In this document: positions 1-64,000 of the stretch, one piece after another | Position numbering within the stretch: position 1 is the first letter of the stretch | How the letters are laid out: each line of letters opens with the position of its first letter | NCBI GenBank assembly: GCA_030706745.1 | Contig: JAUZNX010000007.1 | Coordinates: 124,001 to 188,000, forward strand | Length of the DNA stretch: 64,000 bases | From: Bacteroidota bacterium | GTDB lineage: Bacteria; Bacteroidota; Ignavibacteria; Palsa-1295 | Direction: 5' to 3' | Translations under genes and position numbers: made by a program | The notes under the pieces: generated by a model | Database searches by the model: none | What the model was told of the DNA's origin: nothing | Seen by the model: only the letters and a program-made list of their open reading frames with translations

Positions 1-379
1 CGGTCATGACACTCTCGGTCACATAAATCGGCACACCAAATCGGATTGCAAGCGCGATGGCATCGGAAGGCCGGGCATCGATCTCCTGTTCGTCGGATAG
101 TCGAAGGCTGGCAAAGAACGTCCCGTCGCGAAGTTCGTTGATCGATGCTTCCGAGATCGAGCCACCAAGCGACTCCACCATTTGCTTGAGGAGATCGTGT
201 GTAAGCGGACGGGGTGGTTTGATCCCTTCCATTTCGAGCGCGATTGCTTGTGCTTCAAAGCCTCCGATAATGATCGGAATACGCCGAAGTCCCGCCGTTT
301 CGCGAAGGATGAGCGCATAGGCGCCACTCGTCGATGGGCTGGTTGAAATTCCTAATATCTCTACCTGAACTCTGTCCAT
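1..379 (-). CDS. Bifunctional nuclease (BFN/DUF151) family protein, partial
   Basis: The 3' end lies left of the window, so only the first 126 residues are visible. They carry the hallmarks of the BFN domain: IPIIIGGFEAQAI at residues 34-46, RPLTHDLL at 57-64 and DARPSDAIALAIR at 101-113. Family members are small cytoplasmic single-domain proteins for which DNase and RNase activity has been reported; the bacterial role is poorly defined. I chose the ATG at 377-379 because the conserved domain starts a few residues later. A short hairpin (391-415) separates it from the lipoprotein gene upstream on the same strand. The domain call is secure; the biochemical activity is inferred from the family. 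Confidence 0.88.
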   Translation of the reverse strand, partial: MDRVQVEILGISTSPSTSGAYALILRETAGLRRIPIIIGGFEAQAIALEMEGIKPPRPLTHDLLKQMVESLGGSISEASINELRDGTFFASLRLSDEQEIDARPSDAIALAIRFGVPIYVTESVMT

Positions 380-388
380 TTCTTACCT

Positions 389-416
389 AAAAAAAGCGAT
401 TGTCAGCCGCTTTTTC
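389..416 (-). terminator. Short hairpin with T-run, possible terminator
   Basis: AAAAAGCG (391-398) pairs perfectly with CGCTTTTT (408-415) around a 9-nt loop. Read on the minus strand the right arm ends in a run of seven T. It lies about 105 bp after the stop of the lipoprotein gene and just before the BFN start. The stem is AT-rich and weak, so termination is only a suggestion. Confidence 0.4.
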
Positions 417-521
417 TCATAGCACTTCATAAAGCGTGCCGCTCCGCGTCCGTACTGGTTTACGCATGAGCACTATCGAATGTAACAACGGGATTGAAAA
501 GCGATTCCCGGCCTGATTTCT

Positions 522-1046
522 TCACTTTGGCACCTTCAAGTTCTGCCCTGATGGCGGCAACCTGTCTGCTCGCGCATACACGGTAGTGTTGGCCGCACCG
601 ATTACTCCCCCAAGCATCGCCCCAAGAGCCCCACCAATGAGAGCGCCATCCGCCGAATGAAAAGCTACAACAATGTCATGGGCGATCGGAGTAGCCGGGG
701 CAGATGACGGTTCTGGAGAAAGGAATGTCCCACAAAGGACGCCTCCTATAGCTCCTGCGAGAATTCCCAAGGCAACCTGGGGTGTGCCTATTGCGATCGA
801 AGCAATGTCTTCCGTGGCAACTGAAGTTTGGGGGCCATCAACGGTTCGCCTCCAAGAGGTCGAGTCCACGCGAAGAGAAATGCAATAACGATCTAGTTCA
901 ACACCTCCAGCGAGCTTCACGTGAGCCGCGTGCTGCGTGGTTGCTCGAAGAATATTCTCTGAAACCTCAGGATTCGTTGATAACGGACTGCTAGCACATC
1001 CTGCGAATAGCATGCTAGAAAGAAGGATGAGTTTGGTACAATTCAT
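522..1046 (-). CDS. Small glycine-rich lipoprotein, function unknown
   Basis: The 174-residue product starts with a typical lipoprotein signal, hydrophobic residues 6-15 then a lipobox LFAGC with the cysteine at 17, so it should be exported and lipidated. I chose the ATG at 1044-1046; the frame stays open upstream to 1109, but that longer form would bury the signal peptide. Two glycine-rich hydrophobic stretches (about 90-108 and 134-154, the second GALIGGALGAMLGG) resemble glycine-zipper helices that associate with membranes. No enzyme motif is visible and I do not recognise a family. It lies between the tRNA cluster and the BFN gene on the same strand. Confidence 0.7.
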   Translation of the reverse strand: MNCTKLILLSSMLFAGCASSPLSTNPEVSENILRATTQHAAHVKLAGGVELDRYCISLRVDSTSWRRTVDGPQTSVATEDIASIAIGTPQVALGILAGAIGGVLCGTFLSPEPSSAPATPIAHDIVVAFHSADGALIGGALGAMLGGVIGAANTTVYARADRLPPSGQNLKVPK

Positions 1047-1131
1047 CTCTAAGTACCGCCGATGGTAGAAGCCAAAGAACGAGGTCGGGAGGCGCTGCGC
1101 TATACGCACGGCTCGGGAGATCGTGGAGAAG

Positions 1132-1204
<73 letters not shown>

Positions 1205-1213
1205 GATTCGGTG

Positions 1214-1296
1214 TGGGCAGAGAAGGATTCGAACCTTCGTAGACATTCGTCAACAGATTTACAGTCTGTCCTCGTTGACCGCTTGAGTATCTGCCC
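1214..1296 (-). tRNA. tRNA-Tyr (GTA anticodon)
   Basis: Class II tRNA with a long variable arm. Acceptor GGGCAGA/TCTGCCC, anticodon stem ACAGA/TCTGT with loop CTGTAAA giving anticodon GTA, variable arm after it, then T-arm with TTCGAAT. The discriminator base is A. It is the middle gene of the Thr-Tyr-Thr cluster. Confidence 0.97.
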
Positions 1297-1309
1297 TAAT
1301 AAAAACCTG

Positions 1310-1382
1310 AGCCGGCGGACGGACTTGAACCGACGACCTGCTGATTACAAATCAGCTGCTCTACCAACTGAGCTACGCCGGC
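1310..1382 (-). tRNA. tRNA-Thr (TGT anticodon)
   Basis: First gene of the cluster in transcription order. Acceptor GCCGGCG/CGCCGGC, D-arm GCTC-AGTTGGTA-GAGC, anticodon stem GCTGA/TCAGC with loop TTTGTAA (anticodon TGT), T-loop TTCAAGT. CCA is not encoded. Confidence 0.97.
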
Positions 1383-1475
1383 GCGAAGCGCGGCACGGAA
1401 TCCGCACGGCTAAGCGCGGCCACACAAAGCGGATTGGAGTTTTCTGGTTCCCACCTTCGCCGACGAATTACAAAA

Positions 1476-1522
1476 GACAAATGACGAACGATGACTTCAC
1501 TGGTCACCATTCGTCATTTGTC
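1476..1522. repeat. 13-bp inverted repeat behind the transglycosylase gene
   Basis: GACAAATGACGAA (1476-1488) is perfectly repeated in inverse at 1510-1522, with a 21-nt loop. It starts 16 bp after the stop of the lytic transglycosylase gene (minus strand) and ahead of the tRNA cluster. There is no T-run, so it could be a Rho-dependent or RNA-stabilising hairpin, or a small palindromic repeat. Confidence 0.6.
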
Positions 1523-1538
1523 ACTCGAAAATCGGAGA

Positions 1539-3536
1539 TTATTCCGGGATTTTCAGGCGGGTACCGGCCGCGAGCATGGAGCCCCGGAGATGATTGGCCC
1601 GCTTGAGATCGGAAATCGCGATATCATACTTGTCTGCGATGGAATAGAGTGTATCGCCCCTCTTGACGCGATAGCTCATCAGCTTCTGTTGTTTCTCGGA
1701 ACGGAGCGTAAGCCTGTCCGTTCGCTTCGTCGCCGGAGCAACAGCAGCGACCGCTTTGGCCTCAGATGAGGCGGGCTTCGATTTTGCCGCGACCACATTC
1801 TTGGGCTGATGATAGATGCGAATTGTCTCACCCTTGCGGACATGAGCCCGGCGCCCGAGGTGATTCCATTGCTTTAGTTCGGCGACGGAAACGCCATTCT
1901 TGCGCGCGATCGAAAAGAGAGTCTCTCCGCGAGTTACACGATGCGAGATTAGGCGCAGTTTGCCGTCCACGGCATTACTCTTCGCCGGAGTCACATCGCT
2001 TGCCGGTCTCGCTTCCTCTGAACCAGATTCACCCGTCTGCGGAGCCATCACCGTCATCGGTACGCGAAGCCGTTCGCCTCGGCGGACGCGCTCGCTTGGG
2101 ATGAGATCGTTATACTCGGCAAGCTGGGAAGCGGGGATGCCATAGGCATGCGCGATGGAGTGGAGCGTCTCTCCCCTGCCAACGGTGTGCAGCAACCATG
2201 GGCGGCGTTGAGTTTCCGGGATGGCGGCGAGCCGATCGTAGAAATTCGATGACGTTCCTGCCGGCAGCCGAAGGCAATAGCCATCGGAATTACATAATTC
2301 AACCGGCGGCGTAGATGGCTGCAGTAACTCGGGGTTCAATTCTTTGACTTCGAGCTCAGTGACACCGGCAGCCTTGGCCAGCGCATTGAGATCGATCGCC
2401 TCGTGAACGTGCACCGTATCGTATTTGAGCGGTGCCTCGTAGACGATGTCCGTAAATCCATAACGAGCCGGATCCAAACCGATCAGTGTCGCCGCTATAT
2501 AGAGCGGTACATAATTCTGCGTCTCACGTGGAAGGAATGGTCGGATATCCCAGAAGTTGTTGGAGCCAGCCTGAGCCATGGCCGAACGAACCCGATTGAT
2601 ACCGGCATTGTATGCCGCGAGCGCGAGATGCCAATCGCCAAGCTCGTTGTAGAGATCGTGCAGATGCCGAGCAGCCGCACGCGTTGCAGCAACCGGATCG
2701 CGCCGCATGTCATACCACCAGTTGTTATGGAGTCCATACCGCGAGCCAGTCGCATCAATGAACTGCCACATTCCTACTGCCTTGGCCCAACTCACAGCCG
2801 AAGGATTGAGTCCGCTCTCGATCATCGCCAAATGGACCATCTCTTCCGGAACGCCCTCTTCCTTCATGATCTTCTTCATCATCGGGAAGTATCGCTGCGT
2901 GCGGGCCAGCCATTTAGCCATGAACGGACGCCCATTGCCCTGTGTGAAGTATGCGATCGTCTGCTGAACCTCGGTGTTCATCGTCAGCGGAATCTGCGTC
3001 TTGGAAAGGTCGATGCGAGGAAGTGGTACATTCTTCACATCCATCTTCGCTAATTCCTGATTGAATTTTTCGCGGAATGCGAAGATCGAAGCATTCGGCG
3101 GTAATGAATCAATTCGAGCGACGAATTTTTCATAATCCCCGATCACGCTTTTGGAAACGTCCTGAAAATCCTTGTTGGTGTCGAGTCCCGGGTACGTCAA
3201 AAGTCGGTCGAGAATTTCGATCGAGTTTTCGAAATGTTTTACGACTTCGACCTTCTGATTTTTCTGTTGCGCAACAAGAGCGCGAAGCCATTCCTGACGG
3301 GCGGCATCGACACGCTCGCTGACGAGGTGCGGATCGATGTTGCCCGTCTTGACCTGCTCATCGAGCATGGCAAACGGATCGGCTTTCGGAGTCACTTGCT
3401 GGGCGGCTTGTTCCTGATGGCTGGCGCGAGGTGCACTGGCGCAGCCGGATAAGGCGGCAAGTGCGGCTCCGCCCACGACAATGCATGCCGCAAGCAGGAG
3501 CGACAGCATGGGTGTTCGGTTCGGGGTTCGTTTCAT
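1539..3536 (-). CDS. mltD: MltD-like lytic transglycosylase lipoprotein with three LysM domains
   Basis: A 665-residue envelope enzyme expected to cleave peptidoglycan glycan strands by the non-hydrolytic lytic transglycosylase reaction. The N-terminus is a lipoprotein signal with lipobox LSGC near residue 31. The SLT domain covers roughly residues 210-330: [19 protein letters not shown] contains the catalytic Glu (about residue 240) and is followed by GMWQF and AYNAG, the usual family-1 motifs. Three LysM repeats that bind peptidoglycan fill the C-terminal third ([39 protein letters not shown]). I chose the ATG at 3534-3536 because it gives a clean lipoprotein signal; the frame is open to 3587. 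It appears to be transcribed alone. Confidence 0.93.
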
Positions 3537-3885
3537 TCGGTCTCTGTTTTCAGTCACGTTGCTAATCATCCTTTCACAAAAACCCATTTATGGTCATCCG
3601 GTTCAACTTGTGTGGTGAATAAGAAGACATCCACGGTTTCTCGAAGTGAACTCCCGCGAGTTCACTCGAAATCTCGATGTACGTCGGGTGCTACACCACG
3701 TTGATTCGGTGCAAAAAATAAACCGGGGCTACGCAACGGCGCTCGGACTTGGAGGGGCTACCCTGAAGGGCGGCCCGAGTGAGGCTGCGATGTGGATTGG
3801 AAACTTCAATATACGAAGAAAAAATCCAAAAGTCAACACTTTCCCCCACTTCTGCCAAATGCAAGTAGCTTCGCGCTATCGCTCT
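3537..3885. other. Intergenic region with several hairpins
   Basis: About 350 bp without a credible gene. Besides the palindrome at 3645-3666 it holds a rod-like nested hairpin around 3747-3784 (CTC, GGGGC and CCC pair with GGG, GCCC and GAG). It is probably the leader of the transglycosylase gene and/or the upstream region of that gene. I compared it by eye with c-di-GMP, c-di-AMP, TPP and cobalamin riboswitch cores and found no match. Confidence 0.4.
3645..3666. promoter_or_regulatory. 9-bp palindrome upstream of the transglycosylase gene
   Basis: AGTGAACTC (3645-3653) and GAGTTCACT (3658-3666) form a perfect inverted repeat with a 4-nt spacer CCGC. It lies about 110 bp upstream of the transglycosylase start. 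A dimeric-repressor operator or a leader hairpin are both possible. Confidence 0.35.
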
Positions 3886-5589
3886 TCAGTGAGAAACAAC
3901 GATAGGAGCGACTGCAGAAGAACCGTTTGCGTATCGAATGGAGGCTAAGTATTTCCCATTTGGAATGTCCTTGACCCATAGCAGAGCTGTTTGCTGGCCA
4001 CCGGCAAGATAATACGAACGGATGAGTTCACCATTTGCGCCATAAAGCAAAATCTCTCTCGCCGGCAGCTCGAGCATAATAGTAGTGGCATCGGAGGCCG
4101 GATTTGGATAAATACGGGGAAGCGCTCGCGGCAGAGTCGGCGCTTCATGGACCGCCAAAGATTGAACTCCATAGGCGGTCATCTCCTTCTCGGCGCCATC
4201 GATATTGATAGGATTGCCCCCCACCGTTGTACCCGCGTGTGCATTGCTCACACGGATTATTCCGATCCCACGCACGAGCAAGAACGTGTTGACCGAGTTG
4301 AAGCTGTTCTGGCCGAGGAGACTCGATATTACGACACTCGCCGTGAGATCGAAGCGATAGGCGGAATCATACGTCCCACGCGGCACGACGACGCGCTCGA
4401 TGCCTTTATACATTCCCGTGAACGTGATGGTGATTGTTGCCGAGGCGAAGCCGCTGCCATAAGTGCCATTGACCGTGCCGACCGGATAGCTCGTGCCAAC
4501 GCCCGATGTCATCTTGAAGTAGTCGAGCCATGTGTTGGGAGGGGTGAAGTTCGACGCCATGCTCCCGAGCGCATAGTTCAGAAGCTCCTGATCGCCAAAA
4601 ATTTGGATATCGCCCGCGGCCGTCGCATGAAAATGAAGATCTGAAACGGCACTGCTGCTCACGCTGACATAACTCGAATCGCGCACCCAGCCGACGCCAC
4701 TTACGCCCTGAAAATTCAGGCCAGTGCCCATGACGGTCTGTGAACTGCGGTACTTGGTAATGGTGCCGTCCGTCGATGACGTGTCATAATGATTCAAATC
4801 CACAAAGCGACCGAGATCCAGCGGATAAAGAATCTTGGGCGTGACTGGCGTCGGTGGTGGCAACGAGCCATGTTGAACTCCTGGCGTTGGAAGGTACAGT
4901 GCGAAATCGGTTGACGAATTCCTTGTCGTCACACCCTTAGAATTTCTCTCCATCGAGACACCAAACTTAAGGTTTGGGCCGCCGGTATGTCCTGCATCGA
5001 TCGAAGCAGGTAAATGACCTGCAATCCACGCCGTATCGTACTGCATGCCATCGATGACGGATGTTAGCAGCACTCCATCGGTGATGACGCTATCCGTACC
5101 ATCGGTGAGCACAATCGCGTCGGCAATGGGTGAAGGTGTCAGACCGGGATACGACATCGCGGGTGAAAGCGTATGCAGTTGCGTCGCGTTCGGGTTTCCC
5201 GAAGCGAGCGCCCCGTGAGCTTCATACGCAGCCTTCGAAAGATCGAGGGCCTTCCCGTTCGTGGCACTGGCCGCGATGACGGCAAATTGTCCGGGACCGA
5301 GCGGGAGCTGGCGGCCACCGGGCCTGCCCGGAAATTTCCAGGCGGTCACCGCGCCTGTAAGCACGCGACCCGAGAGTGCGCCGCCATTCGCGCCAAATTG
5401 AACAATCATATTCGCGTCGAGATATTGCGTCGAGCTCTGCGGATTATACAACTCGATGAACTGATCGCCGATAAGTGGACCCGACCCAATGTAGACTTCG
5501 TTTATCACGATGCCACGAGCCACGGTCTGCGCCAGCCCATTACCGGCGAGCGCAGCAAGAACGACAAAAGATGTGAGTAGAGACTTCAT
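3886..5589 (-). CDS. Secreted lamin-tail-like protein with T9SS-type C-terminal domain
   Basis: A 567-residue exported protein. MKSLLTSFVVLAALAGNGLAQ is a signal peptide cut after GLAQ; I chose this ATG (5587-5589) although the frame is open to 5613. The start of the mature part, IVINEVYIGSGPLIGDQFIE followed by LYNPQSS, resembles the lamin-tail (LTD) fold seen in secreted bacterial proteins. The last 80 residues begin with RIYPNPASDATTIMLEL and end in a beta-rich tail, the pattern of T9SS type A sorting domains, so it is probably exported by T9SS and attached to or shed from the surface. The middle has no recognised domain. It is flanked by a divergent permease gene. The T9SS call is firm; the substrate or role is unknown. 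Confidence 0.8.
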   Translation of the reverse strand: MKSLLTSFVVLAALAGNGLAQTVARGIVINEVYIGSGPLIGDQFIELYNPQSSTQYLDANMIVQFGANGGALSGRVLTGAVTAWKFPGRPGGRQLPLGPGQFAVIAASATNGKALDLSKAAYEAHGALASGNPNATQLHTLSPAMSYPGLTPSPIADAIVLTDGTDSVITDGVLLTSVIDGMQYDTAWIAGHLPASIDAGHTGGPNLKFGVSMERNSKGVTTRNSSTDFALYLPTPGVQHGSLPPPTPVTPKILYPLDLGRFVDLNHYDTSSTDGTITKYRSSQTVMGTGLNFQGVSGVGWVRDSSYVSVSSSAVSDLHFHATAAGDIQIFGDQELLNYALGSMASNFTPPNTWLDYFKMTSGVGTSYPVGTVNGTYGSGFASATITITFTGMYKGIERVVVPRGTYDSAYRFDLTASVVISSLLGQNSFNSVNTFLLVRGIGIIRVSNAHAGTTVGGNPINIDGAEKEMTAYGVQSLAVHEAPTLPRALPRIYPNPASDATTIMLELPAREILLYGANGELIRSYYLAGGQQTALLWVKDIPNGKYLASIRYANGSSAVAPIVVSH

Positions 5590-5684
5590 AAGACCTATTT
5601 GATTACCAGCCATCTGCGCGGGTAGCGAGTGTTAAATCCCTCTTCTCCATTAAAGATTCTTTCCGCGCCGTAATTTTGTACCCC

Positions 5685-6956
5685 ATGCGCTATGAATACT
5701 TCCTCGCCCGACGGTACGCCTTCTCGAAACGGCGAGAGAATTTCATCACGATCATCAGCATCATCTCGATCGCGGGGCTGACGGTCGGCACGGCAGCGCT
5801 GATTGTGGTGCTCTCGGTCTTCAATGGATTTTCTTCCGTCGTGACGGACGTCTATGTCCAGTTCGATCCCCACGTTCGCATCTCAGCGGCCTCTTCAGAC
5901 TCGTTTGCCTCGGACTCGCTCGCCGATAGTACAAACACCACGGGCCCTGCGCTTATCACGAACACCGAACGGATCCTCACGGCGGCGCGACGCGAGCCGG
6001 AAGTCCTCCATGCCGCGCCGGCCATTCATGGCAAAGCGGTACTCGTGCATTATACGCTTCCGAAGGTCGTCGATCTGACCGGCATTTCGGATACCGATGC
6101 AAGAACGGTCTCGGGACTTGCGAAGAGCATTCAATCGGGTGAACTCAAACTCGATTCCGATGCTGTCATCGTCGGGCAAATTCTTGCCGATGAACTAGCA
6201 CTCCAACTTGGAGACAGCCTGCAGATTTACAGTCCGACCGGACTCGAGCGGATTCTCACTGATCCCATCGCGCCGAGGATGAAGCGGCTGATCGTGCGCG
6301 GAATTTTTGCCGCGAACAACCGGGACTACGACCTGACCAACGCGTATGTTAGCGCGGAGACCGCGCGCGAACTCTTCGACCTGCCGTCGAATGCCGCAAC
6401 AACAATCGATATTCGGATCAAGAACGTGCGGGATGCAAACGACGTCAGAGACCGGTTGAAGGCCGCGCTGGGTCCGAAGTATACCGTTCAATCCTGGTAC
6501 GATCTGCACACGGAGCTTTACTCCGTGATGGAGGTCGAGCGTTGGGTGGCATACATCATTTTATTCTTGATCGTGGCCGTTGCCGCGTTCAATATTTTCA
6601 GTTCGCTCACGCTAACGGTCTTCGAGAAGCAGCGGGACATTGGACTCCTCCGCGCGCTCGGCGCGACGATCATTGGTATTCGGAATATCTATTTTTACGA
6701 GGGCATGCTCATCGGCGCGCTGGGCACGGTGCTTGGGTGCGTGCTCGGTCTTGGGGTGGTGCTCGCGCAAAAACAATTCGGGTTCTTCACGCTGGATTCC
6801 AGCGTGTATATTATCCCTGCACTACCGGTCGAATTACGATGGCAGGACTTTGTGGCCGTAGCTCTCGGCTCCTTTGGGCTGACGGCTATATGCTCGCTGC
6901 TGCCGAGCCGGCGCGCTGCCAAAGTGGAGCCGGCGACGGCGCTCCGCTGGGAGTAG
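5685..6956 (+). CDS. lolC: LolC/LolE-family lipoprotein-releasing ABC permease
   Basis: A 423-residue inner-membrane protein of the FtsX/MacB-LolC type, expected to extract lipoproteins from the inner membrane together with LolD. N-terminal cytoplasmic motif YFLARRYAFSKRRENFITII leads into the first membrane helix (about 18-47). A long periplasmic domain follows, then three C-terminal helices (about 280-308, 325-355 and 385-410) forming the FtsX permease domain with EKQRDIGLLRALGAT between them, a coupling-helix signature. I chose the ATG at 5685; a TTG three codons earlier is in frame. The partner ATPase lolD lies on the same strand but 3.9 kb away, separated by a restriction-modification gene. 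Only one permease is seen here, so the complex may be a homodimer (LolF-like). Confidence 0.9.
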   Translation: MRYEYFLARRYAFSKRRENFITIISIISIAGLTVGTAALIVVLSVFNGFSSVVTDVYVQFDPHVRISAASSDSFASDSLADSTNTTGPALITNTERILTAARREPEVLHAAPAIHGKAVLVHYTLPKVVDLTGISDTDARTVSGLAKSIQSGELKLDSDAVIVGQILADELALQLGDSLQIYSPTGLERILTDPIAPRMKRLIVRGIFAANNRDYDLTNAYVSAETARELFDLPSNAATTIDIRIKNVRDANDVRDRLKAALGPKYTVQSWYDLHTELYSVMEVERWVAYIILFLIVAVAAFNIFSSLTLTVFEKQRDIGLLRALGATIIGIRNIYFYEGMLIGALGTVLGCVLGLGVVLAQKQFGFFTLDSSVYIIPALPVELRWQDFVAVALGSFGLTAICSLLPSRRAAKVEPATALRWE

Positions 6957-7417
6957 CCGGCCCCGATTCCCATCGCGAGCTCTCCGTAGCACTGCCCGTG
7001 ATAAATAGGCCAATTTGGTCGGCCGTGAAATGCGCTGCCTCCAATCTGGACGTAAGCCAAAGTAAGAAGAGCTTATAGTCGGCCGTAAGATTTCTTTCCG
7101 CGCATTCGCGGACGAAAACATCGTACTGCGTCAAAAGAAACGTACTGCGTTTGGCCGCAATCGCCAAAATTGACGCCGGGGGAAGGCAATCGTGCATGAG
7201 GAGAACAGAAGTGAACAGCGGACGAGGGTGAGAAATATGGGGGTCCCCGATCCGTCAGGAGTTGTTCCATTCGAAAATTGTGCCGAAGCGCCAGAAGGCT
7301 CCCCTTCTCACATGCTATGGCGGGAGTGAATTCTATCCTCCGGCACTACATTCCTTCGGCACTACATTCTGATTTCGGTCTGTTCTCAGCGCCGATGTCT
7401 CTCACTATTTCATCCCC
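6957..7417. other. Intergenic region with short direct repeats before the R-M gene
   Basis: No convincing gene in 461 bp. It contains two copies of CGTACTGCGT (7122-7131, 7141-7150), two adjacent copies of CGGCACTACATTC (7341-7353, 7357-7369) and two TCGGCCGT sequences near 7018 and 7078. A 103-codon minus-strand frame (6886-7197) overlaps the permease gene and has no recognisable motif. Such short repeats beside a foreign-looking gene can mark an insertion boundary. Confidence 0.4.
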
Positions 7418-10400
7418 ATGCCCCTGTTAGAGATCAAGACCTCCCACAAACCGATCAAACAGTATTACGCCGCGCTCGAAGAGTTCGAGAAGCAGGGCGT
7501 CACGAAAGAGACCTCCGTCCGTGCCGCGTTTCAGGAAGTGCTCACGACGTACGCCCGCAAGATGAAGTGGAGCTTCACTGCAGAGCATCCGGTCGCACTC
7601 ACGAACAAAAACAAAGGCTCCGTCGATGGTGTGGTGATGGACGAGTTCACCGTCCTGATGGGATACTGGGAAGCGAAGGACTCGGACGACGATTTCAAGA
7701 AGGAGATCAAGCACAAGTTCGAGATCGGATATCCGAAGAACAACATCCTGTTTCAATCGCCGTTGCGCGCGGTGCTCTATCAGGATGGCGGACTCGTCAA
7801 CGACTATGATATATCGAAGCCCGAGAATCTCGTCTCCTGCCTGACAGATTTTTTTGGCTACAAAGCCAACGATCAGGCCGAATGGTCGGATATTGTCGAT
7901 CAGTTCAAAGAGCGGATTCCCGAGAACGCGAAGCAGCTCATCGCGATGATCGAGGAGGAGAAGAAGACGAACAAGCGCTTCCAGTCCGCCTTCCAGACCT
8001 TCGCCGAACTCTGCCGGGCCTCGATCAATCCAAACCTTGCGGATGCAGCCATCGAAGAGATGCTCGTCCAGCATATCCTCACCGCGCGGATTTTCGAGAC
8101 CGTCTTCGATAATCCCGAGTTCGTCCGGCGCAACGTGATCGCCGCCGAGATCGAGCGCGTCGTCGATGCGCTCACTTCGCAGAAATTCAATCGTAAGGAT
8201 TTCTACAAACCGCTCGATCATTTTTATGTCGCGTTAGAGAACAGGGCAAAGTCGATCACCAACTGGAGCGAGAAGCAGAGCTTCCTCAACACCGTCTATG
8301 AGAAGTTCTTCCAGGGCTTCGCGGTTAAAGTCGCCGATACGCACGGCATCGTCTATACGCCGCAGCCCATCGTCGATTTCATGGTCCGCTCGGTGCAGCA
8401 TATTCTGAAAACCGAGTTCAACCGCTCGCTGGCCGATGAAGGCGTCCACATCCTCGATCCCTTCGTCGGCACCGGCAACTTCATCATGCGCATCATGAAG
8501 GAGATCGCCGCAACGCAAAAGACGAAGCTCCCGAAGAAATACGCGAGCGAGTTGCACTGCAACGAGGTCATGCTTTTACCTTATTACATCGCCTCGATGA
8601 ACATCGAGCACGAGTACTACACGCAGACCGGCGACTACAAACCGTTCGATGGCATCTGCTTGGTCGATACGTTCGAACTACGCGAAGGCCAAGGGCAGAT
8701 TAAGTCCATGAGTGATGAGAATTCGAAGCGAATCGAACGGCAAAAAGAGGCTCCTATCTTCGTTGTGATGGGCAATCCGCCCTACAACGCTTGGCAGCAG
8801 AATGAGAACGATAACAATAAGAACCGAAGGTATCCTAATGGTATAGACCGGGATGTTGCGGATACCTATGCCCGCCTGAGTAAGGCGCAGAACAAGAATG
8901 CCCTCAGTGATCCTTACGTAAAAGCCTTTCGATTTGCATACGGTAAAGTACACGACCAAGGTGGTATCATAGCTTTTGTGAGCACCAACAGCTACCTCAC
9001 AGATATTGCCTTCGACGGGATGAGAAAGCACTTACATAAGAACTTTGACGAGATATTTGTGCTTGATCTTGGCGGAAACGTTCGGAAGAATCCGAAACTT
9101 TCTGGGACCACCCACAACGTCTTCGGAATTCAAGTTGGGGTCAGTATTGCACTTCTTGTCCGAAAGAGGGCTTTAAGGATGCAGGCTTCGCCGGTCGAAG
9201 ATACCAAGGCGCACTCACCTGCCAACATCTTTTACGCCCGACTGCCTGAAGATGCTAAGAAGCAGGAGAAGTTGCTCTTCTTAAAGACTTCTGGAAGTAT
9301 AGAGGGTGTGAATTGGGCCTCGGTAAAGCCAGATGAGAGCCAAAACTGGCTTAGCACTGGCATGGAGGCGGGCTTCGGAGCATTCATAGAATTAGGGGTA
9401 GATTCGACGAAGAAAGCAATCTTCTCAGTATACAGCCGCGGCCTTGAAACCGCTCGGGACGCATGGGTCTATAATTTTTCAGCGAATTCTGTTGCCGCAA
9501 ATGTGAGTCGCACACTCGACATTTACAATGAGCATGTCGAGCGTTACCGCAGGCTTGTTATAAAGCCGGACGTGGACTCGTTCGTTTCGAATAACCCGAA
9601 AGAAATAAGCTGGAGTAGCCGCCTTAAAGAACGTCTTGCGAGAGGGACTACCGACGAATTTCAGGACGGTAATATCCGACCCGCACTCTATCGACCGTTT
9701 ACGAAACAATCAGTCTATTATGACCACATATTAATTCATAGACCAGGTCACTTCGGGGAAATATTTCCTATGCGGGATTCCGAGAACGTTGTAATATGCG
9801 TCAGCGATAAGGGCAATCGAACACCGTTCTCTCTTATTGCTGCGAAACAGATACCGGATCTTCATCTTTGTTCAGCGTCTGATCTATTTCAATGCTTCCC
9901 CTTCTACACGTACTCGGAAGACGGTAGCCACCGGACGGAGAACATCACGGATTGGGCGCTTGGGGAGTTTCGGCAGACTCTCGCCAGTGTGCCGGGAAGC
10001 GCTGCTTCCCGGTCTTCGGATAAGAAGGGTCGCGGAAGCAGCGCTTCCGCGCACACAGAGCGTGTCATCTCCAAGTGGGACATCTTCTACTACGTCTATG
10101 GTCTCCTGCACCATCCGGAGTACCGGACGAAATACGCGGCGAACCTGCGTCGGGAGTTGCCGCGCATTCCAATCTCGCCGGATTTCTGGGCAATCTCCGA
10201 GGCGGGTAAGAAGCTCGCGGATCTTCATGTGAATTACGAATCGGCGAAGGAGTATCCGCTGGTGGAAGAGTGGAAGGAGAACACGGCGCTCGATCTTCAT
10301 GTCGAGAAGATGAAACTGACGAAGGACAAGACCGGGATCGTGTATAACGACAAGCTTACGCTTCGCGGTATCCCGCCGGAGGCATTCGAGTATCGTCTTG

Positions 10401-10591
10401 GCAATCGCTCGGCGATCGACTGGATCATCGACCAGTATCAGGTCTCGACCGACAAACGCTCGGGCATCACGAACGACCCGAACCGCGCGGACGATGAGAT
10501 GTACATCGTAAGTCTGATCCGCAAAGTTGTGACCGTGAGTATGGAGACGGTGCGGATTGTCGGTGAGATCGAAAAGCTTTCTTTAGGCTAA
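7418..10591 (+). CDS. Type ISP-like restriction-modification enzyme, nuclease-methyltransferase-specificity fusion without helicase
   Basis: A 1057-residue single-chain restriction-modification protein. Residues about 60-110 carry VDGVVMDEF and YWEAKD, a PD-(D/E)xK nuclease core. Residues about 325-480 are an N6-adenine methyltransferase: motif I DPFVGTGNF and motif IV GNPPY. The C-terminal part (KWDIFYYVYGLLHHPEYRTK, ELPRIP, DFWAISEAGKKLADLHVNYE, later EYRLGNRSAIDWIIDQYQV) matches the Type_ISP_C specificity region. Classical ISP enzymes are about 1600 residues and contain a helicase; here nuclease and methylase are directly joined. The central part (about 8700-9890) is less GC-rich and differs in codon choice from both ends, as expected of exchanged target-recognition domains. 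Two REP-like palindromes lie in frame near residues 858-878. It sits between lolC and lolD, suggesting acquisition. Confidence 0.9.
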   Translation: MPLLEIKTSHKPIKQYYAALEEFEKQGVTKETSVRAAFQEVLTTYARKMKWSFTAEHPVALTNKNKGSVDGVVMDEFTVLMGYWEAKDSDDDFKKEIKHKFEIGYPKNNILFQSPLRAVLYQDGGLVNDYDISKPENLVSCLTDFFGYKANDQAEWSDIVDQFKERIPENAKQLIAMIEEEKKTNKRFQSAFQTFAELCRASINPNLADAAIEEMLVQHILTARIFETVFDNPEFVRRNVIAAEIERVVDALTSQKFNRKDFYKPLDHFYVALENRAKSITNWSEKQSFLNTVYEKFFQGFAVKVADTHGIVYTPQPIVDFMVRSVQHILKTEFNRSLADEGVHILDPFVGTGNFIMRIMKEIAATQKTKLPKKYASELHCNEVMLLPYYIASMNIEHEYYTQTGDYKPFDGICLVDTFELREGQGQIKSMSDENSKRIERQKEAPIFVVMGNPPYNAWQQNENDNNKNRRYPNGIDRDVADTYARLSKAQNKNALSDPYVKAFRFAYGKVHDQGGIIAFVSTNSYLTDIAFDGMRKHLHKNFDEIFVLDLGGNVRKNPKLSGTTHNVFGIQVGVSIALLVRKRALRMQASPVEDTKAHSPANIFYARLPEDAKKQEKLLFLKTSGSIEGVNWASVKPDESQNWLSTGMEAGFGAFIELGVDSTKKAIFSVYSRGLETARDAWVYNFSANSVAANVSRTLDIYNEHVERYRRLVIKPDVDSFVSNNPKEISWSSRLKERLARGTTDEFQDGNIRPALYRPFTKQSVYYDHILIHRPGHFGEIFPMRDSENVVICVSDKGNRTPFSLIAAKQIPDLHLCSASDLFQCFPFYTYSEDGSHRTENITDWALGEFRQTLASVPGSAASRSSDKKGRGSSASAHTERVISKWDIFYYVYGLLHHPEYRTKYAANLRRELPRIPISPDFWAISEAGKKLADLHVNYESAKEYPLVEEWKENTALDLHVEKMKLTKDKTGIVYNDKLTLRGIPPEAFEYRLGNRSAIDWIIDQYQVSTDKRSGITNDPNRADDEMYIVSLIRKVVTVSMETVRIVGEIEKLSLG
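9992..10051. repeat. Pair of 21-bp palindromes in opposite orientation inside the R-M gene
   Basis: Hairpin 1 (9992-10012) has arms CCGGGAAGC/GCTTCCCGG with loop GCT. Hairpin 2 (10031-10051) has arms CGCGGAAGC/GCTTCCGCG with loop AGC. The shared core GGAAGC-GCT-GCTTCC is inverted in the second copy, so the pair is organised like a bacterial interspersed mosaic (REP) element. The 60-bp block keeps the reading frame and encodes a Gly/Ser/Ala/Arg-rich linker between the recognition region and the conserved KWDIFYY region. Confidence 0.8.
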
Positions 10592-10593
10592 TA

Positions 10594-10610
10594 CATCAAA
10601 ATATTTGATG
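10594..10610. promoter_or_regulatory. AT-rich palindrome CATCAAA-ATA-TTTGATG
   Basis: A perfect 7-bp inverted repeat with a 3-nt centre, starting 2 bp after the stop codon of the R-M gene. A second palindrome with a similar centre (ACAAAATATTTTGT) occurs at 10742-10755. It may be an operator, or a weak hairpin at the end of the R-M transcript. Confidence 0.4.
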
Positions 10611-10741
10611 AATAATGCGATCCTTGGTGTAACAAAATCCGATTCTCGGAGTTATTAGAGGTGAATTGATGGGCACCTGTGATAGGTTTGGTCTAATAGA
10701 AACGGTTTCGGTGTTTCATGAAAAACATCCGAAAATCAAAT

Positions 10742-10755
10742 ACAAAATATTTTGT
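10742..10755. promoter_or_regulatory. 14-bp perfect palindrome ACAAAATATTTTGT upstream of lolD
   Basis: A fully symmetric 14-mer in the AT-rich 235-bp gap before lolD, 72 bp upstream of its start. Its core resembles the palindrome at 10594-10610. A third inverted repeat, GATTGC-GAATT-GCAATC, follows near 10776-10792. Candidate operator for lolD or for the R-M gene. Confidence 0.35.
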
Positions 10756-10826
10756 TGTGTCAGGATGCAAGATTGTGATTGCGAATTGCAATCGCCAATA
10801 TTAATGAAGCACAAACGCTCACGCTG

Positions 10827-11507
10827 ATGGGTAGTATTCTCGAAGCCAGAAATTTGACGAAGCGGTATCCTGTCGCTGGGCACGCGGATGTCGAGGTGTT
10901 TGCCGGTCTCAGCTTTGCACTGGCGGAGGGCGAGCTTGCCTCGCTCGCTGGACCAAGCGGCTCGGGCAAGAGCACCCTCCTCCACCTGCTTGGAACGTTG
11001 GATACCGCAAGCGATGGCGAGATTGAGATCGAGGGTAAGAACGTCGCCCGCATGAGCGACCGCGAGGCCAGCGCGTTTCGGAACCAGCGGATCGGATTTA
11101 TTTTCCAATTCCATCACCTGCTGCCGGAGTTCACCGCAGTCGAGAACGTAGCGATGCCGGCGATGATCGCGGGCAAGGAGTTCGCCGACGTACGGGATCG
11201 CTCGGTGGAGCTATTGACAGACGTGGGACTCGCGGAGCGGTTGGATCATCGGCCCTCGATGCTCTCTGGCGGCGAGGCGCAACGAGTCGCAGTGGCGCGC
11301 GCGTTTATGATGAAACCCGCGCTGATCCTTGCCGACGAACCGACCGGCAATCTCGATACGCACAACAGTGAGTTGCTGTTCAATATCATCCTGGATCTCT
11401 CGCGGAAGCATCGTCAGACATTCCTGATCGCAACCCACAACGTGGATCTCGCCCAAAAGGCAGACCGGCAGTTTCATCTCGAGGATGGGACGCTGACCGA
11501 AGCGTAG
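10827..11507 (+). CDS. lolD: LolD lipoprotein-releasing ABC ATPase
   Basis: A 226-residue ABC ATPase that should drive lipoprotein release with the LolC/E-type permease. Walker [11 protein letters not shown]-loop [17 protein letters not shown], signature [14 protein letters not shown], Walker [13 protein letters not shown] and the H-loop THN are all intact; the [10 protein letters not shown] segment is typical of LolD. I chose the ATG at 10827, since translation from 10779 would add 16 residues without conservation. The gene converges with the response regulator gene that ends 16 bp away on the other strand. Its usual neighbour lolC is separated from it by the R-M gene. Confidence 0.92.
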
Positions 11508-11522
11508 CCAGCCGTGCGGTTA

Positions 11523-12248
11523 CTATCCGTTGCGTTTGGATTGTATCCAGAAGAGGTAGTCGCGGCTCAGTTGGTGCTGGGGATCGACCAGTAGTGCCTC
11601 ATGGAACGACTGCTCGGCAGCCTTGGGATTGCCATCCAGGTGCTGGAGCATTCCTAAGAAGGCATAGGCATCGGGATCGTTCGAGTTGAGTGAGACCGCG
11701 CGAGTAGCCAGTTCGATTGCGCGGGGTATGTCTTGCTCCGCCAGCGCCTTACGAGCGGCTTCGAGGTTCACTGTAGCTTGCTGCGCCGGTTGTCCAGTGT
11801 CGAGCGTCTCGCGAGCCAAGACCCGGCGAACGGTCTCGCGGACGTCATTCGGCGAAAACGGCTTGCGAATATAATCGGAGACCCCAAGTGAAAAAGCTTC
11901 AAGTAACGTGTCAATTGTCAGGTATGCCGTTATCACGATTGCCGCAGTGTGCTTATCGCGCTCGCGGATCTCACGAAGCATTTCGATACCATTGATCTGT
12001 GGCATTCGGAGGTCCATGAGGACAAGATCGTAGTGGTCGTCCCGGAATTTGGTGAGACCCTCCAGACCATCGGCGGCCGTATCGACGTCATAGTTCGCCG
12101 CCATGAGCGAGTGCTGGACGGTCAGCCGGATGTTCTTCTCGTCATCAACGACAAGAATATGGCGTTTGCGGACGGGAGCTTTCAGGGAATTCTGCTCGGC
12201 AGGCGCTGTCGTCATCGGAGCTGGAGTTGCGGTGGTGTGATCTGGCAT
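11523..12248 (-). CDS. Response regulator with receiver domain and TPR-like C-terminus
   Basis: A 241-residue cytoplasmic response regulator. After a Pro/Thr/Ala-rich tail the receiver domain spans about 30-150: acidic pair DD at 35-36, phosphoacceptor D79 in LVLMDLRMP, then VITAY and IRKPF with the conserved Thr and Lys. The C-terminal part (about 160-240) is not a DNA-binding domain but two TPR-like helical pairs (ALAEQDIPRAIELATRAVSL and AEQSFHEALLVDPQ), so output is probably through protein-protein contact. It lies 103 bp downstream of the histidine kinase gene and is presumably its partner. The ATG at 12246-12248 is used; a TTG two codons earlier is in frame. Confidence 0.88.
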   Translation of the reverse strand: MPDHTTATPAPMTTAPAEQNSLKAPVRKRHILVVDDEKNIRLTVQHSLMAANYDVDTAADGLEGLTKFRDDHYDLVLMDLRMPQINGIEMLREIRERDKHTAAIVITAYLTIDTLLEAFSLGVSDYIRKPFSPNDVRETVRRVLARETLDTGQPAQQATVNLEAARKALAEQDIPRAIELATRAVSLNSNDPDAYAFLGMLQHLDGNPKAAEQSFHEALLVDPQHQLSRDYLFWIQSKRNG

Positions 12249-12351
12249 GGTCAATCGATCGATCGGAAATCGATGGTGAGATGTCCGACAATCTGAGATG
12301 TCATGGACGGGGTCGAAGTAGCGGTCATTTCAGGAAAGATAGGAAAAGGCA

Positions 12352-14349
12352 TCAGGAAGTTTGGTTAACATCAGAGAGTGGTGGTTTCGCGCCCGATATT
12401 GCCTCGTCATTCGATGGCTGAGCTTTCGAGGCTTCGGGCGGTGATTTCATGGGTATGGTGAATGAGAATTCGGTCCCATTGTGTAATTCGCTGGCCACGC
12501 TAATTGACCCTCCGTGAGCCTGAACAATTTCTTTCGCAATTGCCAGGCCAAGTCCAGTCCCAGCTTTGGCATCTTTGGATCGAATAGTGAATCGGTCGAA
12601 GATTCGAGGCAAAAACTCAGGCGGAATGCCCGATCCTGTGTCGCGGACAAAAAATCTCGCAAATCCGGGTTCCGGCGCCAACCCGGCTCCGATCGTGATC
12701 GTGCCGCCCTGGGGCGTATACCGCAGGGCATTCGAGATCAAATTGACAAACACTTGCTTTAATCGATCCGGATCGGCAAATACGCTCGTAAGTTTGGGAT
12801 CCGGCCTGACGTCGATTGTGATGCCTGCCTCCTGCGATGAAGCCGTAAATGGTACTAATAAATGTTCAAAGAATGGCGAGAGATCGATTCCCGATGGCCG
12901 GACTTCAAAGGTCCCGGACTCGATCTTCGCGAGATCCATGAGATCATTGACGATCCGAAGCAGCCGTTCAGACTCTTCACGAATCGCTTGAACAAATTGG
13001 GCCTGCACTTCGGTCATGGGTCCAAGCGTAGGCTCGGCGAGCAGATCGACGCTCATTCGAATCGCGGTCAGGGGCGTTCGCAATTCATGTGAGACCATTC
13101 CCACAAAGTCCGATCGCATTCTTTCGAGTTCATACGATTGCGTCACATCGCGGATGAGGAGGAGATAGCCGACAACGCCAGGAGCATCCCCAGACTGGAT
13201 CGGTATCACATCTCGGTTGACATACATGTGAACCGGTCTTCGATGATCACGTTCAGAAGATGGCGGAATGAATTCAATCACCTCGTGTCGGTTCGACTCG
13301 CGCCACGTACCTTTAAGCGCAGCGGTACAGAGCCATTCGAGGGCTGGAATGCCGTGTGCCACATCCAGGCAATTACGATTCTCGACTGCAGTCAAATGAA
13401 AGATTTCTTGCGCTCGACGATTGATGGAAAGAATACGCCCAAATCGATCGATCAAAATGAGCGCATCATCCATCGACTGGACGATGGATTCCGATATTGC
13501 TTTTTCTTCGAGGATTTTCTTCAGATTCAGCTCTTCGAATTCGGCAAGCTTCTGGGCCATCGCATTGAACTGCTCGCCCAGCCGGCCGACTTCGTCGTTC
13601 GTGCGTGGAATAACAAGTTGATTCAATTCGCCAGCAGTGATGCGTTCAGTCTTCTCAGTAAGTTCAACGACGGGCTGAACGATTACGGATGCAAATCGGA
13701 TGGAAAGAAAGATGCAAAATACGAAGACGATCGAGCCGAGAACGAGTACTTCAGTCCGGATCCGTGCGCCTTCCTCGATTGAAACCGTCGAAAGCGAACC
13801 AATCGAACTCAGGTAATTGCCTTGCACAAAATCGATTCGGGTTTTTAGGCTATCGAAGAGCGGATCAATCTCGCTCAAAAAGATTTGGCTCCGGGTCTCG
13901 ATTCCCATCGGCTTCGCACCCTTCGGGACTCCGCCACTAAGCCCGAACTCTGAGCCGAACTCGAAGTCGATCTCATTACGGATCAGTGTCATCAGGTGGG
14001 CAATCTGATAGAATGACCGATAGAGTCTTGGATCCGATGAAAGCGGACCCACCCCCGATGAAATGCGCTCGAGTTCATGTGTCGTCGACGTTTCATAGAC
14101 CCGAAACTTCGCTGCAACAATTGAATCACCGGGCATGAGCAACATCCGAGTCGCATTGGTGCGCATATGGCTTGCCAATGTATCGAATGTGTTCAGAGCG
14201 TTGACGACTTCGAACCGGCGCTGAAGTGTCGCGCCGGTCGTGCTCTGAATATCCGAGAGTTGATTGATTGCCCACGCGCCAATCCCTCCCATGAAACCGA
14301 TCACCAGGAGGAAGCCGGCAAGGATTTTCGATCGTAGGCTCTTAAACAT
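12352..14349 (-). CDS. Membrane histidine kinase, KinB-like (HAMP-PAS-HisKA-HATPase)
   Basis: A 665-residue sensor kinase. Membrane helices at about 8-28 and 203-225 enclose a roughly 170-residue helical periplasmic sensor. HAMP (about 226-280), a PAS domain (about 290-400; SMDDALILIDRFGRILSINR), then HisKA with MVSHELRTPLTAI (phosphoacceptor His near 430) and an HATPase domain with N-box NLISNALRYTPQGG, DTGSGIPPE and GTGLGLAIAKEIVQAHGG. The order matches KinB/NtrB-type kinases. It lies between mlaD upstream and the TPR-type response regulator downstream on the same strand. The signal is unknown; linkage to mla genes suggests envelope stress, which is inference. Confidence 0.92.
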   Translation of the reverse strand: MFKSLRSKILAGFLLVIGFMGGIGAWAINQLSDIQSTTGATLQRRFEVVNALNTFDTLASHMRTNATRMLLMPGDSIVAAKFRVYETSTTHELERISSGVGPLSSDPRLYRSFYQIAHLMTLIRNEIDFEFGSEFGLSGGVPKGAKPMGIETRSQIFLSEIDPLFDSLKTRIDFVQGNYLSSIGSLSTVSIEEGARIRTEVLVLGSIVFVFCIFLSIRFASVIVQPVVELTEKTERITAGELNQLVIPRTNDEVGRLGEQFNAMAQKLAEFEELNLKKILEEKAISESIVQSMDDALILIDRFGRILSINRRAQEIFHLTAVENRNCLDVAHGIPALEWLCTAALKGTWRESNRHEVIEFIPPSSERDHRRPVHMYVNRDVIPIQSGDAPGVVGYLLLIRDVTQSYELERMRSDFVGMVSHELRTPLTAIRMSVDLLAEPTLGPMTEVQAQFVQAIREESERLLRIVNDLMDLAKIESGTFEVRPSGIDLSPFFEHLLVPFTASSQEAGITIDVRPDPKLTSVFADPDRLKQVFVNLISNALRYTPQGGTITIGAGLAPEPGFARFFVRDTGSGIPPEFLPRIFDRFTIRSKDAKAGTGLGLAIAKEIVQAHGGSISVASELHNGTEFSFTIPMKSPPEASKAQPSNDEAISGAKPPLSDVNQTS

Positions 14350-14452
14350 GGTCTTGGGGAAGCCCTAAGTACTGAGGTATGATGGTACAGAAGTGCTTCA
14401 GTCGATTCGTTGCTCTGCGCCGAGTTGCCACCCAGAACAAAGTTGCGAACCA

Positions 14453-15442
14453 CTATTTTTGCGCACCGGAGCGCGAATCGATAATCTGACGTAAGTGATT
14501 GAGCGAATCGATTTTCCGGTCGATTGTCATCTCGAATTCTGGAGCATCCCAATATCCTCGATTCTCGAAATAGCTCTTGACAAGGAAATTATGCTTAAAT
14601 GCCTCCATGACCTCCGCAAAGCGGCCCGAGCCCAGTGCGATCTTCGCCAGAGCATCATGCAAATCATAACTCGAAGTCATGAGGTTTTCAGATGCACGAC
14701 GAGCATTCTCGTATACATCGTCTTTCGTGAGCAGCTTCCCAAGCGAGCCCTCGCCGCGGTTGACTCGCTGAACCACATCATTGACCCCATTGGTGAGATG
14801 GTCGACGCTGGTCTCCATGCGATCCACTGCATCTCGAGCGTGAGCGAATGTCTCGCTGGCATTCGCGGCCATGCGGTTCGCATTGACGTACAGCGCATCA
14901 TCATTAACCAATTTGGCAAGCGTGCCGTGACCTTCCGTGATCTTCTTTACGAGACGAGTGGCCTGGATCCCAACGGAATCCAACTGATCAATCACGGCAC
15001 TCAGTGTATCGTACAACTTGGAAAAATCCTGAGGCGACTGCCCCATGATTGTGCTTCCGGGCTCCACGGCGAGAGTGGAATCACTGCCCATCGTGATTAC
15101 GATGAGTCGATCCCCGATCAGCCCTGCTGTCGTGATCATAGCCTTCGAATCAGTATGGATCAGCTTCATTGCATCCGTCAACACTTTCATTGTGACGGTG
15201 ACGGAATCACGAGCATTACGAGGTAATCGGATTTCCTGGACGCTTCCGATATTAATACCGGCCATGTCCACTTCCGCGCCGCGTTTGAGATTGCTGACTG
15301 TGGAGAAACGGGACTTAACCTGCGTGGTCGAAGAAAACAGCTTCTCCTTACTGCCAAGATAAAAGATCGATACAATCAGGATGATAAATCCCGCAAGAAC
15401 GAAGATCCCGATTCGAAGGAGTGGAACGGCTTTGCGTTTCAT
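14453..15442 (-). CDS. mlaD: MlaD-family MCE-domain protein
   Basis: A 329-residue inner-membrane-anchored protein of the Mla phospholipid-transport system. One N-terminal helix (about 9-29; LRIGIFVLAGFIILIVSIFY) is followed by the MCE domain (about 38-115; RGAEVDMAGINIGSVQEIRL and LIGDRLIVIT). The rest is a long helical tail with repeats of the type LAKLVNDDALYVNANR and LGKLLTKDDVYENARR, common in long MlaD homologues and thought to form a periplasmic tunnel. It follows mlaE and mlaF in the canonical order E-F-D, with 40 bp between mlaF and mlaD. Confidence 0.92.
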   Translation of the reverse strand: MKRKAVPLLRIGIFVLAGFIILIVSIFYLGSKEKLFSSTTQVKSRFSTVSNLKRGAEVDMAGINIGSVQEIRLPRNARDSVTVTMKVLTDAMKLIHTDSKAMITTAGLIGDRLIVITMGSDSTLAVEPGSTIMGQSPQDFSKLYDTLSAVIDQLDSVGIQATRLVKKITEGHGTLAKLVNDDALYVNANRMAANASETFAHARDAVDRMETSVDHLTNGVNDVVQRVNRGEGSLGKLLTKDDVYENARRASENLMTSSYDLHDALAKIALGSGRFAEVMEAFKHNFLVKSYFENRGYWDAPEFEMTIDRKIDSLNHLRQIIDSRSGAQK

Positions 15443-15482
15443 GGAGTGTTAAATCTTATACGATTGCTCGGTCAAAGCCGTT

Positions 15483-16358
15483 TCAAGTGGCCGCGCCCAA
15501 TTGTGTGCTTGCAGCCTCGCTCGTGAGCGAGAGTTTTCTCTGTCTCCGCGGGGAGGCATGAAGAATTCCTTCTCGTCGATTGCGATTCAGTTGTGAGGCA
15601 CTCAAATATTCTCGAAGGAATTCATCCTTGGAGTGCTCCAAATCCTCTACTTTGCCGCTGAAGGCCACAAATCCCTCGTTCAACACCACCGCCCGATCAG
15701 CGACGGTAAATGCCGTCGGCAGATCATGGGTAACGACGATCGAGGCAATGCCAAGCCGTGTCTGCAATCCGAGAATCAATTCGGCGATTGAGGAAGCGGT
15801 CAGCGGATCGAGGCCTGTAGTAGGTTCATCATAGAGCATGAGTTCTGGCTCGAGTACTATGGATCTCGCAAGTCCTGCTCGCTTTTTCATTCCACCAGAG
15901 AGCTCGCTCGGCATTTTGTCGATAGCATCTGCCAAATCCACCATTTCCAGCGCCTCGATAATCTTCTGCTCGCGTTCCGAATCTGGCAAATCGGTATGCT
16001 TTGCCAGCACGATGTCAATGTTCTGGCCAACAGTCATGGAATCGAACAGTGCGGCACCCTGAAATAGAAATCCGATCTCGCTCCGAAGCTCCATCAGCCC
16101 TTGTTCGTTCAGCCGAGTAATGTCCTTCCCCTTGTACAGAATGCTACCGTCATCCGGTGTGAGTAAACCAACAACGAGCTTGAGCAGAACGCTCTTACCG
16201 GTGCCGCTCTTGCCAAGAACTGCCAGCGTCTCACCATGATCCACCTGAATCGAAACGTCTCGCAAGACCGGATGATCGAATGCGATAGCAAGGTGATCGG
16301 CCGTTAGCAGCGGTCCTTCTGGCACCGGAGCGTCGTGGTGGCTATGAAATAATTTCAT
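15483..16358 (-). CDS. mlaF: MlaF phospholipid-transport ABC ATPase
   Basis: A 291-residue ABC ATPase for the Mla (MCE) transporter. Walker A GKSGTGKS at about 49-56, Q-loop FLFQGAALFDSMTVGQN (the GAALFDS form is characteristic of MlaF), signature LSGGMKKRAGLARS, Walker B LMLYDEPTTGLDP and H-loop VTHD. The last 40 residues are a basic tail outside the ATPase fold. Its start overlaps the stop of mlaE by 4 bp (ATGA), so the two are translationally coupled. Together with mlaD it should move phospholipids between the inner and outer membranes; direction cannot be read from sequence. Confidence 0.94.
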   Translation of the reverse strand: MKLFHSHHDAPVPEGPLLTADHLAIAFDHPVLRDVSIQVDHGETLAVLGKSGTGKSVLLKLVVGLLTPDDGSILYKGKDITRLNEQGLMELRSEIGFLFQGAALFDSMTVGQNIDIVLAKHTDLPDSEREQKIIEALEMVDLADAIDKMPSELSGGMKKRAGLARSIVLEPELMLYDEPTTGLDPLTASSIAELILGLQTRLGIASIVVTHDLPTAFTVADRAVVLNEGFVAFSGKVEDLEHSKDEFLREYLSASQLNRNRREGILHASPRRQRKLSLTSEAASTQLGAAT

Positions 16359-17245
16359 GTCGGCCAGAGCATTAGTGTAAGCTTGACGAAGAGCACGTCC
16401 AGTAAAATGATTAATAACGAACTTGTGACAGCGGCATCCGTCGCGGACTTCCCGACACCCTCTGTGCCACCCTTCGAGTTATAGCCTTCGTAGCAGCCTA
16501 CGATTCCGATTGTAAAGCCAAAAAAGATGGTCTTTGCAACACCCGGCAAATAATCCGAGAATTCTGTTCCGGCCTGAACGCTATTGATGAATAGGTTGAT
16601 GCTCATCCCGGCATCGAGTTTTTCGACAATCCAGGAGCCTACAAGCGCCAGAAAATCGGCGTAAATGCAAAGTAGCGGAAGCGCGACCATGCAGGCAACA
16701 ACCCGAGTAAAAACCAGAAGCTTGTAAGGATCGAGCGCCGAAACATCCATTGCATCGATCTGTTCAGTGGCCCGCATCGATCCGAGCTCGGCAGCAATTC
16801 CTGCTCCCACTCGACCGCTCAGAATCACCGAAATCAACACTGGCGATAGCTCCCGCATGACACTGATCGCAACCATGACAGGAATAAACGCCTCCGCGCC
16901 AAACTTCAGCATTGTCGGGCGGCTTTGCATCGTGAGCACTGCACCGATCACAATCCCGACCACAGTTACCAGCGACATCGATCGAAGTCCAATCGCATTC
17001 AATTGCTGGACGATCTCTCGGAATTCGTAGGGCGGCCGCGTGAGAGTCTTGAAAAATCGGACACCGAAAAGCCAGAGGCCTCCCAGGAGCGTGAGCGATC
17101 TCGCCCAGCCACCAATGGACTCCTCTTCCTGCTTGCTCGATATGGCGGTTCCAGAGCCCGTTGGCTTTGGCCCATTTGCCGAAGCCTCCTCGCTCGATGG
17201 CATCACCGTTCCTGTTTGAAGTTCGTATTCGGACATGAATCCCAT
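16355..17245 (-). CDS. mlaE: MlaE phospholipid-transport permease
   Basis: A 296-residue permease. After an unusual hydrophilic N-terminal stretch of about 50 residues rich in Glu, Ser and Gly, the MlaE domain begins (FREIVQQLNAIGLRSMSLVT). Several membrane helices follow with the family core RELSPVLISVILSGRVGAGI followed by AAELGSMRATEQIDAM, and GCYEGYNSKGGTEGVGKSAT near the C-terminus. It is first in the mlaE-mlaF-mlaD cluster. Either Met1 (17243-17245) or Met4 (17234-17236) could start it; I give the longer form. Confidence 0.94.
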   Translation of the reverse strand: MGFMSEYELQTGTVMPSSEEASANGPKPTGSGTAISSKQEEESIGGWARSLTLLGGLWLFGVRFFKTLTRPPYEFREIVQQLNAIGLRSMSLVTVVGIVIGAVLTMQSRPTMLKFGAEAFIPVMVAISVMRELSPVLISVILSGRVGAGIAAELGSMRATEQIDAMDVSALDPYKLLVFTRVVACMVALPLLCIYADFLALVGSWIVEKLDAGMSINLFINSVQAGTEFSDYLPGVAKTIFFGFTIGIVGCYEGYNSKGGTEGVGKSATDAAVTSSLLIILLDVLFVKLTLMLWPT

Positions 17246-17349
17246 TGTCGGACACGCAATGCACGTTCCAATTCTGCTATATTGGACTCAAAAATACCAA
17301 AAACAAAGGCCTGAGAAAAGAAAACGGCAGAATGTGCATATATTGCCCT

Positions 17350-17499
17350 TCACGCCGACTTTCGACGGTTTCGAAGCGCATGCATTATTATTAGTATGAC
17401 CACCCCTACCAGAAGAAGATGGATCCAATATGCCGTCTGGCCCAAGCTAATGAAGCCGATCAACCACAATAGAATGAGAATTGCGATCAAAAACCACAT
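17350..17499 (-). CDS. Small DUF5670/lmo0937-like membrane protein
   Basis: A 49-residue product in the gap between mlaE and the NtrC-type regulator. It has two membrane helices, MWFLIAILILLWLIGFISLG and, after an YWIH turn, a second one (about 26-40), ending in a basic HALRNRRKSA tail. This size, the WLIGF motif and the helix-YWIHLLL-helix pattern fit the DUF5670 (lmo0937) family of tiny membrane proteins of unknown function. No strong Shine-Dalgarno is seen before the ATG at 17497-17499. It may be a monocistronic stress-type gene. Confidence 0.7.
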   Translation of the reverse strand: MWFLIAILILLWLIGFISLGQTAYWIHLLLVGVVILIIMHALRNRRKSA

Positions 17500-17567
17500 G
17501 TCGTTTTTCAGCGTCAGAGTCCGGATGTTATGAACACCAATCCGTCCAAATTCAGCACCCGAAATGA

Positions 17568-18947
17568 TCAGGCAACGATTTCTTCTTCGGTAATGGCCTT
17601 ATCGCTTACCCCGTACTCCTTGAGTTTGCGCCAAAGAGTGGTTGTCGAGATACCAAGCCGCTCACAGGTCAATACTTTGTTTCCTTGTGCGGCACGGAGA
17701 GTCTCGATGATGTAACGGCGCTCGAGCTCATCGAGTGTCGGATTGTCCTCCAGGATTGCACCGATCGAGATATGCGGCTCCATGAGATCCTTCGGGAAAT
17801 GCTCCGTGCCGATCTCCGTCGATTCAGCTAGAATAACCGATCGCTCAATGACGTTCTGCAATTCCCGAATATTTCCCGGCCAATTGTACGCTGTTAGTTC
17901 GGTGATGGCTGTCTGCGATAACTGGCAAGCAGGTCGCGCAAACCGCTCGCAATATTTCTCGACAAAGAACTGCGCCAGCACCGGAATATCATCCTTACGG
18001 TCACGGAGTGGCGGAAGCATCAATGAGATCACGTTGACCCGATAATAGAGATCCTCGCGAAACTTCTTCTCGGAGATCAATGCCTTCAGGTCCTTATTGG
18101 TCGCGCAAATTACACGGACATCCACGGTGATCGGTTTGGCATCGCCAATCCGAAAAATCTTGTGGTCCTGAAGGAATCGCAGTAATTTCACCTGCAATGG
18201 TAATTCCATTTCGCCCAATTCATCGAGGAAGATCGTCCCACCGTTGGCCTCCTCAAATAGACCTTTTTTGTTCGTTTGCGCTCCGGTAAATGCGCCTTTG
18301 ACATACCCGAACAACTCCGATTCCTGAAGGTCCTTCGGCAATGCGCCGCAATTGATCGGCACAAAGGGCTTCATCTTTCTACCAGAGTTCGAGTGCAGGG
18401 CCTCGGCGACTAATTCTTTACCGGTTCCGGACTCTCCATTGATTAGCACGGTCGAGTCGGTCGGAGCAACCTTCTTCACGACTTTGAGCACATCGAGCAG
18501 TTGCGGATTTTCGCCAATAATATTTTCGAAGCCTTCGCGTAACCCAGCAATACGCGTGCGCAGATCGATTGCGGTCTGGAGGCTGCTTTTTTCCGCCGCC
18601 TTCTCCACGAGCAAAATGAGTTCATCCGGTTGGATATCCGACTTCCGAAGATAATCATACGCGCCGGCCTGCATGGCTTGAATGCCGGTGCGCTCGCTCC
18701 CGGCGCCCGTCATCACGATAATTTCGGTTCCAGGCGAACGCCGTCGCAACAGCTTGACGAGTTCAATGCCGGACATGCCCGGCATGTTCATGTCTGTTAC
18801 GATTACGTCAGCGCCTTCGGATTCAAAGATTCGGATGGCATCCTCAGCCGTGGATGCGGTCGATACGCGATGACCGCCCCGCTCCAGGACCGTGCGATAC
18901 GTCAACAGAATATTCTGCTCGTCATCAACCAAGAGTACCGATGCCAT
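17568..18947 (-). CDS. NtrC-family sigma-54-dependent response regulator
   Basis: A 459-residue activator with three domains. Receiver (1-120) with DD near 8-9, phosphoacceptor Asp in [15 protein letters not shown] and YLRKSD. AAA+ domain (about 140-365) with Walker A GESGTGKE, the sigma-54-contact loop GAFTGA (in [14 protein letters not shown]), Walker [13 protein letters not shown] and arginine-finger region [15 protein letters not shown] Fis-type helix-turn-helix lies at the C-terminus ([19 protein letters not shown]). It sits 75 bp downstream of a soluble histidine kinase gene on the same strand, which is its probable partner, at the end of the TonB-cluster direction of transcription. Its target promoters were not identified here. 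Confidence 0.95.
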
Positions 18948-19022
18948 AGTAAGGTATAATTTTAGATATCGATGTTGAACTATTACTACATTGCGGACAG
19001 AAACCGATCGGCAAATCCAGCC

Positions 19023-19748
19023 TTAACTGCTGGCGACAATCGGCAGTCGGATGCAAATATCCAGTTCGCCATTTTCTGATTTTGCTTCGATTGAGCCATT
19101 GTGCAGTTCGATGACCTTCCGAATAAACGGAAGTTTGAGCCCCAACCCGGAATTGCGGCGATCGAAGTTTACTTCGAACAATTGCTGAGCCACTTCCGGC
19201 GAAAGTTGTGGTTGGCGATTATCCCGAATATGGATCAAACACTGGCGATCATCCGTCTGTGGCTGGCCAATTCGCACGTATTTCGCACCACGATCGACGG
19301 CATTATCGGTTAGCAGACGGAGCACAGTACCCAGGCTTCCGGCATCGCCAAGTATATTCGCGGTTTGCCTCATTTCTGGGGTGCGGCTCTCTTCGAACGT
19401 TACCGGCAACCCTTCTCGTGCCATTTCGGCAGCGCGCGCTCCCAAGAATTCTACCAGATCAAGTGGAAGCGCGAGGACCCGATCTGTTGAGACGAACTTC
19501 ACGAACTCCTGCACAAGTTCTCGCAACTGGTCGCATTCTTCGCGGATAGACTCGACGAACGGCTGAATCTGCTCGATCTGCACTGAGCCATCGGTCCCAG
19601 TGCTCATAAAATCCTCGATGAGGAATACGGCACTGGAGATCGCTCCAATCGGATTATTGAGTTCGTGGGCAAAGTGCCGGCCGAAGCGGGCAAGAAATTC
19701 GGCCCCTGGTTCGAGCACTGTGGGTTCGCCGGTCATTGTTTGATGCAT
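19023..19748 (-). CDS. Soluble histidine kinase, partner of the NtrC-type regulator
   Basis: A 241-residue cytoplasmic kinase with no membrane segment or PAS domain. The phosphoacceptor site is FAHELNNPIGAI (His near 26), the NtrB-type HELNNP form. The ATPase domain is compact: TDNAVDRGA in place of the N-box, IRDNRQPQLSPE for the D/F-box and SGLGLKLPFIRKVIELHNG for the G2 box. I use the ATG at 19746-19748; the extension to 19784 begins with TTG. It follows the TPR gene by 83 bp and precedes the regulator gene. With no sensor domain, its input probably comes from a protein partner, plausibly the TPR protein; that is inference. Confidence 0.88.
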   Translation of the reverse strand: MHQTMTGEPTVLEPGAEFLARFGRHFAHELNNPIGAISSAVFLIEDFMSTGTDGSVQIEQIQPFVESIREECDQLRELVQEFVKFVSTDRVLALPLDLVEFLGARAAEMAREGLPVTFEESRTPEMRQTANILGDAGSLGTVLRLLTDNAVDRGAKYVRIGQPQTDDRQCLIHIRDNRQPQLSPEVAQQLFEVNFDRRNSGLGLKLPFIRKVIELHNGSIEAKSENGELDICIRLPIVASS

Positions 19749-19831
19749 TACTGCTAGCGGAAGGATTTCCGCTGGAAGCAGCAATGAAAAAACCGCACCA
19801 ACCGGTGAGAGGGTTCGGTGAAACTCCGATC

Positions 19832-21565
19832 TTATTTCTTCTTCTTGCCAGATTTTTCTTCAGATGGAGCTTGGCGGATAAATTCCAGACCTTCTTTGGC
19901 GCCTTTATTATCCGGATCGAGCTTCAGTACTTTTTCATACCAGACCTTTGCTTTTTCGATTTCATGCTGCTGGTGATACGATTGGGCCAGCAGGAGCTCG
20001 AAGTTCATGAGAAAGGGCGACTTGCCTCCTTCAAGTGGCTTGACTGCATCTTCAAGATGAGTGGCGGCCTTTGCCCAGTCCTTATGGGCTCCAAAATGAT
20101 ATGCCATGAAACCCTCGGCGAGCGCCACGGTATCGGTGCTGCCGGCAGCCTTGGCTGTGGCTTCGAGTTTGTCGAAGGCATCAAGAGCCTCTTGAGTCCC
20201 TGCATCGCTGGTTAGAGCATCGAAAGCAATCTGGTAGCGGACCGCAACCGAATTCGGCTCGAGCGCCAACGCTTTGTCATAATACTGTTTCGCAAGTTCA
20301 GGTTTCTTGGCAGACGAATATGCCTGACCCGCAGAGAGATACCAATGAACCGATGGAGTGGCCTGCGCCATCTCGGCGAACATCTGACCGGCCTCTTCGT
20401 ACCGTTTTTGTTTGTATAGGAGATTGATGATCGCAATTTGGGTCTGTAACTTCTCCTGCGCCGAACGAATAGTATCATCAACCAGTGATTTCTTGTACTG
20501 ATCAATGCCACCGGCCGTGTCACCTTGCGTGATCAAAATCGCAGCGTAATTGCTTAAATCCAGAGGACCGAGAGTCTTCGCGTTACGATAAATATCAAGT
20601 GCCTTCGGATAGTCCTTGGAAAAGAAGTAACTCCGCGCCAGCAAGAGTTGCGAAAGCGCGCGAAGCGAATCGTTTGAAGAGACGGCCTGAAGCGCTGGGA
20701 GAGCTTCCTTATACTGGCCGTTCTCGGTCATCGCACGAGCAAGCAGCCATTGACCGGCAATATCATTCGGACGCAACGCGGCATACTTCGTGGCGTACAT
20801 CGCCGCGTTCGCATATTGATGTGCGAGAAAATAGAGATTCGCGATCTGGTAATAGGCGTCTCCGTAAGTCGAGTCGATGCGAATGATCTTCAGCCACTCG
20901 CCGGCCGACTCGTTATACTTTCGAGTTCTGAAGTATAGACCCGCAAGCTTTGCGTGGACGATCACATCATTGGGGTCGCGCTGCAATGCCTGCTCGTATT
21001 GGCCGATCGCAAGATCGGGAATGTGCTGGCGCTCATACAACTCTGCAAGCCCGAGATAAGAGCGGACGTCTTTGTCATTTGTTTGCTGCGCCCGATACAA
21101 CAAAATCTCAGCAGGCTTCAGCGAGTCGATTGAAATATAGTAGTGACTGAGCGCAAGATAGGTACCGATCTCTTTGTCATTCGATTTGAGCGCATCCTGA
21201 AAATCCTTGAGCGCATCCTGCACGTGCCCTTGTTTGCCATATACCGTCCCCCGCGCAATACGAACGAGCACATTACGCCGATCAAGATCGAATGCTTCTT
21301 GCGCTTCCGTCAGTGCAGCGCCCACATTGTTAATTTCGACATCGGCAAGCGCGAGTCCCGCGTGGGCCTCGGCATTCTTCGGCTCCTGTTGCACGAGCTG
21401 CTGAAGTGTGCTTATCGCTTCACGAGCATTTCCAAGATCGATCAGCCGCAACGCCGCTTTCACTCGGCCGTCCGTTGCCTGAGCGTGGATCACGCCGGTG
21501 CATAGCATGGAAAAGGCTAACAAGGCCGATGCGAAAATTCCATTCGATGTTCTCACGTTCAACAT
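19832..21565 (-). CDS. Periplasmic TPR-repeat protein
   Basis: A 577-residue exported protein. A signal peptide ends at GVIHAQ (about residue 29). From about residue 35 to the end it is made of tetratricopeptide repeats (LGNAREAISTLQQLVQQEP, QGHVQDALKDFQDALKSND, IGQYEQALQRDPNDV, AKQYYDKALALEPNSVAV, KAKVWYEKVLKLDPDNKGAK), about a dozen in all, ending in a Lys-rich tail GKKKK. I chose the ATG at 21563-21565, preceded by GAGAGA. In Bacteroidota a TPR gene often follows exbB-exbD-tonB-pstS, and here it sits directly behind the PstS-like gene. Probably a scaffold for envelope protein complexes. Confidence 0.9.
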   Translation of the reverse strand: MLNVRTSNGIFASALLAFSMLCTGVIHAQATDGRVKAALRLIDLGNAREAISTLQQLVQQEPKNAEAHAGLALADVEINNVGAALTEAQEAFDLDRRNVLVRIARGTVYGKQGHVQDALKDFQDALKSNDKEIGTYLALSHYYISIDSLKPAEILLYRAQQTNDKDVRSYLGLAELYERQHIPDLAIGQYEQALQRDPNDVIVHAKLAGLYFRTRKYNESAGEWLKIIRIDSTYGDAYYQIANLYFLAHQYANAAMYATKYAALRPNDIAGQWLLARAMTENGQYKEALPALQAVSSNDSLRALSQLLLARSYFFSKDYPKALDIYRNAKTLGPLDLSNYAAILITQGDTAGGIDQYKKSLVDDTIRSAQEKLQTQIAIINLLYKQKRYEEAGQMFAEMAQATPSVHWYLSAGQAYSSAKKPELAKQYYDKALALEPNSVAVRYQIAFDALTSDAGTQEALDAFDKLEATAKAAGSTDTVALAEGFMAYHFGAHKDWAKAATHLEDAVKPLEGGKSPFLMNFELLLAQSYHQQHEIEKAKVWYEKVLKLDPDNKGAKEGLEFIRQAPSEEKSGKKKK

Positions 21566-21622
21566 TTTCTCTCTTCTACGTAACACTTGAGTTATTCCGC
21601 GGACTCGGCCGTTAATTATTTC

Positions 21623-22522
21623 TCACTTCGTCGCGCCCTTCGTGTCCTCGGCATTCCGAATCAGCTTGATTGGTTGCGTCTTCGGCAGCAGACCAAAATT
21701 CTTGAACACCGTCTGCCCGTGAGCCGTCATGCAATAGACGAAAAATCCACGCGGCACCGTGTTTGCCGTTTCCGACGTATAGCCGTTCACGATGGTCGTG
21801 AGCGGATAAGCCTTTTCAGCGATGTAGGCAATGTGCAGCATCACCGGCTCCGAAATGCCTTGCGAACTAAGATCGTGCGGAATGATCGGCAAGAACTTAA
21901 CGCTCGTATCACCTGCAACTTCAAGTTTATGCTTCCAAGCGGAGCTGACAAACCCGAGCGCGCCAGTATTCTTAGCGATGTATGCTAGGATACTATCGGT
22001 CGTGGCAAATCGAATCATTTGGACCCATTTCGATCCAGCCATGGAATCCAAAATATACTCGATACTGCTCGGGTACTCTGGAAAAACAAGCGGCGACAAT
22101 TCTTGGATACGCTCGAGAATATCAGAGAGTCGTTCCGTATCCTGTTTGCTTTGTCGTGAAGTAATGCATCCAATCCCATCCTCAGCCATGCGAAACACCG
22201 GGAGAGTCACCGAATCCTTCGCCAGAACCTCGCGCTCCATCGGAGTGAGTCCCCGATCGATGATGATGGCGCGAGCCTCATGATTCATCAATTCTCGCAC
22301 CGCTTCGCCCGCACTGACATACTTGACCGTAACCTTCGCCGAAGGATTCTCGGTAGTGAAGCCCTGCACGAGGCTGTCGATCACGGGCTTCAGGACTTCA
22401 TCGGCAACCAGTTCGAATGAGCCGGAAGTTGCTGTCTCGCCCGTGGGAAGGTTCTCAGTTTTGCCGCAGCCTGATGCGACCAAAACCAGTACAATCATAA
22501 ATGGGAGTAATCGAGAGGTCAT
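21623..22522 (-). CDS. pstS: PstS-like substrate-binding lipoprotein in TonB cluster
   Basis: A 299-residue lipoprotein with signal and lipobox VASGC (Cys near 19). The rest has the periplasmic binding protein type II fold of PstS: FELVADEVLKPVIDSLVQGF, YVSAGEAVRELMNHEARAII in the region that binds the anion in true PstS, and NTGALGFVSSAWKH near the middle. The characteristic phosphate-binding serine-rich motifs are not clearly conserved, so phosphate binding is uncertain. No pstCAB genes are nearby; instead it lies in the exbB-exbD-exbD-tonB-tonB cluster, an arrangement seen in Bacteroidota where it may serve TonB-dependent uptake. Its start overlaps the preceding small membrane protein gene (ATGA). 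Confidence 0.82.
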   Translation of the reverse strand: MTSRLLPFMIVLVLVASGCGKTENLPTGETATSGSFELVADEVLKPVIDSLVQGFTTENPSAKVTVKYVSAGEAVRELMNHEARAIIIDRGLTPMEREVLAKDSVTLPVFRMAEDGIGCITSRQSKQDTERLSDILERIQELSPLVFPEYPSSIEYILDSMAGSKWVQMIRFATTDSILAYIAKNTGALGFVSSAWKHKLEVAGDTSVKFLPIIPHDLSSQGISEPVMLHIAYIAEKAYPLTTIVNGYTSETANTVPRGFFVYCMTAHGQTVFKNFGLLPKTQPIKLIRNAEDTKGATK

Positions 22523-22791
22523 ATGCTCTTCGACTTTCCGTTCAAGTTGTACTTACCTTCGGCTTCCGCGGCTTTGCGGATCGCAGCAATCCCTGTGAAT
22601 ATGCGGAAACCGCCGTAAAGCCCGATCACAACCGCGAACCCGACACGTGCCATTGGATTGACACCGAAAAAGCTTCCGGGTACAAGTGCAACAAAGCCCG
22701 AAATGAACAACGCGAACATTCCGAGCAGGATATAGACCAACCCCGAGATCCTGCTCGGCGGTCGCTCTCGAATCTTATCGCGCTGTAGCAT
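22519..22791 (-). CDS. Small two-helix membrane protein in TonB cluster
   Basis: A 90-residue protein with a basic N-terminus and two membrane helices (about 15-40, ISGLVYILLGMFALFISGFV, and about 47-70, ARVGFAVVIGLYGGFRIFTG) followed by a charged tail. It is wedged between the second tonB gene (2 bp gap) and pstS (4-bp overlap), so translational coupling in the operon is likely. Short proteins like this often sit in Bacteroidota TonB clusters, but I do not recognise a named family and no function can be assigned. Confidence 0.8.
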   Translation of the reverse strand: MLQRDKIRERPPSRISGLVYILLGMFALFISGFVALVPGSFFGVNPMARVGFAVVIGLYGGFRIFTGIAAIRKAAEAEGKYNLNGKSKSI

Positions 22792-22793
22792 AT

Positions 22794-23225
22794 TTACCTG
22801 AGCTTAAAGGTGATCGTCCGAGTGATCCAAATGCGAACGGGCTCTCCATGATATTTTGCCGGAGCGAACTTCGCCTTCATCAATGCATCAACGGCCGGAT
22901 GCCTAAAAACATCGTAGTCCGATCTGAGCACTTGCACCTTCTCTACGTGTCCATCCTTTGCGATGAGAGCCTGTACGACGACCCGACCTTCGAGTCCGCT
23001 TCGCTTTGCGACGTCAGGATACACAATGAGTCTCTCGATCGGCGTAATCGCTACTGGCTCTTCACCATCGAATCGTTTGGACGATGGCTCGAATACAGCG
23101 GTATCGGCTTTCAGAATTCCAGTGGCAGTATCCGCCCGTTGCCCGTAAGCACTATCCGAGAAAAGTCCGAACGCGTGAAGTATGCCGGCTATCAACAGCA
23201 ACGCACACGTCGAGTGTCCCATCAC
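22794..23225 (-). CDS. Stand-alone TonB C-terminal domain protein with signal peptide
   Basis: A 143-residue protein whose last 85 residues form a TonB C-terminal domain (TPIERLIVYPDVAKRSGLEG, VVQALIAKDGHVEKVQVL, AVDALMKAKFAPA, ITRTITFKLR). That domain is about 80% identical by eye to the end of the neighbouring TonB. Instead of an uncleaved membrane anchor and Pro-rich spacer it has a short N-terminal signal peptide (HSTCALLLIAGILHAFGLF, cut after SAYG or YGQ). It therefore looks like a soluble periplasmic TonB-box-binding domain arising by gene duplication of tonB. It lies 8 bp downstream of tonB and should be co-expressed. Confidence 0.85.
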   Translation of the reverse strand: MMGHSTCALLLIAGILHAFGLFSDSAYGQRADTATGILKADTAVFEPSSKRFDGEEPVAITPIERLIVYPDVAKRSGLEGRVVVQALIAKDGHVEKVQVLRSDYDVFRHPAVDALMKAKFAPAKYHGEPVRIWITRTITFKLR

Positions 23226-23233
23226 TCAACGAC

Positions 23234-23974
23234 TTAGCGAAGCTTGAAGATGATCGTACGTGTAATCCAGATCCGAAGTGGTGTGCCATTCTGCCGTGCC
23301 GGAGTGAACTTTGCCTTGAGCATCGCATCGATTGCGGGCTGCTTGAAGACGTCATAGTCCGACTTAAGCACTTCGGCTTTCTCGACATGTCCATCTTTTG
23401 CGATGAGCGCTTGAACCACGACTTTGCCTTCGAGTCCGCTGCGTTTTGCCACTTCAGGATACTGAATCTGTTTTTCGATTGGCGTGATCGGCTCCGGTTC
23501 CTGAGAAACGTCGATAAACTCATCCTTGGATGGCTCGGCTTCTTCGACCGGCTGATTGATATGCAGATCGGGTGCAGCCTGGACTGGACCGTTGCTTTGC
23601 ACGGCAGCTTGCGGAGCCGGTTCGTTCATGTTCGGCAACGTGAGTTGCGGCGCAATGGCGTCGGGCACTGGTACGGGAATGCCAAGGCTCGGGCGCACGA
23701 CATCGCTCGGCGGCGGCGGAGTGACCGGCTGCATCTCTTCCTGATTTTCGGTGGATGGCGGCGGCGCAAGCTCCGCAATCGAGTGAATACGGATGTGCGG
23801 CACGCGCTTCTCATCGTTCGAGAACCACGACCATCCAATGTAGAGAAGAATGACGATCAGATGGATTCCGATCGAAATCCCGAGTGCATTCGAGAAGTAC
23901 TTCTGCTGGTTTCGCTTGAGATCGATCCCGCCGTACTGCTCTAATTTTTCTACGACTAAGTTACTGAGTGCCAT
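23234..23974 (-). CDS. tonB: TonB energy transducer
   Basis: A 246-residue TonB. A cytoplasmic N-terminus of about 27 residues, one uncleaved membrane helix (about 28-50, SNALGISIGIHLIVILLYIG, containing the conserved SxxxH-type His), a Pro-rich periplasmic spacer (LAPPPSTENQEEMQPVTPPP, IPVPVPDAIAPQ), then the C-terminal TonB domain (PITPIEKQIQYPEVAKRSGL to ITRTIIFKLR). It should couple the ExbB-ExbD proton motor to TonB-dependent outer-membrane receptors. It follows two exbD genes and precedes a truncated paralogue. Confidence 0.94.
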   Translation of the reverse strand: MALSNLVVEKLEQYGGIDLKRNQQKYFSNALGISIGIHLIVILLYIGWSWFSNDEKRVPHIRIHSIAELAPPPSTENQEEMQPVTPPPPSDVVRPSLGIPVPVPDAIAPQLTLPNMNEPAPQAAVQSNGPVQAAPDLHINQPVEEAEPSKDEFIDVSQEPEPITPIEKQIQYPEVAKRSGLEGKVVVQALIAKDGHVEKAEVLKSDYDVFKQPAIDAMLKAKFTPARQNGTPLRIWITRTIIFKLR

Positions 23975-24003
23975 AAATCCTCTCGCTTGTCATTGCGAAC
24001 ATT

Positions 24004-24504
24004 CTATAAACTACTGACCAACTCATGGTCCTTCTCATCCATGGCGACGAGGCTGAACCGCTTTTCAGTCTGCCCCAACTGCGCCTGTGTCAGGTTCAGG
24101 TCGTCGATCATGTTGACGAGCGCCTGATACTTCGCGTTACGATCGATCTTGATGAGCGTCGAAAGTTTTGGATTGACTTTCAAATGCTCCTTCAACATCA
24201 CCGGTACATCCTTCTCTGCCATCTTCTGCGGCGCCTCGCTGCCCATGTTCCAGAACACCGTCTGGTCCGCGCGGATGCGGAGAGTCAACAAGTTCGACTC
24301 CGCGATCTGCACCGGGACTTTGCTATCCGGCGGCAACGAAATCTCCATGACCTGCGGCGTTAGCAGCGTGGTCGTGAGCATAAAGAACGTGAGCAACAAG
24401 AATGCGACGTCTACCATCGGCGTCATGTCCAACCGCACGCCGATGCGCGATTTGTGCCTCTTGCCTTTGTGTCCTCGGCTTCCGCCTTGTACTACTTCTG
24501 CCAT
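24004..24504 (-). CDS. exbD: ExbD biopolymer transporter (second copy)
   Basis: A 166-residue ExbD/TolR protein. N-terminal cytoplasmic basic segment, then the single membrane helix beginning RLDMTPMVDVAFLLLTFFML, which contains the essential Asp (VDVAF) that carries protons in the motor. A periplasmic alpha/beta domain follows to the end. Its start codon overlaps the stop of the other exbD by one base. Together with ExbB and TonB it forms the energising complex; two different ExbD proteins per cluster is common in Bacteroidota. Confidence 0.94.
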   Translation of the reverse strand: MAEVVQGGSRGHKGKRHKSRIGVRLDMTPMVDVAFLLLTFFMLTTTLLTPQVMEISLPPDSKVPVQIAESNLLTLRIRADQTVFWNMGSEAPQKMAEKDVPVMLKEHLKVNPKLSTLIKIDRNAKYQALVNMIDDLNLTQAQLGQTEKRFSLVAMDEKDHELVSSL

Positions 24505-25034
24505 TAGCCCTTCTCCTTGTTCATGGTGACTAAGTTGAACCGCGTCGCGCCATACTTCTGTAACGCGCGCATGACATCATCGACCGTCCCGTAGCTAATC
24601 GAGCTATCAGCGCTGATCGCATAACGCATCGAGGGATTCTGCAAACGGGATTGCTGGATGACAGTCTCAAGCGAAGCCAGCGAAACGCGGACATCGCCTT
24701 TGGTTGCCAGTTCAGCATCCGTGAGTGGCTGACCCGTCTTTGGATCGGCGAGGTTCAATGGTTTCAGGATCGGCGCGCGATCTTTTTCGTTCGAGACGCC
24801 GAACAGAATCACCGTGTCCGCGCCCTTGAGTCCAACACTGATCGTCGCCAGATTCATATCCGGCAGTTTCGTTGTGTCGGCGACTGCGACAGGCAACGAG
24901 ATTTGTAACGCCTCATCGCTCTGCGGCTTGAACTTCGCCGTGAGCATGAAGAACGTCAGCAATAGAAAACCCACATCGACCATCGGCGTCATATCAAGCC
25001 GAAAGCCGTGGCGTTTCATTTTTACTTTTGCCAT
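24504..25034 (-). CDS. exbD: ExbD biopolymer transporter (first copy)
   Basis: A 176-residue ExbD. MAKVKMKRHGFRLDMTPMVD is followed by VGFLLLTFFMLTAKF, the conserved membrane helix with the proton-carrying Asp. The periplasmic part is larger than in the neighbouring copy, with an insertion around NEKDRAPILKPLNLADPKTG, and ends in YGTVDDVMRALQKYGATRFN. I chose the ATG at 25032-25034; the frame is open to 25094 but has no good start there. It follows exbB by about 70 bp. Confidence 0.94.
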   Translation of the reverse strand: MAKVKMKRHGFRLDMTPMVDVGFLLLTFFMLTAKFKPQSDEALQISLPVAVADTTKLPDMNLATISVGLKGADTVILFGVSNEKDRAPILKPLNLADPKTGQPLTDAELATKGDVRVSLASLETVIQQSRLQNPSMRYAISADSSISYGTVDDVMRALQKYGATRFNLVTMNKEKG

Positions 25035-25103
25035 AGTTTCCGTTATTTTGTAGTGGATCGGTTTCCCGCGTGGTTTGCGGGAAAACCTCGCCACTACAGC
25101 CAG

Positions 25104-25904
25104 TTATCCCGCGTAGTCGCCCTTACCGAGGAAGCGTGTGTTGAGCGTCTCGACCAAGTTTAGTGAAGCCTCATCAATCGTATAGATGAATGCATCCACC
25201 TTGTTGGTGAAGAAGTTGTAGAACACAATGGCGATGATAGCGCCAAAGATGCCAAATGCCGTATTCACAAGAGCTTCCGAGATTCCAATCGAGAGCTGCG
25301 TTGCGCTTGCCGCACCGGCTTCGCCAAGTGCGCGGAACGACCGGATCATACCAAGCACGGTTCCAAGCAGTCCAACCATCGTCGAAATCGACGCGATTGT
25401 CGAAAGCCCGACGAGATTACGCTCGAGAAGCGGAGTCTCGATCATCGTCGCCTCTTCGATCGTCCGCTTGACTTCCGCGATCTTGCGAGATGCATCCATG
25501 CTGCCTTCGCTCTTGAGTGTCTTGAATTGTTCGAGTCCGGCACGCATGATGTTCGCTACTGTCCCGCGCTGTTTGGAGCAGAGATCAATGGCGGCGTCAA
25601 TGTTCCCTTCCTTGAGGCGAGTCTCGACGTTCACGAGAAATTTCGTCATGTCGCCGGATCCTTTGGCCTTTGCAAGCGAAAGAAAACGCTCGATGATGAA
25701 GGTGAAGACCATGATGGTCAGCATGAGCAAAAGCGGCACGATAATTCCGCCTGTGTAGATGATGCCCATGACATCCTTCGGATGCTCGCGAACACCGGGA
25801 TCGGCGAAGTGCGAACCAGCACCGAAAACAAACATGTAAATCAGCACGGCTGCAATGAAGGCCGCACCAATGACGATCGTTACAAAAAGTGAGTTCTTCT
25901 TCAT
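25104..25904 (-). CDS. exbB: ExbB/MotA/TolQ-type proton channel
   Basis: A 266-residue ExbB. Helices at about 5-28 and 48-68, a large cytoplasmic loop (residues 69-160, RFLSLAKAKGSGDMTKFLVN onwards) and two C-terminal helices (about 163-190 and 208-232) with the family motif LLGTVLGMIRSF and IGISEALVNTAFGIFGAI. It forms the proton channel of the TonB motor with the two ExbD proteins encoded next. It is the first gene of the exbB-exbD-exbD-tonB-tonB cluster, which appears to continue through the small membrane protein, pstS and TPR genes and perhaps the kinase/NtrC pair. A 17-bp palindrome about 150 bp upstream may be its operator. Confidence 0.95.
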   Translation of the reverse strand: MKKNSLFVTIVIGAAFIAAVLIYMFVFGAGSHFADPGVREHPKDVMGIIYTGGIIVPLLLMLTIMVFTFIIERFLSLAKAKGSGDMTKFLVNVETRLKEGNIDAAIDLCSKQRGTVANIMRAGLEQFKTLKSEGSMDASRKIAEVKRTIEEATMIETPLLERNLVGLSTIASISTMVGLLGTVLGMIRSFRALGEAGAASATQLSIGISEALVNTAFGIFGAIIAIVFYNFFTNKVDAFIYTIDEASLNLVETLNTRFLGKGDYAG

Positions 25905-26053
25905 GTCTTAGGTTGGATTTCTAAAAATCGTGGTCGAGATTCTACTTTGAGTATATACAGTAAAATGCCAGCGCGAGAATCGGCCTGTTTAGCCCATTTG
26001 GGGCAATCATCGTTCCTGAATTCGTGTACATTGCAGGATGTCGCACGATGGCA

Positions 26054-26070
26054 TCTTGCATGATGCAAGA
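26054..26070. promoter_or_regulatory. Palindrome TCTTGCA-TGA-TGCAAGA upstream of exbB
   Basis: A perfect 7-bp inverted repeat with a 3-nt centre lying 150 bp upstream of exbB and 33 bp beyond the terminator of the upstream gene. The size fits a dimeric regulator site. It is the only strong symmetric sequence in this 250-bp gap. Confidence 0.4.
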
Positions 26071-26102
26071 CGTATGAAAGGTCATACTTTGTCAATGTGC
26101 AC

Positions 26103-26134
26103 AAAAAACCCGGAAGCCATACTGCTTCCGGGTT
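26103..26134 (-). terminator. Rho-independent terminator of the VWA lipoprotein gene
   Basis: A perfect 11-bp stem AACCCGGAAGC/GCTTCCGGGTT (26107-26117 and 26124-26134) with a 6-nt loop, followed on the minus strand by six T (26108-26103). It starts 25 bp after the VWA gene stop, and separates that gene from the exbB cluster on the same strand. Confidence 0.93.
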
Positions 26135-26158
26135 GCCCGATCGAGGGAAAAAACACCG

Positions 26159-27226
26159 TTATGGGAAGGTCACCTGGAATGGCGCACTTAGCATTCCGTT
26201 CGTCTTGCTCGCGACATGCAATGTACCGCTGATTTGCCTTCCAGCAAGGGACGCGGTATTAGCAAGCTTCACATGCCATGTGGTCTTTAGGTAGGAGGTC
26301 CCACCGTACACGAGCTTCGGCAGACCAGCGTAATAATTAACGACCTGCTGCGGATCGGAAGTCTTCATCACTCCACCACCCGTGCTCATCGCAGCGTTAA
26401 ATAAAGCCCACTCACTACCGGGTGCGATTTGAGAGTCGGTATCCTTGCCGGTCTTAAGAGCAATCGCAAAGACCTTGATTCCAAGATCCTTCGCGTGATT
26501 GATTGACTCCCATAGCGAATGATAAGACTCATTGTCATCACCATCGGTCATAACGATGAGCGCTTTGTTCGAATTATGAGAATTTTGTGAAAGCGAATCC
26601 GCCATGATGTACATAGCATCATAGAGCGGCGTGCCAGGTCCGAGTACCTGCTCTAAACTGTCAATTGCGCGATCGAACGCATGCCCATTCGAGGTAAATG
26701 GACCATAGGTGTTGATACCAAACGTATAGTCATTGAAGGTGGAAAGCTGAACCTCATCACCACCCAACGCGGGAGTGACAGTGCCAAGGAATAGGCCCGC
26801 TGCCATCCATCGAAGATTCATTGGGTCGTTCCACGCCATACTATTCGATTGGTCGATCAGGACTTCTGCGGAGAACGGCCCATTGGCCAATGTCATAGCG
26901 GCTGCAATACCCGTTGATGAGAACAAGGTATCTATCGCCGAGGCAATATTGATCGAAGAAGGATCGAGGGTATTAATGGGCTTTCCGTTCGAATCGGTCA
27001 GGAACAGATCGAGTTCGAAATCACCGGCATTGCCAAGTTCGCTGATTGCCTTAACGCCGATCACACCGACAGACCCAGGGATCATCGGCTGACCCGCCTG
27101 AATATCAGGCCCTGTCGGTGGCTCCGATGCCCGGCGGCAACCTGCAGCCGCAAAAACCAAAACTACTGACACGACCAAACCTGCGTATTGAATGCTACGA
27201 CCGAGAAGCGGAAGATGGACTTTCAT
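26159..27226 (-). CDS. VWA-domain lipoprotein
   Basis: A 355-residue lipoprotein. Signal peptide with lipobox AAAGC (Cys near 30). A von Willebrand type A domain covers about 100-300 with a complete metal site: the MIDAS motif DQSNS (D-x-S-x-S), a conserved Thr in GPGTPLYDAM and the Asp in ALIVMTDGDDNES. The region before it (FELDLFLTDSNGKPINTLDP) is beta-rich; the tail is also beta-rich. The ATG at 27224-27226 is supported by GGAGGTG 5 bp upstream; the frame is open to 27238. It ends at a strong terminator and so is probably a single-gene unit. Likely a surface or periplasmic protein that binds ligands through a divalent metal; the partner is unknown. Confidence 0.88.
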   Translation of the reverse strand: MKVHLPLLGRSIQYAGLVVSVVLVFAAAGCRRASEPPTGPDIQAGQPMIPGSVGVIGVKAISELGNAGDFELDLFLTDSNGKPINTLDPSSINIASAIDTLFSSTGIAAAMTLANGPFSAEVLIDQSNSMAWNDPMNLRWMAAGLFLGTVTPALGGDEVQLSTFNDYTFGINTYGPFTSNGHAFDRAIDSLEQVLGPGTPLYDAMYIMADSLSQNSHNSNKALIVMTDGDDNESYHSLWESINHAKDLGIKVFAIALKTGKDTDSQIAPGSEWALFNAAMSTGGGVMKTSDPQQVVNYYAGLPKLVYGGTSYLKTTWHVKLANTASLAGRQISGTLHVASKTNGMLSAPFQVTFP

Positions 27227-27312
27227 GGACACCTCCATTTGTGATGAGTACGATGAATAACACCGCCACGGACCGAAAGTTACACCCTAAAAGCCACTTT
27301 CTTCGGGCTATT

Positions 27313-28314
27313 TTACTTCACCCGATCGATAACATACGAGGCAAATGCCTCCAGTGAGTGCCGAGATTCGCTTTGCGGCAGTTTTTGGAGCGATTCCTTG
27401 GCCCGAAGGGAATATTCCTCGGCCTTCGAGACCGCATAGTTCACCCCTCCGTGATATTCGACAAACTCCAGCACTTCTCCATAAGCACGCGTTGCCGCCT
27501 TGCCATTCTTGATGAGCGAAAGGATGTGCCGCCTATCGCGGTCGGACGATTTCGAGAGCGCATGAAGCAACGGAAGAGTCAGCTTCTTATCTTTAAAGTC
27601 GGTTGTTGCGGGTTTACCGATCGAGCCTAGGGATGGATCGAAGGCAAACAAATCATCACGGATCTGGAATGCAATACCGACACATTCGCCGTACTCGCGC
27701 ATCGCCAACTGGTAGCTGTTTTCTTTCACACTTGCCGCTCCCAATTCGCAGCATGTCGCGAAGAGCGATGCCGTCTTATCGCCGATGATCCGGAAATAGT
27801 CTGCTTCATTGGCATTGAGCTGCCGAGACTTCTGAAGTTGGTAGAGCTCCCCCTCGGACATTCTCCGGACGGCTCGTGAAGTAATCTGCAGAAAGTGATA
27901 TTCCTGCGTCTCCACCGTCCGAAGCAAACCTTGCGCAAGCAGAAAATCGCCCATGAGTACTCCGACCTTATTCTTCCATAGGGCACGAATGCTTGCGAAG
28001 CCGCGGCGCGTATCGGACTCATCAATGACATCATCGTGTACGAGCGTTGCGGTATGCAGAAGTTCGACCAAAGTCGCGGCGCGATATGTCGCTTCGGTCA
28101 CTTCGCCAGATGCCTTCGCGGCCAGCAGGACCAGCATGGGTCGAACCTGCTTGCCCTTGGTCCGAATAATATATTTCGCAACGAGATTGACAACCGGCAC
28201 CTCGGAGATCATCGCGCGCCGAAATTCTTGGTTGAATCCCACCATCTCCCGCTCGACCGGAGAGGCTATCTCGTCAAGATTCGCACTTCGGGACTTGGTA
28301 GAGAGCGAGTTCAC
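27313..28314 (-). CDS. Polyprenyl diphosphate synthase
   Basis: A 333-residue trans-isoprenyl diphosphate synthase. First Asp-rich motif DDVIDESDTRRG, preceded by LLHTATLVHDD, and second motif FQIRDDLFAFD; KGKQVRPML near the N-terminus binds the diphosphate. The bases before the first motif suggest a long-chain (octaprenyl/solanesyl, quinone side chain) enzyme rather than FPP synthase, but product length cannot be fixed by eye. It makes all-trans polyprenyl diphosphate from IPP and an allylic starter in the cytoplasm. Its start lies 13 bp downstream of the tatC stop on the same strand. Confidence 0.93.
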   Translation of the reverse strand: MNSLSTKSRSANLDEIASPVEREMVGFNQEFRRAMISEVPVVNLVAKYIIRTKGKQVRPMLVLLAAKASGEVTEATYRAATLVELLHTATLVHDDVIDESDTRRGFASIRALWKNKVGVLMGDFLLAQGLLRTVETQEYHFLQITSRAVRRMSEGELYQLQKSRQLNANEADYFRIIGDKTASLFATCCELGAASVKENSYQLAMREYGECVGIAFQIRDDLFAFDPSLGSIGKPATTDFKDKKLTLPLLHALSKSSDRDRRHILSLIKNGKAATRAYGEVLEFVEYHGGVNYAVSKAEEYSLRAKESLQKLPQSESRHSLEAFASYVIDRVK

Positions 28315-28326
28315 GTGACCACAAAG

Positions 28327-29121
28327 TTACGATGCTGTTGATGCTGCATTCTTCCGGCGCTGTCGAACAGCAAGTGCCGTTCCAAGGATTGAGATTTCGA
28401 ACAATGCCCAAAGCGGTCCGAACAAGATCAACTGCAATAGCGGATTACCTCCCGGCGATAGCACTGCAGCAATCGCCAGCAGCATCACAATGGCGTGACG
28501 ACGGTAGTGCCGCATGAATGTCGCCGTGAGAATTCCCATGCGCCCGAGGAAATAGGCGATTAAGGGTAGTTCGAAGACGATCCCACTCAGCAATATGATT
28601 TCGAGGAAGACCGAAAGGTACTTATGCACCTCGATCATGTTCGTAACGGTCCCGATCACAAAGCCCATCGCGAAGCTCAGCACCATCGGCAGCATTACAT
28701 AATACGCGAAGGCCATTCCGCACAGGAAACTCAGGATCGTGAAGAATGTGATCTTCGCGACGTTCGCCTTCTCCTTCTCATGAAGCCCGGGAGCGATGAA
28801 CTTCCAAATCTGGATCAGCGTGTAGGGAAATGAGACGATGATTCCACCCCACATTACGATCTGCATCCACACCGAGAGCTGACCATACACCTCTGTATTC
28901 ATCAGCTTCATCGGCGGCGTGGTGCTCGATGTTGGATCAGTGATGACCCAGGCGGTGATCTGATCGAAGAAAATCCCGCACAGGATCATGCCCACGATGA
29001 TTCCAATCACCGCCCGGACTACTGTCCAGCGCAGATCCTCGAGATGCTCCCAAAGCGACATCTCCTGATCCGCTTTCGGCACACTACCCTCGATGGCTGG
29101 AATCTCTACCTTCTTGCTCAT
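28327..29121 (-). CDS. tatC: Sec-independent protein translocase TatC
   Basis: A 264-residue TatC with the six-helix pattern. The hallmark MSLWEHLEDLRWTVVRAVIG at the N-terminus (twin-arginine-recognition region; usual form is HLxELRxR), FPYTLIQIWKFIAPGL in the second region and FLCGMAFAYYVMLPMVLSF later. TatC is the receptor for folded twin-arginine substrates in the inner membrane. No tatA/tatB lies adjacent. It precedes the polyprenyl synthase gene with a 13-bp gap, so the two are probably co-transcribed. Confidence 0.94.
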   Translation of the reverse strand: MSKKVEIPAIEGSVPKADQEMSLWEHLEDLRWTVVRAVIGIIVGMILCGIFFDQITAWVITDPTSSTTPPMKLMNTEVYGQLSVWMQIVMWGGIIVSFPYTLIQIWKFIAPGLHEKEKANVAKITFFTILSFLCGMAFAYYVMLPMVLSFAMGFVIGTVTNMIEVHKYLSVFLEIILLSGIVFELPLIAYFLGRMGILTATFMRHYRRHAIVMLLAIAAVLSPGGNPLLQLILFGPLWALFEISILGTALAVRQRRKNAASTAS

Positions 29122-29441
29122 TGGCCCGCGCTAAACGCGGCTGCCTTTGCTTTCGTCCCTGTTTTCTGCGAGCAAGCTCGCCTCTTCCATCATTTTAACA
29201 ATAGAATTGTTTTTCATGAATATAGGCGGTTTTTCTTAGTTTTTCATTTTGTACTTGTTCAAACAACAAGTTACGAAAAGCTCGCAATTGTTTTCAAAGT
29301 GCCTTAAGACTTTCCTAAACCCAACCGGAAATAGTTTACCCTCATTAGTATTAACCTCATAGGTCAAACCCACCACAATCGCGCTTTTTGTGCGATTCGA
29401 GTTTCAGGCACGCATCTTCGCTCGCCTTCAGGTGAAATACT
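29122..29441. other. AT-rich divergent intergenic region
   Basis: 320 bp between divergent tatC and a secreted-protein gene, with a clearly AT-rich centre (about 29190-29290) that should hold promoters for both. It contains an inverted repeat ACTTGTT-CAAAC-AACAAGT at 29253-29271. No gene or known riboswitch is seen. Confidence 0.5.
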
Positions 29442-29987
29442 ATGAAGAAATATCTCACCCTCTCACTTCTTTGCCTATTTACAGCCTTCTCGACAGTTCA
29501 AGCCCAGACGCGACCGGCCGATCGAGAGCAGCGTGTGAACTCTGAGGTAGAAAAATGGCGGAAGGCCCTCGAACTCACTCCGGACCAGACCGCACGTCTG
29601 CGACCGATCATGACCGAGCAAGAAATCCAGGCGGAGCAAGATCGTGCTCGGCTCGAAGCGGCACCTGTGAACGATGAGGAACGGCTGCAACAGGAATATG
29701 CAAGGAATATGATTTCTTACGACAGCCGATATGACGAATTACTAGAGCCCTGGCAACGGGATCGAGCAAGGAGCCTTGACCTATACCATGAGCACCGTCG
29801 TTTCCTGCGAGGACTCTGGATTCGCTGGTGGTGGTGGCCTTGGTCACACAGGCATGGTCATCACGGGTGGCGACATGGGCATCATGCTCCACCGCCAACG
29901 AATATTCCACCGCCTCCTCGGAGACCACCATCGCCCCCTCCACCACCGCGGCCGCCACGACCTCATGGTCCACCGCACGAGCGATAA
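29442..29987 (+). CDS. Secreted Spy-like protein with His-rich and poly-proline tail
   Basis: A 181-residue exported protein. Signal peptide MKKYLTLSLLCLFTAFSTVQ ends at QAQ. Residues about 25-115 are helical and charged with LELTPDQTARLRPIM, similar to the LTxxQ region of Spy/CpxP periplasmic chaperones. Residues about 124-145 contain WWWWPW and then HRHGHHGWRHGHH, nine histidines in 15 positions, a likely metal-binding stretch. The last 35 residues are nearly all Pro/Arg (NIPPPPRRPPSPPPPPRP). It is monocistronic, ending in a 19-bp hairpin shared with glyA. Function in envelope stress or metal binding is inferred. Confidence 0.8.
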   Translation: MKKYLTLSLLCLFTAFSTVQAQTRPADREQRVNSEVEKWRKALELTPDQTARLRPIMTEQEIQAEQDRARLEAAPVNDEERLQQEYARNMISYDSRYDELLEPWQRDRARSLDLYHEHRRFLRGLWIRWWWWPWSHRHGHHGWRHGHHAPPPTNIPPPPRRPPSPPPPPRPPRPHGPPHER

Positions 29988-29994
29988 CTGCACA

Positions 29995-30036
29995 TTACCG
30001 AATCCATAGATTCCAAAGAATCTATGGATTCGGTAA
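29995..30036. terminator. 19-bp perfect hairpin between convergent genes
   Basis: Positions 29995-30013 pair perfectly with 30018-30036 around a CAAA loop. It begins 8 bp after the stop of the His-rich protein gene and ends 2 bp before the stop of glyA, so it should serve both strands. There is no T-run, so termination efficiency is uncertain. Confidence 0.7.
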
Positions 30037-30037
30037 C

Positions 30038-31306
30038 TCAGGCGTAAAGTGGAAACCTTGCCGTTAGTGATTTGACTTCATCCCTGACCTGGCGCGCAAC
30101 GCTTTCATCGGCAGGACTAGTAACCACTCGATCAATCAATCCTGCGATCAAATCCATTTCGGGTTCTTTCATCCCTCGCGTCGTGATTGCGGCAGTTCCA
30201 ATACGAATACCACTCGTAATTAGTGCAGACTTGTCATCATATGGGACTGCATTTTTGTTCACGGTGATCGCAGCCTTGTCCAAGGCTTCTTCCGCAGCTT
30301 TTCCGGTGACGTTCTTGCCGCGAAGATCGGCAAGCATCAGGTGATTGTCGGTACCACCGGATATGATGTAAAAACCTCGTTTGACCAGTTCGTCCGCAAG
30401 CCGCTTCGCGTTGCGAATGACCTGAACTCCGTAAGCTGTAAAGCTATCCTCCAACGCCTCACCAAGTGCGACGGCCTTTGCAGCGATGACATGCATGAGC
30501 GGGCCGCCCTGAATACCCGGCATAACGGTTGAGTCGATCAACTCCGAGACCATTTTCGTGCGGCCGGATTTTGGCGCAACCGCGCCCCAAGTATTTTCAA
30601 AGTCCTTTCCAAGTAAGATCAGCCCGCCGCGCGGTCCGCGCAGTGTCTTGTGCGTCGTCGAAGTAACGATATGGCAATGTGGAAGCGGGCTCGTGAGATG
30701 TCCCTTTGCGATGAGTCCTGCCGGATGCGCCATGTCGCACAGCAGAAATGCGCCGACCGAATCAGCGATGGCGCGAAATCGCGCAAAGTCGATATCACGC
30801 GAGTAAGCACTCGCGCCGACCGTGATCATCTTCGGCTTTGTCGCGTGCGCTTGACGCTCGACATCTTCATAATCGATGTAGCCTGTCTCGCGGGATACGC
30901 CGTAGGCACTGAATTGGTAAAGTTGTCCGGAGAAATTCGCCGGATGACCGTGTGTGAGATGTCCGCCATGCGAGAGGTTCATACCAAGAACGCGATCGCC
31001 GGGCTTCAGAAATGTGAAGTATACGGCCATGTTGGCTTGCGAGCCGGAGTGCGGCTGCACGTTGGCATACTCTGCACCAAACAGCTTCTTTGCTCGATCG
31101 CGCGCAAGATTTTCCACCTGATCGACAAACTCACAGCCACCATAGTATCGCTTACCAGGATAGCCTTCAGCGTACTTATTAGTGAGCACGCTCCCCTGCG
31201 CGCGCAACACAGCTTGAGATGTGAAATTTTCGCTGGCGATGAGTTCGAGTCCAGTTTGCTGGCGCTCAAGTTCGCGATCGATTGCACTAAATACTTCTTG
31301 ATCCAT
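30038..31306 (-). CDS. glyA: Serine hydroxymethyltransferase
   Basis: A 422-residue PLP enzyme of normal family length that interconverts serine and glycine with tetrahydrofolate, supplying one-carbon units. Key features are intact: [31 protein letters not shown], the SHGGHLTHG segment, CDMAHPAGL, the PLP-binding lysine in [14 protein letters not shown], and [11 protein letters not shown] near the C-terminus. It seems to stand alone on the minus strand, between a terminator-like hairpin upstream (31326-31359) and the shared hairpin downstream. Confidence 0.97.
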
Positions 31307-31325
31307 GGTTGTATAATATAGCTTC

Positions 31326-31359
31326 GATAGAAAACCCAGAGAGTCTGTGGGATTCTATC
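31326..31359 (-). terminator. Hairpin between the outer-membrane protein gene and glyA
   Basis: Outer stem GATAGAA/TTCTATC (31326-31332 and 31353-31359) encloses an inner CCCA/TGGG pairing. It begins 5 bp after the stop of the upstream minus-strand gene. Not followed by a clear T-run, so it may be a weak terminator or processing hairpin. Confidence 0.5.
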
Positions 31360-31363
31360 TCAT

Positions 31364-32734
31364 TCACTCTCGACGCGTCGGAACGAACCATTTATCCGAC
31401 AGACTGACGCTTGCACCCAAACGGAGGAAGGTCTCTTTCGGCGCAACGCTAGCGTCCGTTGGATTCCGTTGACCAACGGTCAACGAAAGATTCATCAGCG
31501 TCTCGAAGCTAAGCGGAATACCAAGCCCAGCGGAGAGGGCGAGTTCGGTTACTCCACCGGATGATGATGAACCTGTACCGTTTGGAGAAAAGTTGAATCC
31601 GGCAACCTCAATGGGAAGTTGACTATATGCAAAGCCAAGTCGCAATCCCCAACGATCAAGCCCGAACGATGTACCAAACTCACCAGAAATATTCGGCAGA
31701 CGTTCGACTCCAACGGAGATACGGCTACCATTACGAAGTGATGGATCCCCGCTCGAAGTCAATGGCGCGAACACATAGGCGCTCGCAAAATTCTGCGCCG
31801 AGTAATCGACTTCAGCCCGATAGCGATAGCTAAAATGATATGAAATGCCTGCGGCGAAGGAAGATGGATAGTAGCCTTTTCCTGATTCGTCGATCGTCGT
31901 GTCGAGGGTGCTGGAAATCGGCGTGATGATCGTCTCCCGGGTAGCAGTCAGGCTGGCTCCGAGGCTGTAGGAGGCGCCGATGGTAAGGCCGCGAAGACCG
32001 TCCGCAATCGAATCACCGATCAGTTCGATGCCGAATGTCGGACGCAATCCATTAAACAGATAGTCGCGTTCATACTCAGCGGAATCTTGCGTCAGATCGG
32101 TAAATGCCAGATGGTCCTGATGCCGAATATTTCCGGTGATAAGATCGAGCCGTGCGCCGATGGCCAATGCGCTCGCAAGCCGCATTCCTGCGCCGAGAAA
32201 GAGCATATTGGCACCACCTCGGCGAACATATGTCTTCGTTGCCATTGAATCTGACGCTTCGATCTTACCACTTGCATCAGTGAGAGGGACGTACCCGAGC
32301 GCAAGCGCAGCGGAATGCTCGCTCCAGAATGGCACACCAAAAGAAATACCGCTCAGCGTGATATTATGTTGCTGCTCGGTGATTCCGCCAAGCTGATCGT
32401 TCGCATAATCATATCGAAGCGCCACATTAAAGCGAGCCCGTGTCAGCCAATTCCAGTCGGCCGGATTGATGACGTTTACAACACGAGTCCCTTGCAACGC
32501 CACCCCCGTCCCACCCAGCCCTTCGATCGTTGGATCGGCGGTAGGAAGAGGCGTACCGAACCCAAAGAAGTTATAGGTCGAACCTTGCGCGAAGGCCGAG
32601 TTCGTGAAGACAAACCATGTAAAAACAAGCACTGCAAGCGTCATTGCGAGGGAAGAGATGCTATCCAGTCGGGATTGCTTCATCGCTCCTTCGTCGCTTC
32701 TCGCAATGACAGTATGAGAGGCGATTCGCGTCAT
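31364..32734 (-). CDS. Outer-membrane beta-barrel protein
   Basis: A 456-residue exported protein. From the signal cleavage site (NSAFAQ, near residue 50 of the longest form) onwards it has alternating beta strands, GLGGTGVALQGTRVVNVINP with PADWNWL near the start (similar to FadL/PorV-type barrels with an N-terminal plug), and ends LRLGASVSLSDKWFVP. The frame begins at an ATG that overlaps the stop of the upstream lipoprotein gene (ATGA), but residues 3-28 are encoded by a 71-bp inverted-repeat element; Met18 is the alternative start. It is part of the glgA-lipoprotein-barrel gene run. Cargo or ligand unknown. Confidence 0.78.
   Translation of the reverse strand: MTRIASHTVIARSDEGAMKQSRLDSISSLAMTLAVLVFTWFVFTNSAFAQGSTYNFFGFGTPLPTADPTIEGLGGTGVALQGTRVVNVINPADWNWLTRARFNVALRYDYANDQLGGITEQQHNITLSGISFGVPFWSEHSAALALGYVPLTDASGKIEASDSMATKTYVRRGGANMLFLGAGMRLASALAIGARLDLITGNIRHQDHLAFTDLTQDSAEYERDYLFNGLRPTFGIELIGDSIADGLRGLTIGASYSLGASLTATRETIITPISSTLDTTIDESGKGYYPSSFAAGISYHFSYRYRAEVDYSAQNFASAYVFAPLTSSGDPSLRNGSRISVGVERLPNISGEFGTSFGLDRWGLRLGFAYSQLPIEVAGFNFSPNGTGSSSSGGVTELALSAGLGIPLSFETLMNLSLTVGQRNPTDASVAPKETFLRLGASVSLSDKWFVPTRRE
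32640..32710. repeat. 71-bp palindromic repeat with 11-bp terminal inverted repeats
   Basis: GTCATTGCGAG at 32640-32650 is repeated in inverse (CTCGCAATGAC) at 32700-32710, with GGATTGCTTCATCGCTCC and TTCGTCGCTT between. This type of sequence (CATTGCGAG...GAAGCAATCC) is widespread as a short, dispersed, non-coding repeat in bacterial genomes. Here it lies at the start of an outer-membrane protein gene and is translated into its N-terminus. A partial relic GTCATTGCGAAC lies at 23989-24000 in the tonB-exbD gap. Confidence 0.8.
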
Positions 32735-33978
32735 GGCAACTTGGAATAGGAAAGAATGAATTTCGGCCGCTTTGTTGGGTCCGTCGCGTCCTGACCATAA
32801 AATGTCCAGCGGTTGATCGTATTGTCTTCAACACCGAATGCGTCTCCGGCGACAAATGTCCGCGTGTTATAGCCTGCGCGCAATTCGAACCCGAAGTTTT
32901 TCGTAGGATTGCGCAGCCAGTACTCGACTAATGTTCGTATTTGGAAATGATAAATATTCGGATCGCTCGCGTCGTGGTATCCGCTGGCAAAGAGTGCAGC
33001 GCCGGTATCATTCGTACCTAACAACTGCACGATCGCAGGCCCCGCTGTGTCAAACGAAAGCGTCGAACGCCGAGATCGTGCCGGGTCCAGACTCAGGATC
33101 AACTCAGCACTATTAATAGTCGAAAATGCAGTGAGCTGTGCCGTATCGCCAGGTCGGGTCAGTGACAATGTGTCGAAAACGCGCCATCCTGTACTGCCGC
33201 GTAACATAAACTCGCCAGCAGGAGTCGGATCGCTTTGGTCCATCGCAATGTGAAGATCCTTCAGCGCCGTCAAGCGCGTCACTAGAATTCCGGTATCGAC
33301 TTTAATGCTATACTCGATTTGGGGCCGCGCGTTCGTATCGCCGCTTTCCATTGAGCCGAATCCCCGTGCCGTTGTCATGGTTGCACCAGGCGCGACCACA
33401 AAGGCAAGTGAAGCCGAGCGAAGGTCTTTCTTAACAATGGATGTATCGATCGAGAAAGCCAGAACGCTGTCGTTCACATCGGCGAAATCGCCCTGAAATG
33501 AGCCCAGTGGCGTTGAAACAAGCGCGGACTTCGATAGAGAGGTCAACGAATCGAGATAGGCGCCAGCCAGCGGAGAATATTCGTAGACTTGCAAGTCCAG
33601 CCGGTTCGGGCTTGTAGTCGTATCTCCATACTTATATGTTTGGTCCTTCAGCAGCAAGCGAATCCCAACGACTTTAGCGATCGTCGTGTCGGGAAGTGTC
33701 GGGAATTGAAGCACGCCCCAGGACTCGATATTTTCACCTTGCGTGACCTTGCCCACGATCAGGAGCGGTGAGAAGAGCGTAATCGAATAGGTGTTCCCAC
33801 CGAGCACGATTCTCGGCACCGAAACTGGCCGCATCTTCATAAAGCCGGTATCCGTGCGGATGGTACGGTTGAACTGCACGGTATCCCGATAATACGGCGC
33901 GCCGAGCGTCGAGACTTTTTCCTCACAGCTCGATACCACCAGAGCCAGGCAGAGAAGAACGAAAAGACGAAGAGTCAA
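32731..33978 (-). CDS. DUF4270-like outer-membrane lipoprotein
   Basis: A lipoprotein of about 415 residues. The signal LRLFVLLCLALVVSSC has the lipobox VSSC followed by acidic EE, a pattern for surface or outer-membrane retention. The mature part is beta-rich with DUF4270-like character; its end (FQIRTLVEYWLRNPTKNFGF, RPKFILSYSKLP) resembles carbohydrate-binding-type folds. I start at the TTG at 33976-33978, which gives a clean signal; the frame is open to an ATG at 34144-34146 that would overlap glgA by 47 bp. In Bacteroidota a DUF4270 lipoprotein typically neighbours glgA, as here. Start is uncertain and function unknown. Confidence 0.7.
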   Translation of the reverse strand: MTLRLFVLLCLALVVSSCEEKVSTLGAPYYRDTVQFNRTIRTDTGFMKMRPVSVPRIVLGGNTYSITLFSPLLIVGKVTQGENIESWGVLQFPTLPDTTIAKVVGIRLLLKDQTYKYGDTTTSPNRLDLQVYEYSPLAGAYLDSLTSLSKSALVSTPLGSFQGDFADVNDSVLAFSIDTSIVKKDLRSASLAFVVAPGATMTTARGFGSMESGDTNARPQIEYSIKVDTGILVTRLTALKDLHIAMDQSDPTPAGEFMLRGSTGWRVFDTLSLTRPGDTAQLTAFSTINSAELILSLDPARSRRSTLSFDTAGPAIVQLLGTNDTGAALFASGYHDASDPNIYHFQIRTLVEYWLRNPTKNFGFELRAGYNTRTFVAGDAFGVEDNTINRWTFYGQDATDPTKRPKFILSYSKLP

Positions 33979-34099
33979 AGCCGAATGGAAAGGATGAAGG
34001 AAAAAAGGTCTTCGAAAATCCGAATGAGCAGGGCTAAAGGCTATAGCGCGGAGTTCTGTTCCTGAGGCAAAAGTCCTCAGACCTCCTGCCGCTTCCGTC

Positions 34100-35647
34100 T
34101 TAAGTCTTCTTACTGGGGCACAAGATCTTTTCGTAGACTTCGGCATATCGAATTGCGGATGCGTCCCAGGAAAAATCCTGTTTCATCCCATTGGCCTGCA
34201 GCGTACGCCACAGTTTCTTGTCTTTATAGTAGGCGTGAAGCGCGCGCTCGAGCGCCTTCCAAAATGCTTTCGCATCATATTTCTCGAATGTAAACCCGGT
34301 TGCCGGAAGACGCTTCGTTCCATCTTCGACGTCGATGACCGTATCGGCCAATCCACCCGTCTTGCGGACGACAGGGATCGTGCCATAGTGCATCGAGTAC
34401 ATCTGATTCAGCCCGCACGGTTCATAGGCACTCGGCATTAAATAAATATCGCTACCCGCTTCGATCTTGTGTGCAAAATTATCATGGAATCCGAAATGTA
34501 CGCCAATCTGGTCCGGGTGTTTCTTCTGGAGCTTGCGGAATAGGTCCTCGTAGCGTTTCTCGCCCTCACCGAGCAATACAAACTGGGCGCCGCTCTTGAT
34601 AAGTGGTTCCATGCACTCCGCTACGAGATCGAACCCCTTCTGGTCTGATAGCCGCGCGATCATGCCGAGAACAGGCTGGTCCTCTTTGTAAGGAATTCCC
34701 ATCGCAAAGCAAAGGTCTTTCTTACACTCTTCTTTGCCTGAGAGATCATCGACGGAAAATGGCCGCACAATGTTCACATCCTTGAGCGGGTCCCAAACCA
34801 AAAGATCGATCCCATTCAGAATCCCATATAGATCCTTTTTGCGCTTGGCGAGGATTCCTTCCATGCCGCAGCCGAACTCCGGCGTGCGAATTTCTTCAGA
34901 ATATGTTTCACTCACGGTCGCAATCGCGTCCGCGTACGCGATACCCGCCTTGAGGTATGAGACCCTGCCAAAGAACTCGAGTCCCTGAGGCGAGAATGCC
35001 TCAGGTGGTAGAGCAAGTTTTGGGAATGTCGTTTCCGGGAAGTTACCCTGATATGCCAGATTGTGAATGGTGAAGACTGTTTTCGTACCCTCGAAGAACG
35101 GGTCGTCTTTGTAAATCAGCTTCATCAATGCCGGGACGAGCCCACTTTGCCAATCATTGCAATGGATGATATCCGGCTTCCACATGAGCCGCTTGCACAA
35201 TTCGATCGCCGAAAGAGCATACATCAGAAATCGCTCATCGTTATCGGGATAATCCTTTCCGGTCTCAGGATCGAGATAGATGCCCATCCGCTGAAAGTAC
35301 TCTTCGCTTTCGAGCATGTACATCTGAATGCGCGTCTTCTGCGTAAGAATCGCGCTCGACTTGATATTTGCGACGCAGTACTTGTCGCCGATCTTAAAAT
35401 CGACGCCTTGCAGGCGGTTGATCAGATGAATCTTCTGCTTCTTCTCGCCAATAAATCCATACTTCGGCATGAGGACGCGAACATCGTGGCCAAGCATGCG
35501 GAGCTCCTGCGGTAACGCGGAGCTAACATCGGCCAGACCGCCAGTCTTCGCATAGGGAAAGACTTCAGTCGAGAGAAACAGCACGCTGCGCGGAGGGAAT
35601 TTCGCCGGCGGTAGCGTCATCTGAGCGGCGCCACGGGGTTGACTCAT
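34100..35647 (-). CDS. glgA: Glycogen synthase
   Basis: A 515-residue GT5 glycosyltransferase that extends alpha-1,4-glucan from ADP- (or UDP-) glucose. The N-terminal domain begins VLFLSTEVFPYAKTGGLADV, with the KxGGL nucleotide-sugar-binding motif; the C-terminal domain has MPSAYEPCGLNQMYSMHYGT and PVVRKTGGLADTV, with the catalytic Glu in EPCGLNQ. I chose the ATG at 35645-35647, preceded by GAGAAG; an upstream ATG at 35702-35704 would add 19 unconserved residues. It is followed by the DUF4270-like lipoprotein and barrel genes. No glgB or glgC is nearby. Confidence 0.95.
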   Translation of the reverse strand: MSQPRGAAQMTLPPAKFPPRSVLFLSTEVFPYAKTGGLADVSSALPQELRMLGHDVRVLMPKYGFIGEKKQKIHLINRLQGVDFKIGDKYCVANIKSSAILTQKTRIQMYMLESEEYFQRMGIYLDPETGKDYPDNDERFLMYALSAIELCKRLMWKPDIIHCNDWQSGLVPALMKLIYKDDPFFEGTKTVFTIHNLAYQGNFPETTFPKLALPPEAFSPQGLEFFGRVSYLKAGIAYADAIATVSETYSEEIRTPEFGCGMEGILAKRKKDLYGILNGIDLLVWDPLKDVNIVRPFSVDDLSGKEECKKDLCFAMGIPYKEDQPVLGMIARLSDQKGFDLVAECMEPLIKSGAQFVLLGEGEKRYEDLFRKLQKKHPDQIGVHFGFHDNFAHKIEAGSDIYLMPSAYEPCGLNQMYSMHYGTIPVVRKTGGLADTVIDVEDGTKRLPATGFTFEKYDAKAFWKALERALHAYYKDKKLWRTLQANGMKQDFSWDASAIRYAEVYEKILCPSKKT

Positions 35648-35854
35648 AACTTCTCGTGTACGGCCTAAAAAATTGTCGTATATTAGACTGATTGAATATG
35701 ACATGTCATCCGCCTAAGCGGACGAAACGTCCTACAAAAATACGGAATTTCTGTCCTCACTCCGTGAGATCGATGAAATAGTGCAACTTGGGCCCACCAA
35801 AGACAGCGCCGGGAACAGCCTTGCTTTGATACGGAGTTAAGGGGCCGCACACCT

Positions 35855-35936
35855 GGAAGGCTGGCACAATGGTACTGCAGCAGTCTTGAAAACTGCCGCC
35901 CGCAAGGGCTTCCGAGTTCGAATCCCGGGCCTTCCG
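35855..35936 (+). tRNA. tRNA-Ser (TGA anticodon)
   Basis: Class II tRNA on the plus strand. Acceptor GGAAGGC/GCCTTCC, D-arm GCA-CAATGGTAC-TGC, anticodon stem GCAGT/ACTGC with loop CTTGAAA (anticodon TGA), variable hairpin CCC-GCAA-GGG, T-loop TTCGAAT. One A-C mismatch lies in the T-stem. Discriminator G; CCA not encoded. Confidence 0.93.
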
Positions 35937-36125
35937 CAAGAATTCGCCGCAAGTCCTTATATGCCAATGACTTATTACCTTTCCAAAAGTGTTGATTCAT
36001 TTTGGTTAGCATCACTGTAGCAACAAATTTGTGAGCTTTGGGGAGAATCGAGGGTGAATTAGTCGAATAGAGTCCTCAGCGAAGACTCTTCCCGGAATCG
36101 TCCAATTGCATGATCGAAGGCCAAC

Positions 36126-36148
36126 ACGAGAGGCAATCTTGCAAATAG
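36126..36148 (+). repeat. Direct repeat, left copy
   Basis: ACGAGAGGCAATCTTGCAAA and following bases closely match the leader and start of the NtrC-type regulator gene at 37836-37857 (14 identical bases, then CAAAT). The two copies bracket the two minus-strand secreted-protein ORFs at 36169-37822. Confidence 0.6.
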
Positions 36149-36168
36149 GAGAATTCTCAGAGAGTAAG

Positions 36169-37497
36169 CTATTCCTTCACAACCTTGACCGTCTGCACCT
36201 CGCCAGTGCCGAGGAAGACGCGGACGAAATAGACGCCCATTGGGAGGCCGCCAACATCGATGATTGCCATGCTCGCCTCCCGTCGTTCGTTGGCAGCAGC
36301 CACACGGCCGAGAACATCAAGCACCTCCACCCGCGACGCGCTCTCCGACGACGACACGGTAAGAGTGCCGCAAGCAAGCGAAACAGAAAGATTCGTTGAA
36401 GGGGGTCCGGGGCTCTCTTTCACACTCGACTCAGGATCGATCTTCTCCCACAGACCATCGAAAAAAGGACCGTAAGCACTACTGTCATATGCTCTCGAAG
36501 CGATCGTGACAGTTTTATTGCTATAGAATCGAGAAAGGCCATTCGCTGGCCAAGATGGGCCACCCTCACGATGCCAAGTGATACCTTCGTCTGTCGACTT
36601 GTACATTCCCGAATCCATCGTCTGAAGGTAGAGGTGTTTCAGTGTTCCTCGAATAATCGGCAAGACAACGGCTGAATCATTCGGGGCGGCAATGAGACTC
36701 CAGTTCATTCCAGAATCATCGCTCCGCCATACTCGAAAACCATCGTGCCCTTCGACTTCGAAATATGTTGACGTGCCCGGAATAGCCAGCGGCTGAAAGG
36801 CATAACCATTTGCATACCGGTTAAACGGCTGATGTCCCATTCGCCATGTCACGCCGCCGTCCGATGTCACAAACACATGGGAGAGACTATCGATCACGGT
36901 GGGAGTGCCCGATGTCGGAAGGTACACTATAGGATTGGTAACGACGATTCCATTCGCGGGAGAAGTAAATGCAAACGCGACGGCACACTTAATTGGCGTA
37001 CGTTCCCAAGTATCGCCCTGATCGTTTGAAACCAGCATCACGGAATCGACGAGTCCAAGAAAGAGCCGGTTTGAGAAATCCGAATAATAAACAGCAAACG
37101 GATCTGGATCACCAGAAATGGGGGTATATAATGGCTTCCAGGAGTATCCCCCGTCCGTTGTTTGAAAACAAAGATAATGTGTGCCAATGGCTTGTGAGAC
37201 GGCCCATCCTAAGAGGGTGTCCTTAAAAACAATGTCATAAGCAAAGTATGGTTCATTCTTGCTGCTCAAACGAAACCAGCTATTTCCACCGTCCGTGGTC
37301 TTCCAAAGATCATCAGCGCATGCGAAGCCAATCCGAGGTGGCCCCGGAAGATCCAAGAAATAAACACAATTAATTTGTTCTTCTCTCTGAGTGACACTGT
37401 CTTTGAAGCTTCCTATCCTTTTCCATTGCCCATCAGCGGGCTGTGCCCAAAAAGCACAGCCCACAATCGCAAGGCAAGCGAAGACTCGTGTCCTCAT
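36169..37497 (-). CDS. Secreted BNR/YCF48-like repeat protein with T9SS-type tail
   Basis: A 442-residue exported protein. Signal peptide ends at PADG. The body is a beta-propeller-like series of Asp-box (BNR) motifs: TTDGGNSW, TTDGGYSW, SNDQGDTW, TSDGGVTW, SDDSGMNW and STDEGITW, the same signature as the YCF48/photosynthesis-assembly-factor group and sialidases. The last 75 residues (VSLACGTLTVSSSESASRVE, VLDVLGRVAA, GGLPMGVYFVRVF) look like a T9SS sorting domain. Its ATG is one base after the stop of the 107-codon ORF upstream. Probably a surface protein; ligand unknown. Confidence 0.82.
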   Translation of the reverse strand: MRTRVFACLAIVGCAFWAQPADGQWKRIGSFKDSVTQREEQINCVYFLDLPGPPRIGFACADDLWKTTDGGNSWFRLSSKNEPYFAYDIVFKDTLLGWAVSQAIGTHYLCFQTTDGGYSWKPLYTPISGDPDPFAVYYSDFSNRLFLGLVDSVMLVSNDQGDTWERTPIKCAVAFAFTSPANGIVVTNPIVYLPTSGTPTVIDSLSHVFVTSDGGVTWRMGHQPFNRYANGYAFQPLAIPGTSTYFEVEGHDGFRVWRSDDSGMNWSLIAAPNDSAVVLPIIRGTLKHLYLQTMDSGMYKSTDEGITWHREGGPSWPANGLSRFYSNKTVTIASRAYDSSAYGPFFDGLWEKIDPESSVKESPGPPSTNLSVSLACGTLTVSSSESASRVEVLDVLGRVAAANERREASMAIIDVGGLPMGVYFVRVFLGTGEVQTVKVVKE

Positions 37498-37498
37498 G

Positions 37499-37822
37499 TC
37501 AGTTTATCACGGAGTAGTTTAAGGTGAGCGCAAGTACCCCAGCGGAAACGTGAATAAAATATGTTCCGGGGGTTGCTGGAGCCGGTATTTGAACGCGGTC
37601 CCAGGAAGATCCGTCAGAAGTGGTCTGAACGGAATTTCCTACCTGATTGCCCATAACATCGAAAACACCAAAATGTTGCGTCCAGTACAAGCACGGATTC
37701 GGCATTGATCCTATGGATCCAACACCACGATCGGCGGACTTTATTAAAACGGACTCTCCTTCGCGCGGGATTAGATTAGAACTCTGGATCATCGAAGACA
37801 GGTAAGGAATTTCCCTGTCCAA
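37499..37822 (-). CDS. Orphan T9SS C-terminal-domain ORF
   Basis: A 107-codon frame with no signal peptide. Its second half, FGVFDVMGNQVGNSVQTTSD then PATPGTYFIHVSAGVLALTL, is a T9SS-type sorting domain without the cargo part that normally precedes it. It may be a remnant of a longer secreted protein truncated at its 5' end when the upstream NtrC-type gene became its neighbour, or a short coupled ORF: its TGA is followed one base later by the ATG of the next gene (TGACATG). I lean toward a remnant. Confidence 0.5.
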   Translation of the reverse strand: MDREIPYLSSMIQSSNLIPREGESVLIKSADRGVGSIGSMPNPCLYWTQHFGVFDVMGNQVGNSVQTTSDGSSWDRVQIPAPATPGTYFIHVSAGVLALTLNYSVIN

Positions 37823-37835
37823 CTGTTTTTACCTT

Positions 37836-37857
37836 ACGAGAGGCAATCTACAAATGG
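37836..37857 (+). repeat. Direct repeat, right copy, at the NtrC-type gene start
   Basis: ACGAGAGGCAATCTACAAAT then GG contains the ribosome binding site GAGAGG and the start codon (37854) of the regulator gene. It matches 36126-36148, about 1.7 kb to the left. Confidence 0.6.
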
Positions 37858-39203
37858 CATCCATTCTTTTCGTCGACGATGAACTTTCAACCCGCGACAA
37901 CTATCGTACAATTCTCGAACACTATGGGCATCAGGTAACGCTCGCTTCTAACGTGCAGGAAGGCGTCAATCTGCTTTCCTCGAATGGAGTGTTTGACCTC
38001 GTTATTACCGATATGCGAATGGGTTCGGAAAGTGGGCTCGACATGCTCAGGCAAGCAAGGACGCTCGCGCCGGAAACCGAGGTCATCGTTCTAACGGGTC
38101 ATGCTCAACTCGAGAACGCTGTCGAGGCGATGAAGCTTGGCGCGGCGGACTATCTCACGAAAGAGACGGACTACAAAGAAATCATGCTGGTCGTCGAGAA
38201 GGCGTTGGAAAAGCGCACGCTCAAGCAAGAGATCGAGCGATTGCGCAAACGGGTCGGCAACGAGTTCTCGTTTCGGAAGATTGTCGGCCAAAGCCCAGCG
38301 ATCCTGCAGCTTCAGGATACATTACGCCGGGTCGCTCCAACGACATCGCGCGTTCTTATAACGGGCGAGTCAGGCACGGGTAAAGAGCTGATTGCGGAAA
38401 CGATTCACACAAATAGTCCCCGCAAGGACGCGCCATTTATCGCCATCAACTGTGGCGCAATTCCACGGGACTTGTTAGAGAGCGAGTTATTCGGTTACGT
38501 TCGAGGTGCGTTCACTGGCGCCGATCGTGATAAGACAGGCCTCTTAGCATCGGCAGATCGTGGGACAGTATTTCTCGATGAGGTTGGTGAGATGTCGCTT
38601 GAGACGCAGGTCAAATTACTGCGGTTCCTCGAACAGGGAGAGATTGCACCCGTCGGAAGCACGAAGACCAGAATCGTGGATGTCCGCGTCATCGCAGCGA
38701 CGAACCGGGACCTCGCGGAGGCGGTCCGCACTCATTCCTTTCGCGAGGACCTGTATTATCGCCTCAAGGTCATTTCGGTTCACCTGCCGCCACTTCGCGA
38801 ACGGAAACAGGACATCCCGTTGCTTGCTGAAGCTCTCCTACGGGAGCTTGCAATGAAAGCCGGACGCAAAGTCTATCGCATCTCGGCAGATGCCATGCGC
38901 GGACTGGCGGACTATGACTGGCCCGGCAACGTACGTGAGCTCAAGAATGTCATCGAGCGCGCTCTCATTTTTGCAGATGGCGATCAGATCGAACTCGAAC
39001 ACCTCCCAGAAGAACTATTTCTGCATCCGGCGATCGCATCTGGCCAGCTTGAGAACGGTGTTGTCCCGCTTGATGAGGTAGAGAAGAAGTATATCCTGGA
39101 CCTGCTCGAACGAAACGGGGGCAACAAACTCCAAACCGCGAAGCAACTCAATATCGCCACCACGACGCTGTACCGCAAACTCAGGATGTACGGGATCGAG
39201 TAG
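37854..39203 (+). CDS. NtrC-family sigma-54-dependent response regulator upstream of kdp
   Basis: A 449-residue activator, paralogous to that at 17568-18947. Receiver with DD at 8-9, phosphoacceptor in LVITDMRMGSESG, VLTGH and YLTKE. AAA+ domain with GESGTGKE, the sigma-54 loop in ELFGYVRGAFTGAD, RGTVFLDEVGEM and [16 protein letters not shown]. Fis-type HTH at the end (AKQLNIATTTLYRKLRMYGI). GAGAGG lies before the ATG. It precedes a small barrel gene, a histidine kinase gene and kdpFABC on the same strand, so it may serve as the response regulator of the kinase and control kdp; no convincing -24/-12 promoter was found. Confidence 0.95.
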   Translation: MASILFVDDELSTRDNYRTILEHYGHQVTLASNVQEGVNLLSSNGVFDLVITDMRMGSESGLDMLRQARTLAPETEVIVLTGHAQLENAVEAMKLGAADYLTKETDYKEIMLVVEKALEKRTLKQEIERLRKRVGNEFSFRKIVGQSPAILQLQDTLRRVAPTTSRVLITGESGTGKELIAETIHTNSPRKDAPFIAINCGAIPRDLLESELFGYVRGAFTGADRDKTGLLASADRGTVFLDEVGEMSLETQVKLLRFLEQGEIAPVGSTKTRIVDVRVIAATNRDLAEAVRTHSFREDLYYRLKVISVHLPPLRERKQDIPLLAEALLRELAMKAGRKVYRISADAMRGLADYDWPGNVRELKNVIERALIFADGDQIELEHLPEELFLHPAIASGQLENGVVPLDEVEKKYILDLLERNGGNKLQTAKQLNIATTTLYRKLRMYGIE

Positions 39204-39320
39204 CAGAATGCTACGGGTCACCGTAGCGAAACGCTATACGCATGCTCGTGGCGGATAGCGAAACAGTGCGAGTTTGTTCGATTATCTGTTCTGGCACCGG
39301 TTGTGTATTCTCTCTCTGCC

Positions 39321-39998
39321 ATGAAAGCACTCGCCATTGCCATCGGGCTCGCCGCAGTATTCCCTAATCTTTGTCGCGCACAGCAGACAATCTTTAACGT
39401 CCCCAGTCAGGACGTGCTGGCACCTGGTTCGGTCTATGCTGAAGTCGATGGATCGTTCCGAACCAATGAACCAAGGTTCGTAGCAATAACGCCGCGTGTC
39501 GTCTTCGGTTACGGATACAATTTTGAAGGGGGTCTCAATCTTCCCGGTTACATCAACATAGGTGATAAGCTTTGGGCGGCGCACATTACGCTGAAACATG
39601 GTCAGGTGCTGGATACGACAGCTCCCTGGACTCTGACGGAAGGTGTCCATCTCTATTTACCGCTGACATCGGGTCGCACCGTGGCCTTTTTCGCGTACGC
39701 GATGACAGGATACAAGCTCGCCACGAAGCTACGTCTTGATGGCGGCGTCTATATCGCAACGGACGCATTCACTGGCATCGGCAATGTGGTCGGGGCGCTC
39801 GGCAGCATCGAGTATGCTCTGAATGATTGGCTCACGCTCGCGCTTGATGCCTACTCGGGACAGAATGCACTGGGATTTGTCACGCCAGGACTCTTCGTCG
39901 GTCCCTTCGGCAAATGGATCCTCTATCCGGCCTACCAAATCTCGAACGTCTCCCGCGATGGCGACAGCTTTCTCGTTGAGATAGGATATAGCTTCTAA
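39321..39998 (+). CDS. Small exported beta-barrel-like protein before the kinase gene
   Basis: A 225-residue exported protein. Signal peptide MKALAIAIGLAAVFPNLCRA ends at AQQ. The mature part, beginning FNVPSQDVLAPGSVYAEVDG, is all beta with a terminal aromatic residue (LVEIGYSF), the usual end of outer-membrane barrels. Size fits an 8- to 10-stranded barrel. I use the ATG at 39321; the frame is open from 39303. It lies between the NtrC-type regulator and the histidine kinase; the ATG at 39999 of the kinase frame directly follows its stop. Possibly an ion pore linked to potassium uptake, but that is a guess from position. Confidence 0.75.
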   Translation: MKALAIAIGLAAVFPNLCRAQQTIFNVPSQDVLAPGSVYAEVDGSFRTNEPRFVAITPRVVFGYGYNFEGGLNLPGYINIGDKLWAAHITLKHGQVLDTTAPWTLTEGVHLYLPLTSGRTVAFFAYAMTGYKLATKLRLDGGVYIATDAFTGIGNVVGALGSIEYALNDWLTLALDAYSGQNALGFVTPGLFVGPFGKWILYPAYQISNVSRDGDSFLVEIGYSF

Positions 39999-40232
39999 AT
40001 GTTCGCGGCAACTCTCAACGGAGCCTTCATTGGCAGCGTCGTACCCGCCGCAATATGGGTCGGACGGGCGAACGATGCCAGAATCCTGCAGCGCGCAAGC
40101 CAGATGCGCCAACAGGCGGCGTTCGCTCGATCTGCGCGGTGGGTCGGTGGAAGTAACGATCTGCTCTTAACTGGGCATCCCGCACATATCATCGGCGCAT
40201 ACCGTAGTTTTGGAGACAATCCAAGACGACCC
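39999..40232 (+). other. Open-frame segment ahead of the kinase start
   Basis: 234 bp between the barrel stop and the likely kinase start (40233). The kinase frame stays open through it from an ATG at 39999, adding 78 residues with no membrane segment or known motif. Either the kinase has an unusual N-terminal extension, or this is a leader. No c-di-AMP (ydaO) riboswitch core was recognised. Confidence 0.4.
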
Positions 40233-41507
40233 ATGGCCAACCGCATCCTGGAACGAGGTCTTCGCATCCGCATTTTGACGGGTTTCTCGCTCGTCATTTT
40301 TCTTACGCTTCTGATTGCGGGGTGGTCATATTACAGCATCACCTCGTTGGGCCGCGTGGCTGAGAACGTATTCATTGCGAACTACCGCAGCATCCAATAC
40401 GCCCACAGGATGGAGCACGCCGTCGACGCCCTCCTCGACTCGCGTCCTGGCTCTGCCGCGATCCGAAGTACAGATGCCGCCTTCCATGAGGCGCTGGATT
40501 TGGAATTTCATAACATTACAGAGCGAGGCGAACTGGAAGCGGCGCGAACGATTGAAGCCTCTTATAAGGAATTCTATACTGCTTTGATCTCCGGTGGCAC
40601 GTCCAATCTCACGGCCATGAGCAGCGAGGTCATGGCCGCCATCGAGCGAATGCTCCGTCTCAACGAGCGCGCGATGTTCGCCCGGTCGGACGCGATGATC
40701 GAGAAAGCGAATATCGCTCGGACCTCTACACTCGTCATCACTGGATTGCTCGTTAGTATTGCGATCCTGCTTGCCGTTGCCGTCTCAAGGAGAAGTCTCG
40801 CCGAGTTTCAGGAGTTGGACCGTGCCAAAAGCAATTTCGTGGCAACGGCGGCGCACGAACTGAAGAACCCGCTCAGTGCCATCAAGACAACGAGCGCACT
40901 ATTGCGAGATGGGATTGCCGGGCCAATCAGCGAGAAGCAAGCCGAACTCGTCACCAGTATCCAAACCGAATCCAATCGGTTGTTGAGTCTTGTCGGTGAA
41001 TTGCTCGACCTTGCGAAGCTTGAAACAGGAACACTGGAACTTCAGCGCTCTGTGGTCGATGCCGATACCCTGATCGAGAGCGCCATCATGCCGATTGCCA
41101 TGCACGCAGATCGTGCGAACGTTGGCATCGACATCGTCGTGATGCCGGATGTACCTGAGCTATCAGTCGATCCGAACAAGATGGCATGGGCGATAACGAA
41201 CTTGCTGTCGAACGCCATTCAGTACTCTCCGCGTGGCGCATCAGTCGAGATCCGAGCCAGTGCAATTGAGCGCGAAGTCTGGCTATCCGTGACCGATCAT
41301 GGCAAAGGCATCCCGGAAAAAGATATCGAACGCATCTTCGAGAAGTTCGCACAGGTCGAGGCCGGCGCAATGGGCGCTGGCTCCGGCTCGGGACTTGGAC
41401 TTGCTATCGCGCGAGAGATCGTCCAAGCCCACGGTGGTCGCATTTGGGCCACGAGCAGTCTTGGCCAGGGATCGACATTCACGATTGCGCTGCCACTCAC
41501 AGTTTAA
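40233..41507 (+). CDS. Membrane histidine kinase upstream of kdp
   Basis: A 424-residue kinase. Helices at about 14-35 (ILTGFSLVIFLTLLIAGWSY) and 165-187 enclose a roughly 130-residue helical sensor. The second helix passes directly to the kinase core: HisKA with VATAAHELKNPLSAIKTTSA (phosphoacceptor His), then HATPase with NLLSNAIQYSPRG, VTDHGKGIPEKD and GSGLGLAIAREIVQAHGG. No HAMP or PAS is obvious. The ATG at 40233 gives a standard kinase N-terminus. It lies directly before the kdp genes while the local KdpD lacks a kinase, so it may be the functional kinase for this locus, with the NtrC-type regulator upstream. Confidence 0.88.
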   Translation: MANRILERGLRIRILTGFSLVIFLTLLIAGWSYYSITSLGRVAENVFIANYRSIQYAHRMEHAVDALLDSRPGSAAIRSTDAAFHEALDLEFHNITERGELEAARTIEASYKEFYTALISGGTSNLTAMSSEVMAAIERMLRLNERAMFARSDAMIEKANIARTSTLVITGLLVSIAILLAVAVSRRSLAEFQELDRAKSNFVATAAHELKNPLSAIKTTSALLRDGIAGPISEKQAELVTSIQTESNRLLSLVGELLDLAKLETGTLELQRSVVDADTLIESAIMPIAMHADRANVGIDIVVMPDVPELSVDPNKMAWAITNLLSNAIQYSPRGASVEIRASAIEREVWLSVTDHGKGIPEKDIERIFEKFAQVEAGAMGAGSGSGLGLAIAREIVQAHGGRIWATSSLGQGSTFTIALPLTV

Positions 41508-41518
41508 TCACACAACAC

Positions 41519-41602
41519 ATGGAAGATCTCCTATACGTTGCCATCATCATCGCCTTCTTCGCGATTTCCATCGCGTTCCAGGCTTATTGCGACAGGATAT
41601 AA
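41519..41602 (+). CDS. 27-residue single-helix peptide before kdpF
   Basis: MEDLLYVAIIIAFFAISIAF then QAYCDRI: one membrane helix with an acidic start and a short basic cytoplasmic-type tail ending CDRI. It lies 11 bp after the kinase gene and 4 bp before kdpF. Similar tiny ORFs with a C-D/E-R-L/I ending occur in front of kdpF in some bacteria, so this is likely a real accessory subunit of the Kdp complex. No function is established here. Confidence 0.6.
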   Translation: MEDLLYVAIIIAFFAISIAFQAYCDRI

Positions 41603-41606
41603 CATC

Positions 41607-41690
41607 ATGAGCGGAATTATACTTCTCGGCCTCGTCATCGCGGTCATCGCGTACCTCATGTATGCGTTGCTCTATCCTGAAAAATTCTAA
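41607..41690 (+). CDS. kdpF: KdpF small subunit of K+-transporting ATPase
   Basis: A 27-residue single-helix peptide, MSGIILLGLVIAVIAYLMYA then LLYPEKF, matching KdpF (hydrophobic helix ending YALLYPEKF). KdpF stabilises the KdpABC complex in the inner membrane. It lies 9 bp before kdpA, in the canonical order. Confidence 0.9.
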   Translation: MSGIILLGLVIAVIAYLMYALLYPEKF

Positions 41691-41699
41691 CACACTGCC

Positions 41700-43427
41700 A
41701 TGACTGCCAACGGCATCTTACAACTCGTAGCCTATCTCGTGGTGCTCATTCTCATCACGAAACCGATGGGGGTATTTCTTACGAAAGTCTTTCGCGGAGA
41801 GCGAACGATCCTGACGCCCTTCGTGGGCGGCCTGGAACGTCTGATCTACCGGCTCTGCGGCATTCATCCAGAGACCGAAATGAAATGGACAGCATATTCC
41901 GGCGCCATGCTGATATTTAGCGCCGTGACCGGGCTTGTACTCTATGGGATGCTGCGGTTTCAGCATGTGCTTCCGTGGAATCCGCAAGGTTTCGGCGCCG
42001 TCGCGCCCGATCTCAGTTTCGGAACCGCGATGAGCTTCACCACCAATACCAACTGGCAGGCATACAGCGGCGAAACGACAATGAGTTACTTCACGCAGAT
42101 GGCTGGCCTTGCCTTCCACAATTTCGCTTCGGCTGCGGTCGGCATCGCAATCGCTTTGGCTGTCGTGCGAGGTCTGGTTCGTTCGTCAGTACAAACAATC
42201 GGCAACTTCTGGGTCGATCTCGTTCGCTGCACGCTTTATGTGTTACTGCCGATGTCGATTGTCGCTACCATCATCTTCATCGCAACCGGGATGATCCAGA
42301 ACCTCTCGCCATACGTAGTGGCCACAACGCTCGAAGGCGCCAAACAAACCATTGCGATGGGACCAGTCGCATCCCAAGAGGCAATCAAGATTCTTGGCAC
42401 GAACGGTGGCGGGTTTTTCAATGCAAATTCCGCGCACCCATTTGAAAATCCTTCGGCGCTGACCAACTTCATTCAAGTTATCCTCATCTTTTCCATTGGC
42501 TCCGGTCTGACCTATATGTTCGGTCGCATGGCAAAAGACCAAAAGCAAGGCTGGGCAATTTGGGGTGCAATGACGTTCCTCTTTCTGGCTGGGCTGATGA
42601 CATGCTACACCGCAGAACAATCTGGAAACCCGATCACGGAAAAGCTCGGCATCCAGCGCACAGCAACCGACACACAGCCTGGCGGCAACATGGAAGGGAA
42701 AGAAGTCCGCTTTGGGATTGCGCAGAGCACCCTCTTCGCAACTGTAACGACCGATGCATCCTGCGGTGCGGTGAACTCGATGCACGAGAGTTACACGCCG
42801 ATCGGCGGGATGGTCACGCTCTTCAATATCTTGCTTGGCGAAGTGATCTTTGGTGGTGTCGGAGCAGGGCTGTATGGGATGATGATCTTCGTGATTCTTT
42901 CGGTCTTCATCGCAGGCCTCATGGTTGGACGAACGCCTGAGTATCTCGGCAAGAAAATCGAATCCAAAGAGGTGAAGCTCTCGATGCTCGCGCTTCTCTC
43001 GATGGCATTCTGTATCCTCGGTTTTACGGCATGGGCGGTAGTCAATCCGGCGGCGCTCAAGAGCCTTGCCAACGCTGGGCCTCATGGACTCACCGAAATC
43101 CTTTACGCTTTCGCTTCGGCGACAGGGAACAACGGGTCGGCCTTTGCGGGACTAAGTGCCAACACACAGTTCTATAATCTCACGCAAGGGCTATCCGAAC
43201 TGGTCGGTCGCTTCTTCGTGATTGTGCCGATGCTTGCTGTTGCCGGAAGCATGGCGCGCAAGACGGCGGTCGCACCTTCATCAGGCACATTCCTGACCAA
43301 TACCCCACTTTTTAGCACCTTGCTTGTGATGGTCATTATTATCGTCGCTGGACTTACCTTCTTTCCCGCGCTATCGCTCGGTCCTATTCTGGAGCACCTG
43401 CTTATGGGTGCCGGCAAATTATTCTAA
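41700..43427 (+). CDS. kdpA: KdpA, potassium-binding channel-like subunit
   Basis: A 575-residue inner-membrane protein of the usual family length (about 560). It resembles four fused channel-like M1-P-M2 units; selectivity-filter-like loops are TTNTNWQAYSGE, GTNGGGFFNANSAHPFENPS, TTDASCGAVNSMHESYTPIG and ATGNNGSAFAGLSANT. It takes up K+ from the periplasm in the high-affinity KdpFABC P-type ATPase. It lies 9 bp after kdpF and 12 bp before kdpB. Confidence 0.97.
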   Translation: MTANGILQLVAYLVVLILITKPMGVFLTKVFRGERTILTPFVGGLERLIYRLCGIHPETEMKWTAYSGAMLIFSAVTGLVLYGMLRFQHVLPWNPQGFGAVAPDLSFGTAMSFTTNTNWQAYSGETTMSYFTQMAGLAFHNFASAAVGIAIALAVVRGLVRSSVQTIGNFWVDLVRCTLYVLLPMSIVATIIFIATGMIQNLSPYVVATTLEGAKQTIAMGPVASQEAIKILGTNGGGFFNANSAHPFENPSALTNFIQVILIFSIGSGLTYMFGRMAKDQKQGWAIWGAMTFLFLAGLMTCYTAEQSGNPITEKLGIQRTATDTQPGGNMEGKEVRFGIAQSTLFATVTTDASCGAVNSMHESYTPIGGMVTLFNILLGEVIFGGVGAGLYGMMIFVILSVFIAGLMVGRTPEYLGKKIESKEVKLSMLALLSMAFCILGFTAWAVVNPAALKSLANAGPHGLTEILYAFASATGNNGSAFAGLSANTQFYNLTQGLSELVGRFFVIVPMLAVAGSMARKTAVAPSSGTFLTNTPLFSTLLVMVIIIVAGLTFFPALSLGPILEHLLMGAGKLF

Positions 43428-43439
43428 TCGTCACCGGAC

Positions 43440-45482
43440 ATGGCAAAACACGAAATCCATCAACAGAAGAAGCTCTTCGACGCGCCGATTGTCAAACGCG
43501 CCAGCTTCGATGCGCTGAAGAAACTCGACCCGCGCATTCTATACAAGAATCCGGTGATGTTCGTCGTCGAGATCGGCGCGGTGCTCACGACCTACTATTG
43601 GGTTCTCGACTTGGATAGGGCCGTGCATGGCGATGCCTTGTTCTCAGGTCTGATTTCGGCGTGGCTGTGGTTCACGGTGCTCTTTGCAACGTTTGCCGAA
43701 GCCATGGCCGAAGGGCGCGGCAAGGCTCAAGCTGACGCACTTCGCAAGACGAAGACCGAAACCGTTGCAAAGCAAATAGGCAAGGATGGCAATACCGCAC
43801 AAGTCAGCGCCACCATGCTCCGTAAAGGCGATGTGGTGCTGGTCGAGGCCGGTGATGTCATTCCCGGCGATGGTGATGCGATCGAAGGCATCGCCTCGAT
43901 TGACGAGTCCGCGATCACCGGCGAGTCCGCACCGGTCATTCGTGAAAGCGGCGGCGACCGGTGCGCAGTCACTGGCGGCACGCGCGTCATTTCGGATTGG
44001 CTCAAAGTCAAAATCACCTCGAATCCGGGCGAGACGTTCATCGACCGGATGATTTCGCTCGTCGAAGGTGCTTCACGCCAGAAGACACCGAACGAAATTG
44101 CGCTCACGATCCTGCTCGCGGGCATGACGATCATATTCTTGATCGCCGTCGTCGCACTGAGTTTTTTGGGGCAGTACTTATCGACCACGATCTCCGTCGT
44201 CGTTTTGATCTCGCTTCTCGTGTGTCTGATCCCTACGACCATCGGCGGCTTGCTGTCAGCGATTGGTATTGCGGGTATCGACCGAGTGTTGCAACGCAAT
44301 GTGCTTGCCATGTCGGGTCGCGCGGTCGAAGCCGCCGGCGATGTGAATACACTTCTTCTGGATAAAACGGGGACGATCACCATTGGCAACCGGATGGCAA
44401 CGGAGTTTCTGCCCGCACCTGGCATTACGCTCGAATATCTCTCACAAACGATCCACTTATCCAGTCTTGCGGATGAGACTCCCGAGGGCCGCAGCATTGT
44501 CGCGCTCGCACAACAGACTGTCAAGGAGTTACCAGAGGACTTGTTCAAGGCCGATAAGACTTTCATTCCGTTTTCCGCACATACGCGCATGAGTGGCGTG
44601 GATATTGGCGGTCGTGCGATTCGCAAAGGCGCAGTTGATGCGATCTCAAAACTTGCTGGCCTGAATGGAATGCCAGCCGAACTGACCGTGCAGGTCCAGC
44701 GAATTGCCACTTCAGGCGGAACGCCCCTCGCCGTGGCGGAGGATGGAAATATCCTTGGTGTGATCCATCTTAAGGACATTGTGAAGCAAGGGATGCGCGA
44801 GCGGTTCGATCAGTTGCGCACCATGGGAATCAAGACGGTGATGATTACCGGCGATAATCCACTGACCGCCAAAGCGATTGCGATGGAGGCCGGCGTAGAT
44901 GATTTCCTCGCCGAGGCCACGCCCGAGACCAAGATGGCCCTTATTCGCAAAGAGCAAGCGAGTGGCAAGCTTGTTGCCATGACTGGCGATGGCACAAACG
45001 ATGCACCGGCGCTGGCGCAAGCCGATGTCGGCGTCGCAATGAACACCGGCACCATGGCCGCAAAAGAAGCGGCTAATATGGTCGATCTCGATAGCAACCC
45101 GACCAAACTCATTGAGGTCGTCGAGATCGGCAAACAACTGCTCATGACTCGTGGAGCCCTGACCACGTTCAGTATTGCTAACGATGTCGCGAAATACTTC
45201 GCGATCATTCCAGCGATGTTCATGGCGGCGTTCCCCGAACTGCGCGCGCTGAACGTCATGGGATTGCACTCTCCAGAAAGTGCGATACTGTCAGCGGTCA
45301 TATTCAATGCGCTTATCATCATAGCTCTTGTGCCACTTGCGCTCAAAGGCATTAAATACCGTCCGCTTGGCGCGGCAGCGGTGCTCCGGCGCAACATTCT
45401 GGTCTATGGCGTAGGTGGTGTTATCATCCCATTCGTCGGCATCAAGGCGATCGACCTCATTGTATCGGCATTCGGAATTTGA
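43440..45482 (+). CDS. kdpB: KdpB, P-type ATPase catalytic subunit
   Basis: A 680-residue type IA P-type ATPase. [13 protein letters not shown] (actuator domain TGES), phosphorylation motif [13 protein letters not shown] with catalytic Asp near 307, nucleotide-binding KGAVDAI, hinge [20 protein letters not shown]. Membrane motif [17 protein letters not shown] takes the place of the CPC/PEGL site, as in KdpB. It powers potassium uptake through KdpA. All catalytic residues appear intact. Confidence 0.97.
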
Positions 45483-45493
45483 AGGTTACGACT

Positions 45494-46072
45494 ATGATAA
45501 AGACAATCATCACATCTACCATCATGACTGTCATCCTGACGGTGCTCGTTGGCATCGTCTATCCGCTGGCGATGACGGGAATCGCTCAACTCGTGTTTCC
45601 GAAGCAGGCGAATGGCAGTCTCATCGAACGCGATGGCAAAGTGATTGGCTCGGAATTGATCGGGCAGCAGTTCGCAGACGCGAAGTTCTTCCGATCCCGA
45701 CCGTCGGCTGCCGGCACTGGCTATGATGCGGCAAACTCTGGCGCGACCAATCTCGGGCCGACCAGCAAGGCACTCATGGATCGCCTGACTCACGATCGCG
45801 ATTCGCTTCGCAAACTCTATCCTGAGCTTGCTGGTGCGTTACCCGCCGACATGATTACCAGTTCGGCTTCGGGGCTCGATCCGGACATTACCATTGCGAA
45901 TGCCATGCTGCAGGCGAAGATCGTGGCGCGAACGAATAATCTTCAAATGGATGCCGTTGAAGCACTTGTGAGGTCGCACATTCAGGGCCGCGATCTGGGA
46001 TTTTTAGGCGAGCCACGAGTCAACGTACTTGCACTCAATCTCGATCTGCTGAAGCATCGCAAGCAACCGTAA
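45494..46072 (+). CDS. kdpC: KdpC, accessory subunit of K+-transporting ATPase
   Basis: A 192-residue protein with one N-terminal membrane helix (TSTIMTVILTVLVGIVYPLA, family motif YPL.MTGIAQ) and a periplasmic domain containing GSELIGQQFADAKFFRSRPS, GYDAANSGATNLGPTSK and LVTSSASGLDPDIT-like ITSSASGLDPDIT. KdpC assists the catalytic subunit, affecting nucleotide affinity. It begins 11 bp after the kdpB stop and ends one base before the GTG of the KdpD-like gene. An in-frame TTG at 45479 is ignored. Confidence 0.95.
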   Translation: MIKTIITSTIMTVILTVLVGIVYPLAMTGIAQLVFPKQANGSLIERDGKVIGSELIGQQFADAKFFRSRPSAAGTGYDAANSGATNLGPTSKALMDRLTHDRDSLRKLYPELAGALPADMITSSASGLDPDITIANAMLQAKIVARTNNLQMDAVEALVRSHIQGRDLGFLGEPRVNVLALNLDLLKHRKQP

Positions 46073-46073
46073 C

Positions 46074-47795
46074 GTGACCGAATCTCTATCAGTCGAAGAT
46101 CTCCTGCACGAGATCAAATATGCGAAGGAAAGTCCGCTCCGAATCTATCTCGGCGCGGCACCGGGCGTTGGAAAAACGTATCGGATGCTCCAGGACGGGA
46201 ATGCGCTGAAGCGCCGCGGCGTCGATGTGGTCGTCGGTTATGTCGAGCCGCATGAGCGCCCTGACACGCTCAGCCAGGTCGGTGAGCTCGAAGTCATTCC
46301 TCCGAAAACTTACGAGTATAAGGGTGTGTCGCTCCGGGAAATGGATACTGATGCAGTCATCGCCAGGAAGCCCGAAGTCGTCCTCGTTGACGAACTTGCA
46401 CACACCAATGCTCCAGGTACGAAGCACGTAAAGCGATACGAGGACATCGAGGATATTCTCGCAGCAGGAATTGCGGTCTTCAGCACCTGCAATATCCAGC
46501 ATTTGGAGAGTGTCCACGATATGGTGGAACGGATGACCGGCGTGGAAGTAAAGGAACGCGTGCCCGACACATTCTTTAGTCTTGCGCGCGAAATGATTAT
46601 CGTCGATGTAACCCCCGACGAACTCCGCGAACGTCTCGAACAAGGCAAGATTTATCCAAAAGAGCGCATCGAGCGGTCGCTCAAGAATTTTTTCACTCGC
46701 AGCAATATTAGCATGTTGCGAGAGTTGGCATTACGGGAACTCGCCAACGATGTTGAGCAAAAGGATAAAGAAGCGCGGCACGAAACGAATACGCCGGGCA
46801 CTGCGGCGAGCGGCGAAAAGGTCCTTGTGGCAATACCGGCGACATCAGCCGCTCAAAAGCTTGTTCGCTATGGCTCCCGCATGGCCGGTCGTATGAACGC
46901 GAAATGGATTGCCGCCTTCGTCGAAGCGGAGGATACGAAACCCACGGAGCAAGAGGCCAACACATTGCGAGAAGCCTTCGCGCTGGCTCGCTCGCTTGGC
47001 GCGACGGTCGTTCAATTGCGGGGTCGCTCAACCGCCGAAACGCTTATCCATTTTGCCAAGGAAGAAGGAATAACACAATTCGTGATCGGCGCGACACAAC
47101 GCGCTTGGTGGAAGCGACTCATTTCGCGCTCAGTGGTCGGCGATTTGCTGAAGCAGGTGGGCGAGGTCGGTGTCTCTATCGTGCCGATGAGGAAAGAGGA
47201 CTCAGATGGCGACTTACTTCCCGCACCGCCATCGGTGCTACCACCGCACGACGAACGACTTCGACTGTCGGACTTCCTCCGGCCTCAATTTATTGTTGCC
47301 AATCTTCGAAATGTCGAAACGGTGGAACAAGCAATCTCAGTGCTTATCGATCAACTGATCCAGCAGGCGCCCGGCCTCTCGCAGTATCGGACGGAGATTC
47401 TGGATATGATTATGCGGCGCGAACGGCTGATGAGCACATTCCTCGATACCGGTATTGCCATTCCTCACTCGGCGGGTTACGAAGCGATCACGGACATTCA
47501 TGCCATGATGGCGCTTACTCCGCAAGGCGTCATGTCGTTGGGGCGCGACGAGAAAGCCTACATCGTCCTCCTCTTTCTTTCACCTGCGGTCGGCCGTGCA
47601 AATCACCTCAAATTTCTCGCTGCCATCGCGCGAGTCTTCATCGACAAGACTACTACGCGTGAAATCGCGAACCTGGATTCAGGTCTGGCGGCGTATGAGT
47701 TCATCGCAAAACTGGAGTCTCTAGGACGAGCTGGCGGCAACTATCACCCACCTTCGCAGGAGCAAGAACGGAAGAACGGATCGGCTGATCATTGA
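46074..47795 (+). CDS. kdpD: KdpD sensor-domain protein with USP and PTS EIIA-like domains, no kinase
   Basis: A 573-residue soluble protein starting at GTG, one base after kdpC. Residues about 20-230 are the KdpD N-terminal domain: Walker A GAAPGVGKT, GYVEPHERPDT, VVLVDELAHTNAPGTKH and CNIQHLESVHD. Residues about 245-372 are a universal-stress-type domain (EKVLVAIPATSAAQKLVRYG to VSIVPM). Instead of the usual four helices, GAF and histidine kinase, residues about 395-540 resemble a PTS EIIA type-2 (fructose/nitrogen) domain: VEQAISVLIDQLI, MRRERLMSTFLDTGIAIPHS with the active-site-type His in IPHS, and LLFLSPAVGRANHLKFLAAI. It cannot autophosphorylate like normal KdpD. Truncated KdpD proteins are known in cyanobacteria; the EIIA fusion is unusual. 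Confidence 0.9.
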   Translation: MTESLSVEDLLHEIKYAKESPLRIYLGAAPGVGKTYRMLQDGNALKRRGVDVVVGYVEPHERPDTLSQVGELEVIPPKTYEYKGVSLREMDTDAVIARKPEVVLVDELAHTNAPGTKHVKRYEDIEDILAAGIAVFSTCNIQHLESVHDMVERMTGVEVKERVPDTFFSLAREMIIVDVTPDELRERLEQGKIYPKERIERSLKNFFTRSNISMLRELALRELANDVEQKDKEARHETNTPGTAASGEKVLVAIPATSAAQKLVRYGSRMAGRMNAKWIAAFVEAEDTKPTEQEANTLREAFALARSLGATVVQLRGRSTAETLIHFAKEEGITQFVIGATQRAWWKRLISRSVVGDLLKQVGEVGVSIVPMRKEDSDGDLLPAPPSVLPPHDERLRLSDFLRPQFIVANLRNVETVEQAISVLIDQLIQQAPGLSQYRTEILDMIMRRERLMSTFLDTGIAIPHSAGYEAITDIHAMMALTPQGVMSLGRDEKAYIVLLFLSPAVGRANHLKFLAAIARVFIDKTTTREIANLDSGLAAYEFIAKLESLGRAGGNYHPPSQEQERKNGSADH

Positions 47796-48034
47796 AGCCA
47801 AGCTCTCAAGCTGCCAGAAACGACGGATCTTAAGATTATTAAACTCTATGTCCCAGTACAGTCGGCCCAGAGGCCCATTGCCGACGCTCAGGGCACTTGT
47901 TTCTGGGGTGTGTGGATCAGATCGTGGCTCCTTAACCGATCCCCGCGATCCAAGCATTTCCAAGCAGGTCACTTATTTATCCCGTACCATTGTACTGAGA
48001 GGGTGTAACCTTTTGCCTTCTCGCGGGTCTTCTT

Positions 48035-49831
48035 ATGAGTATGAAGCAACGTGCCCTGAGACGGTCGGTGGGTTTGATAGTCCTGATAGCACTCCTTTTT
48101 GTAGGAGGGGAAGCTCATTCTCAAAACACGCCATTCAGTAGCCCCGCGCTCGATTCGAATTGCTATTTCCCGCAGTTCGGTGTGCCGGGCGAGATCGATA
48201 CGATTTATGGCGCGGTGTACGGTCAGGGGCTGGGAGGCAATCTGATCAAAAACCTGGGGCCAAGTCCAGACGGCAGCCCGGGTAACATCATTGTCGGCGA
48301 TCTGGACCGAGTCAATCACGACAGCATCTCCGGCACCTACTACCAGGCAATGACGGGGTCTGGATTCAATCTGCACAACCTCAGCGGCAAGCGGATGATT
48401 CTCACGGACCAGCAAATCGGGAGCAAACCCATCTTTGCCCACCTCCGGACAGGCAAGACGCTCGATCTCTTCACAGGCGCCCAGATATTTTGGGCTAATG
48501 ATGCGGGAAATTACGATTCCGCGCGGGTCACAACCTTGGGGACGTACGTTCAAGGAATAGCCAATGAGGAGCGTCCAATCATTCCAGCATACATTGCCCA
48601 CCTCACAAGCGACACGATCGATGATATTCTCCTGATAGGTTACATTCCATTTGCGGATGCCTCGAAAGACACCGTCTTCTGCCTCCTTTTCAAAGGTGGC
48701 GCCGCTCTTGCCGCCAAGGACACTGCGTGTGAGGATACGACGGCGGTCGTGGGCCCTTTGCAGATGGGGCACGATGGCGGTGCACTGCAAGCAGATTACA
48801 GAGGCACTGGCCGAGATGATCTGATGGTCGGGGACTATTATAACGACAGCAGCGGGGCAATTCGATGGACTTACTGCTATTTCCGAAACGATCCGCCGTT
48901 CGCTCTTGAGCGATTCGCCAAGGCTATTGTGCGAGATACTCTGATGGTCTCCTGGGAGTTGCCAAACGGGGTAGAGGCAGGACCTGCCTTCTCCATGCGC
49001 TTGCTGCCAAAGACGGCAGGCGATTCTTCCCTGGACCTACTGATGGATGTTGGAACACACTCGAACATATACAGTGATGATTCGATTGTGGTCCTTCGTG
49101 GCGGACCTGACTTTGGCTCGCGTCGCATCACGATCGACAGCGCAGCATTCGAGATCCGTAATCCGAAGTATCTTGATGCGAGGTTCTATTTCAACTACTA
49201 TTGGCCCTCCTTCCACCAATTTATGTTCATGGATGCGGGCGACATGACGGGGACGGGGAATCACGTGCTCTATCTCAATGCGGACAACGATGCACACGTC
49301 ACGTTCGATCACTTCTACATTACTGGTAAAGCGCTGGATGAGAAAACGGATATGTTCGTTGCTGGCGGCGGAGGTCTCGACGCCGATACGCTGACGGCTG
49401 ACGCCGATAAGTACGGTGACATTGTCTTTTCAGATCCGAGCTACACGAGCGACTCCGACCTCGTGAATTACGGGAAGCAAGGGGCCGGAACGCTCCGGCT
49501 CTATCATGGCTCAAAGGACATCCCCGTTCATCTCAATCCGCGCTGGGCAGGGGTCAAACAAGCTACGTCTATCGCTTCCGCAACGCTCAGCCTCTCGCCG
49601 AATCCCGCGCAAACGAGCACGGTCGCGGATATGGTCTGGCCGGTATCCGAGGCAGTCACGCTCACGATCCGGAATATCTTAGGCGCAGCCGTACTCACGA
49701 AAGCCTTCCGGCTTGAAGCTGGAGAATCAGAATTGCACTTGTCGCTCGGGATCCTGGCTCCCGGAGTGTACTACGTTAGCATCGAAGGGTCAGCCGGTGA
49801 GGCGCGAGCAAGATTCGCGATCGTCCGGTAG
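48035..49831 (+). CDS. Large secreted FG-GAP-like protein with T9SS-type tail
   Basis: A 598-residue exported protein. The signal peptide (RSVGLIVLIALLFVGGEAHS) is cut near HSQ. The body has repeated beta segments with DxxGTGxxDL-type motifs (ADYRGTGRDDLMVGDYYND, DAGDMTGTGNHVLYLNADND, ADKYGDIVFSDPSY), characteristic of FG-GAP/VCBS propellers that bind calcium. The last 80 residues (LSLSPNPAQTSTVADMVWPV, NILGAAVLTKAFRL, APGVYYVSIEG) are a T9SS sorting domain. It follows kdpD after a 239-bp gap with no recognised feature. Probably a surface adhesin or binding protein. Confidence 0.82.
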   Translation: MSMKQRALRRSVGLIVLIALLFVGGEAHSQNTPFSSPALDSNCYFPQFGVPGEIDTIYGAVYGQGLGGNLIKNLGPSPDGSPGNIIVGDLDRVNHDSISGTYYQAMTGSGFNLHNLSGKRMILTDQQIGSKPIFAHLRTGKTLDLFTGAQIFWANDAGNYDSARVTTLGTYVQGIANEERPIIPAYIAHLTSDTIDDILLIGYIPFADASKDTVFCLLFKGGAALAAKDTACEDTTAVVGPLQMGHDGGALQADYRGTGRDDLMVGDYYNDSSGAIRWTYCYFRNDPPFALERFAKAIVRDTLMVSWELPNGVEAGPAFSMRLLPKTAGDSSLDLLMDVGTHSNIYSDDSIVVLRGGPDFGSRRITIDSAAFEIRNPKYLDARFYFNYYWPSFHQFMFMDAGDMTGTGNHVLYLNADNDAHVTFDHFYITGKALDEKTDMFVAGGGGLDADTLTADADKYGDIVFSDPSYTSDSDLVNYGKQGAGTLRLYHGSKDIPVHLNPRWAGVKQATSIASATLSLSPNPAQTSTVADMVWPVSEAVTLTIRNILGAAVLTKAFRLEAGESELHLSLGILAPGVYYVSIEGSAGEARARFAIVR

Positions 49832-49867
49832 GCGCTTCATTTCGTTTCACGTTCAACCGTCACTGTT

Positions 49868-51547
49868 ATGAAACACATTCTCACTGCATTGCTCGTTGCA
49901 TTGCTGGCCGGATCCGGCGTGCTGGTGCTCACCGCAAACGCGCAGGACTCGCGCCCATCGCCGCCCGTCCCCTATACCGTCTTCCCGCTCGGGGGGCTGT
50001 CGTTCGGCCTGACGCACGATTCCGTCAAATGGAATAAGTACCTTCCGGGACTTGGGCTCAATACGGTCTCGAACGATGGCGTGAACGGTGACAATGGCAG
50101 CACGGGCCGCCAGGACGTGTTGGGCGGAGGGCTCACGAAAGGCCTCGACGGATGGCCCGCGTTCAGCGACTTCGGTGCCAATGGGCAAGGCTATCTTTTT
50201 TACTACGGTCAAAGCGATCTCAACCTGGCCTCCAACGAGCGAGGCGCGGCTGCCTGGGACCTTGGAGCAAACTGGAGGCTGAAGAAGTGGCCTACGCCGC
50301 TTGATCCTCAGAGTCTCCCACCCGGGTACCCCTACCCAGAGTATTACATCGGCTCGAGTGACTGGGCCGAGCCCAGCCACACCTATTATCTGGAGGACTT
50401 CGATAACGCACCTGCTGACTACGTTCCGGGCACAGCGTATCACTATCAAAATCGGGTACGTTACAGTGGGACCGATAATGAGGGATATCCAATCTGGGAG
50501 TGCTTCTGGGACAACGGTGTGCCACAGGGCATTACGAATATTCCTCCGGGCAATACCGGCCCAAACTGGGGGACGAGATCTGACGGTTCGGTTGGGTTTC
50601 TCTATTGGACGCCCGTGCCCCTGCCTAACATGCCGAACTTCGACCAGTTCTTCTACATCCCGAACTACAGTGGGTCTCAGGCATATTCGAAGGGTCACAT
50701 GGTGCACGATGTCATTGCGGGTTGCACGCCCCAATATTGGCAGTGCAAGGTTGACCAATCGCAAGGCACCGAGCCATCATGCCCGGACGGGGGAGCGAAT
50801 TGGCAGCCAGCATCGCCGGACATTGCGCATCTTGTTCCGAATCCGACCATGTCTTTCTTTCTTGACTTCATCTACCGGCTCGATAACGATGCGGCACACA
50901 ACTTTCCTTACAACTATGCAGGGCGCACCGACGCCGACGTCGCGTACAACCTGGAACTCGGCGTGGTCTGGGGCGATGGCACGGGCGATGCCACGAGCAG
51001 CTTCAGCTACTCGCATGACACGAATCACTCTCCTTTCAATTCGGTCACGTCCGGCACCGTTGATGTTCCGATCACCTGGGGCGACTTCAGTAACTTCCTC
51101 AGTTCGCCGAGTAATGTACCGAGCGAGAATCCGATGGTCCTGAACTTTCCCGCTCAGAAGTGGCAAATCGGCAATACTCAATCCTACGTCATCAAGCGGA
51201 TCATGGTGCAGGCACCCTCCATCCAGAACACCGATGGCACGACAACATTTCGATGTCCGAACGCGATTACGCTGAATCTCAAGCAGGGAGGAACGCACGG
51301 CGGAGGCATCACAAATAGCCAGGGTATCTACGTCCGTGGCGTCCGGCTTCGCACGGATGAGTCCGATCACTTCTTCCGGCACTGGTATGACACCCACGCG
51401 CGCCCGGGCGGGGCCGTCAGTTTGGCACAGGCTTGCCAGAATATTCACGACTACCTCGGGGTCGCAGAATGGAAAAGCCTGCACACCATCAAAATTGCGA
51501 ACGAGGGTGTACCCTTTCGCACGTTCGCGTATGTGAACGAGTTCTGA
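49868..51547 (+). CDS. Large exported protein interrupted by an in-frame stop
   Basis: A 559-residue exported protein with signal peptide KHILTALLVALLAGSGVLVL cut near NAQ. It is rich in Trp, Tyr, Gly and Asn (LGANWRLKKWPTPLDPQSLP, YPEYYIGSSDWAEPSHTYYL, WGDGTGDATSSFSYSHDTNH), suggesting a surface beta protein, but no family is recognised. It ends at TGA 51545-51547, yet the same frame continues without a stop for a further 122 codons with coding-like composition. It begins 36 bp after the previous secreted-protein gene and so may be co-transcribed. See the continuation feature and finding. Confidence 0.75.
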   Translation: MKHILTALLVALLAGSGVLVLTANAQDSRPSPPVPYTVFPLGGLSFGLTHDSVKWNKYLPGLGLNTVSNDGVNGDNGSTGRQDVLGGGLTKGLDGWPAFSDFGANGQGYLFYYGQSDLNLASNERGAAAWDLGANWRLKKWPTPLDPQSLPPGYPYPEYYIGSSDWAEPSHTYYLEDFDNAPADYVPGTAYHYQNRVRYSGTDNEGYPIWECFWDNGVPQGITNIPPGNTGPNWGTRSDGSVGFLYWTPVPLPNMPNFDQFFYIPNYSGSQAYSKGHMVHDVIAGCTPQYWQCKVDQSQGTEPSCPDGGANWQPASPDIAHLVPNPTMSFFLDFIYRLDNDAAHNFPYNYAGRTDADVAYNLELGVVWGDGTGDATSSFSYSHDTNHSPFNSVTSGTVDVPITWGDFSNFLSSPSNVPSENPMVLNFPAQKWQIGNTQSYVIKRIMVQAPSIQNTDGTTTFRCPNAITLNLKQGGTHGGGITNSQGIYVRGVRLRTDESDHFFRHWYDTHARPGGAVSLAQACQNIHDYLGVAEWKSLHTIKIANEGVPFRTFAYVNEF

Positions 51548-51916
51548 CGCAAGTGGACGAAAGCTCATGGCGGGCAGAAAGACGGAACAATTATCGCGAT
51601 CGGTGGAGGGGAAGCCTATCGCGCGATCTATGAAGACCAATCGGCGGGCATTCCGCCGCCGCCAAAGCAGGAAGAGGTAATCTACTTTGGTGCTGCACTG
51701 CGTTCAGCCGTAAACGGCGAACACTCTTATACGTTCGATCATGATTCCTGGTTCTTCAACCAGGGTGACCCAGCCGGGCCTGTATATCCTGGTGATGCAA
51801 TACCGTCCTCGATTAAGAACCCAATCCGGCCATTGGAAGAATGCCGCTCCGCGTGGCAACAAGGTCAACGAACCGTTCCTAGTTCTAATCATCGCGCGGT
51901 CACTATAACCCGGTAA
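51548..51916 (+). other. In-frame continuation beyond TGA of the preceding gene
   Basis: After the TGA at 51545-51547 the frame is open for 122 codons to TAA at 51914-51916. The translation (RKWTKAHGGQKDGTIIAIGG, EAYRAIYEDQSAGIPPPPKQ, HDSWFFNQGDPAGPVYPGDA) looks like an ordinary protein, and no other gene is present in the stretch before the convergent gene (28-bp overlap at 51889). This fits a nonsense mutation, sequencing error or readthrough. Confidence 0.65.
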
Positions 51917-54018
51917 CTCAACCTCGACTCAGTACCATTCGAATCGAATGCTTTGATCGCGTAGGTATATGATGTTTCATGCGTTACAACGCGATCGACA
52001 AACTGACTGCCTCCATCCGGCAATTGGGCATACTGCTCGATTGGATGGTCTCCCATTCCACGATAGATGATGATGCGTAGCGGGCCACTCGTTGGATTAG
52101 TCCACGAGAGTTGGACAGCACGGCCACTATCGACTGCAACCGCACGTAGATCGCGCACGCCATCAATCACCGAACGGCGATAGGGGCGGGCAGTGACGGA
52201 GCCAGACAACTTTGAATGGTTGCCAGTGGTATCGACTGCCTGCAGGGCGTATTCGTAACTGACATTGGCTTTGACGTCTTTGTCCATTGCCCGTTGGTCT
52301 GCGGCCGTCAACTCGCTGGCAGTCTCCCACGCTGTGGCGCCCGACTCGCGCCGCAAGAGCAGTTGCGTCCGAACGTCCTTGCTCGATGATGGGATAAAGT
52401 CGATGGTCACGTTACTATCGGTCACCATCACATCCGTAATAACCGGCGGCACCGGCGGAATGCGATCCGGCCGTGGCACTGCGAGCACCGCCGAGAGCGG
52501 CGACTCATTATAGTTGCGGTCGAGCGCGACCGCGCGATAGTAAACATACGGTGTCAGGGTTTGTAGCGTGACCGTGTCGTGATACGTCGCTCGACGCGCT
52601 TCGGGTGCGTCGGGATCAGCATACGATTCCTGGATCACGGAGAACTCGTGCTCCGGCCCATTCGCACGGAGAAGACGATAGCCCATGAGATCGCGCTCGG
52701 TGTTGCCTTTGAGCTTCAGCGTCACGATGCCGTTGGTATCCATAGAGCCACTGAGCCACGCGGGCGATGCGGGTGGCGTGGTGTCCTGCAGCGGAGCGTA
52801 GACCGCAAACGAGCGAGCGCGATTACGCGCCGTATCGAAACACTCGATCACATAATAATTGTGAACCGTATCGGAGAAATGCGCATCCGTAAATGACCGC
52901 GTTGCGGGTGGAAGCTTTTCCGAGATTGCAGTGAATTCGCCCGAATCCGTCTCGCCCCGCAGCACACGGAATCCCGCAAGATCTTGCGCAACCGGCGACG
53001 CCATTTCCCATGTCACTTCGATTGTCCGATCTGTCGTCTGCTTGGGCTGATGGAGCAGCGGCATTCCGGGCGGCGTTAGGTCACGGCCCATGGCATGTAC
53101 CTCACCAACGATTTCGACATCCGCAAATGACGTGGTGCCGCTGATGCGATAGACGTAAGGCCTGTAATTGACAATCGCAGTATCGAGATAACTTTCGCTG
53201 TCAGTCGATTTCAATGGCGATTGCCGAATCGTGATGAGCGGCAGGCGATTGAGCCGCCTGAAGCTCTTCCCGCCATCTTCGCTACGACTAACGATATACG
53301 ACCCAAGCTTTGGCGAAGCCTGCCAATTCAGCGAAATCGTACGGTCCCCTTCGATGGGCGTGATCGGCTTTCGGGAGAGCGCCTTGTTGTAAGGGACGTT
53401 CTCAATCGTGACGCTACCCGTGTCCGCATGATACACAGCAAGCGCCCGCTGCAACCTGACGCGATAGGTGTAGTGCATGCCGCGTTGCACGTTTCGATCG
53501 ACGAACCGAAGCCCAAGCCCATCGGCGGTCTCTGCATCACGATCGGCTGCGATCAGTGCGAAGCTGCGACTCATATCGAGTGAGGCTTGTTTTTGGCCGA
53601 TCTCCTTCTCGTCTTCAAAACCCTCGTGCAATCCCACTCCGGCTTGTGCGGAATCATACAACAGACTATATGCGATTTGCGCATAGTCGATCGCGGAGTC
53701 ATCCGTCGCGGCGGCTTCTCGTGGTGTCAGAAACGTGACCCATCGATTGCGCGGCCACGGCTTGATGAGCGCTCCAATTTGGGTGAAGCGATTTTCCCCG
53801 GCCACGGAGCGCTCAATCACGTAACCCGACTCGTTCCCGCCAAGCCAGAGCGCCGTGTTCGATGGGCCCCATCGAAGAATAATGGAGTCTCCCGTTGCAC
53901 GCGCAGTCACACCGATATGAGCCGCGAGCGGATCGGCTTCCGACTGTGCGAGAGCGACCGGAGCTTGATCGCAATAGATTGCGAGCAGTGCGATTAGAAT
54001 TAGATAGGATTGTCTCAT
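51889..54018 (-). CDS. Secreted fibronectin type III repeat protein
   Basis: A 709-residue exported protein. Signal peptide MRQSYLILIALLAIYCDQAP ends near ALAQ. It consists of about six fibronectin type III-like domains with the usual W and Y core positions: ISLNWQASPKLGSYIVSRSE, TIEVTWEMASPVAQDLAGFR, VTLKLKGNTERDLMGYRLLR, VQLSWTNPTSGPLRIIIYRG; inter-domain linkers are TPPxxP. No T9SS-type end is obvious. The ATG at 54016-54018 is used. Its coding region begins 9 bp after the stop of the 1662-residue secreted protein, so they form one operon with the barrel gene upstream. Confidence 0.85.
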   Translation of the reverse strand: MRQSYLILIALLAIYCDQAPVALAQSEADPLAAHIGVTARATGDSIILRWGPSNTALWLGGNESGYVIERSVAGENRFTQIGALIKPWPRNRWVTFLTPREAAATDDSAIDYAQIAYSLLYDSAQAGVGLHEGFEDEKEIGQKQASLDMSRSFALIAADRDAETADGLGLRFVDRNVQRGMHYTYRVRLQRALAVYHADTGSVTIENVPYNKALSRKPITPIEGDRTISLNWQASPKLGSYIVSRSEDGGKSFRRLNRLPLITIRQSPLKSTDSESYLDTAIVNYRPYVYRISGTTSFADVEIVGEVHAMGRDLTPPGMPLLHQPKQTTDRTIEVTWEMASPVAQDLAGFRVLRGETDSGEFTAISEKLPPATRSFTDAHFSDTVHNYYVIECFDTARNRARSFAVYAPLQDTTPPASPAWLSGSMDTNGIVTLKLKGNTERDLMGYRLLRANGPEHEFSVIQESYADPDAPEARRATYHDTVTLQTLTPYVYYRAVALDRNYNESPLSAVLAVPRPDRIPPVPPVITDVMVTDSNVTIDFIPSSSKDVRTQLLLRRESGATAWETASELTAADQRAMDKDVKANVSYEYALQAVDTTGNHSKLSGSVTARPYRRSVIDGVRDLRAVAVDSGRAVQLSWTNPTSGPLRIIIYRGMGDHPIEQYAQLPDGGSQFVDRVVTHETSYTYAIKAFDSNGTESRLSYRVIVTAR

Positions 54019-54026
54019 GCTCGCGT

Positions 54027-57000
54027 TCAATGAAAGTTCTGGTTTTGATACACGGCGACGTACGGTCCCGAGCGCTTGCCGGTATAGAAGTAGCTGGTCC
54101 AGGCTTGCGTGACGAGCGTATTATTTCGCTTTCTCGCCTGGACCCACGTGTTGTTGACGCGCTCCCAGAGTTGGCCGGTTACGATGAGCCGGAAGTGCGT
54201 CGAATCCTGTAGCGCGGGAATCGGTCCGTTCGGATTGAATGGATGATTGCCGGTTACTACCCGATAATACTCATACTGACCGAGCACGTTTGGCTGCGGC
54301 ATACATGCAAGCACGATTTGTGTGGCCGGACCCGGCACAGGTGGTGCGGGAGGAATTTCGTGATTTCTTCCTGTACCATTGATGTAACTGACCGGTGGCG
54401 GAGGAGGTCCTCCCCCATCGGGCGAATTATGCAAATTCTGATTTCCAAGTACCGGATGAACTGGTTGGGGTAGTCCTCCGAGCGAGTCGATCTGCACCGT
54501 GTAGCGTGCCTGGAATGTCCGGTACAACAGCGTTCCATTGGCCTGCCGCTCTTGTACATCGAACGCGGCGTTCGGCGTGAAACCATAAAGCACTCGCACC
54601 GTTCGGTCGGACGGAATATTGGTTGCGGCGTTTGCAGGATCGGAGTTGATGATGAGCGTCCCAGCTTGATCGGCTGCGGCATCTTCCTGTGTATAGACCA
54701 CGGCGGGGTCCTGCGGTATCTGCGGTTGGCACGGACTGCCCACGCTGACATCAACATTAAAGCTGCCACTCACAGCGCCATCAAGCACGTTGTACGATCC
54801 ATGCGCCGTCCCAACGACCCACGTTGGGTTCGGGAATCCCGCAGTGACCCATGCCCCAGCCTTGAACGACGCCAGTTGGAAATCGCATCCATTCGGATGA
54901 TTGTGATGGCAGCACCAGAGACATGGATCGTCCCAAGTGCCGGTCTTCGGAGCGATGTGGAGGTTCGCCCAGCAATAGAACCACGCTGCGACGCCGCCCT
55001 GCGTGTACCAGCCACGCATTCCGATGGGCGACGTCCCACCGCATGAGACATTGTTCGCGTATTTCAGAAGCGAGAGATCAATCTCGAATCCAGCACCAGC
55101 ACCATACTGCAAATGTAGACGTCCGCACAAATCGACGTCCTTTGTCCCGGTGTTTGCAGAGACAGAAAGTCCCATCGCGAAACCGGTGCCGGAATGTGCT
55201 GAATTCGAGATCGAGACGTTTGGAGTCGTCCAGACGCCCACATCATGTAAATTGTTGTTCGTGTTGTCCATGAAGCCACTCGGCGGGTTGATGTCGTTGC
55301 CGAACATCAAATATTCCGAGCACGTGATGGCATTCAGGACGGTGATGTTGTTGAGATGGGTTGGCTCACCCAGCTTAAAGTACCACTTGTTGTTCTTGGC
55401 ATCGACGCGCAGATGCAGCCAAACGCCTTCGCCGCGAACGATCTCGCCCGACGCGTGATACTTGAAGTTCGCAACGGCCGACATGTCGAACAATTTATCC
55501 GGCGGCACATAACTGATCGATGCCGAGCCATAGACCGGCGCATTCGGACGATCGGTTAGTTCGGCAGCAGCCCAGAAATTCAAACCAAATTGGATCAGCG
55601 TCAAGCCGCCACTTTGGCTAAACTGGCCGTCCAGAATTGCATCGGCATTGAATGTCTTCGGCGCCGGATCGGTCCCAACGATAGCAACAACTTTGAATCC
55701 GAACGCAGTCTGGTAGTTCGGCATGTATGTGGCGCCGGACGCTGTGTCAGTGTGGCTCGCATTCGCATTCGCAATGGTGACCGGATCGGGCGATGGGAAA
55801 TTATTGACATTCATATGCCGCCACGCCCCGAGTCCGCCCCCATACAACGCGAAGCCGGTGAAAATCGGAATGCCCGAGCTTGGCGGCAAGATCACCTTGG
55901 CATCGACATACCAGTACCGGTAGAGCGAGTTGTTGTTCTGATAGGCCGTCGATCCGAACTGCAATCGAGAATTGATTTCCAGTTTGACTGAATTAAATGT
56001 GGCCTTGATGATACCACTGAACCCGCTTCCATAAATGGCGTCGCCGCTGAAGATCTTGATCGTGCCATCTAAGCTGACGGCGGAGAGATGGGCATAGACG
56101 GTGATGTCCTTAATCTTAACGTCCCGATACGCAGGCATAAACTTCCCGTTCACCTTACTGACAGAGCCAATGACTTCCATTGTGGTCCGGCCGCCGATCT
56201 TATTCTCGTCCAGATTGACGATAAGATCGAATTGCAGACCGCCGCGAATCAACTCGCCCGGCTGCTTCGTCTCGGGGACGTAGCTAATCTTGTCGATCGA
56301 CACCGGAAAATTATGTACCGACTTTTGTGGACTCGCAAAGGCCCACGTGCCTGGACTGAAATCGAATTTGTTCGCGGTCACATCATACGACAAGTCCATG
56401 TCCTCGAACGTAAGTCCCATACTGACATTCTTGATCGGCCCAATGTTAATATTGTTCCAGTCGAATCCGCCTGTGAGAGCCAAACCAAAACTGGTCGAGC
56501 CACTCATCTTTACGTATAATGAAGATGTCGGCGCGAGCGTCAGGACGGCGTTGTGCCACAGCGTGGCTGTCAGTGGCGCGGATGGATAGAGCGCGAATGT
56601 GAATCCGCTGTCGGAGCTAAAGAGCGCCTTGTACTTGATGGCGTTTGGCTCGGTCGTATCGGTCACTGGCAGCACGATGCGCCCAAGGATGGCCGCCTCC
56701 GTGATCGAACCATTCAACATCACGAGGCGCGCGGTATCGATGCTCGCGCCAAGATTCGAGACGTTCAACTTTGGGAAGTTCAGAACGTTGTATGCGCGGA
56801 TGATACCGGTCAGACCGTTCGAGCTGATGATGAGATTGCTGCCACCGATATTAATCTTCTGATTGGGATTATCGAACGACCGCAGCTTGTCCGACAAATA
56901 GACATCGCACGACTGGATAAAGAACCCGCGAAACATCAAGCTGGAATCGCCGGAGTAATTGTGCGGAAAGACGATGCCCGTCGGATTTCGAACGTCCGAG

Positions 57001-59015
57001 TGATCGTAGGCCATATTATAGACCGCTAACTCAGCGCCATTTGTGTGCGTGATCGTGCAAGGATCGAGCGTGACGTTTACGATCCAGTCATTCCAATCGA
57101 CGATCAGCGTCTTGAGGAGTGAGTGGACTTTCTTCGTCGGGTCCGGATCGGGCTTCGGCACGAGCCACGAGCGCGGGTAGGCGACATCGATCGCGAGCGA
57201 GAGATCGCGGAAGCCGGAGCAGTCCCACTCGACATAGGTCCCGCTCGTCGTATCCATCGCCTTGATCGTGATAACATAAGTGTTATTTGGATCGATGTTG
57301 CCGGTGATAACCTGATCTTCAAGCAGTCCGAGCTTGCCCGCCGTTGTCTTCGGTCCTGAGGGTGTACATGGTATGTCCAGCGCTTTAAACCCCAACGTAT
57401 CGTTAGCATCCGGTATCGGAAAGGCAGCGACGGCGGCGAGTTCAGCCCCGGTCGTCGTGAACTTCATCTCCGAAATGGCGATCGTGTATCCCTTGTCGTT
57501 GTTGATGCCGAGCGGCAACTTCAGCGGCGTGTTCGTAGCATTCGCGATCTGCGTGTTCAGGTCGAGATTTCCGACCTGCTTTGAAAAATTCGCGTGCAGC
57601 CACGTGTTGAGTTTCTTGACGAGCGACTTCGTCCACGAGATATTGCCAACGATGTTCAGACCCCACTGTTTGGGCAGTGCATCCGGAGTGGAATCGAGTT
57701 GCGAAGTGACTTCACCATTGCAGACTTGGCTGTCAGTGTTGACTTTGATCCCGTGGAATTCGACGGCGATCGGAGTCTTAAGCCAACTAACAAGTATAGA
57801 GCCTGTACCCGTAAGCACAGCACCACTGCCCGCGGCGGTTAAGACCGTCATCGGAAACGAACCGATCGTGACCTTATGCCCGACAAACTGCGCGCCGGTC
57901 CAGGTCGATGGGTATTGATTTGTGATCGTTGGGGGCGGCGGTGCATTCGTGCATGCACTCGCTGGCGGCTGTGGATTGCCGGCGCCAAAATCTGTCGGAG
58001 CGTGCCCGTGCGGAGCTTGAAATACGTTGCCACCAATGAGCACTCCAGACGCCATGGAGTCCATTCCAGCTTGCGCGTGCGGACCTGCTGGAGGCTGCGG
58101 ATTCGCCATACGTCCAGCAGGTTGTCCGCCTCCTCCCATTTGTCTGCCCTGTGCGGCCTGACCAGGATCCGCCAAACGGTAGGCCTGCTGCGTGACGGTA
58201 AAGGTAAACGGCTGCGCATATCCATCGGGATCGCCGACGGAATTCCCCTGATCGTCAAGCGAACGGACGGTCCAGATGTATTGCGGCACTCGGCCGGGCA
58301 GGTCGATGTCAAGCGGCCAGAGCAATTGCGTCATGCCAGTCACGGTGCGATTCAGGATCGGCTGATTGCCACGATACGCCTGCATCGGCTGCTGACCCGG
58401 CATGACTTCGAACACGAGCACCTGATACCGAACCGCATACGGCGGTTGTGGCGAGAGTGCCGTCCACCGCATTGTTGGCCGCTGACTCGGCGTAAGCGCC
58501 GATTGATCGAGCGGCAACAGTAGCGATGGTACTTGATACGAGGTCAGTAGGAAGGGCTTACAGATCTCGGTCCCGATGAGACTTTGCGATCCGGCAGCAT
58601 TGAGGATGTCAACGCAAAAACTATAATTACCAGAGGGTAGCTGACCGGTTTGGGCAGCGGTATTCCGAGCCGTGCCAAGAAAATCGACATAGTTGAACGG
58701 GATCATGTCCTCGGCATTCCATGTCGAGACGCCTGGTGGAAATGTGAGGACTTGCATGTTCGCCGTCTTCGTTCGCGCGACAATGTTACCATCCTTACTC
58801 ACTTCAACTTTGAATTTGCCCTGCACGCTTGCGCCGCTATTCGTAACGACGATGGTGGCTGTTGCCTGACGCCGCGCCCAGTTCGCGAGATAGGGATCGG
58901 GCTGCGGCGAGACGGTCAGGACCGCACGAAGGGTTTGGGCACGGGCTTCTCCGTGCATCAGAGATGTCACTGCAACGAGCGCTAGGGCGATACTCAAAGA
59001 GCGTTTCAGTTTCAT
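54027..59015 (-). CDS. Giant secreted protein, N-terminus like TANFOR-annotated Bacteroidota proteins
   Basis: A 1662-residue exported protein. Signal peptide KLKRSLSIALALVAVTSLMH ends near ARAQ. The N-terminal 300 residues (AVLTVSPQPDPYLANWARRQ, FNYVDFLGTARNTAAQ, GNYSFCVDILNAAGSQSLIG, QYIWTVRSLDDQGNSVG) have the domain order of large Bacteroidota secreted proteins annotated as TANFOR. A Gln/Gly/Pro-rich linker (about 305-390) follows, then more than 1000 residues of repetitive beta structure (GLTGIIRAYNVLNFPKLNVS, GSITEAAILGRIVLPVTD). A Cys/His cluster CLWCCHHNHPNGC lies near residue 1400. AGGGGATC precedes the ATG at 59013-59015. It lies between a barrel gene (16 bp away) and the FnIII gene. 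Confidence 0.82.
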   Translation of the reverse strand: MKLKRSLSIALALVAVTSLMHGEARAQTLRAVLTVSPQPDPYLANWARRQATATIVVTNSGASVQGKFKVEVSKDGNIVARTKTANMQVLTFPPGVSTWNAEDMIPFNYVDFLGTARNTAAQTGQLPSGNYSFCVDILNAAGSQSLIGTEICKPFLLTSYQVPSLLLPLDQSALTPSQRPTMRWTALSPQPPYAVRYQVLVFEVMPGQQPMQAYRGNQPILNRTVTGMTQLLWPLDIDLPGRVPQYIWTVRSLDDQGNSVGDPDGYAQPFTFTVTQQAYRLADPGQAAQGRQMGGGGQPAGRMANPQPPAGPHAQAGMDSMASGVLIGGNVFQAPHGHAPTDFGAGNPQPPASACTNAPPPPTITNQYPSTWTGAQFVGHKVTIGSFPMTVLTAAGSGAVLTGTGSILVSWLKTPIAVEFHGIKVNTDSQVCNGEVTSQLDSTPDALPKQWGLNIVGNISWTKSLVKKLNTWLHANFSKQVGNLDLNTQIANATNTPLKLPLGINNDKGYTIAISEMKFTTTGAELAAVAAFPIPDANDTLGFKALDIPCTPSGPKTTAGKLGLLEDQVITGNIDPNNTYVITIKAMDTTSGTYVEWDCSGFRDLSLAIDVAYPRSWLVPKPDPDPTKKVHSLLKTLIVDWNDWIVNVTLDPCTITHTNGAELAVYNMAYDHSDVRNPTGIVFPHNYSGDSSLMFRGFFIQSCDVYLSDKLRSFDNPNQKINIGGSNLIISSNGLTGIIRAYNVLNFPKLNVSNLGASIDTARLVMLNGSITEAAILGRIVLPVTDTTEPNAIKYKALFSSDSGFTFALYPSAPLTATLWHNAVLTLAPTSSLYVKMSGSTSFGLALTGGFDWNNINIGPIKNVSMGLTFEDMDLSYDVTANKFDFSPGTWAFASPQKSVHNFPVSIDKISYVPETKQPGELIRGGLQFDLIVNLDENKIGGRTTMEVIGSVSKVNGKFMPAYRDVKIKDITVYAHLSAVSLDGTIKIFSGDAIYGSGFSGIIKATFNSVKLEINSRLQFGSTAYQNNNSLYRYWYVDAKVILPPSSGIPIFTGFALYGGGLGAWRHMNVNNFPSPDPVTIANANASHTDTASGATYMPNYQTAFGFKVVAIVGTDPAPKTFNADAILDGQFSQSGGLTLIQFGLNFWAAAELTDRPNAPVYGSASISYVPPDKLFDMSAVANFKYHASGEIVRGEGVWLHLRVDAKNNKWYFKLGEPTHLNNITVLNAITCSEYLMFGNDINPPSGFMDNTNNNLHDVGVWTTPNVSISNSAHSGTGFAMGLSVSANTGTKDVDLCGRLHLQYGAGAGFEIDLSLLKYANNVSCGGTSPIGMRGWYTQGGVAAWFYCWANLHIAPKTGTWDDPCLWCCHHNHPNGCDFQLASFKAGAWVTAGFPNPTWVVGTAHGSYNVLDGAVSGSFNVDVSVGSPCQPQIPQDPAVVYTQEDAAADQAGTLIINSDPANAATNIPSDRTVRVLYGFTPNAAFDVQERQANGTLLYRTFQARYTVQIDSLGGLPQPVHPVLGNQNLHNSPDGGGPPPPPVSYINGTGRNHEIPPAPPVPGPATQIVLACMPQPNVLGQYEYYRVVTGNHPFNPNGPIPALQDSTHFRLIVTGQLWERVNNTWVQARKRNNTLVTQAWTSYFYTGKRSGPYVAVYQNQNFH

Positions 59016-59031
59016 GGTTGATCCCCTGTGT

Positions 59032-60807
59032 TTAGAATTGTACCCCAATCGAAGACTCCAGCAGTGACTCGCGGAATGACTCGCCGGGTCGAGTGCCGCC
59101 ATACGTAAAGCCAGTCGTGGTGCCCGTCATCCGCAATGTGATTTGCTTTGCAATCTGCCATTTCAGCCCCGCGCGCAACTGTCGCTGGATGTCGGGACTG
59201 AATGCGATCGCCGGAGTTTTCGTCGTCCCCTCGGAATAGGTCGCTTGCGCGATCGGAGTAAGTTTGATGTCTGCGAGCGCGTAGTCGAGTTCGAGCGTCA
59301 TCGAATTGATCGTGAGATCCGCGCTCGGCAAATGATTCAGAAGGCTCGAAACGATAAACGTCGTCGAAAGCGGAATGGCCGACCATGACGCGGAATACAA
59401 GCCCTGGATATTCCGCGTATTATTCGATGCCAAAGCGCCAGTGATCGTGTTGTAATCGTTGAAAACGTCCAACGAGTATGTCACGCTGATATTGTGCGTG
59501 CCTGTGCTGCCGGTGAGCACATACGTTGGCGTAACCGAAAATGAGTTGGCGACGCTCTGAATCTTCAGCGTGTCGTTCGTCTCCGAATTCTTCACGCCAA
59601 AGTTCGCGAACTGCCCGCTGATCGAGAATGCGTCACTGAACGTCGCAAGAGCGGTGGCCGAGCCAATAATCTGCGTCGATGTCGCGGCCTTGGTCTGGCT
59701 GAGATTATTGACGCGATATCCAAGCGAAGCGTTGAGCGCCAAGCCACCACTAAACAACGCGACACGTGGCGCAACGAGAAACTCTAGTCTGTCCGGCGTC
59801 AAGTACGGATAGCCGGGTGTGACGAATCCGGCGCCAATATACTTGCCGCTGGTCTTAATGCCCCAGGTCTTCTCTTTCCAATCGATGACGAGTGTACCGG
59901 CGACATCCGCGCGGGTCGAGATTCGTTGCGCGAGAATCGATTGTGGAATAATACCACCTCCGATATCAACGCTCGTCGAGTTGAGATCCATTGTAAAGCC
60001 CGAGACCGCTGCCTCGCCAGTAATCCGCAGAGCATCCATTGCCTGAATTCCAAAATTCATGCTTGCAAGTGCTCCCTCTTGCGCCTGAGGTGCGGTCGAA
60101 TCGCTCTTGGGTATTAGGATCGAGTTTGGATCGTCCTTCATTCGCAAGAGATTAATTGCAAAGCAACTGGAATCGGGATTGCCGAAGCCAATCTTCGCCA
60201 TGGAGAGCGTGCGAGCATACGCACCCTTGATGCCGTGCGCGGAATCTGGTTCAATCGCGCGCTGCGCGATGCCGGTGGATGCAGCCAACTCGAACTTGCC
60301 GGGAGTGAGATCGAATCCCCCGCCGAAGATTTGCTGATCGCCTGTCGAAAGCTCGGAATACATTGGCGTGTGCGTGCCGATAAATGCCTTGGCCCAACCG
60401 ATCTTGGGCGAGAAGCTAATGAAGCCAAGATTGTTCAGCGGGTTTTCGATGAATTGCACGAACGTCGGATTCGGAACGGATGACGTGATAAAATTCGTCT
60501 CCCGTGAGGAGAGCTGAATGTTGAATGGTAGCGAGATGTAATCGCCGATCGTGATCGTGGGAGCGAACACGAGGCGTGTGAGATTTGGAGGACGGCGCGG
60601 TACTTCGATACCGTCCGGAGTCGTTTTGAAATCATAGATATCCTCCGAAAGCGTCACCGTGCCGGAAACGGCGACGAATGGTGTTTGCGCGCTATCATGC
60701 TGTGCAAAGATCGATAAGGGCGTGATCAATAGGAACGCCAGCGCATTCAAAATAAAGAAGACAGCACCACGCAAGCGCCTAGGCGCAACGGTCAAACGAA
60801 TTAGCAT
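59032..60807 (-). CDS. Outer-membrane beta-barrel protein of the giant-protein operon
   Basis: A 591-residue exported protein. The N-terminus is basic then hydrophobic (RGAVFFILNALAFLLITPLS) with cleavage near IFAQ. The mature part alternates polar/apolar beta strands (LALNASLGYRVNNLSQTKAA, NISVTYSLDVFNDYNTITGA, LTPIAQATYSEGTTK) and ends ESSIGVQF with a C-terminal Phe, the classical barrel signal for BAM. I use the ATG at 60805-60807. It is the first gene of a three-gene set: barrel, giant protein, FnIII protein, with 16-bp and 9-bp gaps. It could be a secretion or anchoring channel for the giant protein, which is inference. Confidence 0.82.
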   Translation of the reverse strand: MLIRLTVAPRRLRGAVFFILNALAFLLITPLSIFAQHDSAQTPFVAVSGTVTLSEDIYDFKTTPDGIEVPRRPPNLTRLVFAPTITIGDYISLPFNIQLSSRETNFITSSVPNPTFVQFIENPLNNLGFISFSPKIGWAKAFIGTHTPMYSELSTGDQQIFGGGFDLTPGKFELAASTGIAQRAIEPDSAHGIKGAYARTLSMAKIGFGNPDSSCFAINLLRMKDDPNSILIPKSDSTAPQAQEGALASMNFGIQAMDALRITGEAAVSGFTMDLNSTSVDIGGGIIPQSILAQRISTRADVAGTLVIDWKEKTWGIKTSGKYIGAGFVTPGYPYLTPDRLEFLVAPRVALFSGGLALNASLGYRVNNLSQTKAATSTQIIGSATALATFSDAFSISGQFANFGVKNSETNDTLKIQSVANSFSVTPTYVLTGSTGTHNISVTYSLDVFNDYNTITGALASNNTRNIQGLYSASWSAIPLSTTFIVSSLLNHLPSADLTINSMTLELDYALADIKLTPIAQATYSEGTTKTPAIAFSPDIQRQLRAGLKWQIAKQITLRMTGTTTGFTYGGTRPGESFRESLLESSIGVQF

Positions 60808-61150
60808 GTCTGGCAAAGCCGCAGTCAACTCAGCGAATCATATCCAAGGGTGGGCGACGGTGAGCCCACAACTCCGGGCCTTTGACCTCTTAATCGAAGC
60901 GAACTTCCAACAATTCAGATTCGATCGTCAAAAATATGCACGACAAACTAACCTCGGAAGCTGAGGAGACGTGCCCGTATGTATCAAGAGTGTAGGATAG
61001 CTATTCTGGCACACTGATCCTTAGCAGGCACTTCATGCCCGACCCTCCGCTATTCCCGTAAGCTATTGCCAGCAAAGAGTTTGTGGAATTCGTAGATTTG
61101 GATGGCAACAATATTGCAACAAGTGCGAGAGTTGTGATCAAGAAGGTGAT
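60808..61150. other. Intergenic region upstream of the barrel operon
   Basis: 343 bp with no gene. It should hold the promoter of the barrel-giant-FnIII operon (minus strand). A small hairpin GTGGGC-GACGGTGA-GCCCAC lies at about 60850-60869. Nothing else recognised. Confidence 0.5.
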
Positions 61151-61762
61151 TCAGGCTGCCATCGCCGTGTAGATACTCCGTCCCTCGCCCTGATAAGACT
61201 CGTAAATGTGAAGATACACCTGTTCGCACTTCTTCTGCCAGACGGGCGAAGTGCATGTGCGTGGCAATTGATCGAGCACTTCCTCGATTGTCTTGCGAAC
61301 TGCGGAGCTGGTTGCCTGCTTCTTCTTCCAGTCAAGCACTAACTGTTGCCCCTTGAGCTTGCCCAAGAGTTCTTTGGCAACGAGCTTCACTTCTTTCGCT
61401 TCCTTTTCGCTCAACTCCATTTCCGGTTTTGTCAGGAGATCGAAGATCGTCATTTCTTCTTCGGAGAGTCCTCCGCGGCGGGCGCGTTTGCCCTCCGCAT
61501 CGAGATTCTGCATGAAGTCCTTGAGCGCGTCAAATGTCTCCTCCATGTTATGCGCTCTTGTGTCATAGTCGTCGAGCATCTGCTGGAATTTCTCCAGAAA
61601 ACCCATGCGCGCAGAGTTCTCCGCAATCATCTTCTGCAACGCCTGTTCGACAGAGCATTTCATCAGTTCGATCTCAGCCCGTTTGGTCTTGCTCTGCTGG
61701 GAAGAAACCGAGCTCGCCTCGAAGGGATCTACGAAAGCTTGTGACAGATCGAGTCGCATCAT
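61151..61762 (-). pseudogene. hsdR: C-terminal fragment of type I restriction subunit HsdR (DUF3387 region)
   Basis: A 203-codon frame corresponding to the end of HsdR only. ALKDFMQNLDAEGKRARRGG, LSEEEMTIFDLLTKPEMELS, LVLDWKKKQATSSAVRKTIE, EVLDQLPRTC and QKKCEQVYLHIYESYQGEG match the DUF3387 C-terminal domain. The nuclease and helicase parts (about 800 residues) are absent, and no hsdM or hsdS is nearby. The first codons have no convincing ribosome binding site. It is best read as the relic of a type I system, truncated at its 5' side near 61763. Confidence 0.8.
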
Positions 61763-61980
61763 CCAGTGCTACGCGAGACGAAGTCACTCTCCGCGCATTA
61801 GCGATGGCGATGCTACCATTATAGAAGGTCGGAGAACTCCTGTGCATTATTGAGAATATGGTTCAAAATCACTCGCAAATCGCTCGGATTCACCTTAACT
61901 TACCGCCGGGTACTCCCATGCATCACATCCTTTCATAGAAGTGTAACATGCTTTTTCAGGAAGCTGAAGTAAATTACTAA

Positions 61981-62028
61981 TTGGGGGATTTCTGGGGGTT
62001 GAACCTTCCTGGTCTCCTGCTATGTTTG
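61981..62028 (+). promoter_or_regulatory. Array promoter A with double G-run element
   Basis: TTGGGGGATTTCTGGGGG, then TTGAA at 61999-62003, 17 bp, and TATGTTTG at 62021-62028. The last two blocks match the Bacteroidota -33/-7 consensus (TTG...TAnnTTTG). It lies 276 bp upstream of the first LuxR-type gene. First of four copies. Confidence 0.75.
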
Positions 62029-62040
62029 TAGCGGCTCTTA

Positions 62041-62074
62041 CGCAAACGTGTCCCACCCCCAGACACGTGATGCG
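62041..62074 (+). promoter_or_regulatory. Hairpin at the expected transcript start of promoter A
   Basis: ACGTGTC (62046-62052) pairs with GACACGT (62062-62068), extended by CGCA/TGCG (62041-62044 and 62071-62074). It begins 12 bp after the -7 element and so would be at or near the 5' end of the RNA. The 270-nt leader that follows also contains ACATGG-AC-CCATGT near 62130. Confidence 0.55.
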
Positions 62075-62304
62075 AAGGAACTGACCGAAGCTCCGAACGG
62101 AGGAGTCAAGACTCTTATCCGCATCGCGACATGGACCCATGTGTTGCGATCGTGTTCGGGGACTTTGTTTTCCGTCAATATCTCGGCCACCTTGTAGAAG
62201 GCACAAAACCGCGACGCTCTTGAAGGAGCGGATCCAGCGGCCAATAGAGCTCGTAATCGGTGAGCCGGGAGTACACTTCTCTACCTAACAAAGGAACACC
62301 GTAC

Positions 62305-62790
62305 ATGTTGAAACAACTGACGCTTGTGGCAGCGAGCGTATTACTGTGCCCGATTGCGGCGCGAACCGACACCGGCAGCCGTGGGATACGAACGGGCAAT
62401 CTCGTGAACGCTCAAACTAGCGTCTCCGATGGACGTTTTGAACCGTGGAGGCCGAGTCCGACTCGGTCAAAACGACGTCACCGGAAACGCCACCTCGCGT
62501 GGGAACAGGCAGAACTTGCAGCAGATGGACTCTATGCCCACAATCTTCAGGATCTCGAAGCACGATTTCCACGGCTGACTCCGATGGAGCTACGCGTCTG
62601 TGCGCTTGCCAAAGCGATGCTTCCCAGCTGGAAAATCGGTGAGATCCTTGGAATTTGCGAAAAGACTGTCGAGAATCACTTGCGTGATACGCGGCTGAAA
62701 CTGGGACTCCCTCCCGGAACGCGGCTGCACCATCTTCTCTCCAGCGACGGTCTCTCGGTTGAGGTCGCTCCCGTAAAAGAAAAAAGTTAG
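62305..62790 (+). CDS. LuxR-type HTH regulator 1 of the array
   Basis: A 161-residue regulator. The C-terminal half is a GerE/LuxR helix-turn-helix (about 88-137): LTPMELRVCALAKAMLPSWK, IGEILGICEKTVENHLR, LKLGLPPG. A conserved segment before it (HLAWEQAELAADGLYAHNLQ, DLEARFPR) is shared with the second copy and may be an oligomerisation helix. There is no receiver domain. The N-terminal 20 residues (LKQLTLVAASVLLCPIAAR) are hydrophobic like a signal or membrane anchor, unusual for a DNA-binding protein. The ATG at 62305 follows AAAGGA by 10 bp; a GTG at 62260 is in frame without one. Promoter A lies 276 bp upstream. DNA target unknown; the array elements are candidates. Confidence 0.8.
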   Translation: MLKQLTLVAASVLLCPIAARTDTGSRGIRTGNLVNAQTSVSDGRFEPWRPSPTRSKRRHRKRHLAWEQAELAADGLYAHNLQDLEARFPRLTPMELRVCALAKAMLPSWKIGEILGICEKTVENHLRDTRLKLGLPPGTRLHHLLSSDGLSVEVAPVKEKS

Positions 62791-62803
62791 TCTCATCCAA
62801 CAA

Positions 62804-62851
62804 TTAGGGGATTTTAAGGGGGTTCAATTCCTCTCAAATCCCGTAGCTTTG
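62804..62851 (+). promoter_or_regulatory. Array promoter B with double G-run element
   Basis: TTAGGGGATTTTAAGGGGG, then TTCAA at 62823-62827, 16 bp, and TAGCTTTG at 62844-62851. It begins 13 bp after the stop of LuxR gene 1 and lies 310 bp upstream of LuxR gene 2. It is the most diverged of the four copies. Confidence 0.7.
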
Positions 62852-62853
62852 CC

Positions 62854-62888
62854 ATTGCTCCAACGCACCTCTCGTGCGTTGGAGCAAT
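62854..62888 (+). promoter_or_regulatory. 15-bp perfect hairpin at the expected start of transcript B
   Basis: 62854-62868 (ATTGCTCCAACGCAC) pairs perfectly with 62874-62888 around a CTCTC loop. It starts 2 bp after the -7 element, so it covers the expected transcription start, and could act as an operator or a protective 5' RNA hairpin. The rest of the leader to 63161 contains two more hairpins (TGTGTGAC/GTCACACA near 62937-62968 and CCCGGC/GCCGGG near 63103-63118). Confidence 0.6.
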
Positions 62889-63161
62889 TTCGCAGGCATT
62901 CGCATCGCAGGTAGGGATCGAGGAGAGCATCCCGATGTGTGTGACGCAATGTTTGGTCTAAGTCACACAGTCCATTTCGATCGCGCGAGGAATCGAGTGA
63001 ACGTGCTGAGTAGGACATCGCTCCGTTCATCGCGATAACGTTCAAGCAGCAGTTATCATGATGCAGGGCGGCAGTGGCTGCTCGACTCTCGAATGTGTGA
63101 ACCCCGGCGCATGCCGGGCGTACTGCAATCTATTATAATCAGGAAATATTCAGGAGGATTC

Positions 63162-63641
63162 GTGTACCATAGTAGTATCGAGGGAGAGGACGTCACCCAG
63201 CAGAATCACGATCCGGGAGGATCGAACTCACAGCCAGAGCTTCTGCAGAATTACCGCACCATGACACCGGGGACATTGGTGTCAATGACTCCTCGCAGAT
63301 CAGCGATTCAGCGGCGGCACCATCGGCGAAATCTCGATTGGGAACAAGTGGACCTTGCATCGAATGGTCTCTATGCACGCAATCTCGAAGAACTCGAAGC
63401 ACGGTTTCCTGCGCTGAGTCTAATGGAGCTTCGCGTTTGCGCGCTCGCAAAGGCGATGCTTACCTCTTCCATGATCGCGGAGTTGCTCGGCATTTGTACG
63501 AAGACCGTTGAGAATCACCTACGCAGTGTACGAATCAAACTCGGCCTTCCACCTGGCACGAAGTTGCACACCGTCTTTTCCACACGTGCAGATCCTGTTG
63601 ATAAAAAAAATGCCAGCATTCAAATCTTGGGGGATTATTAG
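63162..63641 (+). CDS. LuxR-type HTH regulator 2 of the array
   Basis: A 159-residue paralogue of the regulator at 62305. The shared block runs from about residue 48 (RSAIQRRHHRRNLDWEQVDL, GLYARNLEELEARFPALS) through the LuxR HTH at about 82-129 (LMELRVCALAKAMLTSSMIA, ELLGICTKTVENHLRSVR, IKLGLPPGTK). The N-terminal 45 residues are polar and unrelated to copy 1. The start is the GTG at 63162-63164, set by a strong AGGAGG at 63152-63157; an upstream GTG-type extension to 63093 lacks one. Promoter C overlaps its 3' end: the stop codon TAG (63639-63641) lies inside the G-run element. Confidence 0.85.
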   Translation: MYHSSIEGEDVTQQNHDPGGSNSQPELLQNYRTMTPGTLVSMTPRRSAIQRRHHRRNLDWEQVDLASNGLYARNLEELEARFPALSLMELRVCALAKAMLTSSMIAELLGICTKTVENHLRSVRIKLGLPPGTKLHTVFSTRADPVDKKNASIQILGDY

Positions 63642-63674
63642 GGGTTGAATTGCCGTGGCTACCGCGTAAGTTCG
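63627..63674 (+). promoter_or_regulatory. Array promoter C, overlapping the end of LuxR gene 2
   Basis: TTGGGGGATTATTAGGGG, then TTGAA at 63645-63649, 17 bp, and TAAGTTCG at 63667-63674. The G-run element encodes the last four residues and stop of LuxR 2. It reads into a 220-bp stretch without a clear gene. A weak hairpin CGTTG/CAGCG lies at 63693-63708. Confidence 0.7.
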
Positions 63675-63897
63675 CATTCGTTATTACGCGAGCGTTGCAC
63701 ACACAGCGAACGCGATCTAACAGGGACAACAAACACCTTCTTGCCTCTCCTCTGCGGATCATTGATCTTCACCGAGAGGGAAGTCACACATTGGCAAACG
63801 AACTAACCGGCCGGGCACTTCACTCTCACCGGGTGCCCGGCCAGTGATATAGACCTTCGACAGCGAAGAAGATGAAAAAAAATGAAGCGAACGAAAA
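63675..63897 (+). other. Non-coding unit between promoters C and D, candidate small RNA
   Basis: No credible ORF. It contains a GC-rich hairpin, GGCCGGGCAC (63809-63818) with GTGCCCGGCC (63833-63842), 10 bp stem and 14-nt loop. A transcript from promoter C to this hairpin would be about 165 nt. The hairpin is not followed by a T-run, so the 3' end is a guess. Confidence 0.4.
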
Positions 63898-63945
63898 TTG
63901 GGGGATTATTAGGGGTTGAAGGCTCCGATCAACGCTGTAAGTTTG
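63898..63945 (+). promoter_or_regulatory. Array promoter D, nearly identical to C
   Basis: TTGGGGGATTATTAGGGG, then TTGAA at 63916-63920, 17 bp, and TAAGTTTG at 63938-63945. The G-run element is identical to copy C. A hairpin CGCAC-ATCTTA-GTGCG flanked by CGTT/AACG (63950-63977) follows. The unit it drives lies beyond the window. Confidence 0.75.
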
Positions 63946-64000
63946 CATTCGTTATCACGCACATCTTAGTGCGAACGGAACGAGCCGAAAATCCGGAACA

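What the first reader, a model, noticed from the sequence alone, without database searches (positions are those of the whole stretch)
46074..47795. KdpD homologue with the kinase half replaced by a PTS EIIA-like domain
The KdpD ATPase-like sensor domain and the USP domain are followed by a type-2 EIIA-like domain with GIAIPHS, and the membrane helices, GAF, HisKA and HATPase are missing. Kinase-less KdpD proteins are known, but this fusion could couple potassium sensing (or c-di-AMP binding by USP) to phosphotransfer from a PTS such as PTS-Ntr, which in proteobacteria does influence K+ transport.
Basis: partly seen in the sequence, partly recalled or inferred. Interest (0 to 1): 0.65.

Follow-up and report, generated by a model that had tools for sequence, protein, structure and literature searches.

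The report
Potassium-pump kinase fused to PTS domain
The gene encodes a regulator of bacterial potassium uptake whose pump-silencing kinase is fused to a phosphate-relay (PTS) domain, a conserved and apparently undescribed arrangement that could tie potassium import directly to the cell's energy state.

Summary
The 573-aa protein at 46074-47795 carries KdpD (3e-91), Usp (1e-6) and PTS_EIIA_2 (9e-15) domains and follows kdpFABC. It is not a one-off: 89 collected fusions (some redundant) come from Kapabacteria-like bacteria, Chlorobiaceae, Hydrogenedentota, Verrucomicrobia, Lentisphaerota, Fibrobacterota, Aminicenantes and Desulfobacteraceae. The EIIA active-site His is present in 89/89 and the second His in 88/89. 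Every fusion genome checked has Enzyme I and, where tested, HPr, except one 88%-complete MAG without EI. The window's genome has no EIIC or EIIA-Man, so its PTS looks regulatory.

"Kinase-less" is misleading: the KdpD domain is itself the atypical serine kinase that inhibits KdpB (Silberberg 2024). Its key residues are conserved, and the target serine is present. A separate histidine kinase is encoded just upstream. In Chlorobiaceae the fusion also sits in RR-kimA-HK-fusion operons. Four genomes without KdpA keep it there.

c-di-AMP control is unlikely: Usp has the E. coli-type motif, and Chlorobiaceae lack diadenylate cyclase.

Best reading: a K+-uptake serine kinase gated in cis by PTS phosphorylation. 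This is inferred, not shown. No description of the fusion was found in the open literature searched. It is a new variant of known parts.

The parts
46074..47795 (+). kdpD-usp-EIIA fusion gene (573 aa)
   Evidence: the ORF listing; Pfam/NCBIfam; full-length orthologues
46131..46754 (+). KdpD domain (atypical serine kinase, residues 20-227)
   Evidence: PF02702 3.1e-91; Foldseek 2r8r 7.6e-23; catalytic residues aligned to E. coli KdpD
46152..46178 (+). Walker A-like motif G-X5-GKT (G27-T35)
   Evidence: aligned to E. coli KdpD G36/K37/T38; invariant in 89 fusions
46389..46394 (+). Walker B Asp106-Glu107 (E. coli D109/E110)
   Evidence: invariant in 89 fusions
46815..47156 (+). Usp domain (residues 248-361), with E. 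coli-type RXXXR-X8-W motif
   Evidence: PF00582 1.1e-6; motif scan; motif definitions PMC4686210
47274..47708 (+). PTS_EIIA_2 domain (residues 401-545)
   Evidence: PF00359 8.8e-15, also whole-genome search; profile match to EIIA-Ntr 1a6j
47466..47468 (+). His465, predicted phospho-acceptor (GIAIPHS)
   Evidence: translation; aligned with the IPH His of E. coli PtsN; 89/89 fusions
47604..47606 (+). His511, second active-site His
   Evidence: translation; 88/89 fusions
41607..41690 (+). kdpF (27 aa)
   Evidence: MSGIILLGLVIAVIAYLMYALLYPEKF; position before kdpA
41700..43427 (+). kdpA
   Evidence: PF03814 2e-238, TIGR00680 above cut-off
43440..45482 (+). kdpB, with the TGES target serine Ser163 at 43926-43928
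   Evidence: TIGR01497 above cut-off; aligned to E. coli KdpB S162
45479..46072 (+). kdpC
   Evidence: PF02669 1.5e-68
39999..41507 (+). separate histidine kinase (HisKA + HATPase_c) upstream of kdpF
   Evidence: homologues at the same place in relatives
37854..39203 (+). NtrC-type sigma-54 response regulator, likely partner of the histidine kinase
   Evidence: RR-HK pair conserved beside the fusion in many loci

Best explanation
The protein is a post-translational brake on K+ uptake whose serine kinase is gated in cis by the PTS. Proposed chain: PEP -> EI -> HPr -> His465 of the EIIA domain. [quoted passage not shown] Transcription of the operon is left to the separate HK / sigma-54 RR pair. 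In Chlorobiaceae the same regulator also serves the KimA potassium importer. Shown: the domains, catalytic residues, target serine, operon, conservation, and presence of EI/HPr. Known from E. coli and Deinococcus: the KdpD domain phosphorylates KdpB. Inferred: phosphorylation of this EIIA and its control of the kinase. The sign is unknown; by analogy with EIIA-Ntr, I guess that dephospho-EIIA favours K+ uptake.
For: Significant EIIA domain with intact active site; His465 89/89 and His511 88/89. Kinase residues G-X5-GKT, D106/E107, R187 and target KdpB Ser163 all present; GKT, D, E and R invariant in 89 fusions. KdpD domain shown to be a KdpB serine kinase, also from short KdpDs lacking the HK (PMC11018627). 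Fusion directly downstream of kdpC in 50 loci over about 8 phyla. EI in all 13 genome contigs genomes searched and in all other fusion genomes tested except one 88%-complete MAG; HPr in all fusion genomes searched. No EIIC or EIIA-Man in the window's genome. EIIA under strong purifying selection: nonsynonymous 0.10-0.21 versus synonymous 0.72-0.81 differences per site. EIIA-Ntr acts on KdpD in trans in E. coli, Rhizobium, Sinorhizobium and P. putida (PMC9239096, PMC13104625). K+ or c-di-AMP input is otherwise missing: no TM/GAF, E. coli-type Usp, no DAC in Chlorobiaceae.
Against: No phosphotransfer was measured. In proteobacteria the EIIA-Ntr contacts the transmitter or GAF domains, which are absent here. 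Kapabacterial genomes do have a diadenylate cyclase. Four Chlorobiaceae keep the fusion without KdpA, so KdpB cannot be its only target. The domain contact EIIA-KdpD was not modelled with confidence (pTM 0.42).
Confidence: 0.5

Rival explanations
1. The EIIA domain acts on the neighbouring histidine kinase, as PtsN acts on the transmitter domain of E. coli KdpD: it binds the HK encoded in the same operon and tunes transcription, while the KdpD domain works on its own.
For: PtsN binds KdpD transmitter or GAF in proteobacteria (PMC9239096, PMC13104625). An HK is encoded beside the fusion in the window and in most loci, and is the immediate upstream gene in kimA operons. The fusion is kept with HK-RR when kdpABC is absent.
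Against: The kinase residues of the KdpD domain stay invariant, including in kimA-only operons, so that domain is not merely a tether. No interaction evidence.
Confidence: 0.25
2. The EIIA domain is a phosphorylation-dependent docking module for K+ transporters (KdpB, KimA) or other partners and does not regulate the kinase domain itself.
For: The same fusion occurs with two unrelated transporters, KdpABC and a KimA homologue.
Against: Dedicated covalent linkage to a kinase in many phyla suggests kinase control; there is no direct test.
Confidence: 0.13
3. Ordinary c-di-AMP-controlled short KdpD with an EIIA domain of little importance.
For: Short KdpD of Deinococcus is c-di-AMP-activated (PMC11018627); the window genome and other kapabacterial fusion genomes have a DAC.
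Against: No fusion has the SXS-X20-FTAXY motif; Chlorobiaceae have no DAC; active-site His universally kept; purifying selection on EIIA.
Confidence: 0.07
4. Signal runs the other way: the KdpD kinase domain modifies or controls the EIIA/PTS so that K+ status regulates carbon metabolism.
For: Nothing in the anatomy fixes the direction. The window's genome has HprK and a second, stand-alone EIIA, so the PTS has other outputs.
Against: Operon position after the pump and conserved KdpB target serine point to the pump as output.
Confidence: 0.05

Closest known systems
Short, non-histidine-kinase KdpD (KdpD-Usp; D. geothermalis KdpD; NCBIfam NF038185)
   Same: KdpD serine-kinase domain plus Usp, no TM/GAF/HK, gene directly after kdpC, separate TCS elsewhere
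   Different: Adds a C-terminal EIIA domain; scores 404 against the NF038185 cut-off of 550; no c-di-AMP signature in Usp
EIIA-Ntr (PtsN) acting on KdpD in trans (E. coli, R. leguminosarum, S. fredii, P. putida)
   Same: An EIIA of the Ntr/Fru superfamily controls Kdp through KdpD; best solved-structure match is EIIA-Ntr 1a6j
   Different: Here EIIA is covalently fused, and the HK transmitter and GAF domains it binds in proteobacteria are absent; EIIA too divergent for the PtsN equivalog (40 versus 139 bits)
E. coli KdpD tandem serine/histidine kinase
   Same: Walker A/B serine kinase residues and KdpB TGES target serine
   Different: No membrane sensor and no HK half; HK on a separate gene; E. 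coli adenine-contact W39 is Tyr here
KimA (APC/KUP-type K+ importer, c-di-AMP-controlled in B. subtilis)
   Same: Chlorobiaceae neighbour of the fusion is a KimA homologue (6e-65 to 6s3k)
   Different: In Chlorobiaceae there is no diadenylate cyclase, and kimA is in an RR-kimA-HK-(kdpABC)-fusion operon

Membership tests
KdpD sensor domain family (PF02702) | score above gathering cut-off | tested here: met
   304.9 bits versus 26.1
KdpD atypical serine kinase (ASK) | G-X5-GKT Walker A, Walker B D/E, adenine pair W/R | tested here: met
   GKT, D106/E107 and R187 present; W39 is Tyr36, still aromatic; 89/89 for GKT, D, E, R
KdpD atypical serine kinase (ASK) | phosphorylates KdpB Ser in TGES | not testable with these tools
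   target Ser163 present in the operon's KdpB
KdpD-like non-kinase potassium sensor (NF038185) | curated cut-off 550 bits | tested here: not met
   404.4 bits over residues 6-370
Full-length KdpD sensor histidine kinase (PRK10490) | TM, GAF, HisKA, HATPase | tested here: not met
   318 versus 1123 bits; no HisKA/HATPase in the protein
PTS EIIA type 2 (PF00359) | score above cut-off and active-site His | tested here: met
   55.4 versus 27 bits; His465 and His511
PTS EIIA type 2 (PF00359) | accepts phosphate from HPr | not testable with these tools
   HPr and EI encoded in the genome
EIIA-Ntr / PtsN equivalog (TIGR01419) | curated cut-off 138.7 bits | tested here: not met
   40.2 bits
PTS-Ntr | PtsP (GAF-EI) and NPr upstream | tested here: inconclusive
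   plain HPr next to an EI frame of about 620 aa, no sign of an extra GAF domain by length; GAF not searched
c-di-AMP-binding KdpD Usp (S. aureus type) | SXS-X20-FTAXY motif | tested here: not met
   RXXXR-X8-W type instead in all fusions

The most novel reading that the evidence does not exclude
A transporter-independent K+-uptake regulator: a PTS-gated serine kinase that silences two structurally unrelated importers, the P-type pump KdpFABC and the APC/KUP-type KimA. It would replace both K+ sensing and c-di-AMP as the input, so that PEP/pyruvate balance directly sets K+ import in green sulfur bacteria and Kapabacteria-like lineages.
Probability: 0.25. Interest if true: 0.8.

Novelty: new variant of a known kind. 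Interest (0 to 1): 0.6.

Why it matters
How PTS state controls potassium transport is a long-running and partly contradictory question in proteobacteria, where EIIA-Ntr acts through loose contacts with KdpD, TrkA and YcgO. A covalent KdpD-EIIA fusion is a natural 'Rosetta stone' for that link. Because it lacks the histidine-kinase half, it isolates one output (the serine kinase) and makes the question testable with four or five purified proteins. [quoted passage not shown] The kimA operons suggest the KdpD kinase domain may have targets other than KdpB.

Tried and rejected
Artefact or chance: rejected. Dedicated second HPr in Chlorobiaceae as partner: a second divergent HPr occurs in 15 fusion genomes and in none of the 10 non-fusion Chlorobiaceae, but it sits in a sulfur/cysteine operon and in at least one genome lacks the His, so not accepted. 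Single versus repeated origin: the KdpD-domain tree puts the kapabacterial and the Chlorobi/other fusions apart, but one origin is not rejected (AU p 0.08), and the EIIA tree is unresolved with a long kapabacterial branch. Left open. dN/dS as a ratio: synonymous sites saturated, only the raw contrast is usable. ydaO riboswitch or other Rfam element in 37000-49000: none. Sigma-54 promoter before kdp: no match in 41490-41720, and window-wide matches near chance. Fusion in viral contigs: none found. Literature on a KdpD-EIIA fusion: none found in eight searches of open papers; subscription journals not covered, and domain databases probably list the architecture.

Full report
OBSERVATION. The ORF at 46074-47795 encodes 573 aa. 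It begins one base after the kdpC stop, in an operon HK (39999-41507) - small hydrophobic ORF (41519-41602) - kdpF (41607-41690) - kdpA - kdpB - kdpC - fusion. Pfam finds KdpD (20-227, 3e-91), Usp (248-361, 1e-6) and PTS_EIIA_2 (401-545, 9e-15, twice the gathering score). Profile search of solved structures gives the KdpD N-terminus 2r8r, the KdpD Usp 7ji4 and EIIA-Ntr 1a6j for the three parts, and Foldseek of the model agrees. His465 aligns with the active His of PtsN and His511 with its second His.

HOW COMMON. In 296 genomes of the phylum, full-length homologues occur in the same genus (82% identity) and in one family, Chlorobiaceae-like (35-39%). Other genomes with KdpD have a roughly 380-aa short form or a roughly 900-aa histidine kinase. 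A scan of GTDB genomes with the Usp-EIIA half found fusions in Kapabacteria-like MAGs, Chlorobiaceae including Chlorobium ferrooxidans and Pelodictyon luteolum, two Hydrogenedentota, and one each of Fibrobacterota, Lentisphaerota, Verrucomicrobiota, Aminicenantes and Desulfobacteraceae. MAG binning could mislead for the singletons. Over 89 aligned fusions (with some redundancy), His465 is present in all and His511 in 88. Between the window and four orthologues, the EIIA part changes at 0.10-0.21 of nonsynonymous and 0.72-0.81 of synonymous sites, so it is under purifying selection.

THE KdpD DOMAIN IS A KINASE. Silberberg et al. [quoted passage not shown] Short KdpD-Usp proteins keep this activity, and in Deinococcus it is triggered by c-di-AMP. 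The residues needed are here: G-X5-GKT, D106/E107 and R187; W39 is Tyr36. The KdpB of this operon has TGES with Ser163. GKT, D, E and R are invariant in 89 fusions. That paper's text does not mention EIIA. What is missing is the classical histidine-kinase half, and a separate HK plus an NtrC-type regulator lie upstream.

WHAT IS THE INPUT. The fusion has no TM or GAF K+ sensor. Its Usp domain has the E. coli-type RXXXR-X8-W motif and not the SXS-X20-FTAXY motif needed for c-di-AMP binding in S. aureus (PMC4686210). Diadenylate cyclase is absent from all Chlorobiaceae tested (8 with the fusion; 25 with the fusion plus C. ferrooxidans; two non-fusion genomes), although present in the kapabacterial genomes and in most other phyla with the fusion. 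A caution: several Bacteroidia with plain short KdpD also lack it. The PTS chain is available. HPr and EI are adjacent in the window's genome, EI is present in every fusion genome tested except one of 88% completeness, and HPr in every fusion genome tested. The window's genome has no PF02378 EIIC, no EIIA-Man, an HPr kinase and one other EIIA, whose second His is Arg. By contrast, five Bacteroidia with plain short KdpD have neither EI nor HPr. So the EIIA domain is the natural candidate for the input.

LINK TO A SECOND TRANSPORTER. In 50 loci the fusion directly follows kdpC. In 13 Chlorobiaceae loci it follows the histidine kinase in an RR-kimA-HK-fusion operon, and KimA is seen in all 11 of these with enough upstream DNA. 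The transporter matches B. subtilis KimA at 6e-65. In seven loci the order is kimA-HK-kdpA-kdpB(-kdpC)-fusion, so the two forms differ by gain or loss of kdpABC, and the tree needs at least four such changes. KdpA is found in 31 of 35 fusion genomes. The four without it (G048, G165, G094, G177) all keep the fusion in the kimA operon. None of ten Chlorobiaceae without the fusion has KdpA. Hence the fusion cannot be only a KdpB kinase: it either acts on KimA too, or works through the HK.

MECHANISM. Best supported: PEP-EI-HPr-EIIA phosphorylation gates the serine kinase in cis, which silences K+ import. This joins two established facts, the KdpD serine kinase and the control of KdpD by EIIA-Ntr in trans (PMC9239096, PMC13104625). 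The phosphorylation of His465 and its effect on the kinase are inference, and the sign is unknown. The main rival is that EIIA acts on the neighbouring HK, as PtsN does on the KdpD transmitter.

NOVELTY. The parts are known; the fusion, its taxonomic spread and its kimA operons were not found in the open literature searched. It is a new variant of a known kind. Whether it arose once or twice is open.

Noticed in passing
window 41519-41602 (+): A 27-aa hydrophobic ORF (MEDLLYVAIIIAFFAISIAFQAYCDRI) lies between the histidine kinase and kdpF; possibly another small Kdp-associated membrane peptide.
   Followed up: no
L119-L124, L133, L134 (Chlorobiaceae): A second, divergent HPr-like protein in an apparent sulfur/cysteine operon, next to a conserved ~217-aa protein; the active His is lost in at least one (MINKRLTVKSPAGLNILALEK). 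Found in 15 fusion-bearing Chlorobiaceae and none of 10 without the fusion.
   Followed up: partly
L001 / L118, G000:C10:133230-133655: The genome's only other EIIA is a stand-alone one with the AIPHG site but Arg in place of the second His.
   Followed up: no
L188-L191, L041, L058, L039, L081: Chlorobiaceae carry RR-kimA-HK-(kdpABC)-fusion operons, and four genomes lost or never had kdpA but keep the fusion.
   Followed up: yes
L193 (G164:C12:105841-107514): A same-genus genome has a second kdpA close to and divergent from the first kdp operon.
   Followed up: no
kimA-operon fusions, residue equivalent to window Tyr36: The adenine-contact aromatic (W39 of E. coli KdpD) is Leu in 11 of 19 kimA-operon copies; may change nucleotide binding.
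   Followed up: no

Follow-up and report, generated by a model that had tools for sequence, protein, structure and literature searches.

Four G-run blocks that alternate with short LuxR-type genes at the right-hand end of the window, by which we mean the whole 64,000-nucleotide stretch of DNA analysed, are probably MalT-like activator sites, through which the short LuxR proteins would switch on both themselves and adjoining genes for surface or secreted products. Comparison with relatives indicates that the recurring unit is a regulator, then an operator. The features are collected in Table 1.

Table 1 Features of the array and of the sequence to its right, in window positions unless prefixed with L007.
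Feature	Position	Strand	Remarks
LuxR (GerE) remnant	61771..61938	+	degraded; in-frame TAG; ends 45 nt before the block A G core
Block A	61981..62028	+	G-run half-sites TTGGGGGATTTCTGGGGGTTGAA, -7 box TATGTTTG
LuxR-A	62260..62790	+	short LuxR/NarL-type HTH protein, 176 aa from GTG; ATG 62305 start also possible
Block B	62804..62851	+	TTAGGGGATTTTAAGGGGGTTCAA and TAGCTTTG; G core starts 17 nt past the LuxR-A stop
15-pair hairpin	62854..62888	+	at predicted 5' end of transcript B; z -5.6
LuxR-B	63093..63641	+	second short LuxR-type protein, 182 aa; stop codon inside block C
Block C	63627..63674	+	TTGGGGGATTATTAGGGGTTGAA and TAAGTTCG
12-pair hairpin	63809..63842	+	lies between C and D; not followed by a T-run
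Block D	63898..63945	+	23-bp core as in C, TAAGTTTG; final promoter block ahead of the operon
DUF805b leader RNA (RF02914)	63975..64000, on to 64009 outside the window	+	Rfam match
DUF4402 pilin-like genes, chaperone-like gene, usher-like gene	L007:8656-14091		3' of the DUF805b leader

All four G-run/TAnnTTTG blocks proposed in the earlier note were found where it had placed them, with the two LuxR-type (GerE) genes between them. Their description as near-identical copies holds for the G core and the -7 box but not for the 16-17 bp spacers, which differ. The 23-bp core is identical in C and D and differs at 3 positions in A, and a search with this core gave 3 matches against 0.00 expected from 100 shuffles; block B, at 72% identity to A, does not match it at ≤3 mismatches. 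The proposed G-run consensus does not fit copy A, which has C where the consensus has T after ATTN; alternatively, copy A can be read with three bases, not four, ahead of five Gs. Start-to-start spacings of the blocks are 823, 823 and 271 bp. The figure of 823 bp given for A-B and B-C is right, yet it does not mean that unit length is conserved: aligning unit A with unit B takes 22 gap columns per side, and the spacing is equal because the indels cancel out.

Bacteroidota sigma-ABfr promoters are described, in the part of PMC7366714 drawn on here, as having a -7 TAnnTTTG and a -33 TTTG. The -7 motif of this sigma pair is present in blocks A, B and D, and block C has TAAGTTCG there; the place of the -33 element is held by the second G half-site. 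The broader proposal of promoter-like blocks with two half-sites one helical turn apart, abutting or overlapping the -33 region, was supported by the family-wide comparison. A canonical sigma-70 promoter reading was rejected on a consensus scan of the + strand of L007:5700-8700, which found none, and a G-quadruplex reading was rejected by reasoning, each block having only two G-runs.

The LuxR-type protein has a GerE HTH according to Pfam and the predicted fold. LuxR-A scored 26.9 bits against the GerE cut-off of 23.5, and LuxR-B fell just under it at 23.4. The LuxR-A model matched StyR, NarL, DosR and GerE with a Foldseek probability of 1.00, at a best E-value of 0.027 and none <0.001, and its residues 1-70 have a block-average pLDDT of 44-59; a sequence search of the PDB with LuxR-A gave no match. 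GerE is the sole Pfam family above cut-off, and neither the N-terminal autoinducer-binding domain of quorum-sensing LuxR proteins nor the further ATPase/TPR-like domains of MalT/LAL regulators were found in the proteins. The remnant upstream of block A was recognised by protein search (E 1.2e-11; 56 aa aligned with LuxR-A at 52% identity).

Given direct repeats that flank regulator genes and a degraded LuxR copy, the array might be taken for a recent amplification or a phase-variable cassette, as raised in the earlier note, with the blocks serving as recombination sites. We regard this as very improbable. LuxR-A and LuxR-B are 59-63% identical, many indels separate the units, homologous modules occur in several genera, and no inverted-repeat pair of ≥20 nt was detected in 60000-64000; the wider region L007:5500-14000 contains three imperfect inverted-repeat pairs (20-24 nt, 75-85%), no arm of which lies in any block. 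Both proposals were rejected on the inverted-repeat scan, the spacer differences and the unit indels.

A search of relatives, as suggested in the earlier note, showed that the blocks are kept as conserved elements. The self-regulating tandem family proposed there is a fair reading, in the form of self- and cross-regulation, because throughout the family the blocks go together with LuxR paralogues. In seven genomes of the genus, 16 of the 17 close short LuxR genes have two G-rich half-sites downstream, at -11 to +180 nt from the stop codon. These half-sites lie 10-12 bp apart, and the usual distance from the start of the second to TAnnTTTG is 25-26 bp. With three genes from other genera included, an element follows 19 of 20 genes, and 17 of the 19 elements lie ≤75 nt from the LuxR stop, the remaining two at 104 and 180 nt. 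This census covered short LuxR genes, the long GerE proteins from protein searches being left out; the elements of G000:C10, G001 and G006 were placed by eye, and G213:C5 (two genes), G353:C22, G002:C144 and G002:C175 were handled outside the census. No element follows the LuxR gene of G005:C245, that of G005:C288_2 lacks a good -7 box, and those of G000:C10 and G001 are weak (the G001 element has a PWM score of 14.7, which 4 of 1176 background windows also reach). The two more distant short GerE proteins of G002:C144 and C175 had no element.

A strict block pattern gave 13 distinct sites in three of the seven genus genomes, compared with 1 for the reversed pattern; across 142 class genomes outside the genus it was not enriched (20 versus 16 reversed). 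A PWM trained on 13 of the 17 genus elements (G005C288_2, G005C245, G000C10 and G001C6 were left out) scored 34.8, 31.2, 25.9 and 28.8 after LuxR genes of other genera, against a maximum of 18.7 over 175,304 positions of background, which consists of DUF805b-centred stretches of other families (L053-L082) and not of random genome. In three other genera, elements above this maximum accompany four of six testable short LuxR genes, the two divergent ones scoring 15.6 and 11.4; G332:C160, where the contig ends inside the LuxR gene, is not among the genes judged.

We compared regulators and operators by a Mantel test on 15 of the 17 genes, G005C288_2 being left out for want of a good -7 box and G005C245 for want of an element. 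Genes with more similar HTHs have more similar operators (r 0.39, p 0.001), a correlation that the spacers do not show (r -0.12, p 0.84). Nearest LuxR and nearest operator agree in just 6 of 15 cases, and such a correlation can result from shared descent, to which the spacer control is a partial answer only. Variation of the elements with the HTH, together with their position after 19 of 20 LuxR genes, argues against recognition of the G-run element by another factor, such as a global regulator or alternative sigma, with the LuxR genes merely adjacent co-targets. The -7 box, which PMC7366714 assigns to the principal sigma factor, points the same way. We consider recognition by another factor unlikely, while acknowledging that LuxR-block binding is predicted, that the block pair of G005:C105 has no LuxR match anywhere on its 6,989-base contig, and that one DUF805b copy in the genus, at G005:C198, is preceded not by a LuxR gene but by an ECF-sigma-like gene. 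The second block of G005:C321 lies 1.7 kb further on with no LuxR gene beside it, and a block match in G005:C69, which by eye overlaps the start of an SMC-like ORF, may be due to chance.

The array had been expected to continue past the right edge, but a pattern and protein search of the 11 kb beyond the window found no further block or LuxR copy. A DUF805b leader RNA (36.0 bits, gathering score 35.6) lies on the predicted transcript of block D, followed by an operon that may have a pilus function. Two DUF4402 proteins of this operon are above the Pfam cut-off, and the chaperone-like gene matches PapD_N under the cut-off (E 0.053) and had no phmmer match in the PDB; no usher family was matched in Pfam or NCBIfam. 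The DUF805b loop and 3' tail can form a pseudoknot-like pairing, the outer pair of which is Watson-Crick in 42 of 44 distinct copies, with 19.9 expected if independent; the regex used fixed both inner pairs. This pairing is missing from the Rfam structure line for RF02914 and is not a curated feature. A survey by eye of 30 DUF805b loci in the phylum (L053 has little upstream sequence) identified a GerE-type ORF ending ≤900 nt upstream in two, and DUF805b plus LuxR as a phylum-wide pair was rejected on this basis. Literature searches returned nothing on the DUF805b RNA and nothing linking LuxR with DUF4402.

Leader folding was tested for 25 of 26 leaders, that of G001 being too short. Between blocks C and D, the stretch 63740-63875 folds with z -3.1 and 0 of 200 shuffles were equally stable. 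A canonical intrinsic terminator was rejected here, the sequence having no T-run; the terminator scan could not list the 12-pair hairpin because it takes loops of 3-8 only. Rather than acting as a second promoter, block C could drive a short non-coding RNA of ~170 nt, ending near this hairpin, that regulates the operon. The strong hairpin would suit such an RNA, as would the recurrence of paired blocks 173 and 168 bp apart in G005:C288 and G005:C105, but with no T-run after the hairpin, and with just one of two other inter-block stretches folding unusually well (z -2.8 and -0.8), we think it has little likelihood. A short RNA from block C is compatible with the activator explanation. In three loci, paired blocks resemble each other in core, -7 box and start region, while their spacers differ.

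We propose that each block would be an activator-dependent promoter. Both half-sites are most likely bound, as a tandem pair, by the short LuxR-type HTH protein whose gene lies immediately upstream; once bound, this protein would help the principal sigma factor at the predicted transcription start, substituting for a good -33 element, like MalT at its boxes. In the window, the chain runs from the LuxR remnant through block A, LuxR-A, block B, LuxR-B and blocks C and D to the pilin/chaperone/usher-like operon with its DUF805b leader. Given the likeness of the four operators, we expect the LuxR proteins to switch on their own array as well as the operon, a positive feedback that may be graded by copy number and to which DUF805b might add a post-transcriptional step. 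Repressors, too, act at the -33 region, which the operator overlaps, and the LuxR proteins could bind the blocks to block polymerase at -33, a negative autoregulation silencing the pilus-like operon. This is improbable in our view, as the fixed distance of 25-26 bp to the -7 box fits polymerase contact better and MalT, in the account drawn on, activates at its boxes. Frequent TTG loss at -33 also fits polymerase contact better, but is poor evidence for activation because, according to PMC7366714, not even F. johnsoniae has yielded a -33 motif.

If the blocks are activator sites, DUF805b, an orphan Rfam cis-regulatory RNA, gains a promoter and regulator context, and sensorless LuxR proteins of an uncharacterised group, found in what appear to be Kapabacteria, gain a testable candidate operator. 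The regulator-operator pairs are naturally diversified, making HTH specificity readable and testable. More tentatively, a sensorless mini-LuxR gene and its own tandem-half-site promoter may form a portable, family-wide module that multiplies into self-amplifying chains, with orthogonal pairs arising through HTH/half-site co-drift. The module might be placed before mutually unrelated genes for surface or secreted products (pili, YadA-like adhesin, radical-SAM RiPP, proteases, tyrosinase and DUF2589 proteins), often with a DUF805b leader, and could acquire new specificities as HTH and half-sites drift together at fixed geometry. If true, this would provide a natural set of orthogonal activator-promoter pairs.

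MalT is a LuxR-family member, MalT/LAL regulators being large multidomain proteins with further ATPase and TPR-like domains, and EcpR is a LuxR-type regulator. The LuxR-like fimbrial regulator MrkI activates mrkHI, its own operon, and the array resembles MrkI and EcpR in linking a LuxR-like regulator to a pilus-like operon; the sections of PMC10513181 drawn on describe no tandem arrays in which the operator is copied and a DUF805b leader is present. Here the module is found in front of RiPP, protease, DUF2589 and YadA-like genes as well. The link of the DUF805b RNA itself (RF02914) to short LuxR genes and a G-box promoter belongs to this genus and certain relatives. MalT boxes, GGGGA(T/G)GAGG, start at about -35 and overlap the -35 region in the part of PMC7567727 consulted, which places them in E. 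coli, Klebsiella and Actinoplanes; a title among its references has two sites in direct repeat. MalT is large and described there as ATP-dependent, whereas the LuxR proteins here have 95-182 aa with no sensor domain found. The predicted sites, with half-sites of GGGGTTTT and GGGGTKGA, do not have the MalT consensus, and their agreement with MalT boxes is one of sequence geometry. The likeness to MalT comprises a LuxR-type HTH and, at the predicted sites, G-rich asymmetric boxes, placement at ~-35 with overlap of the -35 region, and two direct-repeat sites.

The four G-run/TAnnTTTG blocks claimed by the earlier note are present in the sequence, interleaved with short LuxR-type genes (see table), in a genome (G000) of 3.81 Mb in 30 contigs of which the window represents C7:124001-188000. 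The array was also expected to continue past the right edge; instead, no further LuxR genes or blocks were found up to position 19000 of L007, the locus fetched across that edge (11 kb past the window). On the minus strand, a 203-aa ORF (61151-61762) adjoins the LuxR remnant and matches T1RH-like_C (1.2e-20), the C-terminal part only of a type I restriction enzyme family; it is possibly the leftover of a restriction system.

Features of the LuxR array, and genes found downstream of modules in other contigs and genomes
Feature	Location	Strand	Remarks
LuxR remnant	61771-61938	+	in-frame TAG; upstream of block A
Block A	from 61981	+	between LuxR remnant and LuxR-A
LuxR-A	62260-62790	+	followed by block B (from 62804)
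LuxR-B	63093-63641	+	between blocks B and C
Block C	from 63627	+	overlaps LuxR-B stop codon, which lies within the operator
12-pair hairpin		+	between blocks C and D
Block D	from 63898	+	last block, ahead of DUF805b RNA
DUF805b RNA	63975-64009	+	36.0 bits (gathering 35.6)
132-aa ORF	right of window		reality doubtful
Two DUF4402 proteins	right of window		
Chaperone-like protein	right of window		PapD_N at E 0.053 only
932-aa protein, read as usher-like	right of window		without usher family match
DUF4402 operon	window array		downstream of module
DUF4402 genes	G005:C245, G005:C105		downstream of module
YadA-head protein	G005:C321		downstream of module
Radical-SAM RiPP methyltransferase	G000:C8	-	rSAM_ocin_1, 3.3e-135; after LuxR/DUF805b module (L050:7495-10034), which also precedes the 162-aa protein
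162-aa protein	G000:C8		weak NHLP-like precursor match, below cut-off
Trypsin-like proteases	G004:C16, G353		downstream of module
Papain-like protease	G326		downstream of module
Tyrosinase	G004:C16		downstream of module
DUF2589 proteins	G002:C99		downstream of module

An element, a half-site pair normally with a -7 box, was found downstream of 19 of the 20 close short LuxR genes. Its first base lies at -11 to +180 nt relative to the stop codon, in 17 cases within 75 nt; the sole gene lacking one is on G005:C245. The set contains 17 genes of the genus (G000:C7 twice, C8 and C10; G001:C6; G002:C103 and C99; G003:C13; G004:C16 twice; G005:C288 three times, C245, C67 and C321; G006:C44) plus three that belong to other genera in the family (G326, G332:C131 and G353:C24). 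Placement was by eye for the elements of G000:C10, G001 and G006, the first two being weak; read by eye, the G006 LuxR stop codon also lies within the operator. Geometry is fixed in 13 genus elements, with half-sites 10-12 bp apart and the second starting 25-26 bp before TAnnTTTG.

A PWM trained on these 13 elements was scored downstream of short LuxR genes in other genera. Four of the six testable genes pass, spanning three genera, with scores just 3' of the gene of 34.8 (G326), 31.2 (G353:C24), 28.8 (G213:C5:747966) and 25.9 (G332:C131) versus a background maximum of 18.7 over 175,304 positions; none of 1176 background windows (150 nt) reached the G326, G353:C24 or G332:C131 scores. G332:C160, where the gene runs off the contig, is outside the count of six. 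The divergent genes G353:C22 (15.6) and G213:C5:1665272 (11.4) fall below the background maximum. In the latter case another direct repeat, GTGAG, occurs at the same geometry (L158, minus strand, near 1665200, approximately 70 nt past the LuxR match and before TAACTTTG), perhaps another operator specificity. Within the genus, G001 scored 14.7, matched or beaten in 4 of 1176 background windows, and the PWM scan found nothing near two short GerE proteins of G002 (C144, C175).

Conservation of the blocks in relatives is borne out by a strict pattern, which matched 13 distinct sites in three of the seven genus genomes, four of them in the window's own, versus one for the reversed pattern. Most adjoin short LuxR genes. 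A block pair heads DUF4402 genes on G005:C105, a short contig in which no LuxR match was found; the two sites on G005:C321 are 1.7 kb apart; and a G005:C69 site overlapping the start of an SMC-like ORF may be a chance match. Across the 142 non-genus genomes of the 149 in the class, the strict pattern was not enriched (20 matches by hand count, about as many as the 16 in the reversed control). A relaxed regex gave 20 matches versus 1 on reversed sequence in 422,772 bases of 15 fetched loci, picked mostly for having LuxR genes; one match lies away from a LuxR gene (L049, minus strand), and the G000:C10, G002:C103 and G006 elements are missed. Tandem pairs occur as C/D in the window and on G005:C288 (173 bp apart) and G005:C105 (168 bp apart). 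In each, the two blocks closely resemble one another in G core, -7 box and predicted first transcribed bases but have different spacers. This is a pattern of selection as opposed to recent copying; the amplified cassette proposed as a possibility is not supported.

Among 15 regulators, those with more similar HTHs also tend to have more similar operators (Spearman Mantel r 0.39, p 0.001, 4000 permutations), while HTH and spacer similarity are uncorrelated (r -0.12, p 0.84). Shared descent may contribute to the former; the latter indicates that descent alone does not keep the rest of the promoter. The nearest LuxR and nearest operator belong to the same gene in only 6 of 15 cases. It appears improbable that some other factor binds the blocks. 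The predicted protein structure (mean pLDDT 69) has a GerE-type HTH preceded by two helices, and its N-terminus is of low confidence. By eye, LuxR-A (at 62305-62370) and the G005:C245 and G005:C321 proteins have a hydrophobic, signal-peptide-like N-terminus, odd for a transcription factor, that could point to an anchor in the membrane or to a misassigned start.

The RNA motif DUF805b (RF02914) has nine copies in six of the seven genus genomes. For eight of them a short LuxR gene lies upstream, in six cases within 350 nt; those of G002:C103 and G006:C44 are approximately 2.0 and 1.5 kb past it, with one gene between. The ninth, the strongest match in the genus (L124, G005:C198:18601), follows an ECF-sigma-like gene. 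DUF805b occurs in 92 of 296 phylum-sample genomes (59 above cut-off). Among 30 phylum loci read (L053-L082), just two (L074, L079) have a GerE-type ORF upstream, and in 21 an ORF of at least 90 aa begins 26-45 nt past the start of the AGAGTAGG tail. The motif heads varied genes in these loci, some adjoining C39-like transporter ORFs (by eye). In the DUF805b tail pairing, 42 of 44 distinct copies have a Watson-Crick outer pair, versus 19.9 expected. Directly after block D's DUF805b RNA, past the window edge, lies a three-codon ORF (ATG TTT TTG TAA, L007:8023-8034), at approximately the position of the gene start codon in copies elsewhere. The hairpins at the start of predicted transcripts are more stable than usual (mean z -1.24 in 25 leaders, 19 below 0; 0.10 in 50 downstream control stretches, one-sided p 0.0007), the window's four being among the strongest. 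That block C gives rise to a short RNA is a further reading, to which we assign little probability.

Module targets vary across loci (see table, where G002:C103, G006 and G332 have no entry); the one G003:C13 target ORF searched gave no family. Each mini-LuxR protein probably activates its adjoining promoter, and the array would form a positive-feedback chain leading into the pilus-like operon. The component parts are of known kinds. Their combination, a sensorless LuxR gene with an adjoining tandem-half-site promoter and a DUF805b leader, arrayed and specificity-matched, was not found in the open-licence literature, surveyed mostly as listings.

In the -33 region, covered here by the second half-site, PMC7366714 describes a TTTG motif for B. 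fragilis promoters; for F. johnsoniae, it reports no identifiable -33 motif. LuxR proteins bound there might instead repress the blocks, which we consider unlikely. Activation is suggested by two known systems. The LuxR-like MrkI activates its own operon, mrkHI, in type 3 fimbriae (PMC10513181). The closest parallel is the activator MalT, whose G-rich box, GGGGA(T/G)GAGG, starts at approximately -35 and overlaps the -35 region, much as the second half-site here lies over -33 (PMC7567727; its reference list names a paper on two MalT sites in direct repeat).
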